Shown one piece after another: positions 1 through 64,000 of a stretch of DNA of 64,000 nt. Position 1 is the first letter of the stretch, and each line of letters begins with the position of its first letter. The stretch spans positions 682,001 through 746,000 of the forward strand of contig JAOZHT010000001.1 in the NCBI GenBank assembly GCA_026014735.1, in the 5' to 3' direction. Position numbers and translations under genes: made by a program. The notes under the pieces were generated by a model. It was not told the DNA's origin and did no database searches. It saw only the letters and a list, made by a program, of their open reading frames with translations. This DNA is from Candidatus Bathyarchaeota archaeon (GTDB taxonomy: Archaea > Thermoproteota > Bathyarchaeia > Bathyarchaeales > Bathycorpusculaceae).

Positions 1-1
1 C

Positions 2-2746
2 ACTATTGGCGCTGTCAGTGGCGCTAACATCAACTCCAACTACCTCCAGCTTAACGACTACGGAATCAAAGTAATGCACGCACGGAATTGCCAAATCACC
101 AGCAACCACATTCAAGGTTGCACTGCTTACGGTATCCACCTCGACGGTTCTTCCCAGATTGCGTGTGCCAACAACTACCTGAGCTCCAACCTCAATGGGG
201 GAGCAGACATGGGGGTATATGATTCCGCAGGCGTAACCATAACTAACCACGCAGCCAAAGATTCTTCACTGTATGTCAACGGCAACTCAACAGTACCCCT
301 CTCAAATTCAGCGTTTAATTACCTGTCATCTGCTGGCTCTGCGGTGGTAACGATGCAGAATAGCATTTTAACCAACATCCTGACAGCAGGCAACTCAGTT
401 TTAACGGTGCAGAATAGCCGTGCTAACTGGGTAAGTTGCTATGACGCCGCAGCCGTTAACCTCGTTGCCTCGAACGTATCGAGTATACAGGTAGACGGAA
501 CTGTTAATCTGCATGTTCAGGACCCAACCGCAGTAATCTCCCAATTATACGCCAATGGCAACTCAACGGTAAATGTCAATAAGGGAACCCTCTACGATCT
601 AATCGCCTACTGCGATACTAAACTCTCCATAAGTGACGCTTCAGTAAACTGGCTTGAAGCCTACAACTTGAGCAAAACCATTTCTATGTCAAACGTCACG
701 ATCGGTACCTTTTACTTAGTGAATTCAAACACTTATTTGCTCGGCAACTTTACCGTACTCAGCCAACTCTACCTGGAAAAGAGCACCGTGGTCCGCCCAT
801 ACATTGTAACCGTTAAAGACCAATCCGGCAGCCCCGTGGCGGGTATAGCATTAACCCTAAACCGGCAAGGCAGCACCTTCTGGAGCGGCACAACCAACGC
901 TACCGGCTCTTTAGCCTTCAACATTACTTACACCGAGGCTAACTATAACTTGCCTACAACGCTTAAGGCGGGGGGCGGCGACACCTTTGCTTTGCAACAG
1001 TTTTCTTTGGTCACTAACTCTCCAATTCTGCTGACGTTACAGCAGCACACCGCCCAAGTCCACAACTTAAACACAGGCTTAAACTACTATACAATTCAAG
1101 ATGCCTTAGATGCAACTCAAACCCTCAACGGACACGTTATAAAAGCAGATTCAGGCGTCTATTCTGAATGCCCAATCATAAATAAGTCCGTTAAACTGAG
1201 GGGCGCAGGTAACGCTTCAACCATTATTGCAGCAGGCAACTCGGTAAACGTAACTTCAATACGGGCAGATAACGTAGAAGTCAGCGGATTTACCATTCAG
1301 GGCATCGTTGACCCATACGTTGGCTCTTATGGCGGCGCTTACGGAATCGTCGCTGACAGATACAGTGGTGCAAACATAAGCTACAATGTTCTGGTAAACC
1401 TGCAGTATGGTGTAGCAGTCATAAACGCCACGTCTGTTAACATTTCACATAACACCTTTAAAAACAACCAGCTCGGCACCGTTCTATATTACACCAACAA
1501 TAGCCAATTCACCCAAAACGAATTAACCAACAACACCCTCGGCTTTGGTTCAATATACGGCGTCTCCAACACAATCGCAGGCAACAACATACAGGGTAAC
1601 TCTACCTTTTCAGCGGAGGGCTTAGTTGTGTACTTATCCACTAACAACTTAATAACCGCTAACACAGTGACAGGAAACCAAATAGGCATCTACATGTTAT
1701 CAAACCAGAACAGTCAACTAACCTATAACCGAGTGGGCAACAACACTATCGGGCTTGGAATATTAAGCGCATCAACTGACATTGTCCATCATAACTTTTT
1801 CTTAAACAACGAATTACAAGCCATAACTCAATCTGGGGCCCCGGCGGCGGTCTGGGATAACGGATACCCAAGCGGAGGCAACTACTGGAGCGACTATAAC
1901 GGAACCGACAGCAACCACGACGGCATCGGCGACACGGCATACACCATCGACTCAAACAACACCGACCGCTACCCAATAGTTTACTCAACAGCAACCTTCG
2001 ATGCAGGCACAGTCAACGGTACACAATGCAGCGTGGAGACCCTCTCAAACTCTACAGTTGCCAACCTAAACATCCAAACCCAAAACAAAATCCTCAGCCT
2101 CGAAGTCTCTGGTACATCTGGGACAGCTGGCTTCACGTTAATCACTTTACCCAATAACCTCATGCAATCCGTCTACCGAGGCATCTTCACGGTTTACCTC
2201 GACGGCGTCGTCTGTGATTATACAAGCTGGTCAGATGCGAACTACACCTACATCTACCTTAACTACACGCATTCCCAGCATACCATACAAATCCAAGGAG
2301 ACACAACCCCGCCGTCAACCGTCACCGACTATGATAACCTCTGGCACAGCACCTCTCTTGCGATAACCCTGACTGCAACCGACGCGGTTGGCATCGACCA
2401 AACATACTACAGAATCAACGGCGGCGCAACAAAAAACGTTGGCGTAGACGGACAACCCATCATAACCACGGAGGGCGCCACTAACACCTTAGAGTACTGG
2501 AGCACCGATTTAGCGGGCAACACAGAATCGCATCACACCCTTTCAAACATCAAACTTGACAAAACCGCCCCCACCGGTTCCATCCAGATAAACAGCGGCG
2601 CAGCCACAACCACCTCAACCTCCGTTAATCTTGCCGTCACCGCCCAAGATCTCCTCTCGGGCGTGGATAAGGTCAGATTCAGAACGATGGCGTTTGGGAT
2701 ACTGAGGCATGGGAAACCTTCACGGCAACCCGCGCATGGACTTTAA
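2..2746 (+). CDS. Secreted NosD-like parallel beta-helix protein (5' partial, 3' frameshifted)
   Basis: The frame is open to the left edge of the window, so the true start lies outside. Repeated Asn/Gly/Ser-rich turns such as NITNN- and GNNI-type rungs form right-handed beta-helix (PbH1) repeats over two blocks. Around residue 600 there is a typical NosD/copper-binding-like end motif (GGNYWSDYNG, then DGIGD and DRYP). After this come Ig-like extracellular modules, one with a YYRINGGAT motif that recurs in the protease at 25240-28101. The protein is probably exported and displayed on the surface, where such repeats bind or cleave carbohydrate; the substrate is unknown. After VDKVRF the frame shifts and the last ~20 residues are out-of-frame nonsense. 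The real C terminus continues in another frame to 3096. Confidence 0.85.
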   Translation, partial: TIGAVSGANINSNYLQLNDYGIKVMHARNCQITSNHIQGCTAYGIHLDGSSQIACANNYLSSNLNGGADMGVYDSAGVTITNHAAKDSSLYVNGNSTVPLSNSAFNYLSSAGSAVVTMQNSILTNILTAGNSVLTVQNSRANWVSCYDAAAVNLVASNVSSIQVDGTVNLHVQDPTAVISQLYANGNSTVNVNKGTLYDLIAYCDTKLSISDASVNWLEAYNLSKTISMSNVTIGTFYLVNSNTYLLGNFTVLSQLYLEKSTVVRPYIVTVKDQSGSPVAGIALTLNRQGSTFWSGTTNATGSLAFNITYTEANYNLPTTLKAGGGDTFALQQFSLVTNSPILLTLQQHTAQVHNLNTGLNYYTIQDALDATQTLNGHVIKADSGVYSECPIINKSVKLRGAGNASTIIAAGNSVNVTSIRADNVEVSGFTIQGIVDPYVGSYGGAYGIVADRYSGANISYNVLVNLQYGVAVINATSVNISHNTFKNNQLGTVLYYTNNSQFTQNELTNNTLGFGSIYGVSNTIAGNNIQGNSTFSAEGLVVYLSTNNLITANTVTGNQIGIYMLSNQNSQLTYNRVGNNTIGLGILSASTDIVHHNFFLNNELQAITQSGAPAAVWDNGYPSGGNYWSDYNGTDSNHDGIGDTAYTIDSNNTDRYPIVYSTATFDAGTVNGTQCSVETLSNSTVANLNIQTQNKILSLEVSGTSGTAGFTLITLPNNLMQSVYRGIFTVYLDGVVCDYTSWSDANYTYIYLNYTHSQHTIQIQGDTTPPSTVTDYDNLWHSTSLAITLTATDAVGIDQTYYRINGGATKNVGVDGQPIITTEGATNTLEYWSTDLAGNTESHHTLSNIKLDKTAPTGSIQINSGAATTTSTSVNLAVTAQDLLSGVDKVRFRTMAFGILRHGKPSRQPAHGL

Positions 2747-3096
2747 CCTCGGGCGACGGCTCAAAGACGGTTTACTATCAAATCCGCGATAACTCCGGAT
2801 TAACCTTTGACTTGACAGCAACGATACTGCTTCAATCAAGCAGCTCCACTCCTACACCCACCCCAGGCGGCGGTGGAAGCGGCGGAGGTTCAAGCGGAGG
2901 CGGCTCATCAAGTGGCGGGTCATCAAGCGGCGGAGGAACCCCGACCCCGACATCTAACCCCACAGCTACCCCTGCGCCCACACCAAAAGTCCCCGAGTTC
3001 AACTTGGTCATGGCGCTGCTGATCGTTGCCTTGGCAACTTTGGCTATGCTGGCGGCTTCAAAAAGAAAAGTCGCCGCGTTCAAGCCAAACCCCTAA
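2683..3096 (+). CDS. C-terminal fragment of the beta-helix protein, with Gly/Ser/Pro linker and PEF-type membrane anchor
   Basis: This is the continuation of the preceding gene after loss of one base near 2682. Read from AAC at 2683 it gives NDGVWDTEAW and SGDGSKTVYYQIRDN, which match the equivalent part of the protease at 25240-28101 (FSNDV, SGEGTKTVYLQVRNN). A Ser/Thr/Pro/Gly-rich spacer follows. It ends in VPEFN, a hydrophobic helix and a basic tail (SKRK). This tripartite ending resembles PEF-CTERM signals processed by archaeosortases. Translation could not start here naturally, so the fragment is either a pseudogene remnant or evidence of a sequencing error. Confidence 0.75.
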   Translation, partial: NDGVWDTEAWETFTATRAWTLTSGDGSKTVYYQIRDNSGLTFDLTATILLQSSSSTPTPTPGGGGSGGGSSGGGSSSGGSSSGGGTPTPTSNPTATPAPTPKVPEFNLVMALLIVALATLAMLAASKRKVAAFKPNP

Positions 3097-3184
3097 GCTT
3101 TCGCTTGAGCCATTGCATGCTGACTCGGTTCGCCGCCAAGCCAGCGCCCTCTTTTTTGCTCTAATATCAATAAATCTGCGCAAC

Positions 3185-3236
3185 TTTTTCTTTAGTTGTT
3201 GTTGCAGGGAACCTGCCTTTATTCAACAACAACCTA
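3185..3236 (-). repeat. Hairpin element, copy 1 of a duplicated structured sequence
   Basis: A ten-base stem GTTGTTGTTG (3195-3204) pairs with CAACAACAAC (3224-3233). Inside it GCAGG pairs with CCTGC around a three-base loop. On the minus strand the order is outer stem, a TAAAGG bulge, inner stem, outer stem, then AAAGAAAAAG. A related element lies at 55446-55496 on the plus strand. It sits in the 3' region of pyrH on the pyrH-coding strand. Its function is unknown. Confidence 0.45.
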
Positions 3237-3335
3237 TGCTTTGTGTTTAACAACGCATTTTGGCATCGGGCTTGGGGGCGCGTTGTAGACTGGGTGTGGC
3301 GAATTCTACAAGCAGAGCAGGCAGCTTTCCTGATG

Positions 3336-3356
3336 CTATATAAAAGGGGCCTATAG
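3336..3356 (+). promoter_or_regulatory. TATA-type promoter with no obvious plus-strand gene
   Basis: CTATATAAAA is followed by GGGGCCTATAG. The 13 bases AAGGGGCCTATAG are identical to those just downstream of the TATA box of the gene at 6921-7157. No plus-strand coding frame begins here before 4174. A transcript would run antisense into the 3' end of pyrH, so a small RNA is possible but not shown. The rest of the interval 3097-3412 holds the hairpin element and nothing else I can recognise. Confidence 0.4.
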
Positions 3357-3412
3357 AAAGTGCATACGCGGCTATCTCCACTGCATCCTCAAGCCGCCGC
3401 AAAGAGTGCTGA

Positions 3413-4087
3413 TTAGCTGATTGTGGTTCCTACGTTCTCGCCTGCAACCGCCAAAAGCATGTTTTGCGGCTCAAACCCGCTGACAACCACCGTTTTGATG
3501 TGGCTGCGCATAAGCACTTTAACTGCTTCAGGATCGATGATTTGGTGGATACCGGCTTTATGCTCGTTTTGCTCAAAGACCTTGGCGAGCTCCGCAAAGC
3601 TCAAGCGGTCAAGCATCACTGCGTCGGGGTGTCTGCGGGGATCTTTGTTGTAGACGCCGTTTTGGTCGGAGCCCTTGAGCAGCAGATCCGCCCCGATTTT
3701 CTCCGCCACCAAAGTGGCGACGGTATCGGTGGTTATGCCCGGTCGAAGTCCCCCCATCACGGCGATTTTGCCCTCAGATAAGCAGGATGCTGCCTCGTCA
3801 GGGGACACAGCGACCCTGCTGCATGCAACCTCGCCTAGGCGCTTAAGGAAAAGCTGCGCAAACAGCCGCGAGCAGCTAATCGCCACCTCATCCTGCGCAT
3901 CCATATCCAACCCCAACTCCTTGGCTAACCCAATAAACTGCCTTGCCAGTGCGCCGCCGCCCACAACCACCGCGACCTCGTGGCCCTGCTGCTTGAGGGT
4001 TTTGATGGTGTCCGCGTATTTTCCGATGAGTTCCGTGTTGATTGGGTTCGCTACGACGCTTCCGCCTATCCGAACAACTATGCGCAT
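3413..4087 (-). CDS. pyrH: UMP kinase (archaeal type)
   Basis: This amino-acid-kinase-fold enzyme phosphorylates UMP to UDP with ATP in pyrimidine nucleotide synthesis. The 224 residues match the usual archaeal length of about 225. Visible motifs are the phosphate-binding GGS at residues 8-10, VGGGA at 42-46, GLRPGITTDTVA at 113-124, and the nucleotide-loop region NGVYNKDPRRHPDA at 143-156, which is characteristic of UMP kinases in this superfamily. The start is ATG. The gene is convergent with the beta-helix gene upstream and divergent from the DNA glycosylase. It lacks the lid features of isopentenyl phosphate kinase, the main alternative in archaea. Confidence 0.9.
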   Translation of the reverse strand: MRIVVRIGGSVVANPINTELIGKYADTIKTLKQQGHEVAVVVGGGALARQFIGLAKELGLDMDAQDEVAISCSRLFAQLFLKRLGEVACSRVAVSPDEAASCLSEGKIAVMGGLRPGITTDTVATLVAEKIGADLLLKGSDQNGVYNKDPRRHPDAVMLDRLSFAELAKVFEQNEHKAGIHQIIDPEAVKVLMRSHIKTVVVSGFEPQNMLLAVAGENVGTTIS

Positions 4088-4182
4088 ATCTGTGCCTCTT
4101 GTTGTGGTGATATGGCATATGAGGGTTAAAAATCTTTAATACCTCATAAGCTGCTCTTAGCCAACCTGTAGGATTGGCTTAC

Positions 4183-5106
4183 ATGGCATTCGCTGAAGCG
4201 TTCACCTTTGAGGTTCGTGCACCGTTTAGTTTAGCGTTGTCTGCACTGGTTTTCTCAAGCGGCGACTCCCATGTCCGCGGATACGCAAACGGCGCCTTCA
4301 GCCAAGTGCTAAGCCTCAGTGAAGGGTTAGTTTGGGCTAAAGTCACTTCCTCCGGCACAGAAAAACAGCCCAGGCTGCATGTTGAGTTAAAGTCAAACAA
4401 GCCCATCACCGCCCAAACCAAGCGGGAGGCGCAGCAGGCGTTAACCTACATTTTCAGCTTAGACTTCGACTTAGCGGACTTCTACCGGGAAACAGAAACT
4501 GACCCAGTTATGAAGCGGGTTGCGGCTGCTCTCTGCGGCTTCAAGTTCCCAGTCACCCCAACCGCCTTTGAGGGCTTAGTGGACGCAATCGTGGAGCAGC
4601 AAATCTCCATAAAAGTAGCCCGAACCATCGAGGAACGGTTAGCCCTAAAACTCGGCGAGCATATAGAAATCGAGGGGGAAACCTACAGTGCCTTTCCAAC
4701 GCCTCAGCAGGTTGCATCTGCAAGCATCAGCGATATCCAGGGCTGCGGGTTGAGCCTGCGCAAAGCCCAATACATCCATGGCGCCGCCAAAATGATCGCT
4801 GAAGGCAAATTGGACCTTGAAGGCATGAAGCAGAACCCCAATGCGGAAGAAATCGTTGTGGAGCTTGATGCACTCAAAGGCATCGGTGTTTGGACCGCGG
4901 AACTCACTGTTCTGCGTGGTATGCAACGCTACGATGTGCTTCCCGCTGATGATTTTGGAATAAGACGTGTAATCTCAACGTATTACTGCAGCGGCAAACC
5001 CATCCAAGCCGCGGAGGCGCGGGAAGTAGCTAAGGCATGGGGCAGATGGAAGGGGCTGGCGGCGTTTTATCTGATGGCCGCTGAAGTTAAGGGCGTAGAT
5101 GCTTAG
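4183..5106 (+). CDS. DNA-3-methyladenine glycosylase II-like (HhH-GPD, AlkA family)
   Basis: Base-excision repair enzyme that removes alkylated bases. It has an AlkA-type N-terminal domain followed by the helix-hairpin-helix LKGIGVWTAEL and, about 20 residues further, PADDFGI. The second Asp of this pair is at the position of the catalytic Asp of AlkA. About 307 residues is near the length of AlkA (282). The ATG at 4183 is chosen; an in-frame TTG lies nine bases upstream at 4174. It has no FeS cysteine cluster, which excludes Nth/MutY-type enzymes. Its TAG stop interlocks with the TAA of the convergent ABC permease (shared TTAG at 5103-5106). Confidence 0.88.
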   Translation: MAFAEAFTFEVRAPFSLALSALVFSSGDSHVRGYANGAFSQVLSLSEGLVWAKVTSSGTEKQPRLHVELKSNKPITAQTKREAQQALTYIFSLDFDLADFYRETETDPVMKRVAAALCGFKFPVTPTAFEGLVDAIVEQQISIKVARTIEERLALKLGEHIEIEGETYSAFPTPQQVASASISDIQGCGLSLRKAQYIHGAAKMIAEGKLDLEGMKQNPNAEEIVVELDALKGIGVWTAELTVLRGMQRYDVLPADDFGIRRVISTYYCSGKPIQAAEAREVAKAWGRWKGLAAFYLMAAEVKGVDA

Positions 5107-5954
5107 CTTGTTAGGCGCTTCTTTATCAGGTTAATACTTAAGGTAAAGAAAACAACCGTCGCCACCGACAGCCACACCAAACTTATCACAACCAACATAC
5201 CTGAGCTTAAACCCAAAATCGGCTCTACGCTGCCTGCTATTGCGCCACGGGTTAGAGTAACCACCTGAGTTAGAGGCAGGAACACTAAAGCTAAACCCTG
5301 CAGGGCTTGGGGAAGCGTTGAAAGGGGGAAGAAGGTTCCTGACAGAAACAGCATGGGCGTCACGAAGAGGAATAAGGGGTAGTTGAAGAAGTCAATTGAG
5401 GGTGAAGCCGCGGTGAAGCACATGGCGATGGAGGAGAATAGCAAGCCGCCAAAGAACGCGATTATGGGGATTAGCAGGAAAAGCGGTGTAGTTATGATGG
5501 GCTCTGCAGTGAAGAGGCCTGCGGCGCCGATTACGGCAAGCACGATGGTTGTGTTTATCGTTGCCCTTGTTGCGCCCCAAAGCAGCTCGCCTGCCACAAC
5601 TTCTTCGATGCTGATCGGCGTGGCGACTATGGCGTCGAAGGTTTTTTGGAAGTACATGCGTACAAACGAGGCAAAGGTGCACTCGAAGAAGGAACCGTTC
5701 ATTATGGCAATCGCCACCAATGCGGGCGCGATGAAGTTCACGTAGGGCATTCCCTGTATGCTGGGGATGAATCCGCCTAAGCCGAAGCCGAAGGCAGCAA
5801 GGTAAATGATGGGTTCAAGTAGCGAGGGGAAAAAGTTTACTTTAACAGTTTTTAGGAAAACGTCGAGGTTGCGTCGCCAAACCTTCCATGCCCTATAGCT
5901 GAGGTGGGGAAGCGAGAACTTCGCTGGTGACCTGCGGATGTTAGGCTGAGTCAT
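5103..5954 (-). CDS. ABC-2 type transporter permease
   Basis: Inner-membrane permease of 283 residues with six predicted hydrophobic helices and the ABC-2/NodJ-DrrB arrangement: a cytoplasmic N terminus, a hydrophilic stretch containing FQKTFDAIVATPIS, and a conserved LSGTFFPLSTLP region before the last helices. It pairs with the ATPase at 5951-6877, with which it overlaps by four bases (ATGA), so the two are translationally coupled. The pair resembles daunorubicin/lipo-oligosaccharide exporters. The substrate cannot be told from the sequence. Confidence 0.9.
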   Translation of the reverse strand: MTQPNIRRSPAKFSLPHLSYRAWKVWRRNLDVFLKTVKVNFFPSLLEPIIYLAAFGFGLGGFIPSIQGMPYVNFIAPALVAIAIMNGSFFECTFASFVRMYFQKTFDAIVATPISIEEVVAGELLWGATRATINTTIVLAVIGAAGLFTAEPIITTPLFLLIPIIAFFGGLLFSSIAMCFTAASPSIDFFNYPLFLFVTPMLFLSGTFFPLSTLPQALQGLALVFLPLTQVVTLTRGAIAGSVEPILGLSSGMLVVISLVWLSVATVVFFTLSINLIKKRLTS

Positions 5955-6877
5955 TCCTCGCGAAGTCCCCTTCCGGTTAATTTAAGGAAAACATCCTCTA
6001 GGTTTGCGCTGCGGATAGAAACGTTCTGGAGGTGGTGCTCTCGGAGGAATCCTTCGAAGACTCCGTGGGGTTTATCGGTGAAGATTTGCATGCGATCGCC
6101 CAGATGCTCTATCCGCGCTTCTGGAAAAGCCTCCTGAATAAGCTGGACGAGTGCTTGGTTGTAGTCAACCTCTAAAACCTCATGTCCCACGTGTTTGCGG
6201 ATAAGCTCGCTTGGGCTGCCTTCCTCGATGATTTTGCCGTGGTCAACGATTAAGATGCGGTCGCAGAGGATTTGGGCTTCATCCATGTAATGCGTGGTTA
6301 GGATGATGGTGACTTGCTGCTTTTTGAGGTGCCGCACTTCATCCCAGACCAGATGCCTTGCCTGCGGATCCAGTCCAACGGTGGGTTCGTCGAGGAGCAG
6401 AATCGGCGGCTTATTGATTAATGCGCGGGCAAAGATGAGTCTGCGCTTCATGCCTGTGGACAGCGCCAAAATCGGCAGGTCCTTTTTTTCTTCCAGCTGA
6501 AAGAACTTTAGTTGCTCTGCTGCCCTTTTTTGCGCTTCCTCTTTTTCGATGTCATAGTAGCGTGCATAAACCGTTAGGTTCTCCATGACGGTGAAGTCTG
6601 GGTCAAGGTTGTCCTCTTGGGGCGACACGCCGACTTTGGCTTTGATTTCCCGGCACCTGTTTTTTACGCTTAGCCCTGCAACGGTTAATTCACCTGAGGT
6701 TGGCAGAAGAAAACAGTACATCATCCGCACAGTCGTGGTTTTGCCTGCTCCGTTTGGCCCCAGGAAACCGACGCATTCGCCGCGGTAAACTTTGAAGTCT
6801 ATGCCGTCGACGGCTACGAATTCGCCGTATTTTTTGGTTAATGCCTTGGCTTCGATGAGGACTTCTCTGTCATCCAT
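5951..6877 (-). CDS. ABC transporter ATP-binding protein (DrrA/NodI type)
   Basis: Cytoplasmic ATPase energising the adjacent ABC-2 permease. Its 308 residues show Walker A GPNGAGKTT (40-48), a Q-loop near Q87, the signature LSTGMKRRL (139-147; Ser-Thr-Gly instead of Ser-Gly-Gly), Walker B ILLLDEP (159-165) and the switch His at about 196. A C-terminal extension of about 80 residues is typical of the drug-export branch. It is the first gene of a two-gene operon. Starting at ATG 6877, it is preceded by a short gap after the DUF3795-like gene on the same strand. Confidence 0.92.
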   Translation of the reverse strand: MDDREVLIEAKALTKKYGEFVAVDGIDFKVYRGECVGFLGPNGAGKTTTVRMMYCFLLPTSGELTVAGLSVKNRCREIKAKVGVSPQEDNLDPDFTVMENLTVYARYYDIEKEEAQKRAAEQLKFFQLEEKKDLPILALSTGMKRRLIFARALINKPPILLLDEPTVGLDPQARHLVWDEVRHLKKQQVTIILTTHYMDEAQILCDRILIVDHGKIIEEGSPSELIRKHVGHEVLEVDYNQALVQLIQEAFPEARIEHLGDRMQIFTDKPHGVFEGFLREHHLQNVSIRSANLEDVFLKLTGRGLREE

Positions 6878-6920
6878 AAACGTTCACGTAAAGATTCACA
6901 TGGGGCACTTTAACTGTTGC

Positions 6921-7157
6921 TTACTGTTTCCCCGCAAGGTACATGCAGTAGCCGTAGCTTATGGGGCCCTGCTTGGTGGTTTCACAGGGGAACTCTTTAC
7001 ATTCAAAGCAATACGCTACACCTTTTTGGTGGGCGCAATTGCAGATTTGACAGAACCTGTTTTCCCTTGCCACGCAGCCTACAGTCCCGTTTGGGCATGT
7101 GCCGCTGGTCATTTTTGGGCATTTCTCGCATGCGATACCGCAGACACCAACTTTCAT
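6921..7157 (-). CDS. Small Cys-rich protein, DUF3795-like
   Basis: A 78-residue soluble protein starting MKVGVCGIACEKCP, the hallmark of DUF3795. Further cysteines follow in the order CPNGTVGC, CQICNC, CFEC and PCE, so it probably binds zinc or an Fe-S cluster. No enzymatic role is known for the family. A clear Shine-Dalgarno-like AAAGGAGA precedes the ATG and a TATA box lies 41 bases upstream. It lies 44 bases before the ABC operon on the same strand and may be co-transcribed with it. Confidence 0.8.
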   Translation of the reverse strand: MKVGVCGIACEKCPKMTSGTCPNGTVGCVARENRFCQICNCAHQKGVAYCFECKEFPCETTKQGPISYGYCMYLAGKQ

Positions 7158-7186
7158 GTCTTTGTCTCCTTTAGCTGTGAAAAAAA

Positions 7187-7206
7187 CTATAGGCCCCTTA
7201 TATAAA
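7187..7206 (-). promoter_or_regulatory. TATA promoter of the DUF3795-like gene
   Basis: Read on the minus strand, TTTATATAA is followed by GGGGCCTATAG. The start codon is 41 bases downstream, which leaves room for a short leader with a ribosome-binding site. The 13-base block AAGGGGCCTATAG recurs at 3344-3356. Confidence 0.6.
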
Positions 7207-7226
7207 GGCGCATCGGCCCTCGGTTG

Positions 7227-7781
7227 CTAGCCGAAGATGCTTGTGTAGAGGGCAAGAAAACTCAGGATCCCCGCGATATAGGAAAGCACCCATAGAACCC
7301 AGGTTAACTTAGCCAGTCTCTTTGTTTTGGCTTCAAATGTTGTGGAGCTCGGTCGCCAGAGCAGTACCATCCACACCGCGAAGGCGATGGCGGGAATCGA
7401 GAGTACGCCATGGGAGACAAACGCGAAGATATGCATCGGCTCGTTGAAGTAGAGCTCCATGGAGCCCTCGGTGGGCGGCGTCATGACGATGACTGAGCTG
7501 AAGGTAACCAATGTGGCGCAGACCACCACGATTAAGGTGACGCCATGCAGAAGCATATTGCCCTTGCGCCTAAACCACATGCTCAAAAGAATCAGCGCGG
7601 TCCAAAGCGTCTGCATCGAGAGGTTGATGGCATGGTAGCTTGAGCTGATTTCGCCCGAGAAGTAGGTGAGGGCGGCGATGAAGCCGAGCATCACGGCAAA
7701 GACGACGGCGATTGCGAGGATTGCAAGTTTTCCTTCTGAGAGGCGAGGTTTTTTGGATGCGGGTTGGGTGGTCATATCCAT
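7227..7781 (-). CDS. DUF420-like multi-pass membrane protein
   Basis: About 184 residues with five or six hydrophobic segments. Features seen in DUF420 proteins are an early HAINLSMQ segment, RRKGNMLLHG, a later HIFAFVSHGVLSIP with conserved histidines, and the C-terminal RLAKLTWVLWVLSYIAGILS. DUF420 members are membrane proteins often linked to respiratory haem-copper or cytochrome maturation genes, but no such genes are nearby. I chose ATG 7781 (MDMTTQ); the frame is open to 7874, but that extension crosses two palindromic operator-like sites and would be non-coding. It is divergent from the ParB-like regulator. Confidence 0.65.
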   Translation of the reverse strand: MDMTTQPASKKPRLSEGKLAILAIAVVFAVMLGFIAALTYFSGEISSSYHAINLSMQTLWTALILLSMWFRRKGNMLLHGVTLIVVVCATLVTFSSVIVMTPPTEGSMELYFNEPMHIFAFVSHGVLSIPAIAFAVWMVLLWRPSSTTFEAKTKRLAKLTWVLWVLSYIAGILSFLALYTSIFG

Positions 7782-7818
7782 CACTTTGCGTTTAGGTTTT
7801 AGCGTTAAAGGCTTTTTG

Positions 7819-7867
7819 GTCAAGAAAGTTTGACTGAAACTTTGGGGGCTGGTCAAACTTTTTTGAC
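7819..7867. promoter_or_regulatory. Two palindromic operator-like sites GTCAA-N6-TTGAC
   Basis: Two perfect inverted repeats, at 7819-7834 and 7852-7867, are spaced 33 bp apart, close to three DNA turns. Each is part of a longer TGGTCAA-N6-TTGACTG. A further half-site TGGTCAA lies at 7930-7936, just before the TATA-like TTAAATAAT of the ParB-like gene. The placement between two divergent genes suggests control of one or both, possibly by the ParB-like protein itself. Confidence 0.55.
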
Positions 7868-7976
7868 TGCGCATTACCCTAAATTTAAGCCCTAAATGTG
7901 GAGACTTCTGGGTTAAACTGCCCCAAGATTGGTCAAGGTTAAATAATCAATCATACAAAGAGAAGAAGGAAAACAA

Positions 7977-8780
7977 ATGAGCCTGCGCCTAAACCCCATC
8001 TACGATAAACTGCTTCCCCGAATGACTGAGGAAGAGTTCACAGAACTCAAAAAGTCAATCGAAACCGAGGGGCAGCATTACCCCATCATCGTCAACGAAG
8101 ACCTTGAAGTCCTCGACGGTCACCACCGCTTCCGCGCCTGCCAAGAACTCGGAGTCGAACCCGACTTCGAAGTTAAGCGCTTCGAAGATAAGCTGCTGGA
8201 GAAAAAATTCGTCATAGAAGCCAACCTGCGGCGCCGTCACCTCAACAATTTTCAGCTCGTTGAGCTTGCGGTACCATTGCTGGAAATCGAGAAGGCACTG
8301 GCTAGGCAGCGGCAATCCGTGGGCGGCAAGAATGGGCGGAACCTGCAGCTGGGGTTAGCGTCAGATGACGCGGAGCCCGAGCCGGTTTTCAAAGCCAAAG
8401 CAGCCGAGGTGGTAGCCAAAAAAGCCGGGCTGTCCACGCGGACTTTTGAGCGGGGCAAAAAAATTGTTGAGGAAGCCAGCGAAGATGACAAGCAGAAGCT
8501 CCGCGAAGGCAAAACCAGTATATCCCACGTGTACCAGGAAATCGTGGAGAGCCAAAAGCCCCCGGAGCCCGAACGTGAACTTAAAGCGCCCTCGCCATAT
8601 GACCTGCAAAACCTCGCTAACCTAAAAACGCTCCTTGAACAGATGGAGCGTCATCAGCTGTTCTGTCCCGAATGCGGAGCGGCGATGTTTGAATGCAGCA
8701 AATGCCACAAGACCCTCAAGTCCCTTCTGAGAGCCGCGCCGGAGACGGAAACAGGAGCAGACACGGATTTCCAGGGCTAA
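7977..8780 (+). CDS. ParB/Srx-fold DNA-binding regulator with C-terminal zinc ribbon
   Basis: 267 residues. The N-terminal ~90 residues are a ParB-like domain, with the signature VLDGHHRFRA at about residues 44-53. Next comes a helix-turn-helix stretch (VVAKKAGLSTRTFERGKKIVEE). The C terminus has a zinc-ribbon CPECG...CSKCHK. No ParA partner is adjacent, so a chromosome- or plasmid-partition role is unlikely. A transcription regulator or nucleoid protein is more probable, as with many lone archaeal ParB-domain proteins. Translation starts at ATG 7977, about 30 bases after the TATA-like sequence. Confidence 0.78.
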   Translation: MSLRLNPIYDKLLPRMTEEEFTELKKSIETEGQHYPIIVNEDLEVLDGHHRFRACQELGVEPDFEVKRFEDKLLEKKFVIEANLRRRHLNNFQLVELAVPLLEIEKALARQRQSVGGKNGRNLQLGLASDDAEPEPVFKAKAAEVVAKKAGLSTRTFERGKKIVEEASEDDKQKLREGKTSISHVYQEIVESQKPPEPERELKAPSPYDLQNLANLKTLLEQMERHQLFCPECGAAMFECSKCHKTLKSLLRAAPETETGADTDFQG

Positions 8781-8835
8781 ATATGGCATTTGGGGTTTCT
8801 GCAAATGAATATCGCAGCCCTACCGGAGGAGTTTA

Positions 8836-9027
8836 ATGAAAGCGGTTATTGACGCGTCCAAATGTATCTGCTGCAAAAAATGCCACGTTGCCAAAGCCTG
8901 CCCCATAAAAGCGGTTTTCCGCATCAGCAGCGACGAAGTCGCCTTCATAGACATGCACCTCTGCCACGGCTGCGGACTCTGCGCCACCGCATGCCCCGCA
9001 GGCGCCGTTGTCATGAGAGAAAGCTAA
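8836..9027 (+). CDS. Small 2[4Fe-4S] ferredoxin
   Basis: A 63-residue electron carrier. Two cluster motifs are visible: CICCKKCHVAKACP, slightly longer than the classic CX2CX2CX3CP, and CHGCGLCATACP, which fits it. The Ile/Pro-rich spacing is that of bacterial-type ferredoxins. A strong GGAGGA lies six bases before the ATG. The TAA stop is one base from the stop of the convergent regulator gene. The redox partner cannot be named. Confidence 0.88.
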   Translation: MKAVIDASKCICCKKCHVAKACPIKAVFRISSDEVAFIDMHLCHGCGLCATACPAGAVVMRES

Positions 9028-9028
9028 C

Positions 9029-9691
9029 TTACTGCTCCATTAACTGCCGGATTAACCGGCGTTCTGCCTTGCGCAGGTGCTCAACCACCGTTGAATCCGC
9101 CAAATCAAGCTTTCGCGCCAGCTCCTCAGTGGTTATTTTCCTTGGGATATCATAGTAACCCATTTTGTATGCGGCAAGCAGAACCTCGCGTTGCTTCTCG
9201 GTTAACTGGTTAAGGGGGGAGGTGGGGGAAAAACTGGCGTCTGCAAGCAGCACCACTCGGTAGCGGATGCCTAAAACGCTGACTTTCTCCATGAAATCCT
9301 TGATTTGTTGCTCGCTGCCCAGAAAGGAGAACCGGATTTTTCCCTCTCCAATGCCTATGGGTGTGAAGAGGTACCCGCTTTCTATGCCAATCGCCGAGAG
9401 CAGCGACGATAAACTGGGGCCCCCCCGCATAAACATGATGCAGGCGCCGTTTTTTTGTCTCTCAAGTATTTGGGCTTCAACTAAAAAGCCGCCTTTTAGG
9501 AGCGTTTCAACTTTTAGGTCCAGGTCTGATTCAGGGTCTTTGAATTCAACTTGGGAGATGGCGGCGAATTCGTTTTGGTCCTGCCGGAGGAAATAGAGAA
9601 GTTCGAGTGATTTGATGGGTCGGAATTCTGGGAATTCGATGCCTATTTTGGCGAGTTCTTTCTCGAAGACCTCAAGGATTAGCCGTCGCAT
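9029..9691 (-). CDS. Bat-type (HTH_10) transcription regulator
   Basis: About 220 residues. The C-terminal ~55 residues are a bacterio-opsin-activator-like helix-turn-helix (LTEKQREVLLAAYKMGYYDI, then ITTEELARKLDLADSTVVEH), common in archaea. The N-terminal part is probably a ligand- or signal-sensing domain. ATG 9691 gives the usual MRRLILEV-type N terminus. A TTG at 9751 would add 20 residues but runs through a palindrome that looks like an operator. The gene is divergent from the RND transporter, so it plausibly controls it. Confidence 0.8.
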   Translation of the reverse strand: MRRLILEVFEKELAKIGIEFPEFRPIKSLELLYFLRQDQNEFAAISQVEFKDPESDLDLKVETLLKGGFLVEAQILERQKNGACIMFMRGGPSLSSLLSAIGIESGYLFTPIGIGEGKIRFSFLGSEQQIKDFMEKVSVLGIRYRVVLLADASFSPTSPLNQLTEKQREVLLAAYKMGYYDIPRKITTEELARKLDLADSTVVEHLRKAERRLIRQLMEQ

Positions 9692-9731
9692 ACCGAAACG
9701 GTCATTTGGTCGATGATATACTTTTCCATGA

Positions 9732-9747
9732 ACCGAGTATATTCGGT
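9732..9747. promoter_or_regulatory. Palindrome ACCGA-N6-TCGGT between regulator and transporter
   Basis: A perfect five-base inverted repeat around GTATAT lies between the HTH_10 regulator and the MMPL transporter. It is a candidate operator for autoregulation and for control of the transporter. Confidence 0.4.
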
Positions 9748-9827
9748 GCAACCTTAAAGAGAAGCCGAATCATCCATACTAAGGTCAAAATTACGATAGA
9801 TAACCGACTAAACAGGAGACAACCAAT

Positions 9828-12800
9828 TTGGCTAATCATAAAGTTAATCTCTTCGGAAAGCTTGGGCGCGTAATCACCAAACGCAAGTTCTCAATAATCG
9901 CTGTTTGGCTTCTGCTTCTGGCAATCGTGCTACCCATTGTGCTGACTGCCAGCGGAGTCTCTTCACTTACCATGAACTCCTCCACGGACAACAGCATAGA
10001 ATCCGCCAAAGCCAACGACATAATAAAAACCCAGTTTCAAAAGAGCGTTTCAAACGACTCCCTCATAATTGTAATTTCAACCAGTGATGCTTCATCGCTA
10101 AGCACACAGGACTTCATCGATGAACTCACACGGCAAATTAACGAATCCTCCACCATAAAGGGCGTCGAAAACATAACCAGCGTCTACTCGATTCTTATCC
10201 CCGCCCTAAACCAGACTAATCAGGCTCTTTATCTAGCCTATGATGGCGGCAACTTGACCTATAGTCTCCTCTACAGTGTCCCCACCATCTACTCAAATGT
10301 TTGGTACCAAGCCTACAACACCACCAAGGCGTCGCAGTTGATGCCGGGTCTTAACCAGACCAATCAGGGCGTTTACTCGGTCTATGACAACGCCAACATG
10401 ACTTACTATATGCTCTACAGTGTCCCCGCCACGTACTCCGGCATCTGGGCAGGCGCCTACACGGCACTGGAGAACGCCAACTTAACCTACAACCTGCTCT
10501 ACAGCATACCCGCAATTTATCTTAACGCTTGGCAGCAGGCGATGACCTCCACTTTGGGCAACGTAGACCAATCCAACGTAATCGCGAACCAAACCACCGC
10601 GCAGATGCTCTACGCCGCTGACCCCGCCGCGTATGCCCAGTACACCTCTCATCTGCTCCAAGCTTTCCATGGCGCATGGACCCAAAGCTACCTTAACCCC
10701 TCCACAGCGGCATGGACGCCTCTTGAACGCGCCACCTTTGCCTCAGACCAAACCAACCAGCTCTACATCAACACGTTCCTAGCCGGCGACGTCACCGCCC
10801 AAGCATTCACAAACGCACTCGCCAACACCCTTACCCTTCAAGATTACCTAACTAACACCCAAACAGAAAACAACATCGCACTCACCGACTTCATCATCCA
10901 AATATTAAACAGCATGTCAAGCGGCAGCGGCATGTCCCTTAGCGACATCCAAGCGGCGCCCGCAGCCTCCTACAGCCTAGACCCCTACACCATCGCCGCC
11001 TTCAACACGGTAGCTTATAGTCAAACTGCTGCGCTGCTTTCTCAAGCTGACCCAGCCGCCTACACAGAGTACCTTGCACCGCTGCTCTACGGGTTTAATG
11101 CCACTTGGGCAATGAGTTTCCAGAATCCCGCAACCCAAACCTTCACCTCAACCGATCGGGCATCGCTGGCAGCCAACATAACAGTGCAGAACTACATCAG
11201 CACTGCCTTAGCTGGCAACGCAACGATGCAGGGGTTTGTGAAGGCATTAACGCAGACTTTCTCACTCAACAGCTTCCTCACCAACACTGCCCAACAAAAC
11301 AATGAGCAACTCCGCAGCTTCGCCATCGAGTACGTTGCCAATCAGTCGAACACCGCTAAATCTTTTGTTGCGGCAGCCTTTAATTTGGGCAGAGCCCCCT
11401 CCAGCAGCGCATTGGCTGCTTTAGCTGACAACGTGATTTGGTACTCGCCTAATTATGGTTTAGACAGTTTCATTTCGCTGTTTAACGGGATCTCCTATAA
11501 CCAGACGCGTAGCATCCTAAAAGACATCGATGAATCCGCCTACACTGACTACACCTCGCATCTGCTGGACATGTTCAATGCGTCGTGGAGCCAGCGTGTT
11601 CCCTCTCAGCCTACGGCAAGTTGGATTAACCAGACTGCCTCCGCTGCCTCAAACGCCATAAACGGCAAGTTCATAGACACTTACCTAAGCGACGGCGCAG
11701 ACTTCTCCAAGCAGATAGCAGCGTCCCTTACCTTGCAGGATTTCCTTAACGCCAACAGCACCTACACCAACGCCAAAATTGAGACTTTGACCCTCGACTA
11801 CGTTGCCAACGAATCGGGTTTATCGAGGCAGCTTATCTCAGCGGTCTATAACATGGGCGAGAACGCATCCGAAAGCGCCCTTAAAACTTTGGCGTCAAGC
11901 GTCATCTCGGACCCTGATGCTTACAATTTAGGCGAAGAATTCAACACGCTACTTACCTCGTTTGTTTCGCCCAACAACGATGTAACGCTTGTATCAGTAA
12001 CCTTTGACGGCTCACATGACGGTAACCTGCTTGCCATCCGCGGCATCATCGCTGATCTCCTCGCCCAGAATCCCAGCGACATCCAGGACGCTCAAGTCAC
12101 AGGCGCCGACGCCCTCAACTATGACTTTATGCAGTCAACCTTCCAGGACCTCGAGCTTATCCTCCCCGTCACCATCGCGCTGCTTGTCATAGCGACGGCG
12201 CTGTTCTTCCGCTCCATCGTTACCCCCATCATCACTTTAGGCACCATCGGAATCGGCCTTGGCGTCTCGCAGATTTTCCCCTATCTAGTCGGCACCTACA
12301 TCAACCAGGTAGACTACACTGTAAACACGATTCTTTTAACCGTGCTCATTGGGGTCGGAACCGACTATAGCATCTTTGTGCTCGCGCGGCACCGCGAGGA
12401 ACGCATCAACGGCCTTCCACTCTTTGAAGCCATCAAAAAATCCATCACCTGGGCAGGCGAAAGCATCGTTACCAGCGGCGCCACCGTCATCATTTCCTTC
12501 CTGGCGCTGTCGGCAACCTCCATGATTTTCCTTCAAACCATGGGGTTAATCGTGGGCTGCGGCGTCATTGTTACGCTTCTGGCATCGCTGACTTTCGCGC
12601 CTGCCTTAGCCGCGATTCTGGGCGACCGCATATTCTGGCCCAACTCAGGCGAGCGCTTTGCACGCTACGCCGCAGGCATCACCGAGAAGAACCAGCGCAG
12701 AGGCGGCTACTTTGCCCGAAGCGGCTCCTTCTCAGTGAAACATGGCAAAGTCATCATACTCTTAGCGGTGCTTGTCACGGTGCCTGCCTTCTATGTCTAC

Positions 12801-13922
12801 GCGTCCACCACGCCTACCTATGACATGATAGGAAGCGCCTCAAGCAGCCTGGAATCCATCTCAGCCTCGACAACGCTTACGGATTCGTTTGGTGGCGGCA
12901 GAATGTTGCCGACTTACGCGGTGGTGACGTTCTCAAGCCCGATTGTAACTAATGGCAGCTTCAACATGGGCGAGATGGCGACGCTTCAAGCCATCACCGA
13001 AAGCATCACAGGCGACGACGGCCTACAGGAAGTCACCGGACCCACCATGCCCTTCGGCGACCCCGTTGACTACCAAACAATCACTAACCAATCCGACTCC
13101 ACCACCTACAATGCCATGCTAAGCGCCATAGGCGACGATAACCAATCCGCATTGATAACGATAAAATTCAACGTTGACCCCTACTCCACCGAAGCCATGG
13201 ATTATGCCAAAGAAATCCGCAGCAGCCTCCACGCAAACTTCGACGACGCAGCAAACGTCACCGGCATCTATCTAGGCGGCACCACCGGCGAAACCCTTGA
13301 CATGCGCAACACCTTTGAGAACCAATTTGCCCAGATATTGCCCATAGTCGCGTTGGGCGTCGGCATCGTCCTCTTCATCGTGCTGGGCTCGCTGATACTG
13401 CCCGTCTTTGCTATCCTCTCGGTGTTGATGAGCATCGTTTGGACGCTGGCAGTCACTGTGGTGGTGTTCCAAGCTGCATTCGGCTACGGACTGCTCTTCA
13501 TTACGCCGCTGATACTCTTCGTGCTGCTGCTGGGGCTAGGCATGGACTACAACATCTTCATCCTCACCCGCATCCGTGAAGAAGCCAGCAAAGGCCAGCA
13601 TCTAAACGACGCTATCGTGCATGCGATTCAGCAGACAGGCGGCATCATCACAGCCGCAGCCATCATACTGGCGGGTTCACTGGGCGCTATGATGCTTTCC
13701 AGCAACATGATGCTGCGTGAAATGGGCTTCGCATTCGCCTTTAGCATCCTCATCGATGCCCTCGTGGTACGCACCTACATTGTGCCCGCTGTTATGGCGA
13801 CGTTTGGCAAATGGAACTGGTATAACCCCATCAAGCGGCTGCAGCGAATCAAAGGCTTAGACGGCAACGGCAAAACCAGCGTATCCACCGAGCAAAACGG
13901 CGGCGAAACGAAAACCCAGTAG
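9828..13922 (+). CDS. RND/MMPL-family transporter with a very large repetitive outer loop
   Basis: A 1364-residue membrane exporter. The first helix is at about residues 18-42. Two five- to six-helix MMPL blocks follow, marked by GTDYSIFVLARHREE near residue 845 and GMDYNIFILTRIREEA near 1238, the canonical MMPL motifs. The loop between helix 1 and helix 2 is about 730 residues, far longer than usual in the family. It contains three short LNQTNQ/NLTYxLLYS units (around 125, 173 and 214) and three long units starting around 260, 402 and 563 (xADPAAY or xDESAY, YTSHLL, TLQDFL). Start is TTG, preceded by GGAGA. It probably exports lipids or drugs; the outer domain may contact the S-layer. Confidence 0.88.
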   Translation: MANHKVNLFGKLGRVITKRKFSIIAVWLLLLAIVLPIVLTASGVSSLTMNSSTDNSIESAKANDIIKTQFQKSVSNDSLIIVISTSDASSLSTQDFIDELTRQINESSTIKGVENITSVYSILIPALNQTNQALYLAYDGGNLTYSLLYSVPTIYSNVWYQAYNTTKASQLMPGLNQTNQGVYSVYDNANMTYYMLYSVPATYSGIWAGAYTALENANLTYNLLYSIPAIYLNAWQQAMTSTLGNVDQSNVIANQTTAQMLYAADPAAYAQYTSHLLQAFHGAWTQSYLNPSTAAWTPLERATFASDQTNQLYINTFLAGDVTAQAFTNALANTLTLQDYLTNTQTENNIALTDFIIQILNSMSSGSGMSLSDIQAAPAASYSLDPYTIAAFNTVAYSQTAALLSQADPAAYTEYLAPLLYGFNATWAMSFQNPATQTFTSTDRASLAANITVQNYISTALAGNATMQGFVKALTQTFSLNSFLTNTAQQNNEQLRSFAIEYVANQSNTAKSFVAAAFNLGRAPSSSALAALADNVIWYSPNYGLDSFISLFNGISYNQTRSILKDIDESAYTDYTSHLLDMFNASWSQRVPSQPTASWINQTASAASNAINGKFIDTYLSDGADFSKQIAASLTLQDFLNANSTYTNAKIETLTLDYVANESGLSRQLISAVYNMGENASESALKTLASSVISDPDAYNLGEEFNTLLTSFVSPNNDVTLVSVTFDGSHDGNLLAIRGIIADLLAQNPSDIQDAQVTGADALNYDFMQSTFQDLELILPVTIALLVIATALFFRSIVTPIITLGTIGIGLGVSQIFPYLVGTYINQVDYTVNTILLTVLIGVGTDYSIFVLARHREERINGLPLFEAIKKSITWAGESIVTSGATVIISFLALSATSMIFLQTMGLIVGCGVIVTLLASLTFAPALAAILGDRIFWPNSGERFARYAAGITEKNQRRGGYFARSGSFSVKHGKVIILLAVLVTVPAFYVYASTTPTYDMIGSASSSLESISASTTLTDSFGGGRMLPTYAVVTFSSPIVTNGSFNMGEMATLQAITESITGDDGLQEVTGPTMPFGDPVDYQTITNQSDSTTYNAMLSAIGDDNQSALITIKFNVDPYSTEAMDYAKEIRSSLHANFDDAANVTGIYLGGTTGETLDMRNTFENQFAQILPIVALGVGIVLFIVLGSLILPVFAILSVLMSIVWTLAVTVVVFQAAFGYGLLFITPLILFVLLLGLGMDYNIFILTRIREEASKGQHLNDAIVHAIQQTGGIITAAAIILAGSLGAMMLSSNMMLREMGFAFAFSILIDALVVRTYIVPAVMATFGKWNWYNPIKRLQRIKGLDGNGKTSVSTEQNGGETKTQ

Positions 13923-13928
13923 AAACCT

Positions 13929-13965
13929 ATGGGAACCACCTGGTTCCCCCAACAATCTTTTTATA
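13929..13965 (+). terminator. Hairpin and T-run after the MMPL gene, overlapping the next TATA box
   Basis: GGGAACCA and TGGTTCCC form an eight-base stem around a two-base loop at 13930-13947. About a dozen bases later comes CTTTTTATAAG. The T-run can serve termination, and TTTTTATAA can serve as the TATA box of the MFS gene starting at 14023. Confidence 0.5.
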
Positions 13966-14022
13966 AGCCATTCCACCCAATCCAAAAGATTTTGTTAAAA
14001 CAAACCATCAGATGACCCGTTT

Positions 14023-15678
14023 ATGGTTCAGTACAAGTGGGTTGCACTCTCCAACACAACTCTTGGCATGCTCATGGCATCCATCGACATGACCATCGTG
14101 CTTATCGCTTTGCCATCGATTTTCAGGGGCATCCAAATCGACCCCTTCACCAGCTTCCAGTACCTGCTCTGGGTGATGTTCGGCTACAGCATCGTCACCG
14201 CAGTGCTTCTGGTGACCTTCGGCAGACTCAGTGACATGTTCGGCAGGGTTAAACTCTACAATTTAGGTTTCCTCATATTCACCATCGGCTCCATCTTGCT
14301 CTCGATTACCCCTAGCACCGGCGATGCAGGCGCAATAGAGCTGATTATCTTCAGAATCGTCCAGGGCGTGGGCGCAGCGTTTCTGTTCTCCAACAGCGGC
14401 GCCATCATCACCGACGCCTTTCCCGAGAACGAACGCGGTAAAGCCCTCGGCATAAACCAGCTTGCCTTCCTTGCAGGCTCCTTAATCGGGCTGGTTCTAG
14501 GCGGCGTTTTAGCAGTTTACGATTGGCGTTTGGTCTTCTTGGTCAGTGTTCCCGTGGGCATCGCGGGCACCGTGTGGTCCTATTGGAAACTTAAAGAGCA
14601 GCATGTGGTGCGCCGCAAGCAGAAGCTCGATGTGTGGGGCAACATATGCTTCGGCGGCGGCTTAACCCTGATATTGCTCGGCATAACCTATGGTTTAACC
14701 CCCTACGGCGGCTCCTCGATGGGCTGGGCTAACCCCATGGTAATTGCCTTCTTCGCCATAGGCGCCGCGTTACTGTTTGCTTTTCCCTTTGTCGAACGCA
14801 AAGCAGCTGACCCCATGTTTAGGCTTGAACTCTTCAAAAACCGCACCTTCGCCGCAGGTAACATCGCCACCTTCTTGAGTTCCATGTCGCGGGGCGGCGT
14901 GATGATTATGCTGGTGGTGCTGCTTCAAGGCATCTGGCTGCCCCTGCATGGCTACAGCTACGAGGACGCGCCGTTCTGGGCAGGCATATTTATGATACCC
15001 ATGTCCATCGGCATCGCCATTACGGGTCCCCTAAGCGGCTACCTCAGCGACAAGCATGGCGCCCGCACCTTCGCAACCGTCGGCATGATAATTACGGGCC
15101 TGACCTTTCTGATGTTCACGCTTTTACCCGCCAACTTCGAGTACCTGCCCTTCGCGCTTATACTGCTGGTTATGGGCTTGGGCAACGGCATCTTCATGTC
15201 GCCTAACATGGCGTCTGTGATGAACAGCTGCCCCGCTGAGCACCGAGGCGCCGCATCCGGCATGCGCTCGACGCTGCAGAACTGCGGTCAAACCATCAGC
15301 CAAGCCATATTCTTCTCGATAATCATCATCAGCCTCAACGCCAACCTCCCCGCGGCGTTATCCAGTGCGGCAGCGGATGCAGGGGCTTCACCTCAGCTTG
15401 CCGCAGCCTTCAGCGTTACACCTGCCTCAGGCGCCCTCTTCGCGGCCTTCCTAGGCTACAACCCCATCGGTACCCTGCTGCAGTCAATGGGCTCAGTTGC
15501 CTCTGGGCTGCCTGCCTCCACGTTAAATGTCCTGCAGGGACAAACCTTCTTCCCCAACGCCATAGCCGCCCCCTTCATGTCCGCGCTAACCGTGGCGTTC
15601 ATTCTTGCGGCGGTACTGTGCTTTTTGGCTGCGTTGTTCTCGGCGATGCGGGGATCCAAGAGCAAAAGCGGCGCCTAA
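14023..15678 (+). CDS. MFS drug exporter, DHA2 (EmrB/QacA) family
   Basis: 551 residues with about 14 hydrophobic helices, the length of the 14-helix DHA2 proton antiporters. Helix 1 carries LGMLMASIDMTIVLIALP, whose ASIDMTIV matches the LDxTVVNVALP region of the family. Motif A is the loop FGRLSDMFGRVKLY near residue 65, and the middle of the protein contains YLSDKHGAR. It likely extrudes hydrophobic compounds using the proton gradient. Its position right after the RND transporter on the same strand suggests an efflux cluster, though a hairpin and its own TATA box separate them. Confidence 0.92.
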   Translation: MVQYKWVALSNTTLGMLMASIDMTIVLIALPSIFRGIQIDPFTSFQYLLWVMFGYSIVTAVLLVTFGRLSDMFGRVKLYNLGFLIFTIGSILLSITPSTGDAGAIELIIFRIVQGVGAAFLFSNSGAIITDAFPENERGKALGINQLAFLAGSLIGLVLGGVLAVYDWRLVFLVSVPVGIAGTVWSYWKLKEQHVVRRKQKLDVWGNICFGGGLTLILLGITYGLTPYGGSSMGWANPMVIAFFAIGAALLFAFPFVERKAADPMFRLELFKNRTFAAGNIATFLSSMSRGGVMIMLVVLLQGIWLPLHGYSYEDAPFWAGIFMIPMSIGIAITGPLSGYLSDKHGARTFATVGMIITGLTFLMFTLLPANFEYLPFALILLVMGLGNGIFMSPNMASVMNSCPAEHRGAASGMRSTLQNCGQTISQAIFFSIIIISLNANLPAALSSAAADAGASPQLAAAFSVTPASGALFAAFLGYNPIGTLLQSMGSVASGLPASTLNVLQGQTFFPNAIAAPFMSALTVAFILAAVLCFLAALFSAMRGSKSKSGA

Positions 15679-15761
15679 GCCCCCGTGTCAGGGCTTGATG
15701 GCGAGGAAAAGGTTTTTGCAGGCACAAATAATATAGCATAAAGGCGCCCACAGTATCCACA

Positions 15762-16994
15762 GTGAAATCCATGCCAGGCACCTATTCACGATTACTGGGC
15801 GTAGTAGGCAAACCTAATACGGGTAAATCCACGTTCTTCAGCGCCGCCACCCTAGCCGCGGCGGAAATCGCCAACTACCCCTTCACAACCATCAAACCTA
15901 ACCGCGGCGTCGGCTACGTCCGCAGCCCCTGCGTCCACCCTGACTTCGGCGTGCAGGATAACCCAAAAAACAGCCTCTGCCTAGACGGCGTCCGATTGGT
16001 ACCTGTCGAGATCATCGACATCGCAGGCATCGTGCCTGGCGCATGGGAAGGACGAGGATTAGGCAACCAGTTCCTCGACGAAATCCGCCGCGCCGACGCC
16101 TTGGTGCATATCGTGGATGCCAGCGGCGGCACCGACTGCGAGGGCAAAAGCTGCAAGCCCGGCGAACATGATCCCGTCGAGGATGTGGCGTTTTTGGAGA
16201 AGGAAATCACGATGTGGATGGTCACGATTCTCAAAAAGGACTGGGCACGTATTTCACGCACCGCTGAGCAGGACAAAAAAGGCATCGCCCATCACCTTGA
16301 AGACCGCCTCAACGGGCTGAGCATCCGCAAAACCTGCGTGAACGAAGCCATCCGCAAAGCCGGCTTAAACATCGATAAACCCGCGACGTGGAGCGATGAG
16401 GATTTCTACCGCTTCATCGACCAGCTCCGATGCATCTCCAAGCCCCTGCTTATCGTTGCCAACAAAATCGATTTGCCCACCGCTCAGGCTAACGTGGAGC
16501 GCCTCAAAAAGCTGGGGCACATCGTTATTCCAGCTTCAGCCGAAGCCGAGCTGGTGCTAAGACGCGCCGCCGAGAAGGGCCTAATCGAATACAAACCCGG
16601 CGATGGCGACTTCAAAATCCTGCAGCCTGAAAAGCTCTCATTGGGGCAGATACGTGCGCTTGAGGCAGTTAAGGAGAAAATCCTGCGGCCTAACGGCAGC
16701 ACGGGCGTGCAAGCAGCCCTAAACACTGCCTACCAGAAGCTGCTGGACATGATTGTGGTGTACCCTGTCGAGGACATCGAGCACCTCAGCGACCATGGCG
16801 GACGGGTGTTGCCTGATGCATATTTGGTTCCTAGAGGCACAACCGCGCATCAATTCGCCTATGTCATCCACACCGAGCTGGGCGATAATTTCCTCTATGC
16901 AGTCGACGCTAGGGATAAACGGCGAATCGGCGAAGAAACAGTGCTAAAGGACCGCGATGTCATCTCGATTGTCAGCACCAAAAAACGCTCGTAG
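15762..16994 (+). CDS. YchF-like OBG-family GTPase with TGS domain (archaeal)
   Basis: 410 residues. The P-loop is GKPNTGKS (16-23), G3 is DIAGIVPG near 86, and G4 is the GTP-specific NKID near 233. Bacterial YchF instead has an altered G4 and prefers ATP. An archaeal insertion CEGKSC...EKEITMWM lies between G3 and G4. The C-terminal ~80 residues form a TGS domain (LPDAYLVPRGTTAHQFAYVIH). Proteins of this kind bind ribosomes or tRNA-like ligands in the cytoplasm. Start is GTG 15762 or ATG 15771. A TATA-like ATAATATAG lies about 30 bases upstream. Monocistronic. Confidence 0.88.
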   Translation: MKSMPGTYSRLLGVVGKPNTGKSTFFSAATLAAAEIANYPFTTIKPNRGVGYVRSPCVHPDFGVQDNPKNSLCLDGVRLVPVEIIDIAGIVPGAWEGRGLGNQFLDEIRRADALVHIVDASGGTDCEGKSCKPGEHDPVEDVAFLEKEITMWMVTILKKDWARISRTAEQDKKGIAHHLEDRLNGLSIRKTCVNEAIRKAGLNIDKPATWSDEDFYRFIDQLRCISKPLLIVANKIDLPTAQANVERLKKLGHIVIPASAEAELVLRRAAEKGLIEYKPGDGDFKILQPEKLSLGQIRALEAVKEKILRPNGSTGVQAALNTAYQKLLDMIVVYPVEDIEHLSDHGGRVLPDAYLVPRGTTAHQFAYVIHTELGDNFLYAVDARDKRRIGEETVLKDRDVISIVSTKKRS

Positions 16995-17110
16995 AAGACG
17001 ATTTGGGGCTTATTCTTGCTCCTATTCTTTGCCTTCTTCGGCTCAGTCGAGTTCTCTGGAGCGCCTTTTTACGCGGGCCAATCATCTGCATGTTTTTTGT
17101 AGTGCTCTGT

Positions 17111-17530
17111 TTACAGCGTCATCTCTGCGAGTTTTAATGAACTGTCAACTTGGATGCCTTTTGTGCCGGTGACAAAACGTGTCAGCTTCGAATCTGCCTC
17201 CGCGCCTATGGTGAGGGCTCGGTCGCCCTTGTAGGAGACAGTTATTGTTACGCCTTCTCGACATAGATCCTCCACTATTTCCTTAACAAGGGGTCTTGAA
17301 TCTCCCGCTGCTTTGATGTTATCGATGCCTTTCTTTAGGGTCTCTTTGAGGCCTCCGCTTGTTGCGCCTTCACGTGTACTGCTGATCACGTCATGGATCA
17401 ATTCTTTATCGGTGATGTTAACGTCGACTTTTTTGTTATTCACGTTAATTTCCATCTGGGGAACGTTGCCTTCACTGATGGTTATTTTTCCAGTTTTCAG
17501 CATCTCAATTAAAAAAGTGGGTAATTGCAT
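17111..17530 (-). CDS. Unrecognised conserved-looking protein (139 aa)
   Basis: I do not recognise this soluble 139-residue protein. It has an N-terminal beta-rich stretch (GKITISEGNVPQMEINVNNKKVDVNI), a charged central helix region (GLKETLKKGIDNIKAAG), and a C-terminal part ending VDSSLKLAEMTL. It lies 20 bases after the 80-residue gene on the same strand, and both share a theme of short amphipathic segments, so a two-gene operon is likely. Start is ATG. Codon usage resembles its neighbours. Confidence 0.65.
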   Translation of the reverse strand: MQLPTFLIEMLKTGKITISEGNVPQMEINVNNKKVDVNITDKELIHDVISSTREGATSGGLKETLKKGIDNIKAAGDSRPLVKEIVEDLCREGVTITVSYKGDRALTIGAEADSKLTRFVTGTKGIQVDSSLKLAEMTL

Positions 17531-17550
17531 CTTTGGCGCCTACACCGTGG

Positions 17551-17793
17551 CTAACTCATAGAGGTTTGGGCTTCTTTGGCTAACTCTACATCGAGCACAA
17601 CTGAACCGTTTAGTCTTGCCTTAAAGAATTGCGCATCAAGAGTCAGGTCTTCAAAGGTCAGCTTCAGGTCCGATTTGGTTCCCGCAAGCTTGTCTAGCAC
17701 TTCCACAATTGTGTCGCCTACCGTTTCAGCGGTCTCTTGCATGACATGGGAGCCTTTTTCCATTGCCTCTGACATGTTTGATTTATTCTGCAT
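17551..17793 (-). CDS. Unrecognised small protein (80 aa), first gene of a two-gene operon
   Basis: 80 residues, starting at ATG. The N-terminal half is a likely amphipathic helix (MSEAMEKGSHVMQETAETVG) and the second half is beta-rich (DLKLTFEDLTLDAQFFKARL, then GSVVLDVELAKEA). No known family is evident. It leads an operon with the 139-residue gene downstream. A 12-bp inverted repeat lies about 90 bases upstream, in the space shared with the divergent small membrane gene. Confidence 0.65.
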   Translation of the reverse strand: MQNKSNMSEAMEKGSHVMQETAETVGDTIVEVLDKLAGTKSDLKLTFEDLTLDAQFFKARLNGSVVLDVELAKEAQTSMS

Positions 17794-17880
17794 TTAAAAC
17801 ACCATATCTTTATGAAGCTAAAAAGGATAAATACCAATGTGATTGCAGGATTGCAGCAACATTTCTGGCATATAGGTGCT

Positions 17881-17931
17881 TGTTTTATTGTATCTGCGCT
17901 GGCAACATGCGGTTGATGCTACAATAAAACA
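17881..17931. repeat. 12-bp perfect inverted repeat in a divergent intergenic region
   Basis: TGTTTTATTGTA (17881-17892) and TACAATAAAACA (17920-17931) are perfect complements around a 27-base loop. The repeat lies between genes starting at 17793 on minus and about 17983 on plus. It could be a dyad operator or an RNA hairpin; there is no T-run to make it a clear terminator. Confidence 0.6.
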
Positions 17932-17982
17932 CGAACATAAGTTTAATTGCCCATCAATGTCTTTTTTATTAAGTTAAGATGG

Positions 17983-18129
17983 ATGTCTACTTTTATGGTT
18001 AGCCCTAATCGCGATTCCAATTGGTTTTATGGGTGGCTGCTTATTTCCGCAATCGGTTTTCTGATACATATGCTTGTGAATGCGGTAATCAATGGGCCGA
18101 CCCCTAGCAAATCAGGCAACAAAGCATAA
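17983..18129 (+). CDS. Small single-pass membrane protein
   Basis: About 48 residues from ATG 17983 (MSTFMVSPNRD); the frame is open to an ATG at 17947. One transmembrane helix (WFYGWLLISAIGFLIHMLVN) is flanked by short polar ends. It stops nine bases before the GTG of the following membrane protein, which suggests coupled translation and a shared role. Function unknown. Confidence 0.5.
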   Translation: MSTFMVSPNRDSNWFYGWLLISAIGFLIHMLVNAVINGPTPSKSGNKA

Positions 18130-18137
18130 TGGAGTGA

Positions 18138-18815
18138 GTGTTGACTTTGCGTTATTTGCCCATTCTGGGTAAAGCCCTTGGTCTTGCATTGATCTTTAAT
18201 TCACTGCTCACGGCTGCATACGGCGTCACCCTCTTCAATATGTTCGGGCGGTTTTTTCCAGCTGGACAAGAATATTATCCCCTTTTGCTTTCAGGAAACA
18301 TATTTCTGGTCGTGGCGCTTGTGGGGTTGCTTAACGTTGTGCCCTGCACGTTGCTTAGCCGAACCTTTGAAACCGGCAGGTTCCTCTTCCACCATTATGT
18401 CTACGGTGCATTGGTGATTGCTGCAGCAACCATTTACCTAATTTTTTTACCGTTTGATGTATGGACAACTTTTCTAGTCTACAATACCCAGCCTACCGTA
18501 AACGTTGCCCGCGTCCTGATTCTGGTGGGCGCCGCCATGATCGTGGATGATTTACCCGACGTGCATCCCTCCATAAACACGGCTCTGATGTGGACTAAAC
18601 AGAAGGCTGCCCCCACATCAGGCGTCCTCTCTGTTCTCCATCTTGTCGCAGCCGGTGCCTCAGTATACGTTGCCGCCGTCATGGCGTTTTTGATGATTCA
18701 GCACCCATCCATGGCTAACACGGCCAACCTGATTTTAACCTTGAATCTGACCCTAACATGCATCATAGCTTTTGTTGCGCTGAAGAAGGATGCGTGGACC
18801 AAACTGAAAGACTAA
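18138..18815 (+). CDS. Multi-pass membrane protein of unknown function (225 aa)
   Basis: Six or seven hydrophobic helices in 225 residues, with few charged loops. The start is GTG, preceded immediately by GGAGTGA. No signature of a known transporter or enzyme is visible. A conserved-looking MIVDDLPDVHPS loop lies near the middle. Located directly after a small single-pass membrane protein in a probable two-gene operon. Confidence 0.7.
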   Translation: MLTLRYLPILGKALGLALIFNSLLTAAYGVTLFNMFGRFFPAGQEYYPLLLSGNIFLVVALVGLLNVVPCTLLSRTFETGRFLFHHYVYGALVIAAATIYLIFLPFDVWTTFLVYNTQPTVNVARVLILVGAAMIVDDLPDVHPSINTALMWTKQKAAPTSGVLSVLHLVAAGASVYVAAVMAFLMIQHPSMANTANLILTLNLTLTCIIAFVALKKDAWTKLKD

Positions 18816-18910
18816 AGGTGTCGTTCAGTAATCCAATAACTATTAGACTGAGGCAGATTTGAAAGCAAATGGTTAAATTGTTTAAGAGATGCAAGGAGGT
18901 GTGGATTCTT

Positions 18911-19156
18911 ATGAATGAATATAAAGTGGTTTACTGGGAGGACGATACAGGGGAGTTTTGTTTTGGAGCATCCGTGAAATCGAGGTTCCAACAGGAAATA
19001 AATGATTTATCCCAGGAAGGTTGGGTTGTAAAATCCTCCAACATAGCCTCGCTACCCCCTACGAATACGGAAATAAGGCGAATTAGCGTATATGCCCTGC
19101 TTGAGAGAGAAAAAATTCCTGCACCTTTTAGGGGACGTTCAAAAAATAGTCTGTAG
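18911..19156 (+). CDS. Small DUF4177-like protein
   Basis: About 81 residues. The pattern NEYKVVYWED, then FQQEINDLSQEGWVVKSSNI, then a final beta strand ISVYALLERE resembles DUF4177 (YKVV ... LNELAxEGWE ... LxRE), a small ferredoxin-like fold of unknown role. A strong GGAGGT at 18895-18900 lies about ten bases before ATG 18911, which decides the start over an upstream in-frame ATG at 18869. Confidence 0.65.
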   Translation: MNEYKVVYWEDDTGEFCFGASVKSRFQQEINDLSQEGWVVKSSNIASLPPTNTEIRRISVYALLEREKIPAPFRGRSKNSL

Positions 19157-19960
19157 AAGCACTTAATCTTAGTTATCTACGCCTTTCTTAATAGCTCAAT
19201 TGATATTTGTTCATTTTTTCCAAATGTTTAATGTGCATTGATTCCAGCAGTAAGGGCTTTCTTTGTACATACAGCCCCTGCATTCTGCCCTGTCAAAGCG
19301 TTTCTGGTTAGGTCTACTCATGAAAGCACCCTAAAAAAAGCGGGGCGGCTTAGGCTTCCTTCTTTCTAACTGTGTTTGAGAACACCTTTTTGCTTGTTTT
19401 CTTTCTGTATTCACAGTGGGGACGAACTGAAGATTTGCATCTTCGACAATTTTTAACTAAACCAACTCTTAACATACACATAGTTGATATGCCTCGTTTT
19501 TGTATAGAAAAGAATCAGTTATACAATCAGGCGATTCCAAGAGGATAAAAGAGACTCTTCATCAGTCATATCGACGCTTCATACTAATAAAGGTTGAATG
19601 TGCAGGTTTTAATATGTAAAATATCCGTGCATGCATGTTATAAGGTAAAAAATTTTTTAGCACAGAATTTTAAATGCAAAAATGAGCTGTAATGAGGCGA
19701 GAAGAATGGCATCTAAAAACAATACCCGCTGAGAGGCATTTAACGAATTGAAAAACAACCGAACGGAAACACGAGAGCATTCATCCTGAAAAAATGAGTC
19801 AAATTTGGGTTGGTGCGTAAAACGTATTGCCGTTGCGTTTTGCGTGTTTTATGATGCGTTTTCGCCAACCTATTAAGATGCTATTAGTTGATTTATATTG
19901 AATCCTATAGGGGTGGAAGATGCCCGCTGGGACAGTGCGTTTTCTGCAGTCGGAGGCGGC
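19157..19960. other. AT-rich intergenic region with one small candidate gene
   Basis: About 800 bases richer in A/T than the surroundings. The only coding signal I find is the 43-codon Cys-containing frame at 19350-19481 on minus. Near 19818-19840 there is a short dyad (AAAACG and CGTTTT), and near 19633 a palindromic GTGCATGCAT-type stretch. No tRNA, rRNA or mobile element was recognised. Confidence 0.5.
19350..19481 (-). CDS. Candidate very small zinc-finger protein (43 aa)
   Basis: Read directly from the minus strand: ATG at 19481, stop TAA at 19350. The middle contains NCRRCKSSVRPHCEY, a CX2C plus HXC pattern that could bind zinc. The C-terminal half is strongly basic (YRKKTSKKVFSNTVRKKEA), as in small nucleic-acid-binding proteins. 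A GAGG lies ten bases before the ATG. It stands alone in an otherwise empty AT-rich region. Confidence 0.42.
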   Translation of the reverse strand: MCMLRVGLVKNCRRCKSSVRPHCEYRKKTSKKVFSNTVRKKEA

Positions 19961-20743
19961 TTAGGTGCCGTAGCGGCGTTTACGTTTCTGGAACGTGCGG
20001 ATGGCACGCAGCATGTCGATGAGTCGGAAGTCAGGCCAGTACACGTCGAGGAAAACAAGTTCGCTGTAGGCGGATTGCCAGACTAGAAAGCCGCTGAGGC
20101 GCTCCTCGCCGGATGTGCGGATAATCAGGTCAGGATCCTGCTTGGTCATATGTGAGGTATAGAGGTACTTTTCGATGGTGCTCTCGTCGATGTCGTCGGG
20201 TTCAAGCTCGCCGGCTTTCACCCGCTCAGCTACGACGCGCACCGCATCTACGATTTCGGCTCGTCCGCCATAGGCGAAGGCGAAGTTTAGGAATTGGTTA
20301 TCATAGGTGGCGGTTGCCTGTTCCACGTCGGTTATAAGCTGCTGGAGGCTAGGCGGCAGCATGTTGGTTCGGCCGATGACTTTGACGTGCACGCGGTTTC
20401 TGTGGATGCGCTCATCCGTTAGGAGTTTACGGAATTCTCCCTCAGCGATCTGCATGATTTGCTCGATTTCCTTGGTGTTGCGGGCAAAGTTCTCGGTGGA
20501 AAAGCTGTAGAGCGTGACGAATTTGACGTTGAGTTTAAGGCACCAGTCTAGAAGCTGCTCGACGGTTTCGGCGCCTTTTTTGTGTCCCAGCCACGGATTC
20601 ATCTCTTTTGAGCTGGCCCAGCGGCGGTTGCCGTCCAGAATTATGGCGATGTGCTCGACGGGGACACCGTTTTTCACCTGCTGCCAAAGCCACTCCTCGT
20701 ATACCTTGTAGATACCAAGAAAATAGAGGATTCTTTTAAGCAC
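19961..20743 (-). CDS. uppS: Cis-prenyltransferase (tritrans,polycis-undecaprenyl-diphosphate synthase type)
   Basis: Makes the long polyprenyl diphosphate used as a lipid carrier for glycosylation, from isopentenyl diphosphate and an allylic primer. The catalytic DGNRRW motif is at about residues 37-42, followed by GHKKGAE, the SFSTENF loop and the C-terminal DLIIRTSGEERLSGFLVWQS, all diagnostic of the family. The ~260 residues fit archaeal members. The GTG at 20743 is preceded by GAGG at good spacing; a TTG three bases earlier is possible. It lies on the same strand as, and downstream of, the DUF373 and coiled-coil genes. Confidence 0.93.
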   Translation of the reverse strand: MLKRILYFLGIYKVYEEWLWQQVKNGVPVEHIAIILDGNRRWASSKEMNPWLGHKKGAETVEQLLDWCLKLNVKFVTLYSFSTENFARNTKEIEQIMQIAEGEFRKLLTDERIHRNRVHVKVIGRTNMLPPSLQQLITDVEQATATYDNQFLNFAFAYGGRAEIVDAVRVVAERVKAGELEPDDIDESTIEKYLYTSHMTKQDPDLIIRTSGEERLSGFLVWQSAYSELVFLDVYWPDFRLIDMLRAIRTFQKRKRRYGT

Positions 20744-20846
20744 CAAGTGAGCCTCGCATCGTAAAGGTCAACGTAGCGTAGTTGATATTAAGGTTAAATC
20801 TTTGCTGCTTCAATTAAAGCTTCCCCCGTCGCCCAACAACAGCTGT

Positions 20847-22073
20847 CTATAGCTCCTCGGCTTTTTCGCCTTTCTGTTTAAAGAAATCCCGTGAGGATTT
20901 GTTGACGATGTAGATGAGTAAAACCGAGGCTACACCGATGAGTATCCCAACGATGATCGAGAAGAGGAAATTGGCAAACATCGGGTCCGCTAAACCGATA
21001 ACCGTGGATTCTTTAGTGTAATATGAGTAAATCACGTTGGCGGTGCTTTCAAGAATCCATCTAGACCACGCCACAGTCACAATCAACGCCACGTTCCGAA
21101 GCAGCCGCGAGTCCCTGTCAATGTAGAGCCGAATGCAGCGTCCCAGCAATACAATGATTATGCCCACTACCAAAAGATCCATGATGCCTTTGATGAAGTA
21201 GGTAGCGATGACGGGGGATATGGCGAGCCAACCTGCAAGATTCGCCGCGGGGGCAACGTTGATGTTTACGCTGGCTATGCCAAGATAAGCGCTGACAGCG
21301 ACACAGAGGATGCCTGCGATGACGGTGTAGTTGGATATCTGCATGGGCAGCGGCGGCGGCTCGTAGTCTTTTGCCCAGTGATAGAAGTCGCGGGTGGCTT
21401 TATCGACGCCAAAGCCTTTGAGCAGCAGAAACCCACCGACCACGATGACTATGGCGATGCCGTACCAGAGGATGGCGCCTGGAATGTAAAAGTTAATGCC
21501 CCAAAGCACACCGAAAATCAAAACCAAAATCCCCGGCAACCCCAAAGCGATGCGGGCATAGCGGGGATTATCTACCAGCAGCCGAATGTACTTGGTGAAG
21601 ACTGCAGCAGTTTCCTCGATGGATTCACTGTGCTTAATCACGATGCGACGCACCGAAGAAACGGGCACGCGGGATTCAACCAGTGGCAAAACCGCCTCAT
21701 CCGAGAAGCCATCAGAAACCAATATGACCTCGTTGGCGCCGAAAGCCTCCTGCAGCTTATTAATTTCCCCGACGAGTTTGCGGTCCGCGCTCACCCCGCC
21801 TAAATCGGTGCCTGAGATGGTTGCCACCTCAAAGATTTCGTCGGGCTGCTTTTCTTTATCTAAGCGGTCGTAGAGCCGCACTGCCTCAAACATGGCGTTG
21901 GCGTCGGGTTCCTCGGGGTCTTTGAGGGCAAGGGAAACGGCGCCGTCGAGGTTGGCGCCTCGGCCAAGAAGCGGCGTTTTGACGGCTGCTTTGGCTTCTA
22001 TATCGCCATCTCTGTCAACACATAAAATGAGGATGCGCTTTTGCGTCTGGGGCTGCGTTTCCCTTTTAGCCAT
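20847..22073 (-). CDS. DUF373 family membrane protein
   Basis: 408 residues. The N-terminal ~145 residues form a soluble domain beginning with ILILCVDRDGDI and containing VATISGTDLGG and VILVSDGFSDEAVLP. About six hydrophobic helices follow. This is the layout of archaeal DUF373 (COG2237), whose function is unknown. It lies 35 bases downstream of the coiled-coil gene on the same strand, and these two families are often neighbours in archaea, so a joint role is likely. Start is ATG. Confidence 0.88.
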   Translation of the reverse strand: MAKRETQPQTQKRILILCVDRDGDIEAKAAVKTPLLGRGANLDGAVSLALKDPEEPDANAMFEAVRLYDRLDKEKQPDEIFEVATISGTDLGGVSADRKLVGEINKLQEAFGANEVILVSDGFSDEAVLPLVESRVPVSSVRRIVIKHSESIEETAAVFTKYIRLLVDNPRYARIALGLPGILVLIFGVLWGINFYIPGAILWYGIAIVIVVGGFLLLKGFGVDKATRDFYHWAKDYEPPPLPMQISNYTVIAGILCVAVSAYLGIASVNINVAPAANLAGWLAISPVIATYFIKGIMDLLVVGIIIVLLGRCIRLYIDRDSRLLRNVALIVTVAWSRWILESTANVIYSYYTKESTVIGLADPMFANFLFSIIVGILIGVASVLLIYIVNKSSRDFFKQKGEKAEEL

Positions 22074-22108
22074 CGAAATCTCTAACTCATTATTACAGGT
22101 TCTGAACT

Positions 22109-23059
22109 TTAAGCTTGCGTTTCTGCCTCGTCTTCATCTTCGTCTCCGAGCATCAACGCATACTCGTCCCAGTTGACTTTTTCTCCGCGGTTAAGTTTCT
22201 CGCGGGCTTCAGTGCCGATTTTCTCCTTCATGGCCTGCTCCTTCACTGCACGCTCAGCCTGCTCCGCTTTACGTTTCACTTCGTCCTCTTTGCGTCTGAC
22301 ATCGTCTTCTCTGCGGCGAGCCTGGTACTGCTCACGCATGCCAACGCGGATACCGGTGGATTGGGCGATTAAAACGCGGATTTGCTCGTAGGTCTGGTTG
22401 TTTTGTTCCTTGGCTTTGATGAAAGATTGGTGGAGGCTGTCGGCTTCGGCGCGGTCGCGTTTGATGGTTTCGATTTTCTCCATCATAACCGCGTGTAGGT
22501 CTTGGCTTTTTTTGGCAAGCTCAGTTAACTCTTTATGGTAAACGTCGGCTTGCTCATCGAAGACTTTGCGGTGCGCGATTAGTTCCTTGATTTTTTTGTG
22601 CTGGTTATCGATTTTTTTGTAGCCGCTGAGCTGGGTCTCTAGTTCCTTAACGTTCCCGATGAGGCGCTTTTCCTCCTGCAGATCCAAGGAGGTGGTGGCG
22701 ATTTTCCATTCTATCGCTTCGAGTTCCTGCTTGAGGTCCCGTTGGCTGATGCGGGGCAGGTTCTTTTTTAGCGCCTCGATTTTCTCGTTTAAGGCGTTAA
22801 CTTCATCCATGATGGGGGCTACGTTAACTCGGACTGCATCTCGCTGCGCCTTGAGCTCTTTAACCTTCTCGTTTAGAGCATCCCGCTCGACTTTAAGCTG
22901 ATTGACTTCTTCACGGGTTTTACGAACCTTCTCGTGAAGCTGGTCTCTTTTCTCTATGAACTTTTTGATCTGTTCGTTAGTCTCTCGGGTATTCTCTTTA
23001 AGCTTATCGATCTGGACGTTGATGTTGCTTATTTGGCTGGGATTTTGTTTCTCGGTCAA
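22109..23059 (-). CDS. Long coiled-coil protein (COG1340-like)
   Basis: 316 residues, almost wholly heptad-patterned Lys/Glu/Gln-rich helix, with a short proline-bearing break (KKNLPRISQRDLKQELEAIE) that is conserved in this archaeal family. The C-terminal block REKLNRGEKVNWDEYALMLGD matches the ending typical of COG1340. There are no ATP-binding motifs, so it is not an SMC or Rad50. It leads the minus-strand cluster with DUF373 and uppS. The start codon is read from the frame at 23059. Confidence 0.82.
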   Translation of the reverse strand: MTEKQNPSQISNINVQIDKLKENTRETNEQIKKFIEKRDQLHEKVRKTREEVNQLKVERDALNEKVKELKAQRDAVRVNVAPIMDEVNALNEKIEALKKNLPRISQRDLKQELEAIEWKIATTSLDLQEEKRLIGNVKELETQLSGYKKIDNQHKKIKELIAHRKVFDEQADVYHKELTELAKKSQDLHAVMMEKIETIKRDRAEADSLHQSFIKAKEQNNQTYEQIRVLIAQSTGIRVGMREQYQARRREDDVRRKEDEVKRKAEQAERAVKEQAMKEKIGTEAREKLNRGEKVNWDEYALMLGDEDEDEAETQA

Positions 23060-23085
23060 ACGTTAGCCTTCTAATTGGGAAGTTA

Positions 23086-23151
23086 TTACTATGGTTGTTA
23101 CACTCGAATTTATATTGGTTGCTTTTGTATGCTAAGTAAAACCCATAGTAA
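23086..23151. promoter_or_regulatory. Inverted repeat TTACTATGG ... CCATAGTAA in the divergent promoter region
   Basis: Nine-base arms at 23086-23094 and 23143-23151 lie between the coiled-coil gene and the aIF2-beta gene. TATA box CTATAAATC follows at about 23168, some 45 bases before the aIF2-beta ATG. The repeat may be an operator affecting both directions. Confidence 0.4.
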
Positions 23152-23217
23152 CATGGTTTGCAGAGTCTATAAATCTTAAAATAGCTGCTCTAACCATGAT
23201 TGGGGTGAAGTGGAAAC

Positions 23218-23628
23218 ATGACGTATAATTACGATGACCTGCTTAAACGCGCCTGCGAGCAGATGCCCGAGGTACAGGCTAAAAAAGAGCGGCTTGAGTT
23301 ACCCCGCATAATGATTCAAACCGTCGGGATGCGTACAATTATCAACAACTTCAAGGAAATATCCGATGCTCTTGACCGTGACCCCCAGCACCTACTCAAG
23401 TTCCTCACCCGTGAGATGGCCACCGCTGCAACCTTCCATGATTCACGCGCCATTTTCCAAGGGAAATTCAGAGCCGACAGCTTTGAGCGTCTACTGCAAA
23501 GATACATGGAAGGCTATGTTGTCTGCCCCGTCTGCAAACGCCCAGACACCAAGATCGTCAAGGAGAAACGCCTTGCCTTTCTAGTCTGCAACGCCTGCGG
23601 CGCAAAATCCGCCATTAAACAGTTGTGA
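23218..23628 (+). CDS. Translation initiation factor aIF2, beta subunit
   Basis: 136 residues. The N-terminal YDDLLKRACEQMPE and the central IIQNF-like block (IINNFKEISDALDRDPQHLLKFLTREMATAA) are typical. The C-terminal zinc ribbon CPVCKRPDT...CNACGAK completes the family layout. It forms the heterotrimer that brings initiator tRNA to the small ribosomal subunit. Its last four bases overlap the start of the DUF424 gene (GTGA), the standard archaeal arrangement. A TATA box lies about 45 bases upstream. Confidence 0.95.
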   Translation: MTYNYDDLLKRACEQMPEVQAKKERLELPRIMIQTVGMRTIINNFKEISDALDRDPQHLLKFLTREMATAATFHDSRAIFQGKFRADSFERLLQRYMEGYVVCPVCKRPDTKIVKEKRLAFLVCNACGAKSAIKQL

Positions 23629-23936
23629 GCGAACCAACGATGGATGTGTACCTAAACGTCCGCAAGGTAGGCGAGAACGTGGTTTTAGCGGTTTGCGACT
23701 GTGACCTTCTGGGGCGGACGCTTCGGGAGGGCAAAATCGTTTTCCACATAAAAGAGGAATTCTACAAGGGACGCCAAGCAGACCTCGACGAGGCAGTGGG
23801 TTTGATAAGCAACTCCACCATCGTTAACCTCGTCGGCAAAGCCTGCGTGGAGGGCGCCATCGCCAAGGGCTATGTGCATCCTGACGCTGTGCTGGAAATC
23901 GAAGGCGTACCCCATGCGCAGATTGTTAAGCTTTAG
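23625..23936 (+). CDS. DUF424 family protein
   Basis: 103 residues from GTG 23625. The pattern VYLNVRKVGENVVLAVCDCDLLGRTL, then IKEEFYKG and IVNLVGKACVEGAI matches DUF424, a small archaeal protein encoded beside aIF2-beta in many genomes; its role in translation is suspected, not known. The start overlaps aIF2-beta by four bases. The end overlaps the convergent WbqC-like gene by 11 bases. Confidence 0.88.
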   Translation: MSEPTMDVYLNVRKVGENVVLAVCDCDLLGRTLREGKIVFHIKEEFYKGRQADLDEAVGLISNSTIVNLVGKACVEGAIAKGYVHPDAVLEIEGVPHAQIVKL

Positions 23937-24687
23937 CCAGCGCTTCAGGCTGGTTTATAATTAAGGCTTCGCTGAGGTTTAACTGGGGGTCTATTTTTTC
24001 AGAGATGTTTCCGCCTTTGAGGAGTATTTCTTTTGATTCAGCGCCATGGTTGAAGAGCAAATCAACGATGGACATGTTGGGCTGGAAGCCCTCATAGCGT
24101 TGCCTATACGTAGGATGCTCATAGCTGTGCCATTGAAGGGTAATTTTCGACGCCTCAAACTGTGCTTGGTCAACGTAGTTTCTTCCTCCTGACCCACAGA
24201 GGTAGGTGTCGGCGCCAAGAAAGCGGCACATCGAGACGAGTTTTTCGTTTTTTTCTTTGCCGCAATAGGGAAACTCTGAACTTCGCATCATCTTCGCTTT
24301 AATATCCAATAGTTCGGCAACAGCTTTTATAAGATGCAAATTTAGGCCGATTAGGAGTTCATGGTTAAAGGTTATGGCTTCTTTTATGATCGGGAAGTAA
24401 TCTTTGAAGTAGGGTGTTTTCTTGTAGTTGTCGGTGAGTAATGCAAGCTGCCTGGTTTTCCATTGTTCACCCGCGATTTTGGTGTCTTTGATGGTTTGGG
24501 GGTGATTGTGGATGATGGGGACGGTGAGCCAATTCCATCCCCCTGTGGTTCGGATGCGGTTACGGTTGTGAAATCCTCCATGCTGGTATTGGGCGTCGTC
24601 GTAGATAACGTAGGTGTCGCATCGTGCAAGCTTATCAAAGAAGCCAAGCCACGGGATATACTCGGGTTGGTGAACGAAAACTATCAT
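23926..24687 (-). CDS. WbqC-like family protein
   Basis: 253 residues. It starts with MIVFVHQPEYIPWLGFFDKL and contains YDDAQYQHGGFHNRNRI, both signatures of the WbqC family. A CGSGGRNYV and a later HPTYRQ(R)YEGFQPNMSIVDLLFNHG block complete it. WbqC genes sit in surface-polysaccharide clusters of bacteria and archaea, and the biochemical activity is not established. No other sugar genes adjoin it here. Start is ATG. Confidence 0.88.
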   Translation of the reverse strand: MIVFVHQPEYIPWLGFFDKLARCDTYVIYDDAQYQHGGFHNRNRIRTTGGWNWLTVPIIHNHPQTIKDTKIAGEQWKTRQLALLTDNYKKTPYFKDYFPIIKEAITFNHELLIGLNLHLIKAVAELLDIKAKMMRSSEFPYCGKEKNEKLVSMCRFLGADTYLCGSGGRNYVDQAQFEASKITLQWHSYEHPTYRQRYEGFQPNMSIVDLLFNHGAESKEILLKGGNISEKIDPQLNLSEALIINQPEALAKA

Positions 24688-25239
24688 GCATACTCCTCAA
24701 AGCGAGAAGCTGCCTGTTCTTGCCGTTGCCTCAGCTTTTTATGCAAAGAATAGACTGGGATAGCGTGTTTCCAAGTAGGCTCGGCTACCTGAAAACATAA
24801 ACTTTCAAAACAGTGCAGCCTCTAAAACAAAGAGGACATTTCACAATAATAAGCACTAGTTGCATAGAGGTGTAACTACAACACCTCCCTGCTTTAGGAT
24901 GAAAGCGGCTTTTGAATGAAACTTTTCTGATGAATTCGGCGGTTTCAAGGGCCATTTGCATGTGCGGTAGTCGGCTAGTCTTATTTGCTCCATTCGCTGT
25001 TCGAGGTTTTTGGCTTTTTCTTTTGTTGTGCTGTATCGGGTTACTGAGACAAGAGAACCATAATTTAAATCGCGGCCAAAGCATGATCAAGCCGCATAGC
25101 TTATAGGGCAATTGGGTTAGCTTGAACGTGAAAACAGCGTTTTCTTCCTTTAGCCATAGGCGAATGCTGATTGTAGTTACAGACCTGTAGACACTACCCT
25201 TTATTACTTACCGCTAATACCAATTAGCAAGACTTCCCA
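24688..25239. other. Intergenic region with a hairpin and the protease promoter
   Basis: 550 bases without a convincing gene. GAGGTGT (24867-24873) pairs with ACACCTC (24881-24887) around a seven-base loop. A minus-strand frame of about 108 codons (24785-25111) has poor composition and is not called. A TATA-like CTTTATTACTT at about 25198-25208 lies some 30 bases before the GTG of the protease. Confidence 0.45.
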
Positions 25240-28101
25240 GTGACCAAAAAAATCACCCATAAACTAACCATCCTTGCATCAATACTACTTCTGGCAACGA
25301 TCCTCTCCAGCGTCGCCGCCAACAATCTGGATGCCCAACCAAACCCCCCGCATAACACCGGGGCCCAGCAAAGTCTGGGTTCATTAAATATTACTCAGCG
25401 TGAAATGACCGCGGAGGAGTTGGCGCAGTACCAGAGTAGCGTAGGAGAATACAATTCAACCGATAACTACAACCAGCCGGTTAATGGGTACGGTACAGGT
25501 CTGGCTCCGCCGACGCAGGAAGCATGGAGCAGCATCGCCGAGAACGCCTATGTGATCGAAAAGATATCTTCAGTTTATTCCGTGTCTCCTCAAGTAGATT
25601 TATCGAAGTCAGCTTTCTTCCCGCCTATTGGTAACCAAGGCTCACAGGGAAGCTGCACCGCTTTTGCCATCGGCTACTACTGCAAAACCTATCAGGAAGC
25701 AAAAGAGCATAACTGGAACCTGACTGCCGCCAAATGGACCGGTGGATACTATACTGGCAATATATCTCTGGCATATCAGGGCATGGTTATGAGCCCCGCG
25801 TTCGTCTACAACCTAATTAACAAAGGCCGCGATAAAGGCTCAAGTTTTGAGGATGCCGTAAACTTGGTCTGTAACGTGGGGATCAGTTCATGGCAGAAAA
25901 TGCCCTATTACTTGCAGGATTATCAACGGTGGCCCTCGGAGTCAGCGTGGACTGAAGCTCCCCTATACCGCTCTAACAGCACCTATGGCAGCCATTACCT
26001 TTACGCTAACACCCCAACCGCTATTGAAAGCCTTAAGAACTGGTTATCCGCAGGCAACTTGGCAGTCATCGCAGTGGACGCCACAGATAACCTTTATACG
26101 CTAAAAACCAACTCGAACCTTGACCTAATAACAACAGATACCCTTATTTTAGGGGAATTAGACCATGCCGGCACCATAGTGGGCTACGACGACTCCTTCA
26201 ACTATACCGAAGGAGGCGTGACGCATTATGGCGCCTTTAAAATCGCCAACAGCTGGGGCGTGGGAAGCTGGGAAGACGTTTCCGACGGCTGCTACTGGAT
26301 ATCCTACGATGCCATGATGGAACTCTCCGACATCGGCAACCCCGTTATACTTTTCCAGAATTTAGACAACTATCAGCCCCAGCTTCTTGTCGCATTCAAA
26401 ATAACCCATGATAGCCGAAGTCAATGCACCATCACTTTGGGTCTTGGAGCCCCCGACGCCGCAGTTGCCTCAAAGAGCTTCAGCAGCTACATTCTCTCGG
26501 GCTCACAGGCCTTTCCGGATAGCAACATAGTGTTTGATATTACCGAATTTTTAGGTTACATGACAAGCCAATATAATCAAACTTTTTTCCTTACCGTGAA
26601 AGATTCCATAGCGCCCGGAAATGGAACCATAAACTATTTCGCAGTCGATAGCGTCCCTTCAAATCAAACCCCCGTCTCAATCCTTAATGGTCAATCAGTA
26701 AGCGTCACAGTAACTACTTCTCTAGCGGAGCCAACTCTGACTGTTTCGCCCTCTTCGGGTCCAGCCGGCGGAGACATCACGCTCATCGGCGAGGGCTTCG
26801 CAGGCAAAACCGTTAACATTTCCTATCTCAATCCCGTCAGTCAAAGCTGGGTATGCATCGACCCCGCCTTCTATGTTTCGTCAATGAACTTCAGCTTTGC
26901 CACCGCGGCGCCTGAAGTAAACCAAAACAACCCCGCAGGAGACGGCGCAGCCCAGTATGACAGCATCCTGTATCGGGTACAGGACACTGGCGACGGCAAA
27001 GCCTACAACAGCTCCACGCCCTACCAGATGTGGCGCAGGGGCCTGTTGCAGGTCGCCAACCAAACCGCCTCTGGGTTATTTGGCAACGGCACAGATTTCT
27101 CGACGGCGGTTTTTGTGGCGAATTCGCAATCCATAGATGTCTCGGGGGCATGGTTCACGCCGGGCTCGGTGACGTTGCTCTGGGACAGCGCCGTTATTGG
27201 AACGGCAACCGTGGACCAGACGGGTTGCTTTAGCACATCCGTTACCGTGCCCTCGACGGCGGCTGGTAAGCATCTGCTCTGGGTCAGCGACGGCGCCTCC
27301 AACGTATCCGCTGCGGTAACCCGTCTCCCCGTGGTTACCGACAACTACGTTGGCGGCTGGCACACAGAGGATTTCCCCATAATCGTAACCTCCGACTATG
27401 CTGCAGTACAAACATACTATAGGATTAACGATGGGGCAACCCGCAGCCTCGATGTGGATGGGCAGCCAATCATAAATAGCGAAGGCGCCAGCAACAAACT
27501 GGTGTACTGGAGCTTCTGGGACGTCTACGGCTCGGGTAACCGCACAATATGCAACGTGACCCTTACAGGTATAAAGCTCGATAAAACCGCGCCCTCAGCT
27601 ACTCTTCTGATAAACGGCGGCGCAAGCCAAACCACCGTCACCAACGTAGCCTTAACCATAAACGCAACGGATTCTGCCTCCGGCGTTTTGGAGATGCGGT
27701 TTAGCAACGACGTCAACTTCAGCCAAACTTCTTGGGAGCCATACAACAGCAGCAGAACTTGGCAGTTAACAAGCGGCGAGGGCACAAAAACCGTTTATCT
27801 TCAGGTGCGCAACAACGCTTTTCAAACTACCTCCGTGAACACCTCCATTATCCTCCAAGCGCCAGATGCCTCAGCTTCACCGTCGCCCACATCTGCCCCC
27901 ACACAGTCAACATCAACGGCAAATCCCACCCAATCTCCCACCACCAACCCAACCTCAGCTCCCACCGAATCCCAGCCTCCCCAGCCTACCCCTTCGATAC
28001 CTGAATTCAATACGCTGCTCCTAGTTGCCCTTGGGGTACTGGTAGCCACAGGGATGCTTGTCATACTAAAAAAGCCTCTGTCCACCCCGCGGCTGCCCTA
28101 A
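25240..28101 (+). CDS. Secreted papain-like (C1A) cysteine protease with surface anchor
   Basis: 953 residues. An N-terminal signal peptide (KLTILASILLLATILSSVAA) leads into a papain-type domain. Gln133 is in the GNQGSQGSC segment with the catalytic Cys139; His309 is in LDHAGTIVGY and Asn337 in ANSWG, giving the full catalytic set. Next come an IPT/Ig-like domain (about 480-560) and the same YYRINDGAT module seen in the gene at the left edge. A Thr/Ser/Pro-rich linker leads to IPEFN, a membrane helix and KKP, a PEF-type anchor. It probably degrades proteins outside the cell while tethered to the surface. GTG start, short leader. Confidence 0.93.
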   Translation: MTKKITHKLTILASILLLATILSSVAANNLDAQPNPPHNTGAQQSLGSLNITQREMTAEELAQYQSSVGEYNSTDNYNQPVNGYGTGLAPPTQEAWSSIAENAYVIEKISSVYSVSPQVDLSKSAFFPPIGNQGSQGSCTAFAIGYYCKTYQEAKEHNWNLTAAKWTGGYYTGNISLAYQGMVMSPAFVYNLINKGRDKGSSFEDAVNLVCNVGISSWQKMPYYLQDYQRWPSESAWTEAPLYRSNSTYGSHYLYANTPTAIESLKNWLSAGNLAVIAVDATDNLYTLKTNSNLDLITTDTLILGELDHAGTIVGYDDSFNYTEGGVTHYGAFKIANSWGVGSWEDVSDGCYWISYDAMMELSDIGNPVILFQNLDNYQPQLLVAFKITHDSRSQCTITLGLGAPDAAVASKSFSSYILSGSQAFPDSNIVFDITEFLGYMTSQYNQTFFLTVKDSIAPGNGTINYFAVDSVPSNQTPVSILNGQSVSVTVTTSLAEPTLTVSPSSGPAGGDITLIGEGFAGKTVNISYLNPVSQSWVCIDPAFYVSSMNFSFATAAPEVNQNNPAGDGAAQYDSILYRVQDTGDGKAYNSSTPYQMWRRGLLQVANQTASGLFGNGTDFSTAVFVANSQSIDVSGAWFTPGSVTLLWDSAVIGTATVDQTGCFSTSVTVPSTAAGKHLLWVSDGASNVSAAVTRLPVVTDNYVGGWHTEDFPIIVTSDYAAVQTYYRINDGATRSLDVDGQPIINSEGASNKLVYWSFWDVYGSGNRTICNVTLTGIKLDKTAPSATLLINGGASQTTVTNVALTINATDSASGVLEMRFSNDVNFSQTSWEPYNSSRTWQLTSGEGTKTVYLQVRNNAFQTTSVNTSIILQAPDASASPSPTSAPTQSTSTANPTQSPTTNPTSAPTESQPPQPTPSIPEFNTLLLVALGVLVATGMLVILKKPLSTPRLP

Positions 28102-28196
28102 ACTGTAACCATCAACGAGGGCAGTTCGAAGTCTGGGCATGCGCAAGGTTTGTTGCCAAGCATCTGGCAGCTTGTACAACGAGCCATACATGGCAT
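28098..28196 (-). CDS. Candidate tiny Cys-rich protein (32 aa)
   Basis: Read on minus from ATG 28196: the protein contains CMARCTSCQMLGNKPCACPDF, six cysteines in 20 residues. Its TAG interlocks with the TAA of the protease (CTAA at 28098-28101), the same tail-to-tail pattern as other gene pairs in this window. No ribosome-binding site is seen, so the call is tentative. The rest of 28102-28317 is featureless. Confidence 0.28.
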   Translation of the reverse strand: MPCMARCTSCQMLGNKPCACPDFELPSLMVTV

Positions 28197-28317
28197 GTTT
28201 TGGAAAATCGCTACGCTATCAGACAAAGAAACACAAATCAAATCCAAAAAAACCGTCATAAGCTGCCCTGTAGTGCGCAAAACTGCCCGTTCCCATAAGA
28301 TAATCAGGAACCCGCTG

Positions 28318-28752
28318 TTATGCTTTGTGAAGCCAGCCTCTTCCGCCCTTCTTTGGCTGCTGAACCACCCGTTTAGGCTGGTCGTAGCTGCGCGTGTAGG
28401 TTTGCTGGCGCTTCTGAGAGGTGATTTCGGTTTTGACGAATTTGGTCCATCCGCCCTGACTGGGGTTTGGCTGGATGTATCGATCGGGGTTCTCGACCAT
28501 GTGTTCTTCGAGGATTTCTTTAAAGTTAAGCGGTTTAAAATCGCGGGATGCATGAATGACGGTGCCTCGTTCCACACGCAGAACCTCGTAGTCCTGTTTG
28601 GAGATGTCTTCGGCTTTAACGCGGTCGTTTAGGCGGTCGCTCCAAAGCTGCTTCCACTCTACCTTGATTTCTTCAACCAGCTTCTTTTGTGCCCTAACTT
28701 TGCTTTCAGTGTCGTTCACTGGGCCTGTGGCTGATTTATCGGTGGTCTGCAA
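28318..28752 (-). CDS. Hypothetical charged protein (144 aa)
   Basis: I do not recognise it. It is soluble and rich in Lys, Glu, Arg and Gln. An N-terminal helix-forming stretch (KVRAQKKLVEEIKVEWKQLW) is followed by a beta-prone middle (YEVLRVERGTVIHASRDFKP) and a basic, Gln-rich C terminus (KRVVQQPKKGGRGW). The basic tail suggests nucleic-acid binding. It starts at TTG with a GAGGAG just upstream. Two long frames overlapping it on other frames have unnatural composition and are rejected. Confidence 0.6.
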   Translation of the reverse strand: MQTTDKSATGPVNDTESKVRAQKKLVEEIKVEWKQLWSDRLNDRVKAEDISKQDYEVLRVERGTVIHASRDFKPLNFKEILEEHMVENPDRYIQPNPSQGGWTKFVKTEITSQKRQQTYTRSYDQPKRVVQQPKKGGRGWLHKA

Positions 28753-28841
28753 ACTCCTCTTTCCCTCTCTCGCTTCTCTTTCCTATTATTTTCCCTGATA
28801 TTTAACTCTATTAACCTAAACCCTGCAAAGCCCAAGGGGGC

Positions 28842-29348
28842 TTAGCCTGAACCGGAAACCTTGATATCTAAACTAAAGTTTTCCAGCGCGCCAGTGTCCG
28901 ATGAGGCATGCAAAGTAAACGTGGCTGTCACAGTTGCGCCCGGCGCCAAGACTTCGCCTTCCCGGTTCCACGAAAACGACAGAACCGAATCTGCGCCAGA
29001 TGGGCTCCACGATGAGGCTGAAGCACTCAACTTCAACGTGGAGGTGCCTGTGTTCTTAACAAAGACCGAACGCGAAACCGAACCGCCTGCAACAATTTCC
29101 CCCCAATCGATGCTTGCGCATCTAGTCGTGGCTAAAGCATCCGAGTAAACTCCGATGTTCACGGTGCCCGACACCCCTCCCCCGCTGTCTCCATCGCTCA
29201 CCCCGCCTCCCCCGCCGCCATTTTTGATGGATCCGGAGGCATCGATGGTTTGCTGCGAAATCAAAACGCCTGCCGTGACCGCGCTAAACAGGATTCCGAC
29301 TGCTACCGCTGCTATAAGGGGGGCTAAAAGTTTCCGTTTAGTTGTCAT
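28842..29348 (-). CDS. Secreted or membrane-anchored protein with Ig-like domain (168 aa)
   Basis: From ATG 29348 the protein starts MTTKRKLLAPLIAAVAVGIL, a signal peptide or anchor. A Gly/Asp-rich linker (NGGGGGGVSDGDSGGG) precedes a beta-sandwich-like domain with NTGTSTLKLSA and APGATVTATFTLHAS, the pattern of archaeal surface Ig-like/COG1470-type modules. The frame is open upstream to 29528, but that part is Cys-rich nonsense. A TATA box TTTATTAATA lies about 40 bases upstream of the ATG. The 255 bases up to 29603 hold only a small CACCC-TTC-GGGTG hairpin. Confidence 0.72.
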   Translation of the reverse strand: MTTKRKLLAPLIAAVAVGILFSAVTAGVLISQQTIDASGSIKNGGGGGGVSDGDSGGGVSGTVNIGVYSDALATTRCASIDWGEIVAGGSVSRSVFVKNTGTSTLKLSASASSWSPSGADSVLSFSWNREGEVLAPGATVTATFTLHASSDTGALENFSLDIKVSGSG

Positions 29349-29603
29349 TGTGCTCAAACAAATGCTATAGTGCATATTAATAAATAAGACATACTTATAA
29401 TTCAGACCGCCAACTGTACAACAACAATACACAAACCCTATTTTGCTGCCTGCTAAACACCAACACCCTTCGGGTGCTGAAGGCAAAAGCAGCCGCCGAC
29501 ATTGTCCCCGGCAATGAAGACTGGACAACGCAATGCTTCAATCCAAAAATGGGGATAAAGAATTGTGTAAATAAGTTCTGCAACTGTACGCAGATGCAAT
29601 GTG

Positions 29604-30176
29604 TTATTTGGGGGGTTTGTCCCAGAGTTCCAGTTTTTCTTTTTTGAGTTCAGTGCGTTTACGTTGCAGGTACTTGTAGACTGTATGGTGCTGGCAGCCC
29701 TCCACTATCATCTGCACCGCGTTGCGGGCGATGTCGGCTTGTTCAAAGCTGCCTATGATGCCTACGGTGTGGCCGTATACCACCACGTCGGCTTCGCTGA
29801 GCTCCTCGATGAGCTTGCGGGTTTTCCCGTCGGCGCCGATGATTCTGCCTTTGATGCGTTTTATGTCTGATTCGCTTCGTCCAAAAATCAAGCGCAAATC
29901 CACCATGTCAAATATGTCTTCTTCGTTGCGGATGAGGCGAAAAGCGGTTTCAGGGGCAAAGCCGCGTCCGATGGCGGTCACGATGTCTTTGCTGCGTAGC
30001 AGAATGGAGGGGTCAGCGGCGTTCTCATTGAGGATGATGGTGATGCTGCCTTCCGTGTCTATGGTAAGCTTCACTGGTAGTGTGTTTTCTATATACTGTT
30101 TTGTTTTGCCGTCGGGACCTATCAGTATGCCAACGCGCTCTTTAGGAATTCTCACAAACATGTCTGGACCAGGCAT
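29604..30176 (-). CDS. KH-domain rRNA-processing protein (archaeal Pno1/Dim2 homologue)
   Basis: 190 residues with two KH domains, including the glycine loops IPKERVGILIGPDGKTKQYI at the start and RIIGADGKTRKLIEEL in the second half. Pno1/Dim2 acts in maturation of the small-subunit rRNA, near the 3' end of 16S. It starts with the final A of the rio1 stop (TAATG), so the two are translationally coupled; both act in late small-subunit assembly. Confidence 0.92.
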   Translation of the reverse strand: MPGPDMFVRIPKERVGILIGPDGKTKQYIENTLPVKLTIDTEGSITIILNENAADPSILLRSKDIVTAIGRGFAPETAFRLIRNEEDIFDMVDLRLIFGRSESDIKRIKGRIIGADGKTRKLIEELSEADVVVYGHTVGIIGSFEQADIARNAVQMIVEGCQHHTVYKYLQRKRTELKKEKLELWDKPPK

Positions 30177-30961
30177 TATTTACCAACAACCAACTTGTAT
30201 AATTCTTCATCTGGAATAACATCTACGTTTTGGCGACTAAAGAATCTATTCACGTTCATCAGGTCTCGCTTCAACATAAAATCCGCCAAGGGATGTTGAA
30301 TGGAAACGGATTGCGAAACATCAAAAACCACGGGTTTACCCTTCCAAATCATGATATTGTATTCGCTCAAATCGCCGTGGACGAGCTTAGCTTTTTGATA
30401 GAGCCGCTTAAGAAAAATTACGATTGCTTTGTAAACTTTCTCGGCGTCCTCGGGCGCCTGCTCTTTTAACGAAGGCGCACTTACCCCTTTTTCCCCGATG
30501 AACTCCATAATTACAACATTGCTTTTAACGGCTATGGGCTTTGGAACCCGCACCTTTGCCGCGTATGCTTCCCCTAAATTGCGGAATTCTTTCTGCGCCC
30601 AGACAGCAATCAACGAGCGGGTATCATGTTTAACGTCTTTGAAGCGGGGGTCGCCTTCGATGTATTTGTGCATGCCCCGCTTGAACTCAGCTGAAGAGGT
30701 TAAATAAATCTTTACTGCTAAATCAACGCCTTCTTTGGTGGTGCCCCAGTACACCCGTGCCTCCTTCCCTGAACTGACGACGCCGTTGAGTTCGTATAAT
30801 ATGCCACTGTTCATTAAATCAAAAACCACCATTCGAGTGGCATGGTCAAAGACTTCTTCGACGGTGGCGCGTTCGTCGGCTCGGTTATGGATGAGCATTT
30901 TGTCGCGGCGCTCCACAAATTTTTCGCGGTGATTAAGGCGTTCTCGGGCTTTATGGGACAT
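30176..30961 (-). CDS. rio1: RIO1-type serine protein kinase
   Basis: About 261 residues. Kinase features are the nucleotide loop GVVSSGKEARVY, the Lys in DLAVKIY, the catalytic loop VHGDLSEYNIM and the metal-binding VFDVSQSVSIQHP; the last two are the RIO1 signatures. It functions as an ATPase/kinase releasing assembly factors from pre-40S-like subunits. ATG 30961 is preferred; a TTG nine bases earlier is also in frame. Coupled with the KH protein downstream. Confidence 0.94.
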   Translation of the reverse strand: MSHKARERLNHREKFVERRDKMLIHNRADERATVEEVFDHATRMVVFDLMNSGILYELNGVVSSGKEARVYWGTTKEGVDLAVKIYLTSSAEFKRGMHKYIEGDPRFKDVKHDTRSLIAVWAQKEFRNLGEAYAAKVRVPKPIAVKSNVVIMEFIGEKGVSAPSLKEQAPEDAEKVYKAIVIFLKRLYQKAKLVHGDLSEYNIMIWKGKPVVFDVSQSVSIQHPLADFMLKRDLMNVNRFFSRQNVDVIPDEELYKLVVGK

Positions 30962-31068
30962 AACAGTCAACCATGCATACTCGTCAGTGGGCTATTAAAA
31001 GCAATCGAAGAGCGCTAAACTTTGCATTTCCGCATCGGTTTCGTTGGAGGGTCCTGAATCAAGCGGCG

Positions 31069-31203
31069 CTAATTCTTCAGTTCTACCCACATTATTTTTT
31101 GCTTCTTCTGGCGTTGCCTTCTCTGCCTATATGGCAAGTAGGCGCTAAAGCCTAGCAGAAATGCGCCCGCAAACACCTGAACAGCCATCCATACGTCGAA
31201 CAT
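31069..31203 (-). CDS. Small single-pass membrane protein (44 aa)
   Basis: Read directly from the minus strand: ATG 31203, TAG at 31069. The N-terminal half is one hydrophobic helix (MAVQVFAGAFLLGFSAYLPY). The second half is highly basic (RQRRQRQKKQKIMWVELKN), so the tail would face the cytoplasm. GGGGGG lies directly before the start. A TATA-like AAAATAGATAA is about 35 bases upstream. It falls between divergent rio1 and rpl15e; the rest of 30962-31386 shows nothing else but promoter sequence. Confidence 0.5.
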   Translation of the reverse strand: MFDVWMAVQVFAGAFLLGFSAYLPYRQRRQRQKKQKIMWVELKN

Positions 31204-31386
31204 AGCCCCCCATTTTGCGGGATAGGCTTATCTATTTTTCGCATCAACAGTTAAAATCTGCCCCGCTGCACAAAGGTTTATCTCACTGCATGTACCTTTG
31301 ATGTGAAATTGCAGGCGGACAAACCTGTCCGTTGGGATGTGGCCGAAAGGCTGAACCGCAAACAAACACAATCGGAGAAAACATAA

Positions 31387-32004
31387 ATGGCATACAAATA
31401 CATCGCCGAAGAATGGGCATCGCCCGAGAAAAGCTTCGTCGAAGAACTCATGCGCCAACGCCTAGTACAATGGCGCAAGCAACCATCTACCCTTAGAATA
31501 GAAAACCCCACCCGCCTAGACAAGGCACGTAAACTCGGCTACAAAGCCAAACAGGGCTTTGTCGTTGCACGAACCAAGGTGCGCCGAGGAGGCTTACGTA
31601 AGATTCGCCCCAGATCTGGACGACGCCCCAAACGTATGGGTGTGGCTAAATTTAAACCGGCGAAAAGCCTCCGTTTAATCGCGGAAGAACGCACCGCTAA
31701 GAAATTCCCTAACCTAGAAGTGCTCAACAGCTACTGGGTAGGCGAAGATGGACGTCACAAGTGGTTTGAAGTTATCCTTGTTGACCCTAACGCGCCCACC
31801 ATCAAGACTGACAAGGACATCAGTTGGATAACCCAGAAGCAGCATACAAGCCGCGTGTTCCGCAGCTTAACCAGTGCGGGCAAGAACATCCGTGGCTTAC
31901 ACCATAAAGGTGCAGGCGCCGAGAAGATGCGACCCAGCCACCGCAGAGGTGCAAGGAAGCATGGCGGCGTAAAGTTACAGCGCAAGGGAGACGGACCGTA
32001 TTAA
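31387..32004 (+). CDS. rpl15e: Ribosomal protein L15e
   Basis: 205 residues, the usual length for archaeal L15e. Conserved stretches seen are [40 protein letters not shown], then RVRRGG- and RPKRMG-like basic blocks, [18 protein letters not shown], and the C-terminal [13 protein letters not shown]...RGARKHGG. A structural component of the large subunit with no bacterial counterpart. The stop overlaps the start of L13e (TAATG). Confidence 0.97.
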
Positions 32005-32201
32005 TGCACCACATAAAAGCATCTATACAAAAGCCTAATGGCAAACAGAAACCCGGCAAGGGCTTCAGCGTAAATGAGCTCAAAGCAGCGGGCGTAAGCA
32101 GGCAGCAGGCAAAACAGGCCAAGCTACCTGTTGACTTGCGCCGCAAGAGCCAGCATGACGTAAACGTGGAAGCCATCAAAGCCCACGCCAAAAAGGCATA
32201 G
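32004..32201 (+). CDS. rpl13e: Ribosomal protein L13e
   Basis: 65 residues. GKGFSVNELKAAGVS followed by LPVDLRRKSQHDVNVEAIKAH is the archaeal L13e pattern. L13e is restricted to eukaryotes and TACK/Asgard-type archaea, so it is useful for placing this genome. It is coupled to L15e through TAATG. A T-rich stretch after the stop (TTATTTTCTTTTGTTTATTTG) may terminate the transcript. Confidence 0.88.
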   Translation: MHHIKASIQKPNGKQKPGKGFSVNELKAAGVSRQQAKQAKLPVDLRRKSQHDVNVEAIKAHAKKA

Positions 32202-32399
32202 TGAAGCCTCCTCTTCCCCAATTATTTTCTTTTGTTTATTTGTTTTCGCTGTTTTCCATGGATGATTTCTCAAGGCGCAGCTGTTTTTTCCTAAAACCCC
32301 ATTCAATTAGGCAGCGGATACTTCTCAGTCAGCTAAGGGAAAAACCGTTTTTGAAACTTATCTTTTTATAGCCGATACGTGGCTATTGCCGCGATAACC

Positions 32400-34406
32400 T
32401 TGACTTACCGCTCCAAAGACAACTGCGGCGCAAGCCCCCAATATAACTCAAGTGGCAGCGTGGATGCTGCGCCCCAAATTACAGTCTCATCTTTGGATGC
32501 GCCTAAACCTAAGGGCTCCCGCAAAAAAGCCGCTGCTGCAAAAACCGCTGAGAAACCGGTGCTGTGCGAGTTTGATTCTGGCGCTATAAATAGAGGGGGG
32601 GTAGAGAGCCGGCAAGCAACAGAGCAGTCAAACAGTAAGCACAAGTATTTTCTATCCCAAACTGACCCCTTCAACATAAAAGGGCAGGTGCAAACAAGCA
32701 ACTACGCGTCTTACCAGCGATTTAGGCTTAACCTTGAGGCGCTGCAAATAAAGCAAACCCGCAAAATCGACCGCCTAATCGCGTTAGATGCTATCCGAAC
32801 AAAACTAACCCCCTACAATTTCCAGATGAAAACTGCCCTGCAGGTAAGTAGCGAAATGAACGCCAACGCCATACTCGCCGACGAAGTGGGGCTTGGCAAA
32901 ACCATCGAGGCAGGACTCATCATCAAAGAGCTGCTGCTGCGCGAAGAAATCAACTCCATACTGATTGTGTCACCTAAAAGCCTGCTTTACCAGTGGAAAT
33001 CGGAGATGGCAGAAAAATTCGGCGAAGCCTTCGCCATAGCCAACAACCCCCAAGAACGCGTGGATTTCGAGTGCGACGACAGAATTATCTGTTCGCATAA
33101 TCTTTTGGCAAGAAAATTCGAAAAGATCGCGGGTCGAACCTGGGATTTGGTGGTGGTGGATGAGGCGCATGCGTTTAGGAACACGCATAGCAAGGGCAGG
33201 GCTTGCCTGGGTAATTTGCGGAAAAATCATCTGTTGCTGCTCACCGCCACGCCGCTGTGTAACCGCCTCAGTGACCTCTACAGCATCGTGGATTTGATTC
33301 AACCGGGCATCTTGGGCAGTGAACGCGCCTTTATCTCACGCTTTGCTGAGGATTCCAGGTGCCGTGTTGTGCGGCAAGATGAAGCAGCTTATCTGCGTCA
33401 GATTCTGCGGGATGTAATGTGCCGTACACGCCGGGAACAAACAGGTATCCCCTTCACCAAACGCATCGTAGAATCCCGAACGCTTGAAGCGAACCTGGAA
33501 GAGCGAGAATTCATCGATGAAGCCACCCAGTACCTGCGTGACGTAAGCCAAAACCGCTTCAAAACCATCGAGGCCTTAATCGCCGAAAATCCCTCCCGCA
33601 AATTCACCGCCTCGCAGAGCAACGCAATCCTTGTTTTCCAGGCAATAACCCTCCAGCAGTCCTTCTCCAGCTCACCGGATGCCTCTATAGAATCGCTGAC
33701 TCGCCGACAGCAACGTTTTCCAATGGAGAAAGACGCCACAGACAAACTCCTTGAGATGGCAAAAAAAGTGCGCAGCGCAAAAATGGAACTGCTGAGAAGC
33801 GTTCTTCGGGACGCCCCAAAGGAGCAGGCGCTGATTTTCTGCCTCCGCAAAGTCACTGCCCGCAAAATAAAGGAGCTACTCGACGCCGAGTTTGGGCGCG
33901 CGGCGGTTTATTTAGGCGACATGAATCAGGCCGAGAGGGAAACGGTGATTGAGCAGTTTAAAAGCGGCGAGGTCCGCTATCTTGTCGCCACCGACGCAGC
34001 CGCGGAGGGCTTGAACTTGCAGAATTGCGCTGTCATGTTCAATTACGATTTGCATTGGAACCCCATGAAAATCGAGCAGCGCATCGGCCGCATCCACCGC
34101 TTCAAGCAGGACCGCGACGTCACCGTCTTTAACCTCTGCGTCAAAGACACCATCGACGACTATGTCCTGCATATCCTCTACCAGAAAATCGATTTGTTCA
34201 CCATGACTGTGGGCAAAATGGAAACGGTGCTGGCGGAGCTCAAGGAAGGTTCACAGGACATCCAGAAAACCATCGGGGAAATTCTGCTGCGAAGCAGCAG
34301 CCGCTTAGATATCAAAAAGGAACTTGAGAAACTTGCCGCTGACCTGAATGTGTCGCGGGAAACTGAGGAGTTAGCTGAGAAATTCACAGAGGGGGTTATT
34401 GATTGA
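32400..34406 (+). CDS. SNF2-family helicase/ATPase, first gene of a three-gene module
   Basis: About 668 residues. Helicase motifs are present: ADEVGLGKTIEAG (Walker A) near residue 160, IVSPKSLLYQW (Ia), VVDEAHAF (II) near 252, LLLTATP (III), then LGDMNQAERE, VATDAAAEGLNLQ (V) and QRIGRIHRF (VI) near 560. These match the RapA/HepA-like SNF2 branch that moves along duplex DNA. TTG 32400 fits a TATA box CTTTTTATAG about 30 bases upstream; a GTG at 32379 is in frame but too near that box. A second TATA-like block at 32584 leaves a GTG at 32688 as a shorter alternative. It overlaps the next gene by four bases. Confidence 0.88.
   Translation: MTYRSKDNCGASPQYNSSGSVDAAPQITVSSLDAPKPKGSRKKAAAAKTAEKPVLCEFDSGAINRGGVESRQATEQSNSKHKYFLSQTDPFNIKGQVQTSNYASYQRFRLNLEALQIKQTRKIDRLIALDAIRTKLTPYNFQMKTALQVSSEMNANAILADEVGLGKTIEAGLIIKELLLREEINSILIVSPKSLLYQWKSEMAEKFGEAFAIANNPQERVDFECDDRIICSHNLLARKFEKIAGRTWDLVVVDEAHAFRNTHSKGRACLGNLRKNHLLLLTATPLCNRLSDLYSIVDLIQPGILGSERAFISRFAEDSRCRVVRQDEAAYLRQILRDVMCRTRREQTGIPFTKRIVESRTLEANLEEREFIDEATQYLRDVSQNRFKTIEALIAENPSRKFTASQSNAILVFQAITLQQSFSSSPDASIESLTRRQQRFPMEKDATDKLLEMAKKVRSAKMELLRSVLRDAPKEQALIFCLRKVTARKIKELLDAEFGRAAVYLGDMNQAERETVIEQFKSGEVRYLVATDAAAEGLNLQNCAVMFNYDLHWNPMKIEQRIGRIHRFKQDRDVTVFNLCVKDTIDDYVLHILYQKIDLFTMTVGKMETVLAELKEGSQDIQKTIGEILLRSSSRLDIKKELEKLAADLNVSRETEELAEKFTEGVID
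32584..32622 (+). promoter_or_regulatory. TATA-bearing block, copy A of a duplicated promoter-like sequence
   Basis: A 22-base stretch from CTATAAATAG through seven G's to TAGA is identical to 41507-41528 on the other strand, and similarity continues into GGCAnGCAACAG. It lies inside the N-terminal part of the helicase frame. If it is a promoter, translation could begin at GTG 32688. Confidence 0.45.
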
Positions 34407-35785
34407 GCGCGAAGGCCGCTGACCCGCAGATACGTCGCCTCATCGGAGCCTACGTGGAAGCTAAAAAAGGTACAGTAACCGAGCAGTCAAACCAGACCCT
34501 TAAAGCATATTACCCCAACAGCGACACCTCCGAAGAATACACCTACAACCCCGCCCTAGCAAAAGAGAAAAAAATCCCCCTAATCGCACCCGGCAGCCCA
34601 ACTTTTCAGCGGATAATGCATGAGTGCCTCACCCAAGGCATACTCTGCCAGGTCGCGGTTAAGCCTAAGCCTGATTTTGAGGCGTTTCTTAGGCGACGCT
34701 TCAGAGAGGGCGCTTTTGCCTGCGTTGACTGCGAAAAGGTGCATGTCGGCGGCGGAGTGGTGAACGTCTGCGTTAAGCCTTCACCCTGTTATCACCGAGT
34801 AAACAACGCTAAAATCGCCTCTATAGATGCGGTTAAAAAGGAACCTGCACGGTACTACCAGTTCTATTTCTCAATTATCCTCCAAAACAAGCTGCGACCA
34901 AAAAGCGAAGAAATCCTGACTTTGCTGCTTGACGAAAAATACAACGTTATAGCAGTCGGGGATTTCGGCGACAAGAATCCACTGGATGATGAGGCTTTAG
35001 CGGCTGAAGATGTCAAGGTCAAGCTCAGAGCGGATGTCTTTGAAAAACTCAAGGCGACGGCTGATGAACACATCGCGGGTCTTTTGCGCAGCAAACTGGT
35101 GCTCTATGATTTTCAACTTGTCAGGGATAAGAAGGCTAAGCTGCGGAGCTACGAAAAACGTCTCAAGCGGGAACGCCGCGAACAAGTGATTTCCAAGAAG
35201 CTGGCGCTGGATTTTGATCCTTTGAAGTGGCAGGCTAACTGTGAAGCGCTGCTGCAGCGGGAGGAAGAATCCTACCTCACCCATGTCACCGTCAAGTTCC
35301 TAAACTTGCTTGTAATCAACACCTCCAAAGTCAAGTTCGAAGTCACCCTCGACAACCACGCAACCATACAGTCCACGATAACCCCCGGAGTTAACCATGA
35401 CATAGAAGTCGCTTGCCCGGTTTGCAAAAAACCCTTTGCGGAAGGCTTTGCCACCGAAGATGGTCTTTATGTATGCGGAGGATGCATCCGCCAATCTGTC
35501 GATACAGCCAAAATCTACTCCAAAAAGGCTTCGTTGGCGATGGATGAGACCATCCGTGAGTTCTTTGAATCGGATTCGGGTTTCGTTTGCTCGGTCTGCG
35601 GAAAAAAACACAGCCGCCTCCTCGAATTCAAATGCAGCCACGATAACTCCAGCGTATGCATCAACCACTATGACGTATGCGATGTCTGCGGAGCGGTCTT
35701 CTCTAAACTTAACCTCACCCCAACCGACGAGTTCCGCCGCCTGCTCTGTCCAAAACACGCCAAAAACAAGAAGGAGACCGCTTAA
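34403..35785 (+). CDS. Unrecognised multi-zinc-finger protein, second gene of the helicase module
   Basis: 460 residues from TTG 34403, overlapping the helicase stop (TTGA). I do not recognise a family. There is a Cys pair block CVDCEKVHVGG...CVKPSPCYH near residue 110, a long charged helical middle (RSYEKRLKRERREQVISKK), and then three zinc-ribbon-like blocks: CPVCKKPF...CGGC, CSVCGKKH...CSHD and CDVCG...CPKH. The layout suggests a DNA- or protein-binding adaptor that works with the helicase. Two bases after its stop the nuclease-like gene starts. Confidence 0.75.
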   Translation: MSAKAADPQIRRLIGAYVEAKKGTVTEQSNQTLKAYYPNSDTSEEYTYNPALAKEKKIPLIAPGSPTFQRIMHECLTQGILCQVAVKPKPDFEAFLRRRFREGAFACVDCEKVHVGGGVVNVCVKPSPCYHRVNNAKIASIDAVKKEPARYYQFYFSIILQNKLRPKSEEILTLLLDEKYNVIAVGDFGDKNPLDDEALAAEDVKVKLRADVFEKLKATADEHIAGLLRSKLVLYDFQLVRDKKAKLRSYEKRLKRERREQVISKKLALDFDPLKWQANCEALLQREEESYLTHVTVKFLNLLVINTSKVKFEVTLDNHATIQSTITPGVNHDIEVACPVCKKPFAEGFATEDGLYVCGGCIRQSVDTAKIYSKKASLAMDETIREFFESDSGFVCSVCGKKHSRLLEFKCSHDNSSVCINHYDVCDVCGAVFSKLNLTPTDEFRRLLCPKHAKNKKETA

Positions 35786-35786
35786 C

Positions 35787-36710
35787 TTGACCTATGTAAA
35801 GCTTAATGGGTTAATCGAAGAGATTTTGACGCGTTACCCCGACATTGACATCGGAGAATTTTTGCAGGATAACCTGCAGCTTCCGCCCTTTAAAGCTGAA
35901 GCGTTAGCTGCCCGAATAGAAAAACAAATCTGCCCCCAAACCAGCCAAACCCCAAAGCTGACCCGAAACCTCCTGCAGAAACCCATCGACACACAGGCGC
36001 CTGCCGCGGGCTGCGACTACGCGGTTGATTCCCTCTCACCGGGGGAATTTGAGCGCTTCATCCGCTGGCTCTTAGAGACGCTGGGTTACTGCATCGAAGC
36101 TGAATCGTTTCCTGCTACATCAGGCATGGATTTAGTTGCTGACAAAGACGGCACACGCGTGGCGGTTATGGCGCGCAGATACCCCCGAAACCTCGAGGTA
36201 ACCGATGCAATCATCTTAAATGCCAACGACGAAAAACGCATCTACCAATGCAGCAAAACCCTAGTCATAGCCACCGCATCCTTCACCTCCCAAGCCGCGC
36301 TTGACGCCCAAAACGGCGACATAGAGCTCTGGGACCTAGCCGCCCTCGCCGAAAAGATAGCACAGGCAGCCCAAAACGCCCAAGATAACCCGCAGTTCAG
36401 CTTTCCGCCCTTCAACGGTTCACTTCTGCAAAGCCTCCGCAAACTGGGGGAAACCAAAACCTTCCGCATCGAGTCACGTGGCCCAGAAAAATATGATTTG
36501 TACTTGCCGGGCGTGAGGTATCCGCTTTTAACCTTCCAAGTTTCTGAGGGCGCTGTGTCGAGCTGTGTTTTTCGAATTCGCTACAATGAGCCAGTGGTGG
36601 AATCCGCCGGTGAAGTGTTGATTGGCGGCGTCGGCGACGGCAGGGTGGAGCCCGATGAGGCTGATGCTTACGCTTTAATCGTTGAGTACCTTGAACACTT
36701 CATCAACTAA
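35787..36710 (+). CDS. Mrr-like restriction-endonuclease-fold protein with altered catalytic site
   Basis: About 307 residues from TTG 35787; an AAGGAGA lies upstream. The longer open frame to 35436 is a shadow of the previous gene. The middle ~110 residues follow the Mrr pattern: LSPGEFERFIRWLLETLGY, GMDLVADKDG, VAVMARRY, a CSKTLVIATASFTSQAAL segment, and IELWDLAALAE. In active Mrr enzymes the last strand reads QxK; here it is Met-Ala-Arg, so the catalytic Lys and Gln are missing. It may bind DNA without cutting. Third gene of the module with the helicase and zinc protein. Confidence 0.75.
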   Translation: MTYVKLNGLIEEILTRYPDIDIGEFLQDNLQLPPFKAEALAARIEKQICPQTSQTPKLTRNLLQKPIDTQAPAAGCDYAVDSLSPGEFERFIRWLLETLGYCIEAESFPATSGMDLVADKDGTRVAVMARRYPRNLEVTDAIILNANDEKRIYQCSKTLVIATASFTSQAALDAQNGDIELWDLAALAEKIAQAAQNAQDNPQFSFPPFNGSLLQSLRKLGETKTFRIESRGPEKYDLYLPGVRYPLLTFQVSEGAVSSCVFRIRYNEPVVESAGEVLIGGVGDGRVEPDEADAYALIVEYLEHFIN

Positions 36711-36782
36711 GCGTTTTTTTGACCCAAAAAACAAAACTTCTAAATGGTTGAGAAATAGAAGTAACAGCAGAAAGGGAACTTT

Positions 36783-37241
36783 ATGGAGAAAACCGTTGAC
36801 GCTGCCAAATCAATCGGCTACATAGATATCCGTGTCTTTGCACACGCAACCGAAAACCACGAGAAGGTCCAAGCAGCCACCAGAAACCTTTTTCCTGAAA
36901 AACTCCAAGAAACCCTGCTCTTCCAGAAAACCGCCTTAACTGGGCACTACTCCAACCCCATTACCCTCTTCACCGCCAAACTCACAGACCGCAGCCTGTT
37001 ACCCTCTGCACTGGACAAGCTTGGCCAAGGCCTAAGTGTTCTTGACCGTGAGCAGCTTGCCGAGGAGATTAAGCTGCATCTGGAAAAGGGCAACCTGTAC
37101 CTGCGTTTTGATAAGCAAGCTGCCTATTTAGGCTCAATAAAGTTTACCCAAACCGACCCCATTCACCTAAAAATCCACTTCAAGGACAAGACCGCTGAGC
37201 AAATCACTCAAATAGCAAAACAAGCTGGGTTGCTGCCATGA
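36783..37241 (+). CDS. COG1325-type RNA-binding protein (predicted exosome-associated)
   Basis: 152 residues. The start IGYIDIRVFAHATENHEKVQAA, the LFPEKL turn, LTGHYSNPITLF and LRFDKQAAYLG are the landmarks of COG1325, a ribosomal-L5-like-fold protein linked to the archaeal exosome. Starts at ATG with AAAGGGAAC upstream. The stop overlaps the rnp3 start by four bases. The COG1325-rnp3-rnp2 order is part of the archaeal exosome superoperon. Confidence 0.88.
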   Translation: MEKTVDAAKSIGYIDIRVFAHATENHEKVQAATRNLFPEKLQETLLFQKTALTGHYSNPITLFTAKLTDRSLLPSALDKLGQGLSVLDREQLAEEIKLHLEKGNLYLRFDKQAAYLGSIKFTQTDPIHLKIHFKDKTAEQITQIAKQAGLLP

Positions 37242-37972
37242 CCCGCATCTTCGCGGATTTGCACCTCAACGTCAACCCAGCGGACGTAAACCTTACAACG
37301 CAGGCTATCCAAAAGGCTGCAAAGCTGGGTTACCGCGCCGTCAGCATATGCTTCACTGGGCAACCTAACGATGCTCAAGCTCAAGCCTTGAAAGCCGCCT
37401 GCACCCAATCTGGCCTCGACTATGTTTCGCGTCTGGACTGCAAGCCCCGTAACCAAGAGGACCTGATGCGTTTTCTTCGTAAGTTCCGCCGCAAAGTCGA
37501 AGTTATCGGTGTAATCTGCGACCAGAAAGAGGTTGCAAGGCAAGCCGCCAAGGACCACCGCGTTGACCTCCTTAACTTCCCCAGCCTCGATTACCATAAG
37601 CGCTTCTTTGACCGAGCCGAAGCTGAACTTGCCAGCTGCTCCCAAGCCTCGCTGGAAGTGACAACTAAATCGCTGCTTGTCCTGGAGGGTCCTGCCCGGG
37701 TGAGGTTTCTGTCGAGTTTACGCCGGGAAGTTGCGCTTGCCCGGGAATTTCATGTGCCCGTGGTGGTTTCAAGCGGCGCTGGGGAACTTCGGTATATGCG
37801 TATGCCCCGTGACTTGGCGAGTCTAGCCTACCTGTTTGGCATGGATGAGTCTGAGGCGCTTGACGCTGTTTCCTCTGCTCCAATGGCGATTGTGGATCGT
37901 AACAGGGCAAAGTTAAGCTCCGGTTTTGTTGCTCCTGGGATAAGTCTTGTCAGGGAGGGCAACGCTGTTTGA
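37238..37972 (+). CDS. rnp3: RNase P protein component 3 (Rpp30)
   Basis: 244 residues of a PHP-like TIM barrel. The beginning FADLHLNVNP, the mid-part VEVIGVICDQKEVARQAAKD and RVDLLNFPS are typical of archaeal Rpp30. The C-terminal SSGAGELRYMRMPRDLASLAYLFG also fits. It pairs with Pop5 to activate the RNase P RNA for 5' maturation of tRNA. Four-base overlaps on both sides show tight coupling with COG1325 and rnp2. Confidence 0.93.
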   Translation: MTRIFADLHLNVNPADVNLTTQAIQKAAKLGYRAVSICFTGQPNDAQAQALKAACTQSGLDYVSRLDCKPRNQEDLMRFLRKFRRKVEVIGVICDQKEVARQAAKDHRVDLLNFPSLDYHKRFFDRAEAELASCSQASLEVTTKSLLVLEGPARVRFLSSLRREVALAREFHVPVVVSSGAGELRYMRMPRDLASLAYLFGMDESEALDAVSSAPMAIVDRNRAKLSSGFVAPGISLVREGNAV

Positions 37973-38280
37973 AGCGGGCTAAGCGGCGCTATTTAGCGGT
38001 GCAGCTTGAATGCGACGGGTTGCCTAGTGAACGCGAGTTTATGGATGCGGTTTGGGATTCGGTGACTGATCTCTTTGGGGAAGTGGGTGCGAGTTTAACT
38101 GGGCTGGCGTTGATTGAGGTTGATGTGGAGCGTAAGGTGTTTGTGCTTCGCACTTCTCTTGTGTCTTTGCCGTCGGTGCGGGCTTCTCTATCCGCGGTGA
38201 CTTCTGTGGCTGGGGCTGGGGCATCGCTGCATGTTTTGGCTGTTTCGGGGACGCTTAAGGCGCTTTTCTCCAACTTTTAA
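37969..38280 (+). CDS. rnp2: RNase P protein component 2 (Pop5)
   Basis: 103 residues from TTG 37969 (TTGA overlap with the previous stop). RRYLAVQLECDG at the start and FGEVGASLTGLALIEVD match Pop5; it forms a heterotetramer with Rpp30. In other archaea proteasome and exosome genes often follow, but here the operon ends and is followed by the inverted repeat ATGTAAA...TTTACAT (38288-38308). The remaining gap to 38461 holds promoter sequence only. Confidence 0.88.
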   Translation: MKRAKRRYLAVQLECDGLPSEREFMDAVWDSVTDLFGEVGASLTGLALIEVDVERKVFVLRTSLVSLPSVRASLSAVTSVAGAGASLHVLAVSGTLKALFSNF

Positions 38281-38461
38281 TTTTTGCTATGTAAAGGTTA
38301 TATTTACATTGTGACAATACAGACCGGAGTTAAGTCACATATTCTATTGGACAATCTTACAAAAGTATTGCAGAAACGTTTATCAACATCATGTAAGCGT
38401 TAGTTAGCGTTGCAAAAACGCGTTGGGAGAAACGCAAAAACAAGACAGAGAAGAGCATAAA

Positions 38462-39691
38462 ATGGACATAAGCGAATACTTCTTCAAAATGCCCCCTCTG
38501 AAAACAGAGGCCCTAATAGACGACACCACCCTTCGAGACGGCTTACAAATGCCCGGCTTAGCCGCAGCACCTAAAGACGCAGCCAAAATCGCGCAGCTGC
38601 TAAGCGAAGTCGGCGTTGAACGCATCGAACTATTCCACTACCAGGAACCAGACAAAAAAGCCGCTAAACTCATCAGCGACCTCAACTTGAACCTGCGGGT
38701 CGCCGGTTGGTGCCGAGCAGTCAAAGAAGACATCGATAGCGCCGTAAAATGCGGGTTCAAAGAAGTCGGCATCTCTCATCCCGTATCAGACATACACTTC
38801 AAAGCTAAATGGCCAGAAAAAACCCGCGAGCAAATACTCGCCAACGTCGTGGACGTAACCGAGTACGCGGCTAAAACCTGTGGCCTGCGTACCTTTGTCC
38901 ATGGGGAAGACAGCACCCGTGCTGACTGGGCCTTTGAATGCGACTTCATCAACGCCATCGCTGATGCAGGCGCGGAATGCTACCGAATCTGCGACACCGT
39001 CGGCATCGGCTTATCTGACCCCGCTGCGCCCCTGCCCCACGGTATCCCCGCGAAGGTTCTGGCGATAAAGAAGCAAACCCGCATAGGCGCCATAGAGGTG
39101 CATGCCCACGACGACTTTGGCAACGCCGTCGAAAACACGATGGCAGCGATCAAGGCGGCTTCGGGTGTGTGGGATAAAATCTACGCCAGCACCACCTATC
39201 TGGGCATTGGCGAGCGCGCTGGGAACGCGGAGACCGAAAAAGTCATCCTTAACCTTTACCTGCACTATGGCGACAGAAAGTTCGAGGGCAAAACCCAAAA
39301 GCTCAAGGCAGCCGCTGACTACATTGGCAAAGCCACGGGGTTTGTGGTTCCGCCTAACAAGGCAATCGTGGGCGACTACGGGTTTGCGCATGAAAGCGGC
39401 ATTCACACCCATGGCGTCCTCAACGACCCCTGGACCTATGAGCCTTATCCACCCGAGCTTGTCGGCAACATTCGCCGCTTAACCATAGGCAAGCAGTCTG
39501 GCAAGGGCATAATTAAACATAAAATCGCTGAGCTTGCAGGCAGCCAACCAAGCGACGAAACCGTGGCAGCGGTGGTGGAGCGCGTTAAAGCAATCTATGC
39601 CAACGGTCGTCGTGCCTCGCTTAAGGATGAGGAGTTCAAGAAGATCCTGAGGCTCCAGGGCGTTCTGCCGGAGACCAACGGTTGCCGCTGA
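38462..39691 (+). CDS. Homocitrate synthase / isopropylmalate synthase family enzyme (DRE-TIM)
   Basis: About 409 residues. IDDTTLRDGLQMPG carries the DRE-TIM metal and substrate motif, and VHAHDDFGNA the metal-binding HxH. STTYLGIGERAGN and GYGFAHESG-like (YGFAHESGIHTHG) complete the 2-oxoacid/acetyl-CoA condensing family. It lacks the regulatory LeuA C-terminal domain, so homocitrate synthase or a related acyl-CoA condensing enzyme is more likely than LeuA. The exact substrate is uncertain. ATG 38462 is chosen over ATG 38423. Confidence 0.85.
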   Translation: MDISEYFFKMPPLKTEALIDDTTLRDGLQMPGLAAAPKDAAKIAQLLSEVGVERIELFHYQEPDKKAAKLISDLNLNLRVAGWCRAVKEDIDSAVKCGFKEVGISHPVSDIHFKAKWPEKTREQILANVVDVTEYAAKTCGLRTFVHGEDSTRADWAFECDFINAIADAGAECYRICDTVGIGLSDPAAPLPHGIPAKVLAIKKQTRIGAIEVHAHDDFGNAVENTMAAIKAASGVWDKIYASTTYLGIGERAGNAETEKVILNLYLHYGDRKFEGKTQKLKAAADYIGKATGFVVPPNKAIVGDYGFAHESGIHTHGVLNDPWTYEPYPPELVGNIRRLTIGKQSGKGIIKHKIAELAGSQPSDETVAAVVERVKAIYANGRRASLKDEEFKKILRLQGVLPETNGCR

Positions 39692-39744
39692 GAAGCGAAA
39701 AAGAAAATAACCTATCCCTTCTTTTTTAGGGGCTGGGAAGCTCT

Positions 39745-39993
39745 ATGGTGGATATTTCCTTAATCGTGATTGTCAGCAACACGCTGGTTGTTTTCGCTAC
39801 TTTCGTAGCTACGCTTTATCGTATAAAGATTGAACGTGACCAAGTCCGGACGTTTAAAGAAAACGTGAATTCCAACCAGTGCCTAGACTTTTTTCGCAAA
39901 TATGTTCGGGCAGAGAGGTCAGCGATTTTAAAGATGGATAAGGCTGAACTGGAGAATTTTATAGATTACCTAGAGAAGCTCGGCGAAAAGTAG
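39745..39993 (+). CDS. Small membrane protein (82 aa)
   Basis: One N-terminal transmembrane helix (LIVIVSNTLVVFATFVATLY) followed by a charged ~55-residue helical tail ending LENFIDYLEKLGEK. ATG start with GGGAAGC nearby. No family is recognised. It lies 53 bases after the synthase gene on the same strand and could share its transcript. Confidence 0.55.
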   Translation: MVDISLIVIVSNTLVVFATFVATLYRIKIERDQVRTFKENVNSNQCLDFFRKYVRAERSAILKMDKAELENFIDYLEKLGEK

Positions 39994-40020
39994 CCTTGGC
40001 TTTTTCTGTTGCCTCCAGCG

Positions 40021-41376
40021 TTACCCTGTTGTGCCGTAGCCGCTCACAGTCACCTTCGCGCCACTTGAGCCAGATGCTGTTTTTGCGTCGACGATGATTG
40101 CCCAAACGATGCTCTGTGAGGGAAACAGGCTCTGCATTTCATCGTCGCTAAGCCACATTGAGGTGCTGTTGGTGAAGGTTTTGGTGAGCGGCGCCGAGAG
40201 GACGTTGTCGATGTATTCGATGCGTATTCGCACCACCACCGATTCGCCGTTTTGGAGGTTGCCGCTGACGGTTATTTTTGGTTTGAAGCTGTGGACGTTG
40301 CAGGCGTAGGTTTCTATGGTTGCGTTTTTGCCGAATTGTCCGCTGGTGCCCACTGGCACGTTGGTGCTTTCAAGGTTAAAGACGCTGCCGGCGCCGCTGA
40401 CCCAGACAGCATAGGGATTATGCACCCGCGCGGTCCAGTTGCCAAGAAAACTCACGCCGTCATCTATGATGGGGGCTCCTTCGCATGATTCGCCCAGATC
40501 GATGGCGAAGATGTCCACGGGGTTATCGGTGAAGGATTCAAAGACCACGCCCAAGAGCAGCGTCTGCTTCATGGTGCCGTCTACGCGCATCGCAACTTGG
40601 TTGGTGTGGGGTCCTTCGCCTAGCCAGAAGCGTACGTTCTGGATTTGGCTGTCGGAGAATTCTGCGAGTTCCTCAACTTTTATGCCTACGGCGTTGTCTT
40701 GGAGGTTAAAGGAGCATCGTGTGATGGTTGAGCTGGCATAGGAGCCTGTGGCGTTTTCTCCTTCGGGAGTGCGGAAAGCGACGCCTTGGGTGCAGTTGAT
40801 GAATTGGCAGTTTTCGATTTTGTTGTATTCGCTCCATGTGTTGGTGTTGGCGAATTCCAGCCCCACGCTGCAGTTGATGAATTTCGTGTCAGAAATGGTG
40901 GTGGCGAACGAGTTTTCCACGTGCACGGAGCCGCTGATGAGGGTTAAACCCGAAATCTGCATGTACTGCGAGGCGGTGTAGTCATCGCCACCAACCACGA
41001 TTCGGTGGCCATTGCCGTAAATGACTGCGCCGTCGCCACAGATTTTGGCGTTAAGCTTGTTTGTGACATAGATGTCGCTTGTGAACTGGTAGGTTCCTGA
41101 GTTAAGGTAGATGGATTTGCCTTCCCTGAGCGCCGAGTTTAGAGTGTCTGAGGCGCTTTGGGTTTGCTGGGACACATAGCCTGTGAGCATGTTTTTGAGT
41201 TTGTAGCCATCGCCATCTGGGGAGAGCACAAAGTCGTAGTTCACCACGCTGGTTATCATGGATGTGCGGGTTCCCTCCAGAATAAGGTAGGTGTTTAGGA
41301 TGGTGAGGACAAGCACTGCTGCCACGACGATGGTGAGAGCGCGTTTGGAGTAGATTTTTTTTAGGGTTTGCTTCAT
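40021..41376 (-). CDS. Membrane-anchored parallel beta-helix protein (451 aa)
   Basis: An N-terminal signal-anchor (ALTIVVAAVLVLTILNTYLIL) precedes a pectate-lyase-3/right-handed beta-helix domain: ALREGKSIYLNSGTYQF, then rungs such as GLTLISGSVHVENS and TISDTKFINCSVGLEF. The last ~100 residues form a beta-sandwich-like domain. Probably extracellular; enzymatic residues cannot be assigned. ATG 41376. A TATA-type block at 41507-41528 on this strand would give a leader of about 120 bases. Confidence 0.8.
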   Translation of the reverse strand: MKQTLKKIYSKRALTIVVAAVLVLTILNTYLILEGTRTSMITSVVNYDFVLSPDGDGYKLKNMLTGYVSQQTQSASDTLNSALREGKSIYLNSGTYQFTSDIYVTNKLNAKICGDGAVIYGNGHRIVVGGDDYTASQYMQISGLTLISGSVHVENSFATTISDTKFINCSVGLEFANTNTWSEYNKIENCQFINCTQGVAFRTPEGENATGSYASSTITRCSFNLQDNAVGIKVEELAEFSDSQIQNVRFWLGEGPHTNQVAMRVDGTMKQTLLLGVVFESFTDNPVDIFAIDLGESCEGAPIIDDGVSFLGNWTARVHNPYAVWVSGAGSVFNLESTNVPVGTSGQFGKNATIETYACNVHSFKPKITVSGNLQNGESVVVRIRIEYIDNVLSAPLTKTFTNSTSMWLSDDEMQSLFPSQSIVWAIIVDAKTASGSSGAKVTVSGYGTTG

Positions 41377-41490
41377 AGGGGCAGCTCAGAGGGTTTGCTA
41401 GCCATGGTGTTAGGCAACGTTAATTAAATTTGTTGAAAAAAACCATTTTGCCTTTGGGGCGGCATGGTTGCTGGCGGGTTTGGGTTGTCG

Positions 41491-41528
41491 CTGTTGCTCT
41501 GCCGCGTCTACCCCCCCTCTATTTATAG
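41491..41528 (-). promoter_or_regulatory. TATA-bearing block, copy B of a duplicated promoter-like sequence
   Basis: Minus-strand CTATAAATAG plus a seven-G run and TAGA is identical over 22 bases to 32584-32605. It is placed to drive the beta-helix gene ending at 40021. Confidence 0.5.
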
Positions 41529-41534
41529 GCTCAA

Positions 41535-41690
41535 CGGGTGGGGGTGTGTTTGGTTGGGTGTCTGCGTTTGCTGTGTGGTTTTGGGTTTTTGTGGGCGTTT
41601 GTTTTGTTTTTTGTTTTTCTGTTGGTTGGTTGCCGCGGGCTTGTTTTGGGTTTGTGCTTTGGTTGTTGGGTTTTTTTGTTGTTTTGGGGC
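41535..41690. other. 156-base tract with no adenine on the plus strand
   Basis: Between 41535 and 41690 the plus strand contains only G, T and C, mostly G and T. It lies exactly between a minus-strand TATA block (41528) and the plus-strand TATA-like TTTAAATATC (from 41694). Several GGG runs could form quadruplexes. Frames crossing it are low-complexity and not called as genes. Confidence 0.8.
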
Positions 41691-41708
41691 AAGTTTAAAT
41701 ATCGCTAG

Positions 41709-41765
41709 TGATATCGTTGGTGATAATCAAATGTGATATCGATATTGATATCGGAATTGATATTA
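41709..41765 (+). promoter_or_regulatory. Five tandem TGATATCG-type iterons before the PadR operon
   Basis: TGATATCG or close variants begin at 41709, 41721, 41734, 41746 and 41758, a spacing of 12-13 bases, and end at the ATG of the PadR gene. The core GATATC is palindromic. The TATA-like TTTAAATATC just upstream places the transcription start inside the array, so a bound protein would block transcription. Confidence 0.7.
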
Positions 41766-42377
41766 ATGAACGACCAAGAAAAACAAGACCTAAACGAACT
41801 CAAACACCAAATGCGCGCACAAAAACACCTCATGTTCCACCGCCGCAACTGGCTCCGCCACAACGCCATGGTCCCCAAAGGCTTCCTACGCTACCACGTC
41901 CTAGAAGCCCTCAGCGACAAACCCATGTCAGGCAGCGAACTCATGGAAGAAATCCAGAAACGCGCCGGCGGACACTGGAAACCCAGCCCCGGCTCCATCT
42001 ACCCCCTGCTCGCATGGCTCCAAGACAACAGATACATAGCTGAATTGCCCCATGAAAACGGGCTTAAACGCTACCAGCTAACCGCAAGCGGCAAAGAATT
42101 CTTCGAGGAACAAAGCAAAGCACGCGAAAAATTCCGCGAAGACGCCGGCTTTATGGCTTACCCCTTCTTTGGCCGCTCCTTAGGAAAGATACCTGAAGAG
42201 AAAACCAACGAGATTCGCCAATCCATGAAGCGGCTGCTTGTAGCCTCGCTTAAGCTGGGCAAAACCTTCAAGGAAAACTACTCTGAGCAGGACCTTAACG
42301 AAGCCCTCAAAACCCTAAATGAAGCCTCCGACAAGCTCGAGGCACTCAACGCAAAGCGGCAGGGCGAGAAAGCATGA
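41766..42377 (+). CDS. PadR-family transcription regulator
   Basis: About 203 residues from ATG 41766. The winged helix matches PadR: FLRYHVLEALSDKPMSGSELMEEIQK, then WKPSPGSIYPLLAWLQD and a YQLTASGKEFFEEQ wing. The C-terminal half is helical and probably dimerises. It overlaps the ABC ATPase gene by four bases and is the first gene of a PadR-ABC-ABC operon, the usual set-up of drug-induced repressors of their own efflux pump. A GTG at 41733 is in frame but lies within the iterons. Confidence 0.9.
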   Translation: MNDQEKQDLNELKHQMRAQKHLMFHRRNWLRHNAMVPKGFLRYHVLEALSDKPMSGSELMEEIQKRAGGHWKPSPGSIYPLLAWLQDNRYIAELPHENGLKRYQLTASGKEFFEEQSKAREKFREDAGFMAYPFFGRSLGKIPEEKTNEIRQSMKRLLVASLKLGKTFKENYSEQDLNEALKTLNEASDKLEALNAKRQGEKA

Positions 42378-43387
42378 GCCAAAACCGCAGCGAAGACGTC
42401 ATTGTAGTTGAGGGCTTAACTAAGGTCTTCAACGGCAACCTCACCGCAGTTGACCACATAGACTTCAGTGTGAAGCGGGGCGAAATCTTTGGTTTTCTGG
42501 GCCCCAACGGCGCGGGCAAAACCACCACCATCAAGATGCTAATCACGGTGCTTAGGCCCACTGAGGGAAAAGCCTCGATTCTAGGCGGTGACATCGCTAA
42601 GCAAAGCATGGCGGTGCGCTCAGGCATAGGTGTGGTTCCCCAAGAATACACCGCCGACGAGGATTTGACTGCTATGGAGAATATTTTGCTTTGCGCTGAC
42701 CTCTACGGTATCCCCCGCGCTGTCTCCAAGAAGCGCTCGCTTGACCTGCTTAACCTTGTCGAGTTGACGGCTTTTAAGGATAAGCGTGTTCAAACCTTTT
42801 CGGGTGGTATGCGTAGGCGGCTGGAGCTGGCATGCGGCTTAATCAACCGCCCCAAAGTGCTCTTCCTCGACGAGCCAACCTTGGGTTTGGATGTTCAGAC
42901 CAGAGCCGCCACATGGAATTATGTGAAGATGCTCAAGAAGGAATTCGGCATGACCTTGTTTCTCACCACCCACTACCTTGAAGAGGCAGATGCCCTCTGC
43001 GACCGCATCGCCATCATTGACCACGGCAAAATCGTTGTGGTGGGAAGCCCCAGCGAGCTTAAAGACAGCTTAGGCGGAGACATAATCACGCTCTCTATAC
43101 AGAAAGAACAAGAAGACATTACTGAGTTCATCGGCAAAGTGGAGCATGTTAAAGAGGTTAAACGGGAAAACGGCAGCTACACCATCACTTCAAGCAACGG
43201 AGAATTAACCGCGCCGCTTATCATCGAAGCACTCAGAAAAAGCGGACATGTAGTCACCAAGCTGGCGTTGGCAAAGCCCAGTTTAAACGAGGTCTACATG
43301 CAGTACACAGGCAAATCTATGCGCGACGAGGAGTCACATGAAGGAGTTATGTCTCAGCGGATAGCTATGCGGAGGGCACACCGATGA
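42374..43387 (+). CDS. ABC transporter ATP-binding protein (drug-export type)
   Basis: 337 residues. Walker A GPNGAGKTT is near residue 44, the signature FSGGMRRRLELA near 142, Walker B VLFLDEPTLGLD near 161, and the switch His is in LTTHYLEEADAL. A ~100-residue C-terminal extension is typical of the DrrA branch. Overlaps both neighbours by four bases (ATGA), so PadR, ATPase and permease are translated from one message. Likely exports a hydrophobic toxic compound that also acts on PadR. Confidence 0.93.
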   Translation: MSQNRSEDVIVVEGLTKVFNGNLTAVDHIDFSVKRGEIFGFLGPNGAGKTTTIKMLITVLRPTEGKASILGGDIAKQSMAVRSGIGVVPQEYTADEDLTAMENILLCADLYGIPRAVSKKRSLDLLNLVELTAFKDKRVQTFSGGMRRRLELACGLINRPKVLFLDEPTLGLDVQTRAATWNYVKMLKKEFGMTLFLTTHYLEEADALCDRIAIIDHGKIVVVGSPSELKDSLGGDIITLSIQKEQEDITEFIGKVEHVKEVKRENGSYTITSSNGELTAPLIIEALRKSGHVVTKLALAKPSLNEVYMQYTGKSMRDEESHEGVMSQRIAMRRAHR

Positions 43388-44232
43388 GCCAAGCTAATGA
43401 AACACAGGTTTCCACCAGCCGCTTCCATGGGCTTTGGGCGCTCACTAACCGGGAACTTAAGAAATGGTATCAGCAGCCCTTCGTCTTTGCCATGGGGATA
43501 ATTCAGCCGGTTCTCTGGCTGGCTCTTTTAGGCAAAGCCATGAACCTGAGCTCCATGATACCCACCAGCATCCCCGGGGTAAGCTCCGATGCAATCATGA
43601 TGGCGACGTTTGGCACCACCGACTACTTCAGCTTTATGGCTATGGGGATGGTGGCGTTCACCACTGTCTTCACAACCGCCTTCACGGGCATGTCGGTTGT
43701 GTGGGATAAACGATTGGGCTTCATGAACAAGGTGCTCAGTACACCCGTCTCGCGCTCCTCGATTATCCTCTCCAAGGTGTTCTCGGCTAGCATACGCGCC
43801 ATATTCCAAGCAGGCATCGTTGCACTCGTCGCCTTCGCGTTGGGGCTTGTAACAGGCACCAACTTTGCATGGTGGAGCATACTGGGTGTCTTCGCGATTG
43901 TGTTCCTCATAAGCGTTGGGTTATCCTCGATGTTCACTGCTCTGACGCTGCGTGCCACCCGAATGGAGATGCCTCAGGCGCTCTTCCAGCTGATCACGTT
44001 GCCCTTGATGTTTGCCAGCAGCGCCTACTTCCCCATCGACAAGATGCCAGGGTGGCTCCAGGCCATAGCCAGCGTCAACCCCATCAGCTACACCATCGAC
44101 GCAGTCAGACGCCTGATGATCTTCAGCGACGGATATGGTCCGCTGGTGCTGGATTTCGCTTTCGTCGGCGTATTCGCCGCCGTCGTCACCGTCATCTGCG
44201 TAGTGCTCTCTTGGCGCTACCTCAACAAGTAA
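43384..44232 (+). CDS. ABC-2 type transporter permease
   Basis: 282 residues with six hydrophobic helices. RFHGLWALTNRELKKWYQQP begins the cytoplasmic N terminus; FMNKVLSTPVSRSSIILSKV and the late FASSAYFPIDKMPGWLQ are the ABC-2/DrrB landmarks. It partners the preceding ATPase. Last gene of the PadR operon. Confidence 0.92.
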   Translation: MSQANETQVSTSRFHGLWALTNRELKKWYQQPFVFAMGIIQPVLWLALLGKAMNLSSMIPTSIPGVSSDAIMMATFGTTDYFSFMAMGMVAFTTVFTTAFTGMSVVWDKRLGFMNKVLSTPVSRSSIILSKVFSASIRAIFQAGIVALVAFALGLVTGTNFAWWSILGVFAIVFLISVGLSSMFTALTLRATRMEMPQALFQLITLPLMFASSAYFPIDKMPGWLQAIASVNPISYTIDAVRRLMIFSDGYGPLVLDFAFVGVFAAVVTVICVVLSWRYLNK

Positions 44233-44349
44233 GGCACCCCTCCCCTTTTTTGGGTATTCACCTTTTTTGTTTCACTTTTTGGCTGCTTTGTGGTTGCTGA
44301 TGCATAGAGGTTTTAAGGGGGAAGCGCCATTAACCCCACGGTGTTCTAA

Positions 44350-44793
44350 CTGAAGCGGCTCTACCCTGACCAGCCAATCGTAGGCGTCGGCATAGTCATC
44401 CTAAAAGATGGAGAAATCGCCCTGATTAAACGGGGCAATCAGCCGGCGCTGGGCAAATGGACAGTTCCGGGTGGGCTTGTCGAGCTAGGCGAGTCGCTGG
44501 AGGATGCAGCGATCAGGGAAGCAAAAGAGGAAACCTGCCTCATCGTGGAGAAGCCTCGTCTGCTGGGGGTAGTGGATCAAATCGACCGCGATGAAGACGG
44601 CAAAATCAAGTACCACTACGTCATCATAGACTATCTTGTGCGGGTGGTCAGCGGGAACATTGCGGCGGCAAGCGACGCAGCAGAACTGCGCTGGGTGACG
44701 CTATCCGAAGTGGAAAATTATGATTTGACTGCATCTTTTAGACGGTTCTTTAGGCAGAACCGAAAGAGCTTGGCTGAAGTCAGTTCTTTTTAG
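44350..44793 (+). CDS. NUDIX hydrolase with a non-standard (CTG) start
   Basis: 147 residues. The NUDIX box GGLVELGESLEDAAIREAKEE is near residues 41-61, with Cys instead of the usual Gly after it. It follows LIKRGNQPALGKWTVPGG and ends in AAELRWVTLSEVENYDL, as in ADP-ribose/nucleoside-diphosphate pyrophosphatases. The frame is closed by TAA at 44347-44349, directly before CTG AAG CGG. The first ATG/GTG/TTG in frame is at 44545, after the NUDIX box. The N terminus KRLYPDQPIVGVG is typical of the family, so translation must begin near CTG 44350. Confidence 0.85.
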   Translation: MKRLYPDQPIVGVGIVILKDGEIALIKRGNQPALGKWTVPGGLVELGESLEDAAIREAKEETCLIVEKPRLLGVVDQIDRDEDGKIKYHYVIIDYLVRVVSGNIAAASDAAELRWVTLSEVENYDLTASFRRFFRQNRKSLAEVSSF

Positions 44794-46153
44794 GTGCTTT
44801 AGGCAGGTCTTCGTGATGTTGGTTTATTTTCTCTAAAACTCTTTTCGCGGATTCGTACGTTGTGCTCACAAGAGCAGGGCCCTCGTAAGGGTCATTTTGT
44901 CTATTCGCATAATTGGTTACTGTTTTTAGAAGGTCAGGGTAAAGTTTAACCAACTCGTAGGCGACATTAATTTTTCGGTCCCAGAGCGCAGAGTAAAGCC
45001 GCGCTAATGGCTCTGAGCCGCCGCGTATCCTTTTTTCTGCAGTTTCTCGCTTTCCAGCATCCCAATCCTTTATGCTAAACATGCTTTCAATCGCAAAATC
45101 TTCTATGGCAGCGTTATATTTCATAACGTTCCGCTGAATAACACTTGTCACTTCCAGCGCAAACTCGGAGACCGCGGCATTGGAATCTATAGTGAAAGCT
45201 TTTAATTTTTTGATGGCGGAATCGCCATTTTTAGATAAAACGGCTCCTGCGGCTTCGTATAAAGCATTTTTATTTTTAAAGCTTAAGGGGTCTTTTCTCA
45301 ACGTTGCAATAACGGCATCCACCGCGTATTCAGCTCCTAGGCTTTCTATCAAAAAAGACGTCTCCTGAATGCTTGTCGAAGCTTTCATTAAATCCCATAT
45401 GTCCTCAGTCGCGGTGGAGAGCCCTATTTTGCTTAATATTTCAATGATGCCGTTGCGGACGGATGGGGACTTTTCAATTTTTAAGGTCGCTATTAATCTA
45501 TTCAGGGTGTACCCGCCATCAATGTTAGACAATGCCTCAGACGCGCTTTTGCGTACGACCCAGTCGGAGTCTTGGAGCACCCCAATCAGGTCATCTACTG
45601 CGCGGTTGCCCCCGATTTTCCCCAGCGCCGCCGCTGCATTCATGCGGACGTAGGGGTCGGGGTCTTTTAGGGTAACCCGAAGTTTATCTGCAACCAAGTT
45701 ACCGCCGATTGTGCTTAGTGCATCTCGAGCAGCAAATCGCACGGATGAATCTTCATGTTTGAGGGCATTAATCAAGCCATCTGCAGCGTGTTCATCGCCC
45801 ATTTTGCCTAACACATGGGCAGCCTTTACACGCCTCTCAGGGAGCTTGCTGTTGTTAAGGATAAAGAGTACTCCGTCAGCCGAACCCGCAACCGATAGCG
45901 CGTTAATTGCCTCAGGTGTGTCACTCTTTCCCAACGATAGGGCAGCTGCTTTGCGAACGGATTCTTCAGAGTCAACAAGCGCTGCTACTAAGCCATCAAA
46001 AGAGTGCTCGCCGCCGATTTCTCCGAGAGCTGCGGCAGCTGATTCTCGAACTTTAAAATCGTCCCTGTAGGTTAAGGCTTTAAGTAAACCCTTTACGTCG
46101 CTTTTTAAAAGTAATTTTTCTACATCTGGCTTTTTAGAACCAAATAAGGGCAT
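44780..46153 (-). CDS. HEAT-repeat protein (PBS-lyase-like repeats)
   Basis: 457 residues. The first ~250 contain about eight 31-residue repeats of the type VRxxAAxALGxIG, where Val-Arg and Ala-Ala-Leu-Gly recur (VRESAAAALGEIGG, VRKAAALSLGKS, VRFAARDALSTIGG). They build an alpha solenoid used for protein binding. The later half is helical without clear repeats. No catalytic residues. Converges on the NUDIX gene with a 14-base overlap. ATG start. Confidence 0.88.
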   Translation of the reverse strand: MPLFGSKKPDVEKLLLKSDVKGLLKALTYRDDFKVRESAAAALGEIGGEHSFDGLVAALVDSEESVRKAAALSLGKSDTPEAINALSVAGSADGVLFILNNSKLPERRVKAAHVLGKMGDEHAADGLINALKHEDSSVRFAARDALSTIGGNLVADKLRVTLKDPDPYVRMNAAAALGKIGGNRAVDDLIGVLQDSDWVVRKSASEALSNIDGGYTLNRLIATLKIEKSPSVRNGIIEILSKIGLSTATEDIWDLMKASTSIQETSFLIESLGAEYAVDAVIATLRKDPLSFKNKNALYEAAGAVLSKNGDSAIKKLKAFTIDSNAAVSEFALEVTSVIQRNVMKYNAAIEDFAIESMFSIKDWDAGKRETAEKRIRGGSEPLARLYSALWDRKINVAYELVKLYPDLLKTVTNYANRQNDPYEGPALVSTTYESAKRVLEKINQHHEDLPKAPKKN

Positions 46154-46280
46154 GATTGTTCACTATCAATAACGCGAAGTTAAAAAATAAAAGGGTTGAG
46201 GAACGTTGTTCGTTAATCGCCAATACTGGAGAAAACACAAGCTGTCAAATCTTAAATATGTGGCCCGCTAACTGGGTTCC

Positions 46281-46772
46281 ATGCAGGTTGCCGATTTAAT
46301 CCGCTACAACCACATCGTCCGCAAATCCTACCTCGACGCCTTTGCCAAGTTGCCCTGGAGCGAAGTCGCCGTTAACCGCGGCTTAAGCTGGGACAGCATG
46401 CGGGATGTGTTTGTGCATCTCACTTTGGTGGAGGACCGCTGGGTCAACTACATCATCCCGGGCCGCTTCGAAGAATGGGCAGACCCCGACTTTTCCAGCT
46501 TCACCTGCCTTGAGGACCTGCGCGTCTACATGAAGCGAGTGCATGCCGCCACCGACACCTATCTTCTTAAACTCTCCGCCGAGGACCTGGAGAGGAAAAT
46601 CGAGGTTCCATGGGGTGAGCCACCGTACACAAAACTCCCCGTTGAAGCAGTCTTAACCCACATGGTGCTGGAGGACATGGTGCATTACGGCGAGTTATCA
46701 GCGGCGCTCTGGGGGATGGGGCAGCAAGCACCCTACAGAGCCTACTGGCGCTTTAAAACACAAGATCGCTAA
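46281..46772 (+). CDS. DinB-like metal-binding protein
   Basis: 163 residues of a four-helix bundle. The likely metal triad is the His in VFVHLTLVEDRW plus two in VLTHMVLEDMVHYGELSAALW, the spacing seen in DinB/YfiT proteins. Such proteins use thiol cofactors or act in stress responses; the substrate is unknown. ATG start. A TATA-like CTTAAATATG lies about 30 bases upstream. Its TAA interlocks with the stop of the convergent antiporter gene (CTAA at 46769-46772). Confidence 0.85.
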   Translation: MQVADLIRYNHIVRKSYLDAFAKLPWSEVAVNRGLSWDSMRDVFVHLTLVEDRWVNYIIPGRFEEWADPDFSSFTCLEDLRVYMKRVHAATDTYLLKLSAEDLERKIEVPWGEPPYTKLPVEAVLTHMVLEDMVHYGELSAALWGMGQQAPYRAYWRFKTQDR

Positions 46773-48100
46773 GGCTTTGGGTTGTTGCGTTTGGGCTTTA
46801 GTTTCTTTATGCCGCCAAGAAGGCTGCCGGTGACGCCTGGTTTATGTTTCTCCTTTGCCTGCTCGTCTATGTTTTTTTCGTTTGCAGCCGACGGCTTCTT
46901 GTTGCCAATCAGCATGGTGCCAACCGTCGCCATGATGGCGGTGCTCACGATGACCACGACCGCTATGTCCACGAAGAGGTCCGAGTAGGGCAGATTGTAC
47001 TGCGCAGGCAAAGTAGCTAGGACAGCGGCGGCTAACCCGCGGGTCAGCACAATCGTCATGATTTGTTGGTCGCCCTTCAACGCGGATTTCTGTGTGGAAA
47101 CCCATACGGCGCCAAACCGCGTCACAAACAGGATAACCGAGAGCGTGATGCCCGCTAGAAGAAGACTTATGCTGGAAATCGACGCGATTATGCCTAAGAA
47201 CACAAAGAAGAATGTCCGTATGAGGAAGGCGATTTCAGCTTGGAACCGCCTAAGACCCTTGCTTACGGTAAAGGGGACTTTCTCGTCTTCGTTTCGGTCC
47301 TCGTTTATCCGAAAGACCTTGAAGAGTTCCCGCTCGTTACCCAAGATTAAGCCGAACAGCAACGCAGCCAACGCGCCGCTTCCACCCATGCTTTCAGTGG
47401 CGGCGTAGCCAAGCAGAACCATGCCTAAAGTTAGCATGTAGGAGAAGGGCATATGGGCTACTTTTCGCAGGGCAAACAGCCAGGCAACCCCCATAGCTAC
47501 ACCGATTAGGATTCCGATTAAGAATTTCGCCGCTATCCCCCCAATGATGCCGCCGAAATCCGCGTGCCCCGTCACAATAACATCGATGAGTGAGAGAGTT
47601 ATGACGATGCAGAGGATGTCGGTGATGGCGGATTCTAAAATCAATATGATGGCGCCTTTCTGGCTAATTTTAATCCTGCTGGCCAGCGAAATCACCACGA
47701 CCGAGCTGCTGCCGCCCACGATGCTGCCGAAGAGTAAACCATACACCAGCGGCACGCCAAACACCACCACGGTGAAGGCGCAGACGCCCAGGAGGCTGAA
47801 GATGAAACCTAAAACCGCCAGCGTCACAGCGCGGGGGCTGTTATGCAGGACCCGTTTAATGTCAAGGCCCATGCCGCCGTCGAAGAGGATGAATGCGAGG
47901 GCTAAGGCTGCGATGTAGGGCGCGAAGTCTTTAACGGTGGTGGGGCTGAATATCCCCAGGATTGGGCCGAAGAGCACACCCAGAAAGATGAGGATGAGCA
48001 TGTCGGGCAACCCGGTTTTCTTGAATAGGTAGTTGCCTAGAAAGCCAATTAACACGATTAGTGCACTGATTATTAGGGCTACTGAGACGCTGTCGACCAA
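46769..48100 (-). CDS. Cation:proton antiporter (CPA family)
   Basis: 443 residues, about 12 helices. GLPDMLILIFLGVLFGPILG, FILFDGGMGLDI and the ESAITDIL segment with the conserved acidic pair mark monovalent cation/proton antiporters. Later parts include GSGALAALLFGLILGNERE and TRFGAVWVST. The C-terminal ~40 residues are Lys-rich and cytoplasmic. Starts at TTG 48100. Exchanges Na+ or K+ for protons across the membrane. It lies downstream of the winged-helix regulator and Ca2+/Na+ antiporter on the same strand. Confidence 0.9.
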   Translation of the reverse strand: MVDSVSVALIISALIVLIGFLGNYLFKKTGLPDMLILIFLGVLFGPILGIFSPTTVKDFAPYIAALALAFILFDGGMGLDIKRVLHNSPRAVTLAVLGFIFSLLGVCAFTVVVFGVPLVYGLLFGSIVGGSSSVVVISLASRIKISQKGAIILILESAITDILCIVITLSLIDVIVTGHADFGGIIGGIAAKFLIGILIGVAMGVAWLFALRKVAHMPFSYMLTLGMVLLGYAATESMGGSGALAALLFGLILGNERELFKVFRINEDRNEDEKVPFTVSKGLRRFQAEIAFLIRTFFFVFLGIIASISSISLLLAGITLSVILFVTRFGAVWVSTQKSALKGDQQIMTIVLTRGLAAAVLATLPAQYNLPYSDLFVDIAVVVIVSTAIMATVGTMLIGNKKPSAANEKNIDEQAKEKHKPGVTGSLLGGIKKLKPKRNNPKP

Positions 48101-48262
48101 GGGGCATCAACAAAGCTATGCCCCGTGTTGTTTTTAATGTTTTTCAAAGAATCAGCCCTAACTTCCTATGGCACGGCGCCAAAGCCACCCCAGGACTGAA
48201 GAGAGTTGGGGAGAAGAACTCAAAGCTGCCCTAATAACTGTAAATTAACTTTATAACTAAGA

Positions 48263-48562
48263 TTATGGGGTTTGGTTAAAAATCAAATTGACTCTGTCAA
48301 CCGATGAGGTGCAAACCTTGCGGATGCCTCTTTTTCCACGCTCATATGTCACGGTGATCAGGTTTAAGTCCTCAAGCTGGCGTACCTGCTCGCTGATGTA
48401 GGCTTCACTTAACTCAAGCCGTTTGGATATTGTGGTGACGTCTAGGTGCTCTGTGCAAAGCATCTGCATCATCCTAAAGGTTGTTGCGTTGAGGGCATCA
48501 GCAATTTTCAGGGCTTTTTCGCCGGAAGCGGAAATTTCTCTAGGCAGCAAGGTTTTAACCAC
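48263..48562 (-). CDS. Winged-helix transcription regulator (ArsR/MarR-like, 99 aa)
   Basis: A single DNA-binding domain: ATTFRMMQMLCTEHLDVTTIS, then RLELSEAYISEQVRQLEDLNLITV, and a wing with the basic YERGKRGIRKVCT. The ArsR metal-binding Cys pair is absent. ATG or TTG start near 48562. Being flanked by two cation antiporters on its own strand suggests it controls ion-homeostasis genes. A 158-base gap downstream separates it from the proton antiporter. Confidence 0.82.
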   Translation of the reverse strand: MVKTLLPREISASGEKALKIADALNATTFRMMQMLCTEHLDVTTISKRLELSEAYISEQVRQLEDLNLITVTYERGKRGIRKVCTSSVDRVNLIFNQTP

Positions 48563-48656
48563 CCCTCCGTAAAATCAATAGGGGATATTAATCTTTTACT
48601 ATAATGCTTATCTACAAAAGAATATAATAAATCAGTTTTTCGCTTGGTTGTTTCTG

Positions 48657-49688
48657 TCACATGGCACCTATTGTGGTTAAAATAAACAGGATATATATGA
48701 AGAGGAAAACTGCTCCTTCCCGATGGCCGATTTGCCCGCGTGAGAGGAAGTACCAGAAGAACATGTTGGTGATTATCGAAAACAGGACTAGATTCTGGAA
48801 AATGCCTGTATTCATCTCTATGGGGGTGCCTAAAAGCCCCGGAATAAAGAGGGTTACCCCAAGGATTAAAGTGATGTTTACGAAGCTGCTGCCGATGACG
48901 TCGCCGAAGGCAAGTCCCGAGTGCCCCCGAAGCATCGCCCGTATATCCAGCGATAACTCAGGCAGGCTTGTGCCGATGGCGATGATGGTTGCGCCGATTA
49001 TCTGCTGAGACAGCCCCGCGGCTTGAGCTATGCTAACAGCTGCCTCAACAAGGAAGTACGCGCTTACAACAACCCCCAGTGCCCCCGCCACGGTTAAGAG
49101 TATGTAGCGTTTCAGCCGGTTTTTATCTTCCTGGGTGACGGGGTCGGTTTCCTCTTGGGGTATGCGGACCTTGGAAAGCTGGTACATGTAGCCGATGAAT
49201 ATCCCGATTAGAACGAGCCCCACCAGCCAGGTTGCGGTGGTGAAGAAAATCAGGGCAACGGGTATGATGGAGGAGATGAAGAGACCGAAGTATATGCTGC
49301 TGAGTTCGGATTTGGCGAAGGATGGGATGATGTTGCAGTCGGGGGGATTGGGTTGACCCGCCTTTTTGGCTCTTCGGCGGCAGGTGAAGTAGATGATGAC
49401 GCTGGCTAACCCCACCACAAGGCAGATGTTGACGATGTTGGAACCCACCACGTTTCCGATTGAGAGCGCGGCGCCGCCGGAAAAGGCTGCGGTGAACGCC
49501 ACCGTTAACTCAGGCAGGGAAGTGGAGAACGCTAAAAGGCTAAAGCCCACTGCTGTTTTGCCCAGGCGGGTAACGTTTGAAACTTTTACTGCGTGATTGA
49601 TGGTGACGCTGCTTGCGTAGTTGAGGACGACAAAGGAGACGCCTATGATTACTATGTTGATTATCATTTGGGTTGCAGCGTCTACCAT
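48657..49688 (-). CDS. Calcium/sodium antiporter (CaCA family, YrbG-like)
   Basis: 343 residues with ten helices in two inverted halves. The alpha-1 repeat is FSTSLPELTVAFTAAFSGGAALSIGNVVGSNIVNI (split here as STSLPEL and GNVVGSNIVN); the alpha-2 repeat is GTSLPEL and GDVIGSSFVNI. These bind Ca2+ and Na+. A loop with Lys/Arg lies between the halves. AGGAGG precedes the ATG. Probably extrudes calcium using the sodium gradient. Confidence 0.94.
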   Translation of the reverse strand: MVDAATQMIINIVIIGVSFVVLNYASSVTINHAVKVSNVTRLGKTAVGFSLLAFSTSLPELTVAFTAAFSGGAALSIGNVVGSNIVNICLVVGLASVIIYFTCRRRAKKAGQPNPPDCNIIPSFAKSELSSIYFGLFISSIIPVALIFFTTATWLVGLVLIGIFIGYMYQLSKVRIPQEETDPVTQEDKNRLKRYILLTVAGALGVVVSAYFLVEAAVSIAQAAGLSQQIIGATIIAIGTSLPELSLDIRAMLRGHSGLAFGDVIGSSFVNITLILGVTLFIPGLLGTPIEMNTGIFQNLVLFSIITNMFFWYFLSRGQIGHREGAVFLFIYILFILTTIGAM

Positions 49689-49807
49689 AAGGTAAGCCTC
49701 CTCAAAACTGCCAGATTATACGCTTGCCACTAAATAAAACTATCATTGTATGGGATAAAACGTTTAGCTTACAATGTGTCGCCTCAGCCCTTGAAACAGA
49801 CGTGTAC

Positions 49808-50542
49808 TCAGAGCACAGCCAAAACAGCTATTACCGCTGAGGCAACAAACGGCAGCAGCATCAGTAAATCAACACTGAAAAACCCCGGCAGAACAAAACA
49901 CAGCGATGCGCTTACCACAAAAACCAAAATCGCCAAGCTCTTTGCTCTGTTCCATGAAGGCACCGTGGCTACGCCTAAAAGGTCTTGGTAGAGGAGTTTG
50001 CGGTGGCTGAAAAAGCCGTAGCCTAGCGCCAGCAGGATTGCGCCTAAAACAATCGCCCATAACGCGTCGGAGGCAATTATCATGAAGCTGGTCATAACAA
50101 ACGGCAGCGAATACAGCCAGAGCAATCCGTAGCCGATGATTAAGCCGCAGATGGTACACGCTAAAACAGCAAGGGCCACAAACAAGCCTATTTTTTTGGG
50201 GCTTTTCAGGTCAGGCTTTTGGTTTGTCATTGCTGCCCAGAGCTTGTAGGGTAAATATGCGATTAGGAAGTTGCCGACGAACCCAAACACGCTTATTGGG
50301 TTTAATCCACCTGTTGAGGCGTCATAGATGAGGTTGCCCACTGCGGTGCCCCAGGCTGCTGCCGGACCGAAGAGAAAAGAAAAAGCCATCGGAATACCCA
50401 TGCCTAAACGGAGATAGTCGGCGTCTCCAGCGAAGACGTTGAAGTTCTGGAAGGGATAAATCAGGGCGGGATACAGCACCGCGGTAACTGCGAAGTAACT
50501 GATCATTTTGGGGTTTTTCCACATTGAAACTAAATCCAGCAT
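49808..50542 (-). CDS. ECF-transporter S-component-like membrane protein
   Basis: About 244 residues with six or more helices. The segment LGMGIPMAFSFLFGPAAAWG, then GNLIYDASTGGLNPISVFGFVGNFLIAYLPYKLW (noted here in part: GNLIYD, GNFLIAYLPYKLW) resembles S-components that bind vitamins or their precursors. No ECF ATPases or T-component adjoin it; such solitary S-components often share a distant module. ATG 50542 is used, although the frame is open to 50560. The ligand is unknown. Confidence 0.6.
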   Translation of the reverse strand: MLDLVSMWKNPKMISYFAVTAVLYPALIYPFQNFNVFAGDADYLRLGMGIPMAFSFLFGPAAAWGTAVGNLIYDASTGGLNPISVFGFVGNFLIAYLPYKLWAAMTNQKPDLKSPKKIGLFVALAVLACTICGLIIGYGLLWLYSLPFVMTSFMIIASDALWAIVLGAILLALGYGFFSHRKLLYQDLLGVATVPSWNRAKSLAILVFVVSASLCFVLPGFFSVDLLMLLPFVASAVIAVLAVL

Positions 50543-50667
50543 ACCCGTTGCCCAGAACAAGCAATGGCTGTGCAGCTTAAAAATTTTAATGCCCTCCGCG
50601 GGGTTGTGAAGGTTTGATGTAGGTTTAAATGTTAATTAAAAATAATACCTCATGGAGGCTAAGCGCT

Positions 50668-51474
50668 GTGTCATATGTGTTTAATATTCCCTATCGAAGC
50701 AACCTTAAACTCAAGGCGGTTATGGATAAAGTGAAGGATAACCGTAAACTCCAAACCTACTGGAGGTGCTCCAACGTCATGGCGATCGAGCGGATGGGCT
50801 ACACCGACCACGGCCCCACCCATGTGAAGATAGTGGCTAACCTCTCGCTGATGCTTCTGCGTATCCTTGTGGAAAAGAAGCTGATTACCCCCAGCGTCGT
50901 GGAGAATTATAAACTCAAAAACGATGATGCAGAAGTGGTGGTGGTTCTCGGCTCTATACTGCATGATTTAGGCATGATTGTTCAGCGGCAAAATCACGAG
51001 CAATACAGCGCCTTTTTGGCTTTAGATATAATTGAAGACCTCCTCCAACCCAGCTACAACGAAGAGGAACGCGCCATACTCACCTCGGAGGTGCTCCACA
51101 CCATCGTCACCCATGAGCAGCCGCCTAACCACCAAGCCGCCAACCGCGTCTTAACCAAGGAAGCAGGCATAGTCGGCATCGCAGACGCCTTAGACATGGA
51201 GTCTGGACGAGCACGCATTCCCTTCCAAGCCGGCAAAATCGACATTCACGCCGTTTCGGCGTTAAGCATAGAGAAGGTGGAGGTTGAAACATCCGAGTCG
51301 GGTCCCAAACCCATAACAATAAAAATCAAGATGTCTAATTCTGCTGGTGTCTTCCAAATCGACGAGCTCCTAAAGCCCCGTATAGTTAATTCTGGGCTGG
51401 AGCAGTTTTTCCATGTGATTGCTGAAATCACCGGCGAGAAGGAGACGCGTATTATCGAGAAATTCGAGATTTAG
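50668..51474 (+). CDS. HD-domain phosphohydrolase
   Basis: About 268 residues. The HD motif set is visible: the His in YTDHGPTHVKIVANLSL, LGSILHDLGMIVQ (HD), and a distal THEQPPN. GIADALDMESGRARIP follows, as in archaeal metal-dependent phosphohydrolases. A GGAGG at 50654-50658 selects GTG 50668 over an upstream ATG in frame. The substrate may be a nucleotide or cyclic dinucleotide. It ends 18 bases before the fumarate-reductase operon and could be its first gene. Confidence 0.85.
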   Translation: MSYVFNIPYRSNLKLKAVMDKVKDNRKLQTYWRCSNVMAIERMGYTDHGPTHVKIVANLSLMLLRILVEKKLITPSVVENYKLKNDDAEVVVVLGSILHDLGMIVQRQNHEQYSAFLALDIIEDLLQPSYNEEERAILTSEVLHTIVTHEQPPNHQAANRVLTKEAGIVGIADALDMESGRARIPFQAGKIDIHAVSALSIEKVEVETSESGPKPITIKIKMSNSAGVFQIDELLKPRIVNSGLEQFFHVIAEITGEKETRIIEKFEI

Positions 51475-51492
51475 AGCCTTGGAGGCGCATTG

Positions 51493-53220
51493 GTGAATTA
51501 TCAGTATGATGTTGTAGTTGTCGGCGGCGGCATCTCAGGGTTATATGCTGCCTACACCGCTGCACAGGGCGGCTTGCGGGTTGCCGTAGTAAGCAAGGTA
51601 CACGTCGCCCGTTCGCATTCGGTGGCGGCGCAGGGAGGCATAGCAGCGAGCCTTGGCAACGAGGAAATGGACCGCTGGGAATGGCACTTCTATGACACCG
51701 TAAAAGGCAGCGATTTCCTAGCCGACCAAGACGCCGCTGAAGTCCTCGCAAAAGAAGCGCCCGCGGCGGTTTATGCGCTTGAGCATCTGGGTGTGCCCTT
51801 TAGCCGTGACGGCGCAGGCAAAATCGATCAGCGCCGCTTCGGCGGACACACCAAAAACTTCGGCGAAGCCCCCATCCAGCGTGCCTGCTACGTTTCCGAC
51901 CGCACTGGCAGAGCCATCATGGATACCCTCTACGACCACTGCCTCCAAGCCAACGTCGTCTTCCACAACGAAGTCTACATTCACCAGCTGCTCTTTTCCC
52001 CTGACAGCTGCTGCGGCGCCGCCGGCTACGACCTGCAAACCACCACAACCCAGGTGTTCCATGCTAAGGCCGTTGTGTTGGCGACGGGCGGCTGCGGAAA
52101 AATCTACCAAACCACCAGCAACGGCTTCGCATCCACCGGCGACGGCTTGGCTTTGGCGCTTGATGCGCATGTGCCGCTCCAGGATATGGAGTTTATGCAG
52201 TTTCACCCCACCGGCATCTATGGCTTAGGCATCCTGATCAGTGAGGCAGCAAGGGCGGAAGGCGGGGTACTCCGCAATAGGCTGGGCGAGCGCTTCATGG
52301 AGCGGTATGCGCCGACGCTTCTGGATTTGGCTCCCCGAGACATCGTTTCACGCGCCATTCTCTGTGAAGTCGCTGAGGGCAGAGGCATAGACGGCAAAGA
52401 CTACGTGTATTTGGATCTGCGGGGTATAGGCAAAGAACGCCTATCCCTTAAGTTGCCTGAAATACTCAGTTTCGTAAAAACCTATTTAGGCATTGACGCC
52501 GCTGAGGCTCCGATACCGGTTGCGCCGACCTGCCATTACATGATGGGCGGCATCCCAACTGACACATATGGGCATGTGCTGATGGATAGTTCAGGCAAAA
52601 TCCTGCCGAGCCTTTATGCAGTGGGCGAATGCGGCTGCGTAAGCGTGCATGGCGCTAACCGGTTAGGCTGCAACTCACTCATCGACCTAGTTGTGTTCGG
52701 TAACCGGGCGGGGCAGGCGCTCATAGAGGACCTTAAAGGCAAAGCGTTTGCGCCGCTTCCCTATCAGGCAGAAAATGTTGTGGCTGACCGAATCAGCGGT
52801 CTTCTTGATGCCCAGGGTTTTGAGCGGGTTTCGATCCTTCGGGAAAGCATGCAGAAACTCATGACTGCAAACGTTAGCGTTTTTAGGGACAAACAAGGCC
52901 TCATAGCGGCGCTAAAGAAGATTCGCCAGCTAAAGAAGCGCAGTTTACACGTTGGCTTAACCGATAAGGGCACCGTTTTTAACTACGAGCTAGCAGAGGC
53001 TTTAGAGTTCAGTAACATGCTGAGGGTTGCCGAATGCATCGTTGCCTGCGCGATTTCCCGCACCGAAAGCCGCGGAGCACATTTCCGAAGCGACTACCCC
53101 AAACGCAACGACAATGAATGGCTCATGCATACCCTAATCGGCGAAACCGCCTCGGGGCTCATGGTAAACTACAAGCCCGTTTCCATCACGCAGTTTACGC
53201 CCCAACCCAGGAGGTACTAA
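51493..53220 (+). CDS. Fumarate reductase / succinate dehydrogenase flavoprotein subunit
   Basis: 575 residues. VVVGGGISGLYAA binds the FAD ADP moiety. RSHSVAAQGGIAA has the His (about 43) that carries covalent FAD. Active-site blocks are FHPTGIYG near 237, LRNRLGERFMERYAP near 288, TCHYMMGG near 348 and GANRLGCNSL near 388. About 575 residues is the length of SdhA/FrdA. A GGAGG lies eight bases before GTG 51493. It is followed by the Fe-S subunit and aspartase genes. No membrane-anchor subunit is encoded here, so the enzyme may be soluble or use an unlinked anchor. Confidence 0.92.
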   Translation: MNYQYDVVVVGGGISGLYAAYTAAQGGLRVAVVSKVHVARSHSVAAQGGIAASLGNEEMDRWEWHFYDTVKGSDFLADQDAAEVLAKEAPAAVYALEHLGVPFSRDGAGKIDQRRFGGHTKNFGEAPIQRACYVSDRTGRAIMDTLYDHCLQANVVFHNEVYIHQLLFSPDSCCGAAGYDLQTTTTQVFHAKAVVLATGGCGKIYQTTSNGFASTGDGLALALDAHVPLQDMEFMQFHPTGIYGLGILISEAARAEGGVLRNRLGERFMERYAPTLLDLAPRDIVSRAILCEVAEGRGIDGKDYVYLDLRGIGKERLSLKLPEILSFVKTYLGIDAAEAPIPVAPTCHYMMGGIPTDTYGHVLMDSSGKILPSLYAVGECGCVSVHGANRLGCNSLIDLVVFGNRAGQALIEDLKGKAFAPLPYQAENVVADRISGLLDAQGFERVSILRESMQKLMTANVSVFRDKQGLIAALKKIRQLKKRSLHVGLTDKGTVFNYELAEALEFSNMLRVAECIVACAISRTESRGAHFRSDYPKRNDNEWLMHTLIGETASGLMVNYKPVSITQFTPQPRRY

Positions 53221-53221
53221 A

Positions 53222-53956
53222 GTGGAAATAACCCTTAAAATCCGCCGCTTCAACCCCCAAACCGACAGCCACCCCCACTACGACAGCTTCCAAATATCGG
53301 CGGAGCCCACTGAGCGGCTGCTGGATTGCCTAAACCGCATCCGCCAAACCCAAGATAGCACCCTGGCGTTTCGCATGTCCTGTGCCCATGGCGTCTGCGG
53401 CAGCGACGGCTTAACCGTTAACGGGCAAGCGGTGCTGGCATGCCAAAAACTCGTCAGGGACTTCGATTACAGCAAAGAAATCCTCATCGAGCCGCTGCGT
53501 TACTTTGAGGTTGTTAAGGATTTAGTGGTTGACCTTGACCCCTTCTTTGAACGCATCAAATCCATCGCGCCTACTCCGCTACATGGCTCCGAGCCCATTT
53601 TCCCCGCCGCTGAGAGGCTCCAAAGCGTCGAGGAACGCAGCCGATACGACGATGCCCTCAAATGTATCCTCTGCGGCTGCTGCTACAGCGCCTGTCCCGT
53701 GCTGACTGAGCAGGATGAGGAGTTTTTGGGTCCGGCGGCTGTGCTGCGAGCGCAACGCTACATCTACGACACACGCACCGCCGACGCCTCGGAGCGCTTG
53801 GCGATACTGCAGAGGCCTCATGGCATTTGGGGCTGCAAAAGCTACTATATGTGCACGCTTGTTTGTCCAAAGAACATTAAAGTAACTGCCTCCATAGTTA
53901 GAACCAAAAAGAAAATAATAGCTAACAAACAAGCCAGTGAGACGAAAGAGCCATGA
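53222..53956 (+). CDS. Fumarate reductase / succinate dehydrogenase iron-sulfur subunit
   Basis: 244 residues from GTG with GGAGG ten bases before. Cysteines 54 and 59, an Asp at 62 (as in E. coli SdhB) and C74 hold the 2Fe-2S cluster. CILCGCCYSACP (148-159) and the later CKSYYMCTLVCPK carry the 4Fe-4S and third cluster. It passes electrons between the donor and the flavoprotein. There are no CCG domains of the methanogen thiol:fumarate reductase kind. It overlaps the aspartase start by four bases (ATGA). Confidence 0.92.
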   Translation: MEITLKIRRFNPQTDSHPHYDSFQISAEPTERLLDCLNRIRQTQDSTLAFRMSCAHGVCGSDGLTVNGQAVLACQKLVRDFDYSKEILIEPLRYFEVVKDLVVDLDPFFERIKSIAPTPLHGSEPIFPAAERLQSVEERSRYDDALKCILCGCCYSACPVLTEQDEEFLGPAAVLRAQRYIYDTRTADASERLAILQRPHGIWGCKSYYMCTLVCPKNIKVTASIVRTKKKIIANKQASETKEP

Positions 53957-55338
53957 GTACACGCAGAGAAATCGACCCCTTAGGCGAGCGGTATATCCCC
54001 AAAGACGCCTACTACGGAATACAGACGCTTCGGGCAACAGAGAATTTCCCCGTCAGCGGCGTCAAAGCACCCCTCCAAATCATCAAAGCCTATGTTCTCA
54101 TAAAGAAAGCTGCTGCCACAGCCAACATGCAGGTAGGCTGGCTGGATAAGAAAATCGGCGGCGCAATCGTGGCGGCCTGCGACGAGGTTCTTGAAGGCAA
54201 ACTCATCGACCAATTCGTCATCGACGTGTTCCAGGCGGGCGCAGGCACCAGCTTCAACATGAACACAAACGAAGTCCTAGCCAACCGTGCCTTGGAAATT
54301 TTGGGCAAGCCGCGGGGCGACTACAAAAGCGTAAGCCCCAACGACCACGTGAACATGGCGCAGTCAACCAACGACACCTACCCCACCGCCCTGCATGTTT
54401 CAGTGCTTCTTGCACTTCAGCCGCTGCTCTCCGCACTCGACGAGCTTTCAGACGCCTTTTTTGAGCTGGGCGAAAAATACGCTCATGTCCTCAAATCGGG
54501 CAGGACACACCTTCAGGATGCCGTTCCGGTTACGGTTGGGCAGGAGTTTAGCGCTTACGGCGCAAGCATTCATCACGCCGCCGCTGAACTACGCAAGAGG
54601 CAAGAAAATCTCTATGCGGTTGCTTTGGGCGCTACGGCAACGGGGACGGGAGCTAACAGCCACCCTGACTATGAGGAGCTTGCAGTAGCGGAGCTAGCGA
54701 AGCTTTCGGGTTTTCCTCTGCATCTGGCATGCAACAGCTTTGAGGCGCTGCAGAGCCATCGGAGGGCACAGACGGTTTCCAGCGGATTAAAAGAGCTTGC
54801 GCTCGAGCTTATCCGCATCGCTAATGATTTGCGGCTGCTTGCCTCTGGCCCCACAACGGGGCTGGCTGAAATCGTGTTGCCGCCCGTGCAGCCCGGCTCG
54901 TCGATTATGCCCGGCAAAGTTAACCCCGTTATGGCGGAATGCCTCGACATGGTCGCTTACCAGGTGGTCGGCTGCGACGCCGCGGTGGGTTTAGCAGTGC
55001 AGGCTGGGCAACTGGACCTAAACGTGATGACGCCCGCCATAGCTTACAACATGCTCTTCTCAATCCAAATCCTGAGCAATTACCTGCCTGTCTTCACCGA
55101 GAAATGCGTCAAGGGCATAACGGTGGATGAGAAACGCTGCGAAATGTATCTGGAGAAGAATCCGTCTCTTGCGACGCTTCTGGCGCCTAAAATCGGGTAT
55201 CTGGAAGCCGCCAAAGTCGCCAAGCAGGCGCAGGCAGAGAACCGCACCGTCAAGGAGGTCGCGCTTGAAAGGGGCTTGCTTAGCAGGGAGGAGCTGGAGA
55301 GGATTTTCAGCCGCAGAAACCTCCTAAACGAGCCCTAG
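53953..55338 (+). CDS. aspA: Aspartate ammonia-lyase (aspartase)
   Basis: 461 residues. The superfamily signature GSSIMPGKVNP is near residue 316. REIDPLGERYIPKDAYYGIQ and TLRATENFPVSG at the start, VEVALERGLLSREELERIFS-type ending (VALERGLLSREELERI) and GITVDEKRCEMYLEKN point to aspartase rather than fumarase C, which lacks these ends. It converts aspartate to fumarate and ammonia. Encoded in one operon with FrdA and FrdB, it would feed fumarate to them. Fumarase activity remains a weaker alternative. Confidence 0.85.
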   Translation: MSTRREIDPLGERYIPKDAYYGIQTLRATENFPVSGVKAPLQIIKAYVLIKKAAATANMQVGWLDKKIGGAIVAACDEVLEGKLIDQFVIDVFQAGAGTSFNMNTNEVLANRALEILGKPRGDYKSVSPNDHVNMAQSTNDTYPTALHVSVLLALQPLLSALDELSDAFFELGEKYAHVLKSGRTHLQDAVPVTVGQEFSAYGASIHHAAAELRKRQENLYAVALGATATGTGANSHPDYEELAVAELAKLSGFPLHLACNSFEALQSHRRAQTVSSGLKELALELIRIANDLRLLASGPTTGLAEIVLPPVQPGSSIMPGKVNPVMAECLDMVAYQVVGCDAAVGLAVQAGQLDLNVMTPAIAYNMLFSIQILSNYLPVFTEKCVKGITVDEKRCEMYLEKNPSLATLLAPKIGYLEAAKVAKQAQAENRTVKEVALERGLLSREELERIFSRRNLLNEP

Positions 55339-55484
55339 GCTACTGTGCCTATTTCTTTTTTGTTCTGTTTGAGTACAAGCAGCCACAACCAGAAAGCAGA
55401 TGCCGCCGCAGCCCAAACAGAAAAGCTGCCGCCCACAAACCCCGCAGGTAGTTGTTGTGTAAAGGCAGATTGCCACAGCAACAA
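55335..55484 (-). CDS. Candidate small membrane protein (49 aa)
   Basis: Read from the minus strand: TTG at 55484, directly after an in-frame TAG. A hydrophobic helix (FSVWAAAASAFWLWLLVL) precedes a basic tail ending NKKEIGTVA. The stop interlocks with that of aspA (CTAG at 55335-55338). A TATA-like AAAATATAGG lies about 45 bases upstream. The start overlaps the arm of the hairpin element at 55446-55496, which could regulate it or argue against it. Confidence 0.38.
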   Translation of the reverse strand: MLLWQSAFTQQLPAGFVGGSFSVWAAAASAFWLWLLVLKQNKKEIGTVA

Positions 55485-55496
55485 CTATAGAAAAAG
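55446..55496 (+). repeat. Hairpin element, copy 2
   Basis: TAGTTGTTG (55449-55457) pairs with CAACAACTA (55479-55487) and encloses TAAAGGC-AGATT-GCC, followed by TAGAAAAAG. It is related to the minus-strand element at 3185-3236: AAAGGCAG and the stem/tail are shared. It lies 3' of aspA and about 100 bases before polB. Confidence 0.45.
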
Positions 55497-55591
55497 AACC
55501 GTCAATCCCGATTTCACCCTATATTTTTTGTCGCGTCCTTTCCTATGGGTTTAAAGGACAGTTGTTCTTTGATAATTTTGGCGAATGCTCT

Positions 55592-57970
55592 GTGAAATTG
55601 GCGTTTTGGCTTCTTGACATCAACCCCAAGGTGGACAAGGATGCAGTGGAGCTTTGGCTTTGGGGCATCACCGACTCAGGCGAGCGCATATTGGTAGTTG
55701 AACGCAACTTTTCTGCCTACTTCTACGCGGTCGTCGCCGAGAACGCGGATGCCCAGCGGGCGGCGGATGAGATCATGCGAATCCAAGGCGAGGCAGTTGC
55801 CAAAACCGAGGTGGTCAACCGCCGCTTCTTCGGCAAACCCGTGGAGGCCATAAAAGTCAGCCTCAAAGACGCCACCGCAGCAGGCAAAATCGCTAGGCAG
55901 CTCCGCCAAATCGAGGGAGTAGCAGACTGCCTTGAAGATGACATACGCGCCGCCATGCGTTACCTCATCGACTGCAATGTGGTGCCCTGCAGCTGGGTCG
56001 AACTCGACGCCTCCCAAGCAGAGAACACCTGCGGCGCTCGGGTTTCCAAGGTTTATGTTGCCCATTCGCTGCCCCGCCAACTCGACCGAGCCGATGTGCC
56101 GCCCCTTCGGGTTCTGGGTTTTAGCTTGATCTGCTACAGCCGCGAGGGCTCCCCAAGACCCGACCGCAACCCCATCCTTTTGCTCTCCACAGATGCAGGC
56201 AACGGCGAAACCCGCCAGTTCATCGTGGGTGAGGACCGAAACGACCGGCCAGTCCTCGAAGAATTCATCGGGTACATCGCCGGCTTTGACCCCGACGTCA
56301 TCGCCAGCTACGGCGGCAACGCCGTGGATTGGGCCTATCTGCGGGGCAGAGCCAAAAAACATGGCTTAAAACTCAGCTTTGACCGCGCCGGCGTCGAACC
56401 CCACAGTAGCCTCTACGGGCACGTCTCCACGACGGGTGTAGTGAATGTGGATTTAGCGGATTTCATGGATGTTTTTCCCCAAGTTAAGGTTAAGACGCTC
56501 TACAACCTAGCTGACCACTTAGGCGTACTCAAAGACAGCGGCGCTTTGGTGGAGGATGTGGAGTACGCTGATTACTGGGATAGCCCAGCAAGCCGAGGCG
56601 ATTTGGTAAGGTTTGGGCTGGATAACGCACGCAAAGTCGCCGCTTTGGCGGGGCTGCTTTTGGGCTTTGCTATGCAGCTCTCAAACCTGACCAGTCTGCC
56701 GCTGGATCATGTGATGACGGCGGCGCCGGGTTTCCGCATAGAATGGTACCTCATAGGGCGCGCCCAGAAAATTGGCGAGTTGGTTCCCAAGAGGCTTGAG
56801 CAGCCATATGTGCCCTACACCGGCGGCCTGGTGCTTTCGCCCAAACCTGGCTTGCACGAGAACATCGCGGTTTTAGACTTCAAATCCATGTACCCCAACA
56901 TCATGATAACCTACAACCTTTCCCCCGACACCTACATCGCCCCCGAGCAGCCTGAGCCGCCGGAGGATGTCTATGTGGCTCCTGAAGTGGGATACCGCTT
57001 CCGCCGCTCACCGCCCGGATTCTACAAGGAAGCCCTCAGCCACCTCATCATGGTCCGAGGCGAGATACGGCAGAGAATGCGCCAGCTCAATGGGCAAACA
57101 GTGGAGTACCGCATTTTGGATGCACGCCAGAAAGCCGTTAAAATCATCACAAACGCAGCCTACGGCTATGCGGGGTGGGTGGGGGCACGCTGGTACATTA
57201 AGCCGGTAGCGGAGGCCGCGTCGGCTTGGGGCAGGCACATTGTTTTGGCTGCTTCGCAGATGGCAAAGCAGGCGGGTTTGGAGGTGGTGTACGGTGACAC
57301 AGACAGCTTATTTGTCAGCTACGATCAGGCTAAGGCTATGCAGCTACGAGCAGACATTGAGCATCAGCAGAAGCTGGAAGTGGAAATCGGCGAGGTTTAC
57401 CAGCGTATATTCTTCACTGAAGCCAAAAAACGCTATGCGGGTCTGCGCAGGGACGGCAGCCTAGACATCGTGGGTTTGGAGGTTATCCGCGGGGACTGGG
57501 CGGAAGTCGCAAAAACCGTGCAGGAGCATGTGCTTGAAATCATCCTGCGCGAGCAGTCACCCTCCAAAGCGGCGCAGTACGTGCGAGACGTCGTTGCTGA
57601 TTTGCGCAAAAGAAAAGTGCCCCTCCATGACCTGATTATCTGGAAAACCCTCACCAAGCCCCCCGAGCAGTACGCCATAAAAGCGCCCCATGTGGAAGCG
57701 GCAAAGATGCTAAAGCAGCAGGGCTGGCGGCTAACGGGCGGCGACAAAGTCGGCTACGTGGTTCTGTCGGGGAAGGGGCGCCTCTACAGCCGCGTGAAAC
57801 CCTACGTGTTCGCTAAACCCGCCGAAGTCGACGTCGAATATTATGTGACTCATCAGGTGCTTCCTGCGGCAACAAGGATTCTGGGTATGTTTAATGTGAC
57901 AGAAAAGGAATTGCTCAAAAAAGAAGCAAAAGAAAGTGAAGAAATCCGCAGCCTAATGGATTATGTTTAG
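55592..57970 (+). CDS. Family B DNA polymerase with degenerate 3'-5' exonuclease site
   Basis: 792 residues from GTG 55592, chosen because TTTAAAGGA lies about 40 bases upstream. Polymerase motifs are intact: YTGG near 409, motif A DFKSMYPNIM near 429, motif B KIITNAAYGYAG near 516, motif C YGDTDS near 567 and KKRY near 612. The exonuclease site is not: the Exo I FDIE is FSLI (near 174), and Exo III YxxxD is FGLDN (near 341). Only the Exo II Asp in GGNAVDWAYL remains. It can probably extend DNA but not proofread. Its TAG interlocks with the stop of dnaG. Confidence 0.93.
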   Translation: MKLAFWLLDINPKVDKDAVELWLWGITDSGERILVVERNFSAYFYAVVAENADAQRAADEIMRIQGEAVAKTEVVNRRFFGKPVEAIKVSLKDATAAGKIARQLRQIEGVADCLEDDIRAAMRYLIDCNVVPCSWVELDASQAENTCGARVSKVYVAHSLPRQLDRADVPPLRVLGFSLICYSREGSPRPDRNPILLLSTDAGNGETRQFIVGEDRNDRPVLEEFIGYIAGFDPDVIASYGGNAVDWAYLRGRAKKHGLKLSFDRAGVEPHSSLYGHVSTTGVVNVDLADFMDVFPQVKVKTLYNLADHLGVLKDSGALVEDVEYADYWDSPASRGDLVRFGLDNARKVAALAGLLLGFAMQLSNLTSLPLDHVMTAAPGFRIEWYLIGRAQKIGELVPKRLEQPYVPYTGGLVLSPKPGLHENIAVLDFKSMYPNIMITYNLSPDTYIAPEQPEPPEDVYVAPEVGYRFRRSPPGFYKEALSHLIMVRGEIRQRMRQLNGQTVEYRILDARQKAVKIITNAAYGYAGWVGARWYIKPVAEAASAWGRHIVLAASQMAKQAGLEVVYGDTDSLFVSYDQAKAMQLRADIEHQQKLEVEIGEVYQRIFFTEAKKRYAGLRRDGSLDIVGLEVIRGDWAEVAKTVQEHVLEIILREQSPSKAAQYVRDVVADLRKRKVPLHDLIIWKTLTKPPEQYAIKAPHVEAAKMLKQQGWRLTGGDKVGYVVLSGKGRLYSRVKPYVFAKPAEVDVEYYVTHQVLPAATRILGMFNVTEKELLKKEAKESEEIRSLMDYV

Positions 57971-59181
57971 GCAGACGGCATAAAGCTCTGGAAGGTAACC
58001 AGTTCCACGTTGAGTGCGGGTTTAACGGCTTCGCTTATGCGTTGGGCCACGATGCGCTTGATGTTTTTGTCGCCTGCGATGTCAACTATGCGCTGTGTAA
58101 TGATGCCGTCGAATACCACGGTGTCCACGCCGCCGACCTGCTGAAGCTTCTCGGCAAGCTGACTGACTGGCAACCGCTCGATAAGCTCAAGTTTATCGTT
58201 TAGCAGAACCGCTTCAAGGGTGCCGACGAGGGCTTTAGCCGCTTGGACTATTGTATCTGGAACTTCAACCTTGGGGCGCTCGGGCACAACTGGTTTTTTG
58301 GGTACAGGCGCCGGTGCAGGTTGGGGCGCTGGTTGCTGCTGTTGAGGTCTACCCCCGCCTTCTTTAAGTTCTGAGACGGGCACGCGTCCCTCAAGAGCCT
58401 CAGTGATTTCTTTGCAGTTGCATTCCTCGATTTCTTTGCCCCTTGGTGCGCGGCCGATGAATTTGACGTTGGTGACCTGCAGAAGCTCTTTCTGGATTAG
58501 GTCGCCGCCTCGGTCGCCGTCAAGCAGGGCGGTTGCGTTGCGTTCTTTGGTGATTTTGCGGATTGAATCAGGCACCTTGGCGCCTTCCAGCGCGACGGTG
58601 TTGAATATGCCGCAGCGCATCAAGTTGATGACGTCTGCTCTGCCCTCGACCACGATGATGTCTTTGGAGCCTTCAAGTCCGGGTCCCGCTGGGAGATCTT
58701 CGGGGCCGTATTTCTCGACTTTACCGACCTTCATGGTGTCGCTGATTTCCTTGTAGACCTCATCTACGCTGGGCATGGATTCGATGTTCCATCGGTGCAG
58801 GATTTCTTTGGCTCTGTCGATGATGATTTTTCGGCGGGCTTCACGGATGTCTTCTATTCTTTCAAGTGTGACTCTGGCGCCGCAGGGGCCGACGCGGTTT
58901 ATGCTCTCGACGCTTGCCGCGATTAGCGCGGTTGAGACTCGATCGAGGCTGGTGGGGATGGTTATGGCGCCGTTGGTGCGGTCGTTTTTAGAATGCAGAT
59001 CGATTTCTATTCTGCCGATTCGACCGGTTTTTTGCAGTTCTCGCAGGTCCAGTTCGGGACCAAAAAGTCCCTCTGTTTGCCCAAAAACTGCGCCTATAAC
59101 ATCGGGTTTTTCAACGACTCCTTCAATTTCAAATTTAGCGTGTACAACGTACTTTATAGTAAAGGTTTGGGATGCTCCCGT
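57967..59181 (-). CDS. dnaG: DnaG-type primase (archaeal), no canonical start codon in frame
   Basis: About 404 residues. N-terminal block: TIKYVVHAKFEIEGVVEKPD, GAVFGQTEGLFGPELDL and LQKTGRIGRIEI, highly conserved in archaeal DnaG. The Toprim domain has IVVEGRADVINL near 177 and LLDGDRGGDLI near 223. A Pro/Gln-rich linker leads to a C-terminal helical domain. In frame, TAA at 59206-59208 is followed by no ATG, GTG or TTG until 58776, inside the protein. An AGGAG lies just before ACG 59181, the start used here. The archaeal protein associates with the exosome and synthesises RNA primers. Confidence 0.9.
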   Translation of the reverse strand, partial: TGASQTFTIKYVVHAKFEIEGVVEKPDVIGAVFGQTEGLFGPELDLRELQKTGRIGRIEIDLHSKNDRTNGAITIPTSLDRVSTALIAASVESINRVGPCGARVTLERIEDIREARRKIIIDRAKEILHRWNIESMPSVDEVYKEISDTMKVGKVEKYGPEDLPAGPGLEGSKDIIVVEGRADVINLMRCGIFNTVALEGAKVPDSIRKITKERNATALLDGDRGGDLIQKELLQVTNVKFIGRAPRGKEIEECNCKEITEALEGRVPVSELKEGGGRPQQQQPAPQPAPAPVPKKPVVPERPKVEVPDTIVQAAKALVGTLEAVLLNDKLELIERLPVSQLAEKLQQVGGVDTVVFDGIITQRIVDIAGDKNIKRIVAQRISEAVKPALNVELVTFQSFMPSA

Positions 59182-59709
59182 AAGTGTGCAACTCCTATTG
59201 TAAGTTTATTTTTTTGGTTATTTTGTAATCGCATAATGCGAGTGTTCTCGCAATGATGAGATTAAATTTTATTCTAATCATAAATTAGGGGACATGCCAT
59301 CTAATAATACTTGTGGTGCCCTGATACAGTACCTCACTGCAAAGCCGACACCATGATCGCGGAAGACCCATGAGCCTGCCCAAGCTTTGTTAACAGAAGA
59401 GTTTGGCAAAGCAGCCGTAACGGCGGCGGTAAACATGAAACCTTACAGGAAGAGAGGGAAGAGAGAGCAGCCGCACACCAAAACCTCCACTTTGCCAAAC
59501 AGCGCGGTTCACGCATAATCTATACCGTTCCGGAAAAAAATAAAAGGGTATGTGACTGCAGCTGCGAAGTCACAGAGAATTCGAGCAGAACACTCCACGC
59601 TCCCGCATTTAGCCCTGAAAGCGAGCAGTTGAACCTGCAACCTTCAATGAACAGCCTTTTAAGCAAGAAAAAACTATTGTACACAAATCCGATTAATTGA
59701 GGCATACAT
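59182..59709. other. Intergenic region with an 11-bp inverted repeat and possible small gene or RNA
   Basis: GTTTGGCAAAG (59401-59411) and CTTTGCCAAAC (59490-59500) are perfect complements 78 bases apart. A plus-strand frame between a TTG near 59387 and TAA at 59515-59517 would encode about 42 basic residues (contains NMKPYRKRGKREQ). The stretch could instead be a structured RNA. I could not match it to SRP RNA, RNase P RNA or tRNA. The rest is AT-rich promoter sequence for dnaG and aIF1A. Confidence 0.4.
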
Positions 59710-60015
59710 TTGGGCAAGAAAAAAGTGTTAAATGAAGGCGCAATCAGCGAGATGGTTTTTCCCTCACAGGGCGAAATTCTCGGCGTAGTGACAAAGCTGC
59801 TTGGATTCGACCGCATCATGGTGAAATGCCAAGACGGCGCAGAACGCCTCTGCCGTATCCGCGGAAAAATGAAGCGGCGCGTCTGGATACGCGAAGGCGA
59901 CATCGTAATTGTGTCTCCATGGGACTTCCAAACTGACACGCGAGGAGACGTTGTGTGGCGCTATACACATGCACAGGCAGAGAACCTGCGTAGAAAGGGG
60001 CTCTTAACCCTCTAA
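59710..60015 (+). CDS. Translation initiation factor aIF1A
   Basis: 101 residues of an S1/OB-fold factor. EGAISEMVFPSQGEILGVVT, LLGFDRIMVKCQDGAERLCR, IRGKMKRRVWIREGDIVIVS and PWDFQTD are the aIF1A landmarks. It binds the A-site of the small subunit during initiation. TTG start with GAGG nine bases upstream. It is monocistronic. Confidence 0.94.
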   Translation: MGKKKVLNEGAISEMVFPSQGEILGVVTKLLGFDRIMVKCQDGAERLCRIRGKMKRRVWIREGDIVIVSPWDFQTDTRGDVVWRYTHAQAENLRRKGLLTL

Positions 60016-60113
60016 CAAGCCGTTTTTCTATCGGCGGCAGTGGCTTGCCCCCTACATTAAGCCACATCTTTTTATTCTAAAAAAGCCGATACAAGTACCA
60101 GAGTGCACCCTAA

Positions 60114-61301
60114 ATGGCCAAACCCCGCTTAGCTGTCTTTAACACTCAGCCCCCCCACCTCTACTTTGGAGGTGTCGAGCGGCGCATAATGGAAACAGCC
60201 AAGCGGCTTCAAAGTAGCGCTGAAATCACCGTTTACTGCGGCACCAAAGCAGGCTTTAGGCAACCCACAGTCGTTGACGGCGCAAGGCTGACTCCGATTC
60301 ATTCAACCGACCGGGCATTCCCCATCGATAACTGGTTTTTCAACCGCAGCCTCACCAAAAAAGCCCGTGAAATCCAAGCTGACGTCTATGAAGCCCACGC
60401 CGTCAGCGGCTACTGTTTCGCCAGAAAACTTGTGCAGTTAGGCATCCAAAAGCCCTTCATCCACACTGTGCACGGAGTACTCGCCGACGAGTATGAGCAG
60501 GCAAAACTGGCCGGGTATCCCACGCTTAAAGCCCACGTGGCCAACCGCTTCATGGCTTATCTTGCCAAGCTGGAAAAGCAAACCGCCCACCAAGCCACCA
60601 CAATAGTGACTATTAGCCGCTATTCACTAAAAAAACTAGAAAGCTGCTATGGTATCGACGCAGGCAAAGTTCGGATTGTCCCCAACGGAGTGGACCTGAA
60701 ACGCTTCAAGCCGGCGGCGGATAAGGCAGCGGCGAGGCGGCAGTTCGGTTTAGGCGATGACCCCTGTGTGCTGTTTGTAGGCAGCTTGATTGCACGCAAA
60801 GGCTTACCGTATCTTGTTGAGGCAGCAAAACAAGTAGTCAAAGAGCGTGCAGACACAAAATTTTTAATCGTTGGAGAAGGGCCTCTTCGTCTACAGCTCG
60901 ACGCATCCATAAAAGACGCAGGCTTAACCCGTAGCTTCCGTTTTCTGGGAAACCTAAACGAGGAAACGTTGGCTGCGGTGTACGGGTGCGCCGACGTCTT
61001 TGTTTTGCCTTCTATTCAGGAGGGACAGGGAATTGTTCTGCTGGAGGCGCAGGCATGTGGCGTGCCCGTGGTGGCCTTCGGAGTCGGCGGAGTTAACGAG
61101 GCAGTACATGGCGGGGAAACGGCTTTGTTGGCTGAAGTTGGCGATTGTGGCGAGTTGGCGGATTTTTTGCTTAGGCTGCTCTGCGATGGGGATTTGCGCG
61201 ATAAGATGGGGGCTGCGGGGAGAAAGCTTGTTTGTGAGCATTTCAGCTGGGATTTATGTGCCCAAGGGATGCTGGATGTTTACCGTGATTGTGGATTGTA
61301 G
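60114..61301 (+). CDS. Glycosyltransferase family 4
   Basis: 395 residues of a GT-B enzyme. The N-terminal domain contains FGGVERRIMETAKRLQ. The C-terminal nucleotide-sugar domain starts at RIVPNGVDLKRFKP and includes LFVGSLIARKGLPYLVEA, FLIVGEGPLRLQL and the Glu-rich PSIQEGQGIVLLEAQACGVP near 298-316, the EX7E motif of family 4. It transfers a sugar from a nucleotide donor to an acceptor, perhaps a lipid carrier; no other sugar genes lie next to it. A TATA-like TTTTTATTC is about 45 bases upstream. Confidence 0.9.
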   Translation: MAKPRLAVFNTQPPHLYFGGVERRIMETAKRLQSSAEITVYCGTKAGFRQPTVVDGARLTPIHSTDRAFPIDNWFFNRSLTKKAREIQADVYEAHAVSGYCFARKLVQLGIQKPFIHTVHGVLADEYEQAKLAGYPTLKAHVANRFMAYLAKLEKQTAHQATTIVTISRYSLKKLESCYGIDAGKVRIVPNGVDLKRFKPAADKAAARRQFGLGDDPCVLFVGSLIARKGLPYLVEAAKQVVKERADTKFLIVGEGPLRLQLDASIKDAGLTRSFRFLGNLNEETLAAVYGCADVFVLPSIQEGQGIVLLEAQACGVPVVAFGVGGVNEAVHGGETALLAEVGDCGELADFLLRLLCDGDLRDKMGAAGRKLVCEHFSWDLCAQGMLDVYRDCGL

Positions 61302-61364
61302 ATTTTGCTGGCAAGTTCATAAAGGATATACTTACAACGGGCAATTATTCTTCGAGGGACATGG

Positions 61365-61589
61365 GTGGGGTTATCGTTTAAGGGGTATCTTCTCTTTGCG
61401 GGTTTAGCGCTGCTGTTCCTGGGCGGCTACGTTGCGTTCTCAGCAAGCAATATGCCAACCCATTTTGACGCGCCCCCAAACCTGACAAACCCCGCTGTTG
61501 CTCTTTTAGCAGGCTCATTAACCGCGGTCGTGGGGGCTTTTGCTGCTGTTCATATCCTGCACTTCGATTCTAAGAAAAAACCCCTATAG
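61365..61589 (+). CDS. Small two-helix membrane protein (74 aa)
   Basis: Two hydrophobic helices (LLFAGLALLFLGGYVAFSA and LLAGSLTAVVGAFAAVHIL) flank a short loop with DAPPNLTNP. The C terminus is basic (DSKKKPL). GTG start near 61365. Lies 63 bases after the glycosyltransferase on the same strand. I do not recognise the family. Confidence 0.6.
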   Translation: MGLSFKGYLLFAGLALLFLGGYVAFSASNMPTHFDAPPNLTNPAVALLAGSLTAVVGAFAAVHILHFDSKKKPL

Positions 61590-61709
61590 CTACTATTAGG
61601 CGCTTATGATAATCGAGATGTGTTTGCACAAGCGCTGGGTATCTTTTTTACAAGCAATCTCAGGAAAACGGGAACAAAAAAAGAAAGGATAGATTTGTTT
61701 GTTAGCCCT

Positions 61710-64000
61710 CTACTTTTTTCTGAGGACGAGAATAGTGACAACGAAGCCTATAGCGATAACAACGATGATTGCTGCGATTCCGGGTAGCAGGTACATGTCA
61801 GCTGCGTTTGCTGGTGCTTGCGTTGCTGGTGGCTGTGTCGGCGCTGCGGGGTCAACTGCAAAGCCTGTCTCTGCGTACGCTGGCCAGTAGCCGTTGGTGC
61901 CCTGGAAGCTTGCGATAACGGTGTATGCTCCTTCTATGTCGGGCGTCCATGGTAGTAGGTATGTGCCGCTTGCATCGGTTTTTGCTGTTCCAATGTTTCG
62001 GTAGTTCCCATTGGCATCAATGACATCGATTACCACATCGACACCTGTGAAGTTCGTCGGCAACGGTTTTTGCTGGTAGATATAGCTCATCCAATCAGTC
62101 ATACTCTCATCCGATACGACTGGAACGCCATGTGGGAAGCGTGCTGCTTGCTCATCCTGTTGTGTGCCTGCGGAGATGTCGGTGACTGTGCCTTTAATTA
62201 CGAGACCAGAGCCGAGGGCAACATTTGCCAATGGTGCATCCACTGTTAGGGCACTTGGGCCTCTGCCTAAAGTGTAGATTTGGTTGTCGTAGCCGTTGAA
62301 GTAGTTGCAGTAGCCATCTGCGATGGCATAGCTGTAGGAGTGGAATTCACCAGTGTAAGCTGAAAGCTGCCAAAGTTCGGAGCCGTCAGTTGCATTGATT
62401 GCTCTGACTGTTGCGCCTTTGTAGATGGGTGTGTTGACGGTGTGTTCGGTGGTGACAGTGTAGATGACGCCGTTTCCGATAGCATTAATCGCCATTGGAT
62501 AGTTGCCTGGGACTGCAAAGCCACTGTTGGTGCTGTTGCCTTCGCCTCCGTTACCATAAGTCCACAGTAAGTCGCCGGTGAATTCGTCGTAACAATAGAC
62601 TATGCCAGAGAATTCTGAGCTATAGACTTTGCCGTATGCTATGGAGCAGACGCGGTCTTCAATGCCGGGGATGCCGTAATAGTCCAGTGCTGCTTGAGAG
62701 TCTGTTGGACCCCACATCTTCTTGCCAGTGTCAAGGTTGTATGCGTTCCACTGCATTGTTTCTTTGTATCCTTCCAGGAAAACGCGCCCGATGGGGTCAG
62801 CCCCGCTTTGTACAACGGTGATGTTGCCAGATGGCGGTTGGATTGTGTTCTGCCATAGGATAGAACCAACAGTGCCCTTTGAGGAGTTTAGGTTAACAGC
62901 GAAGTAGGTGAAAGGTGTCCAGCTAGTCATAGAGGGTAAGGTGCCATTGTAGCAAAGCATTACGTCTTCAGGCCATGCAGCAACTACTGTAGTTTGCGTC
63001 ATTGTGCTGCGCCAAGTTATAGGAATGTCGTAGTCATAGCGTGCGGGGGAGCTTGCGTTTACTGTGCCAGTGTTTGGGTTAATGTCAATTGCGGGTGTGA
63101 TGCCGAAGCCAGATCCCAGGCTCTTAAAGCCAACGCCAGTCCACATGTTAGTTGAATTCCACTGCATTAATCGCCAGTTCGGCTCGCTTGTTGTGCCTGC
63201 ATTGGTTATTACATAGCGTATTATTTCGCCGTTTGGACCCATCGCTGATGTAACTGCGTTTGGAAGCTGTGTAACATTGAATAACAATAGACCTGTGTCT
63301 GCATCATATGCCTGCGCAAAGTTGGCTGTAAAGAGAATTGCCGGTAGGACACCGTGCTGCTGGGGGTCTTGTAGGTCATAGATCAATGCGAAGGACAACG
63401 CTGGAATGTTCTTGGACCATATGAGTTTACCCGTGTGTAAATCAACGCAGTTAGTCGCGCCATAGCTAGCACCGCCAAGCATTGAGAATTCCGAATTGAT
63501 TCCCTTGGGATCAGTGTAGTAGAGTTTCCCGTTAACGATTATGGGGTTGGTGTATCGGGGGATGTATGCTGAACCATCAAAGTAGGTGTCGCCAATGATT
63601 TCAAAGTCGTCTCCGCCCACTACACCACCGTTCTGGAGGGGTTTAGTCCACATAACGTGTGACGTTAATGAGCCGACGCCGTCAGGTAGAAAACGCGAAC
63701 TGTATACTCCGAACATGTTGTTTATCTTAGGCGAGCCGTTACCAAGCCAGTTGGATGAAACTGTATACCAATAAGGATTTTCGCCGTAGATTGGTCGTGT
63801 CCAGTATTCAGATGGAAGCGGGTAACTATCTGGATAAGATGCGATTGGTTCTTCTTGGACGATGAGAAGAGTTGTTGCCCTGCTGGCTAGGTAGGTGTCA
63901 TTTACATAATCGCCACTAGTACCTGCATAATTTTGCCCTGGAAAGTTGAAGGTTAAGTTGTAGGTGCCGGTCTGCGTTGGAGTAAATGAGAAACCTTGGC
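61710..64000 (-). CDS. Secreted PQQ-type beta-propeller protein with Ig-like domain and C-terminal anchor (5' partial)
   Basis: The frame continues past 63716 to the window edge, so the true start is beyond 64000. Right after the edge the protein reads TGTYNLTFNFPGQ, then SYPDSYPLPSEYWTRPIYGE, typical of archaeal pyrrolo-quinoline-quinone-like repeat proteins. Propeller blades recur as NPIIVNGKLYYTDPKG, HTGKLIWSKN, DTGKKMWG, TGDLLWTYGNG and ATDGSELWQL. A carboxypeptidase-regulatory or Ig-like domain (GTAKTDASGTYLLPWTP) precedes a Thr/Pro/Ala linker and a membrane helix ending LRKK. It is exported and anchored at the surface; ligand unknown. Confidence 0.88.
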   Translation of the reverse strand, partial: QGFSFTPTQTGTYNLTFNFPGQNYAGTSGDYVNDTYLASRATTLLIVQEEPIASYPDSYPLPSEYWTRPIYGENPYWYTVSSNWLGNGSPKINNMFGVYSSRFLPDGVGSLTSHVMWTKPLQNGGVVGGDDFEIIGDTYFDGSAYIPRYTNPIIVNGKLYYTDPKGINSEFSMLGGASYGATNCVDLHTGKLIWSKNIPALSFALIYDLQDPQQHGVLPAILFTANFAQAYDADTGLLLFNVTQLPNAVTSAMGPNGEIIRYVITNAGTTSEPNWRLMQWNSTNMWTGVGFKSLGSGFGITPAIDINPNTGTVNASSPARYDYDIPITWRSTMTQTTVVAAWPEDVMLCYNGTLPSMTSWTPFTYFAVNLNSSKGTVGSILWQNTIQPPSGNITVVQSGADPIGRVFLEGYKETMQWNAYNLDTGKKMWGPTDSQAALDYYGIPGIEDRVCSIAYGKVYSSEFSGIVYCYDEFTGDLLWTYGNGGEGNSTNSGFAVPGNYPMAINAIGNGVIYTVTTEHTVNTPIYKGATVRAINATDGSELWQLSAYTGEFHSYSYAIADGYCNYFNGYDNQIYTLGRGPSALTVDAPLANVALGSGLVIKGTVTDISAGTQQDEQAARFPHGVPVVSDESMTDWMSYIYQQKPLPTNFTGVDVVIDVIDANGNYRNIGTAKTDASGTYLLPWTPDIEGAYTVIASFQGTNGYWPAYAETGFAVDPAAPTQPPATQAPANAADMYLLPGIAAIIVVIAIGFVVTILVLRKK

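What the first reader, a model, noticed from the sequence alone, without database searches (positions are those of the whole stretch)
32400..36710. Helicase / zinc-finger / Mrr-like three-gene module inserted in the exosome-RNase P superoperon
In many archaea L15e is followed by COG1325, Rpp30 and Pop5. Here L15e-L13e and COG1325-rnp3-rnp2 are separated by a tightly coupled SNF2 helicase, a 460-residue protein with four zinc-binding blocks that I cannot place, and a restriction-endonuclease-fold protein. SNF2 helicases with nucleases are typical of anti-phage systems, yet this triad lacks known DISARM or type I/III partners. It could be an undescribed defence or DNA-repair system. It has its own TATA box.
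Basis: partly seen in the sequence, partly recalled or inferred. Interest (0 to 1): 0.8.

Follow-up and report, generated by a model that had tools for sequence, protein, structure and literature searches.

The report
Split SNF2 motor module in archaea
Three neighbouring archaeal genes encode a DNA-motor protein cut into two pieces plus a nuclease-like partner whose cutting site is worn out; the set is found throughout one archaeal genus, has relatives on salt-lake plasmids beside known virus-defence genes, and looks like an undescribed branch of a known class of defence motors.

Summary
The triad is real: SNF2 ATPase (32400-34406), zinc protein ZnP (34403-35785) and Mrr-fold protein (35787-36710), translationally coupled, with their own promoter. 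All three occur in the same 27 genomes (26 of 32 Ca. Bathycorpusculum plus one neighbouring genus), in identical order in every locus examined. Only in the window's genome does the set sit between L13e and COG1325; 28 of 29 other L15e loci have that cluster uninterrupted. Inheritance looks mainly vertical, with losses; one genome keeps a deletion scar. ZnP can now be placed: its model's only significant PDB matches are RapA, so genes 1 and 2 look like one RapA/HmaA-class SNF2 ATPase split in two. The Mrr partner has lost the PD-(D/E)xK triad in 26/26 species yet is under purifying selection. Distant relatives in the same order occur in two other archaea of the phylum and on three haloarchaeal plasmids, some with an intact nuclease; related SNF2+ZnP pairs sit beside HmaB-, HmaC-, TmtA-, PbeA- or GajB-like genes. 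Most likely: a stand-alone split relative of helicase-nuclease defence effectors, now kept as a near-core, nuclease-dead remodeller. New variant of a known kind; antiviral function in this genus is unproven.

The parts
32363..32402 (+). Promoter and start region of the module: TATA box TTTTTATA (32363-32370) and CGATAACCTTG with the probable start codon TTG at 32400
   Evidence: Conserved at constant spacing in 25 of 25 homologous loci although the flanking genes differ
32400..34406 (+). SNF2-family ATPase (668 aa from TTG 32400; the longest ORF starts at GTG 32379); motor half of a RapA/HmaA-class protein
   Evidence: Pfam SNF2-rel_dom and Helicase_C; motifs I, II and VI invariant; nearest solved relatives SSO1653 and RapA
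34403..35785 (+). ZnP: 460-aa zinc protein, reading as the detached RapA-like C-terminal half with a coiled coil and four zinc blocks
   Evidence: 22-member alignment; AlphaFold model whose only significant PDB matches are RapA; related to haloarchaeal ZnP, hhalign E 1.9e-14
35787..36710 (+). Mrr-fold protein (307 aa), PD-(D/E)xK fold with degenerate active site (GMD...VMAR) and a conserved C-terminal domain
   Evidence: Pfam Mrr_cat 1.7e-13; catalytic residues never complete in 26 homologues; dN/dS 0.15-0.22; fold matches AF1548 and AspBHI
36728..36747 (+). Upstream element of COG1325, outside the module: right border of the insertion
   Evidence: Same sequence, or nearly so, upstream of COG1325 in relatives without the triad (L161, L168, L164)

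Best explanation
The module is a stand-alone SNF2 nucleoprotein translocase of the RapA/BrxHII/HmaA class whose polypeptide is divided between two genes, plus a separate Mrr-fold partner. SNF2 supplies ATP-driven movement on double-stranded DNA. ZnP supplies the C-terminal half that such motors normally carry in the same chain; its zinc ribbons and coiled coil most likely contact DNA or a target complex such as RNA polymerase. The Mrr protein is the detached nuclease module. The lineage most likely arose as an effector against mobile DNA: the motor recognises or remodels complexes on invading DNA and a nuclease cuts. In Bathycorpusculum the nuclease has become a non-cutting but still selected DNA- or nucleotide-binding subunit, so here the complex would displace or stall proteins on foreign (or stressed) DNA rather than cleave it. 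Shown: gene architecture, own promoter, co-inheritance, fold similarity of ZnP to RapA, loss of catalytic residues, purifying selection, wider relatives and their contexts. Inferred: assembly of the three proteins into one complex, the substrate, and the antiviral role.
For: ZnP model: only RapA entries match below E 0.001 in the PDB (1.7e-5 to 8.8e-5, prob 1.00). Its helix/strand order follows the published post-helicase region of RapA/BrxHII (inactive REase-like domain, then a five-stranded domain with two long inserted coiled-coil helices; PMC12839542). SNF2 is nearest to SSO1653 and RapA among solved structures and to DrmD/BrxH/HmaA models. The three genes occur in the same 27 genomes, in identical order in 25 of 25 fetched loci. 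Same order SNF2-ZnP-Mrr in two further archaea of the phylum (L204, L216) and on plasmids of Halocatena, Haloferax and Halorhabdus, with intact D...QxK in L204, L216 and Halocatena. SNF2+ZnP-type pairs adjacent to HmaB-like (L220), HmaC/DUF499 (L224), TmtA (L223, E 2.1e-237), PbeA-like (L214) and GajB-like (L222) genes. Purifying selection on all three genes. Losses, and a deletion scar joining SNF2 to the Mrr tail in G031, show the module is dispensable.
Against: In Bathycorpusculum the set is in 26 of 32 genomes, single-copy and mostly vertically inherited, unlike a typical patchy defence system; neighbours are mainly housekeeping with scattered defence hits. The nuclease is dead. Whole-chain TM-score to RapA is low (0.25, rmsd 11.7), and a profile comparison of distant ZnPs with the E. 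coli RapA C-terminal sequence alone found nothing. The split-SNF2 group is only weakly supported as one clade (63/85). No complex was modelled and no virus data exist.
Confidence: 0.55

Rival explanations
1. Housekeeping remodeller: an archaeal RapA analogue. The split motor binds RNA polymerase or stalled nucleoprotein complexes and recycles them, the zinc ribbons and the dead Mrr domain serving as docking modules; defence-associated relatives are cousins with a different job.
For: Near-universal, single-copy, mainly vertical inheritance in the genus; fold match to RapA; nuclease catalysis lost but all genes under purifying selection; mainly housekeeping neighbours.
Against: Absent from the other genera of the family except one genome and lost several times within the genus, odd for a transcription housekeeping factor; ZnP and Mrr diverge fast (49-57% and 41-49% identity to the window copy against 79-93% for L15e); relatives are plasmid-borne, beside defence genes, and some keep an active-looking nuclease.
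Confidence: 0.27
2. DNA repair or replication-restart factor: the SNF2 motor with zinc and nuclease-fold partners handles damaged or stalled DNA structures, like Rad54- or SSO1653-type translocases.
For: Best solved-structure hit by sequence is the archaeal SNF2/Rad54 helicase SSO1653; the Mrr-fold model resembles AF1548 and, more weakly, a Pyrococcus repair endonuclease; UvrC lies among the neighbours in two sampled proteins.
Against: SNF2 matches RapA/DrmD/HmaA models over much of its length; ZnP matches RapA, not repair proteins; the nuclease is inactive; no consistent repair neighbourhood.
Confidence: 0.1
3. A mobile element: the three genes move themselves as a unit, which would explain the unusual site in the ribosomal/RNase P cluster.
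For: Different neighbours in different clades while promoter and gene order stay fixed; a single unusual insertion in the window species.
Against: No transposase or integrase domain in the set and no obvious terminal repeat or target duplication in the border sequences compared by eye; single copy per genome; trees mainly agree with markers; gene order outside operons is fluid in this genus anyway (RIO beside L15e only in the window).
Confidence: 0.04

Closest known systems
RapA (HepA), E. coli RNA polymerase recycling ATPase
   Same: SNF2 motor; the ZnP model matches RapA and nothing else significantly in the PDB; order motor, then alpha/beta and coiled-coil domains.
   Different: One chain in RapA, two genes here; no Pfam RapA_C match in the genome; NCBIfam RapA score 176.8 against a cut-off of 576; added zinc blocks and an Mrr partner.
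HmaA / BREX-related (BR) type-1 helicase-nuclease of DUF499 systems (PMC12839542, PMC8565338)
   Same: SNF2 motor, inactive-REase and alpha/beta coiled-coil region, then a PD-(D/E)xK module, in the same linear order; some split relatives stand beside HmaB- or HmaC-like genes.
   Different: Three genes instead of one protein; the window genome has no DUF499 and no DUF1156; nuclease dead in this genus.
DISARM DrmD
   Same: Highest-scoring curated SNF2 family (246 bits).
   Different: Far below its cut-off of 950 bits; none of the genes beside the triad in the window is a DISARM component.
Zorya ZorD (SNF2 helicase with Mrr-like nuclease)
   Same: SNF2 motor combined with an Mrr-type domain; PADLOC ZorD models hit both the motor and the Mrr protein.
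   Different: Separate genes, no zorAB genes beside it, an additional ZnP, inactive nuclease.
Haloarchaeal plasmid SNF2-ZnP-Mrr triads (Halocatena salina, Haloferax lucentense, Halorhabdus tiamatea), recognised here
   Same: Same three families, order and strand.
   Different: ZnP carries long CxxC/CxxH arrays (676-1245 aa); nuclease intact only in Halocatena; plasmid-borne.

Membership tests
DISARM | DrmD-level SNF2 helicase | tested here: not met
   NF038318 246.4 bits against a cut-off of 950; NF038317 235.3 against 610
DISARM | drmA, drmB, drmC and a methylase beside it | tested here: not met
   Immediate neighbours in the window are ribosomal and RNase P genes; no DISARM genes among the listed hits of 63 flank proteins in the genus (one search lists the first 25 families)
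Hma / BREX-related DUF499 system | DUF499 ATPase | tested here: not met
   Absent from the window genome; found in 2 of 32 genus genomes, one of which lacks the triad
Hma / BREX-related DUF499 system | DUF1156 methyltransferase | tested here: not met
   Absent from the window genome; found in 3 of 32 genus genomes
Hma / BREX-related DUF499 system | Motor, inactive REase, alpha/beta coiled-coil domain and nuclease in one chain | tested here: not met
   Comparable parts present but in three genes
RapA family | Single chain with RapA_C and RapA-level score | tested here: not met
   No PF12137 match in the genome; 176.8 against 576 bits
RapA family | RapA-like fold of the C-terminal half | tested here: inconclusive
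   RapA entries are the only Foldseek matches below E 0.001, prob 1.00, but whole-chain TM-score is 0.25 and a profile-sequence test failed
RapA family | Binds and recycles RNA polymerase | not testable with these tools
   Needs pull-down and transcription assays
Mrr-type restriction endonuclease | Catalytic D...(Q/E)xK | tested here: not met
   No Bathycorpusculum sequence of 26 has all three residues
Zorya | zorA/zorB genes adjacent | tested here: not met
   Window neighbours are L13e and COG1325
SNF2 ATPase | Motifs I, II and VI intact | tested here: met
   GLGKT 171-175, DEAH 261-264 and QRIGR 567-571 (675-aa numbering) invariant in 20 sequences
SNF2-ZnP-Mrr module defined here | ZnP homologous to the haloarchaeal and other archaeal ZnP | tested here: met
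   hhalign prob 98.3, E 1.9e-14, 328 columns
Any defence system | Protects against viruses or plasmids | not testable with these tools
   No experimental data; only neighbourhood of distant relatives

The most novel reading that the evidence does not exclude
SNF2-ZnP-Mrr is a distinct, undescribed archaeal immune system centred on a two-gene RapA-class motor, with bacterial two-gene cousins on cyanobacterial and alphaproteobacterial plasmids. In several lineages, Bathycorpusculum and two haloarchaeal plasmids among them, it has discarded nuclease catalysis while keeping the module, so it would defend by moving or blocking complexes on DNA rather than by cutting.
Probability: 0.35. Interest if true: 0.75.

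Novelty: new variant of a known kind. Interest (0 to 1): 0.55.

Why it matters
It gives a probable identity to an unplaceable 460-aa zinc protein (the detached half of a RapA-class SNF2 motor), defines a three-gene module that the defence library checked here does not model, and points to culturable haloarchaeal homologues in which its role can be tested. If nuclease-dead forms still block viruses or plasmids, a SNF2 motor can act against foreign DNA without cutting it; if they recycle RNA polymerase instead, these archaea have a RapA counterpart. Either way, a 'SNF2-related protein + hypothetical' gene pair that is common on archaeal plasmids and present on some bacterial ones becomes interpretable.

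Tried and rejected
Without result: ZnP against Pfam, NCBIfam and PADLOC (only sub-threshold zinc-finger hits); PDB by sequence (weak RING/TRIM hits, best E 0.006); IMG/VR viral contigs (none); phage and plasmid collections with the window ZnP (none). The window ZnP is too diverged to reach the haloarchaeal relatives directly; they were reached through the SNF2 gene of other archaea in the phylum and the gene beside it. hhalign of the distant ZnPs with the E. coli RapA C-terminal sequence alone failed, so the RapA link rests on the model, Foldseek and domain order. hhalign of ZnP with single sequences from L204 or L203 was weak; a five-sequence profile was needed. Considered and rejected: an active Mrr restriction enzyme; DISARM, Hma or Zorya membership; a self-moving element; acquisition of the window copy from another clade (its branch differs from the marker tree, but agreement is not rejected: AU p 0.064). 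A TATA-like motif at 32584 was dropped because the conserved promoter is at 32363.

Full report
Observation. The window holds three consecutive + strand genes between L13e and COG1325: a SNF2 ATPase, a 460-aa protein (ZnP below) and an Mrr-fold protein. They are tightly coupled (a 4-nt overlap, then a 1-nt gap). The window lies in a 1.14-Mb contig of a 2.9-Mb genome. Record titles of the matching loci include several Ca. Bathycorpusculum genomes, which identifies the genus.

Distribution. ZnP (profile, E <= 0.01), SNF2 (E <= 1e-60) and Mrr (E <= 0.001) match the same 27 genomes of the order: 26 of 32 Bathycorpusculum genomes and one genome of a neighbouring genus with 8% contamination. The Mrr search adds three weak hits only. 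A phylum sample of 398 genomes found ZnP only in this genus. Gene order and strand are identical in 25 of 25 fetched loci. In none of those 25 does tblastn find L15e, L13e, COG1325, Rpp30 or Pop5 in the flanks fetched, though some contigs are short. Conversely, 28 of 29 other L15e loci show L15e(-L13e)-COG1325-Rpp30 without the triad; the remaining one ends at a contig edge.

Promoter and borders. The neighbours differ between clades, yet each of the 25 loci has cTTTTTATA followed at nearly constant distance by a CGATnCtcTTG-like start region, as does the window. The promoter therefore stays with the genes, and the SNF2 start is probably TTG 32400. On the right border, the element AAAACAAAACTTCTAAATGG upstream of COG1325 is shared with close relatives that lack the insert. 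The module thus seems to sit between transcription units rather than inside one. Gene order outside operons is fluid here: RIO, beside L15e in the window, is not found beside L15e in any of the other 29 loci. Variable neighbours are therefore not by themselves evidence of mobility.

Inheritance. Triad and marker trees share the main clades. The window's triad is placed differently, but agreement with the marker tree is not rejected (AU p 0.064). Six of 32 genomes lack it; three of these are 95-97% complete. In G031 a scar remains: the promoter and the SNF2 N-terminus, with frameshifts, run directly into the last 60-odd residues of Mrr. The module is near-core but dispensable. In close pairs dN/dS is 0.03-0.10 for SNF2, 0.10-0.15 for ZnP and 0.15-0.22 for Mrr (counting method, some dS values near saturation).

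What ZnP is. It matches no curated family above cut-off. An AlphaFold model (pLDDT 75.7) has an N-terminal alpha/beta segment, a long beta hairpin, long coiled-coil helices, a beta segment and zinc ribbons. In the PDB, four RapA entries match below E 0.001 (best 1.7e-5, prob 1.00), a fifth RapA entry follows, and unrelated proteins start at E 0.2. The whole-chain TM-score is low (0.25), so this is similarity of parts, not of overall pose. The published description of RapA and BrxHII (motor, inactive REase-like domain, then a five-stranded domain with two long coiled-coil helices inserted; PMC12839542) has the same order, and the SNF2 gene ends where that half would begin. The simplest reading is one motor split over two genes.

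What the Mrr protein is. Pfam assigns Mrr_cat to all 22 members scanned and the inactive-REase family NA-iREase1 to 18 of them. Aligned with intact homologues, D is kept in 21 of 26, Q/E in 6 and K in 1, never all together. The model's best fold matches are AF1548 and modification-dependent restriction enzymes. It is a selected but almost certainly non-cutting subunit in this genus.

Wider relatives. Outside the genus the two closest SNF2 proteins are also short. In L204, and in L216 found from it (the two genomes of 250 in that order with a full-length match), SNF2 is followed by a 585-601-aa Cys-rich protein and an Mrr gene with intact D...QxK. In L203 it is followed by a ZnP-like gene only. 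tblastn with the L204 protein found plasmids of Halocatena, Haloferax and Halorhabdus, each with SNF2-ZnP-Mrr in the same order; in Haloferax the 1245-aa ZnP frame is intact but unannotated. Homology of the Bathycorpusculum ZnP to these is supported by hhalign (prob 98.3, E 1.9e-14, 328 columns). The Halocatena SNF2 finds 17 haloarchaeal plasmids above 50% identity (itself included) and more distant cyanobacterial and alphaproteobacterial ones. In all ten further regions of these kinds that I opened (seven haloarchaeal, two cyanobacterial, one alphaproteobacterial) a hypothetical gene of 346-398 aa follows SNF2 directly. Profile links from ZnP to these shorter proteins are present but weaker. 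Neighbours include an HmaB-like DUF1156 methylase (L220), HmaC-like DUF499 ATPase (L224), TmtA (L223), PbeA-like helicase (L214) and GajB-like helicase (L222).

Comparison with known systems. Curated cut-offs for DrmD, DpdE and RapA are not reached. The window genome has neither DUF499 nor DUF1156, so the module does not work as an Hma/BR system, even in trans. It resembles an HmaA-type helicase-nuclease dismantled into three genes and standing alone. I found no description of the triad in the papers searched, but the library is incomplete.

Judgement. Architecture, co-inheritance, promoter, catalytic decay and relatives are shown. That the proteins form one complex, what they act on, and that they protect against viruses are inferred. 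Defence ancestry is favoured by the relatives. A RapA-like housekeeping role in Bathycorpusculum remains a serious rival, because the genus keeps the module almost everywhere, inherits it mainly vertically and has dropped the nuclease activity.

Noticed in passing
L209:1149-1850 (G031, contig C101): Deletion scar: module promoter and SNF2 N-terminal codons, with frameshifts, run into the Mrr C-terminus; the ATPase motifs and ZnP are gone.
   Followed up: yes
L214:7878-11615 (Haloferax lucentense plasmid pSVX82-3): A 1245-aa Cys-rich ZnP frame is unannotated; short antisense ORFs are annotated in its place.
   Followed up: partly
L227, L228, L229 (Nostoc, Oscillatoria, Rhodovastum plasmids): Two-gene SNF2 + hypothetical (346-385 aa) pairs in bacteria; the second protein is related by profile to the archaeal ZnP.
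   Followed up: partly
L204:6974-8269: A DUF2130 gene lies directly upstream of the SNF2-ZnP-Mrr set in this archaeon; not seen in L216.
   Followed up: no
L208 (G109): A genome of another genus carries the triad; its 8% contamination leaves transfer versus misbinning open.
   Followed up: no
window 32584-32593: Second TATA-like motif (CTATAAATAG) inside the poorly conserved 5' part of the SNF2 frame.
   Followed up: no
L029-L053, flanks of the triad: Scattered defence-type hits (mads_3 models in 3 proteins, AbiE, HamB-like helicase) among mostly housekeeping neighbours.
   Followed up: partly
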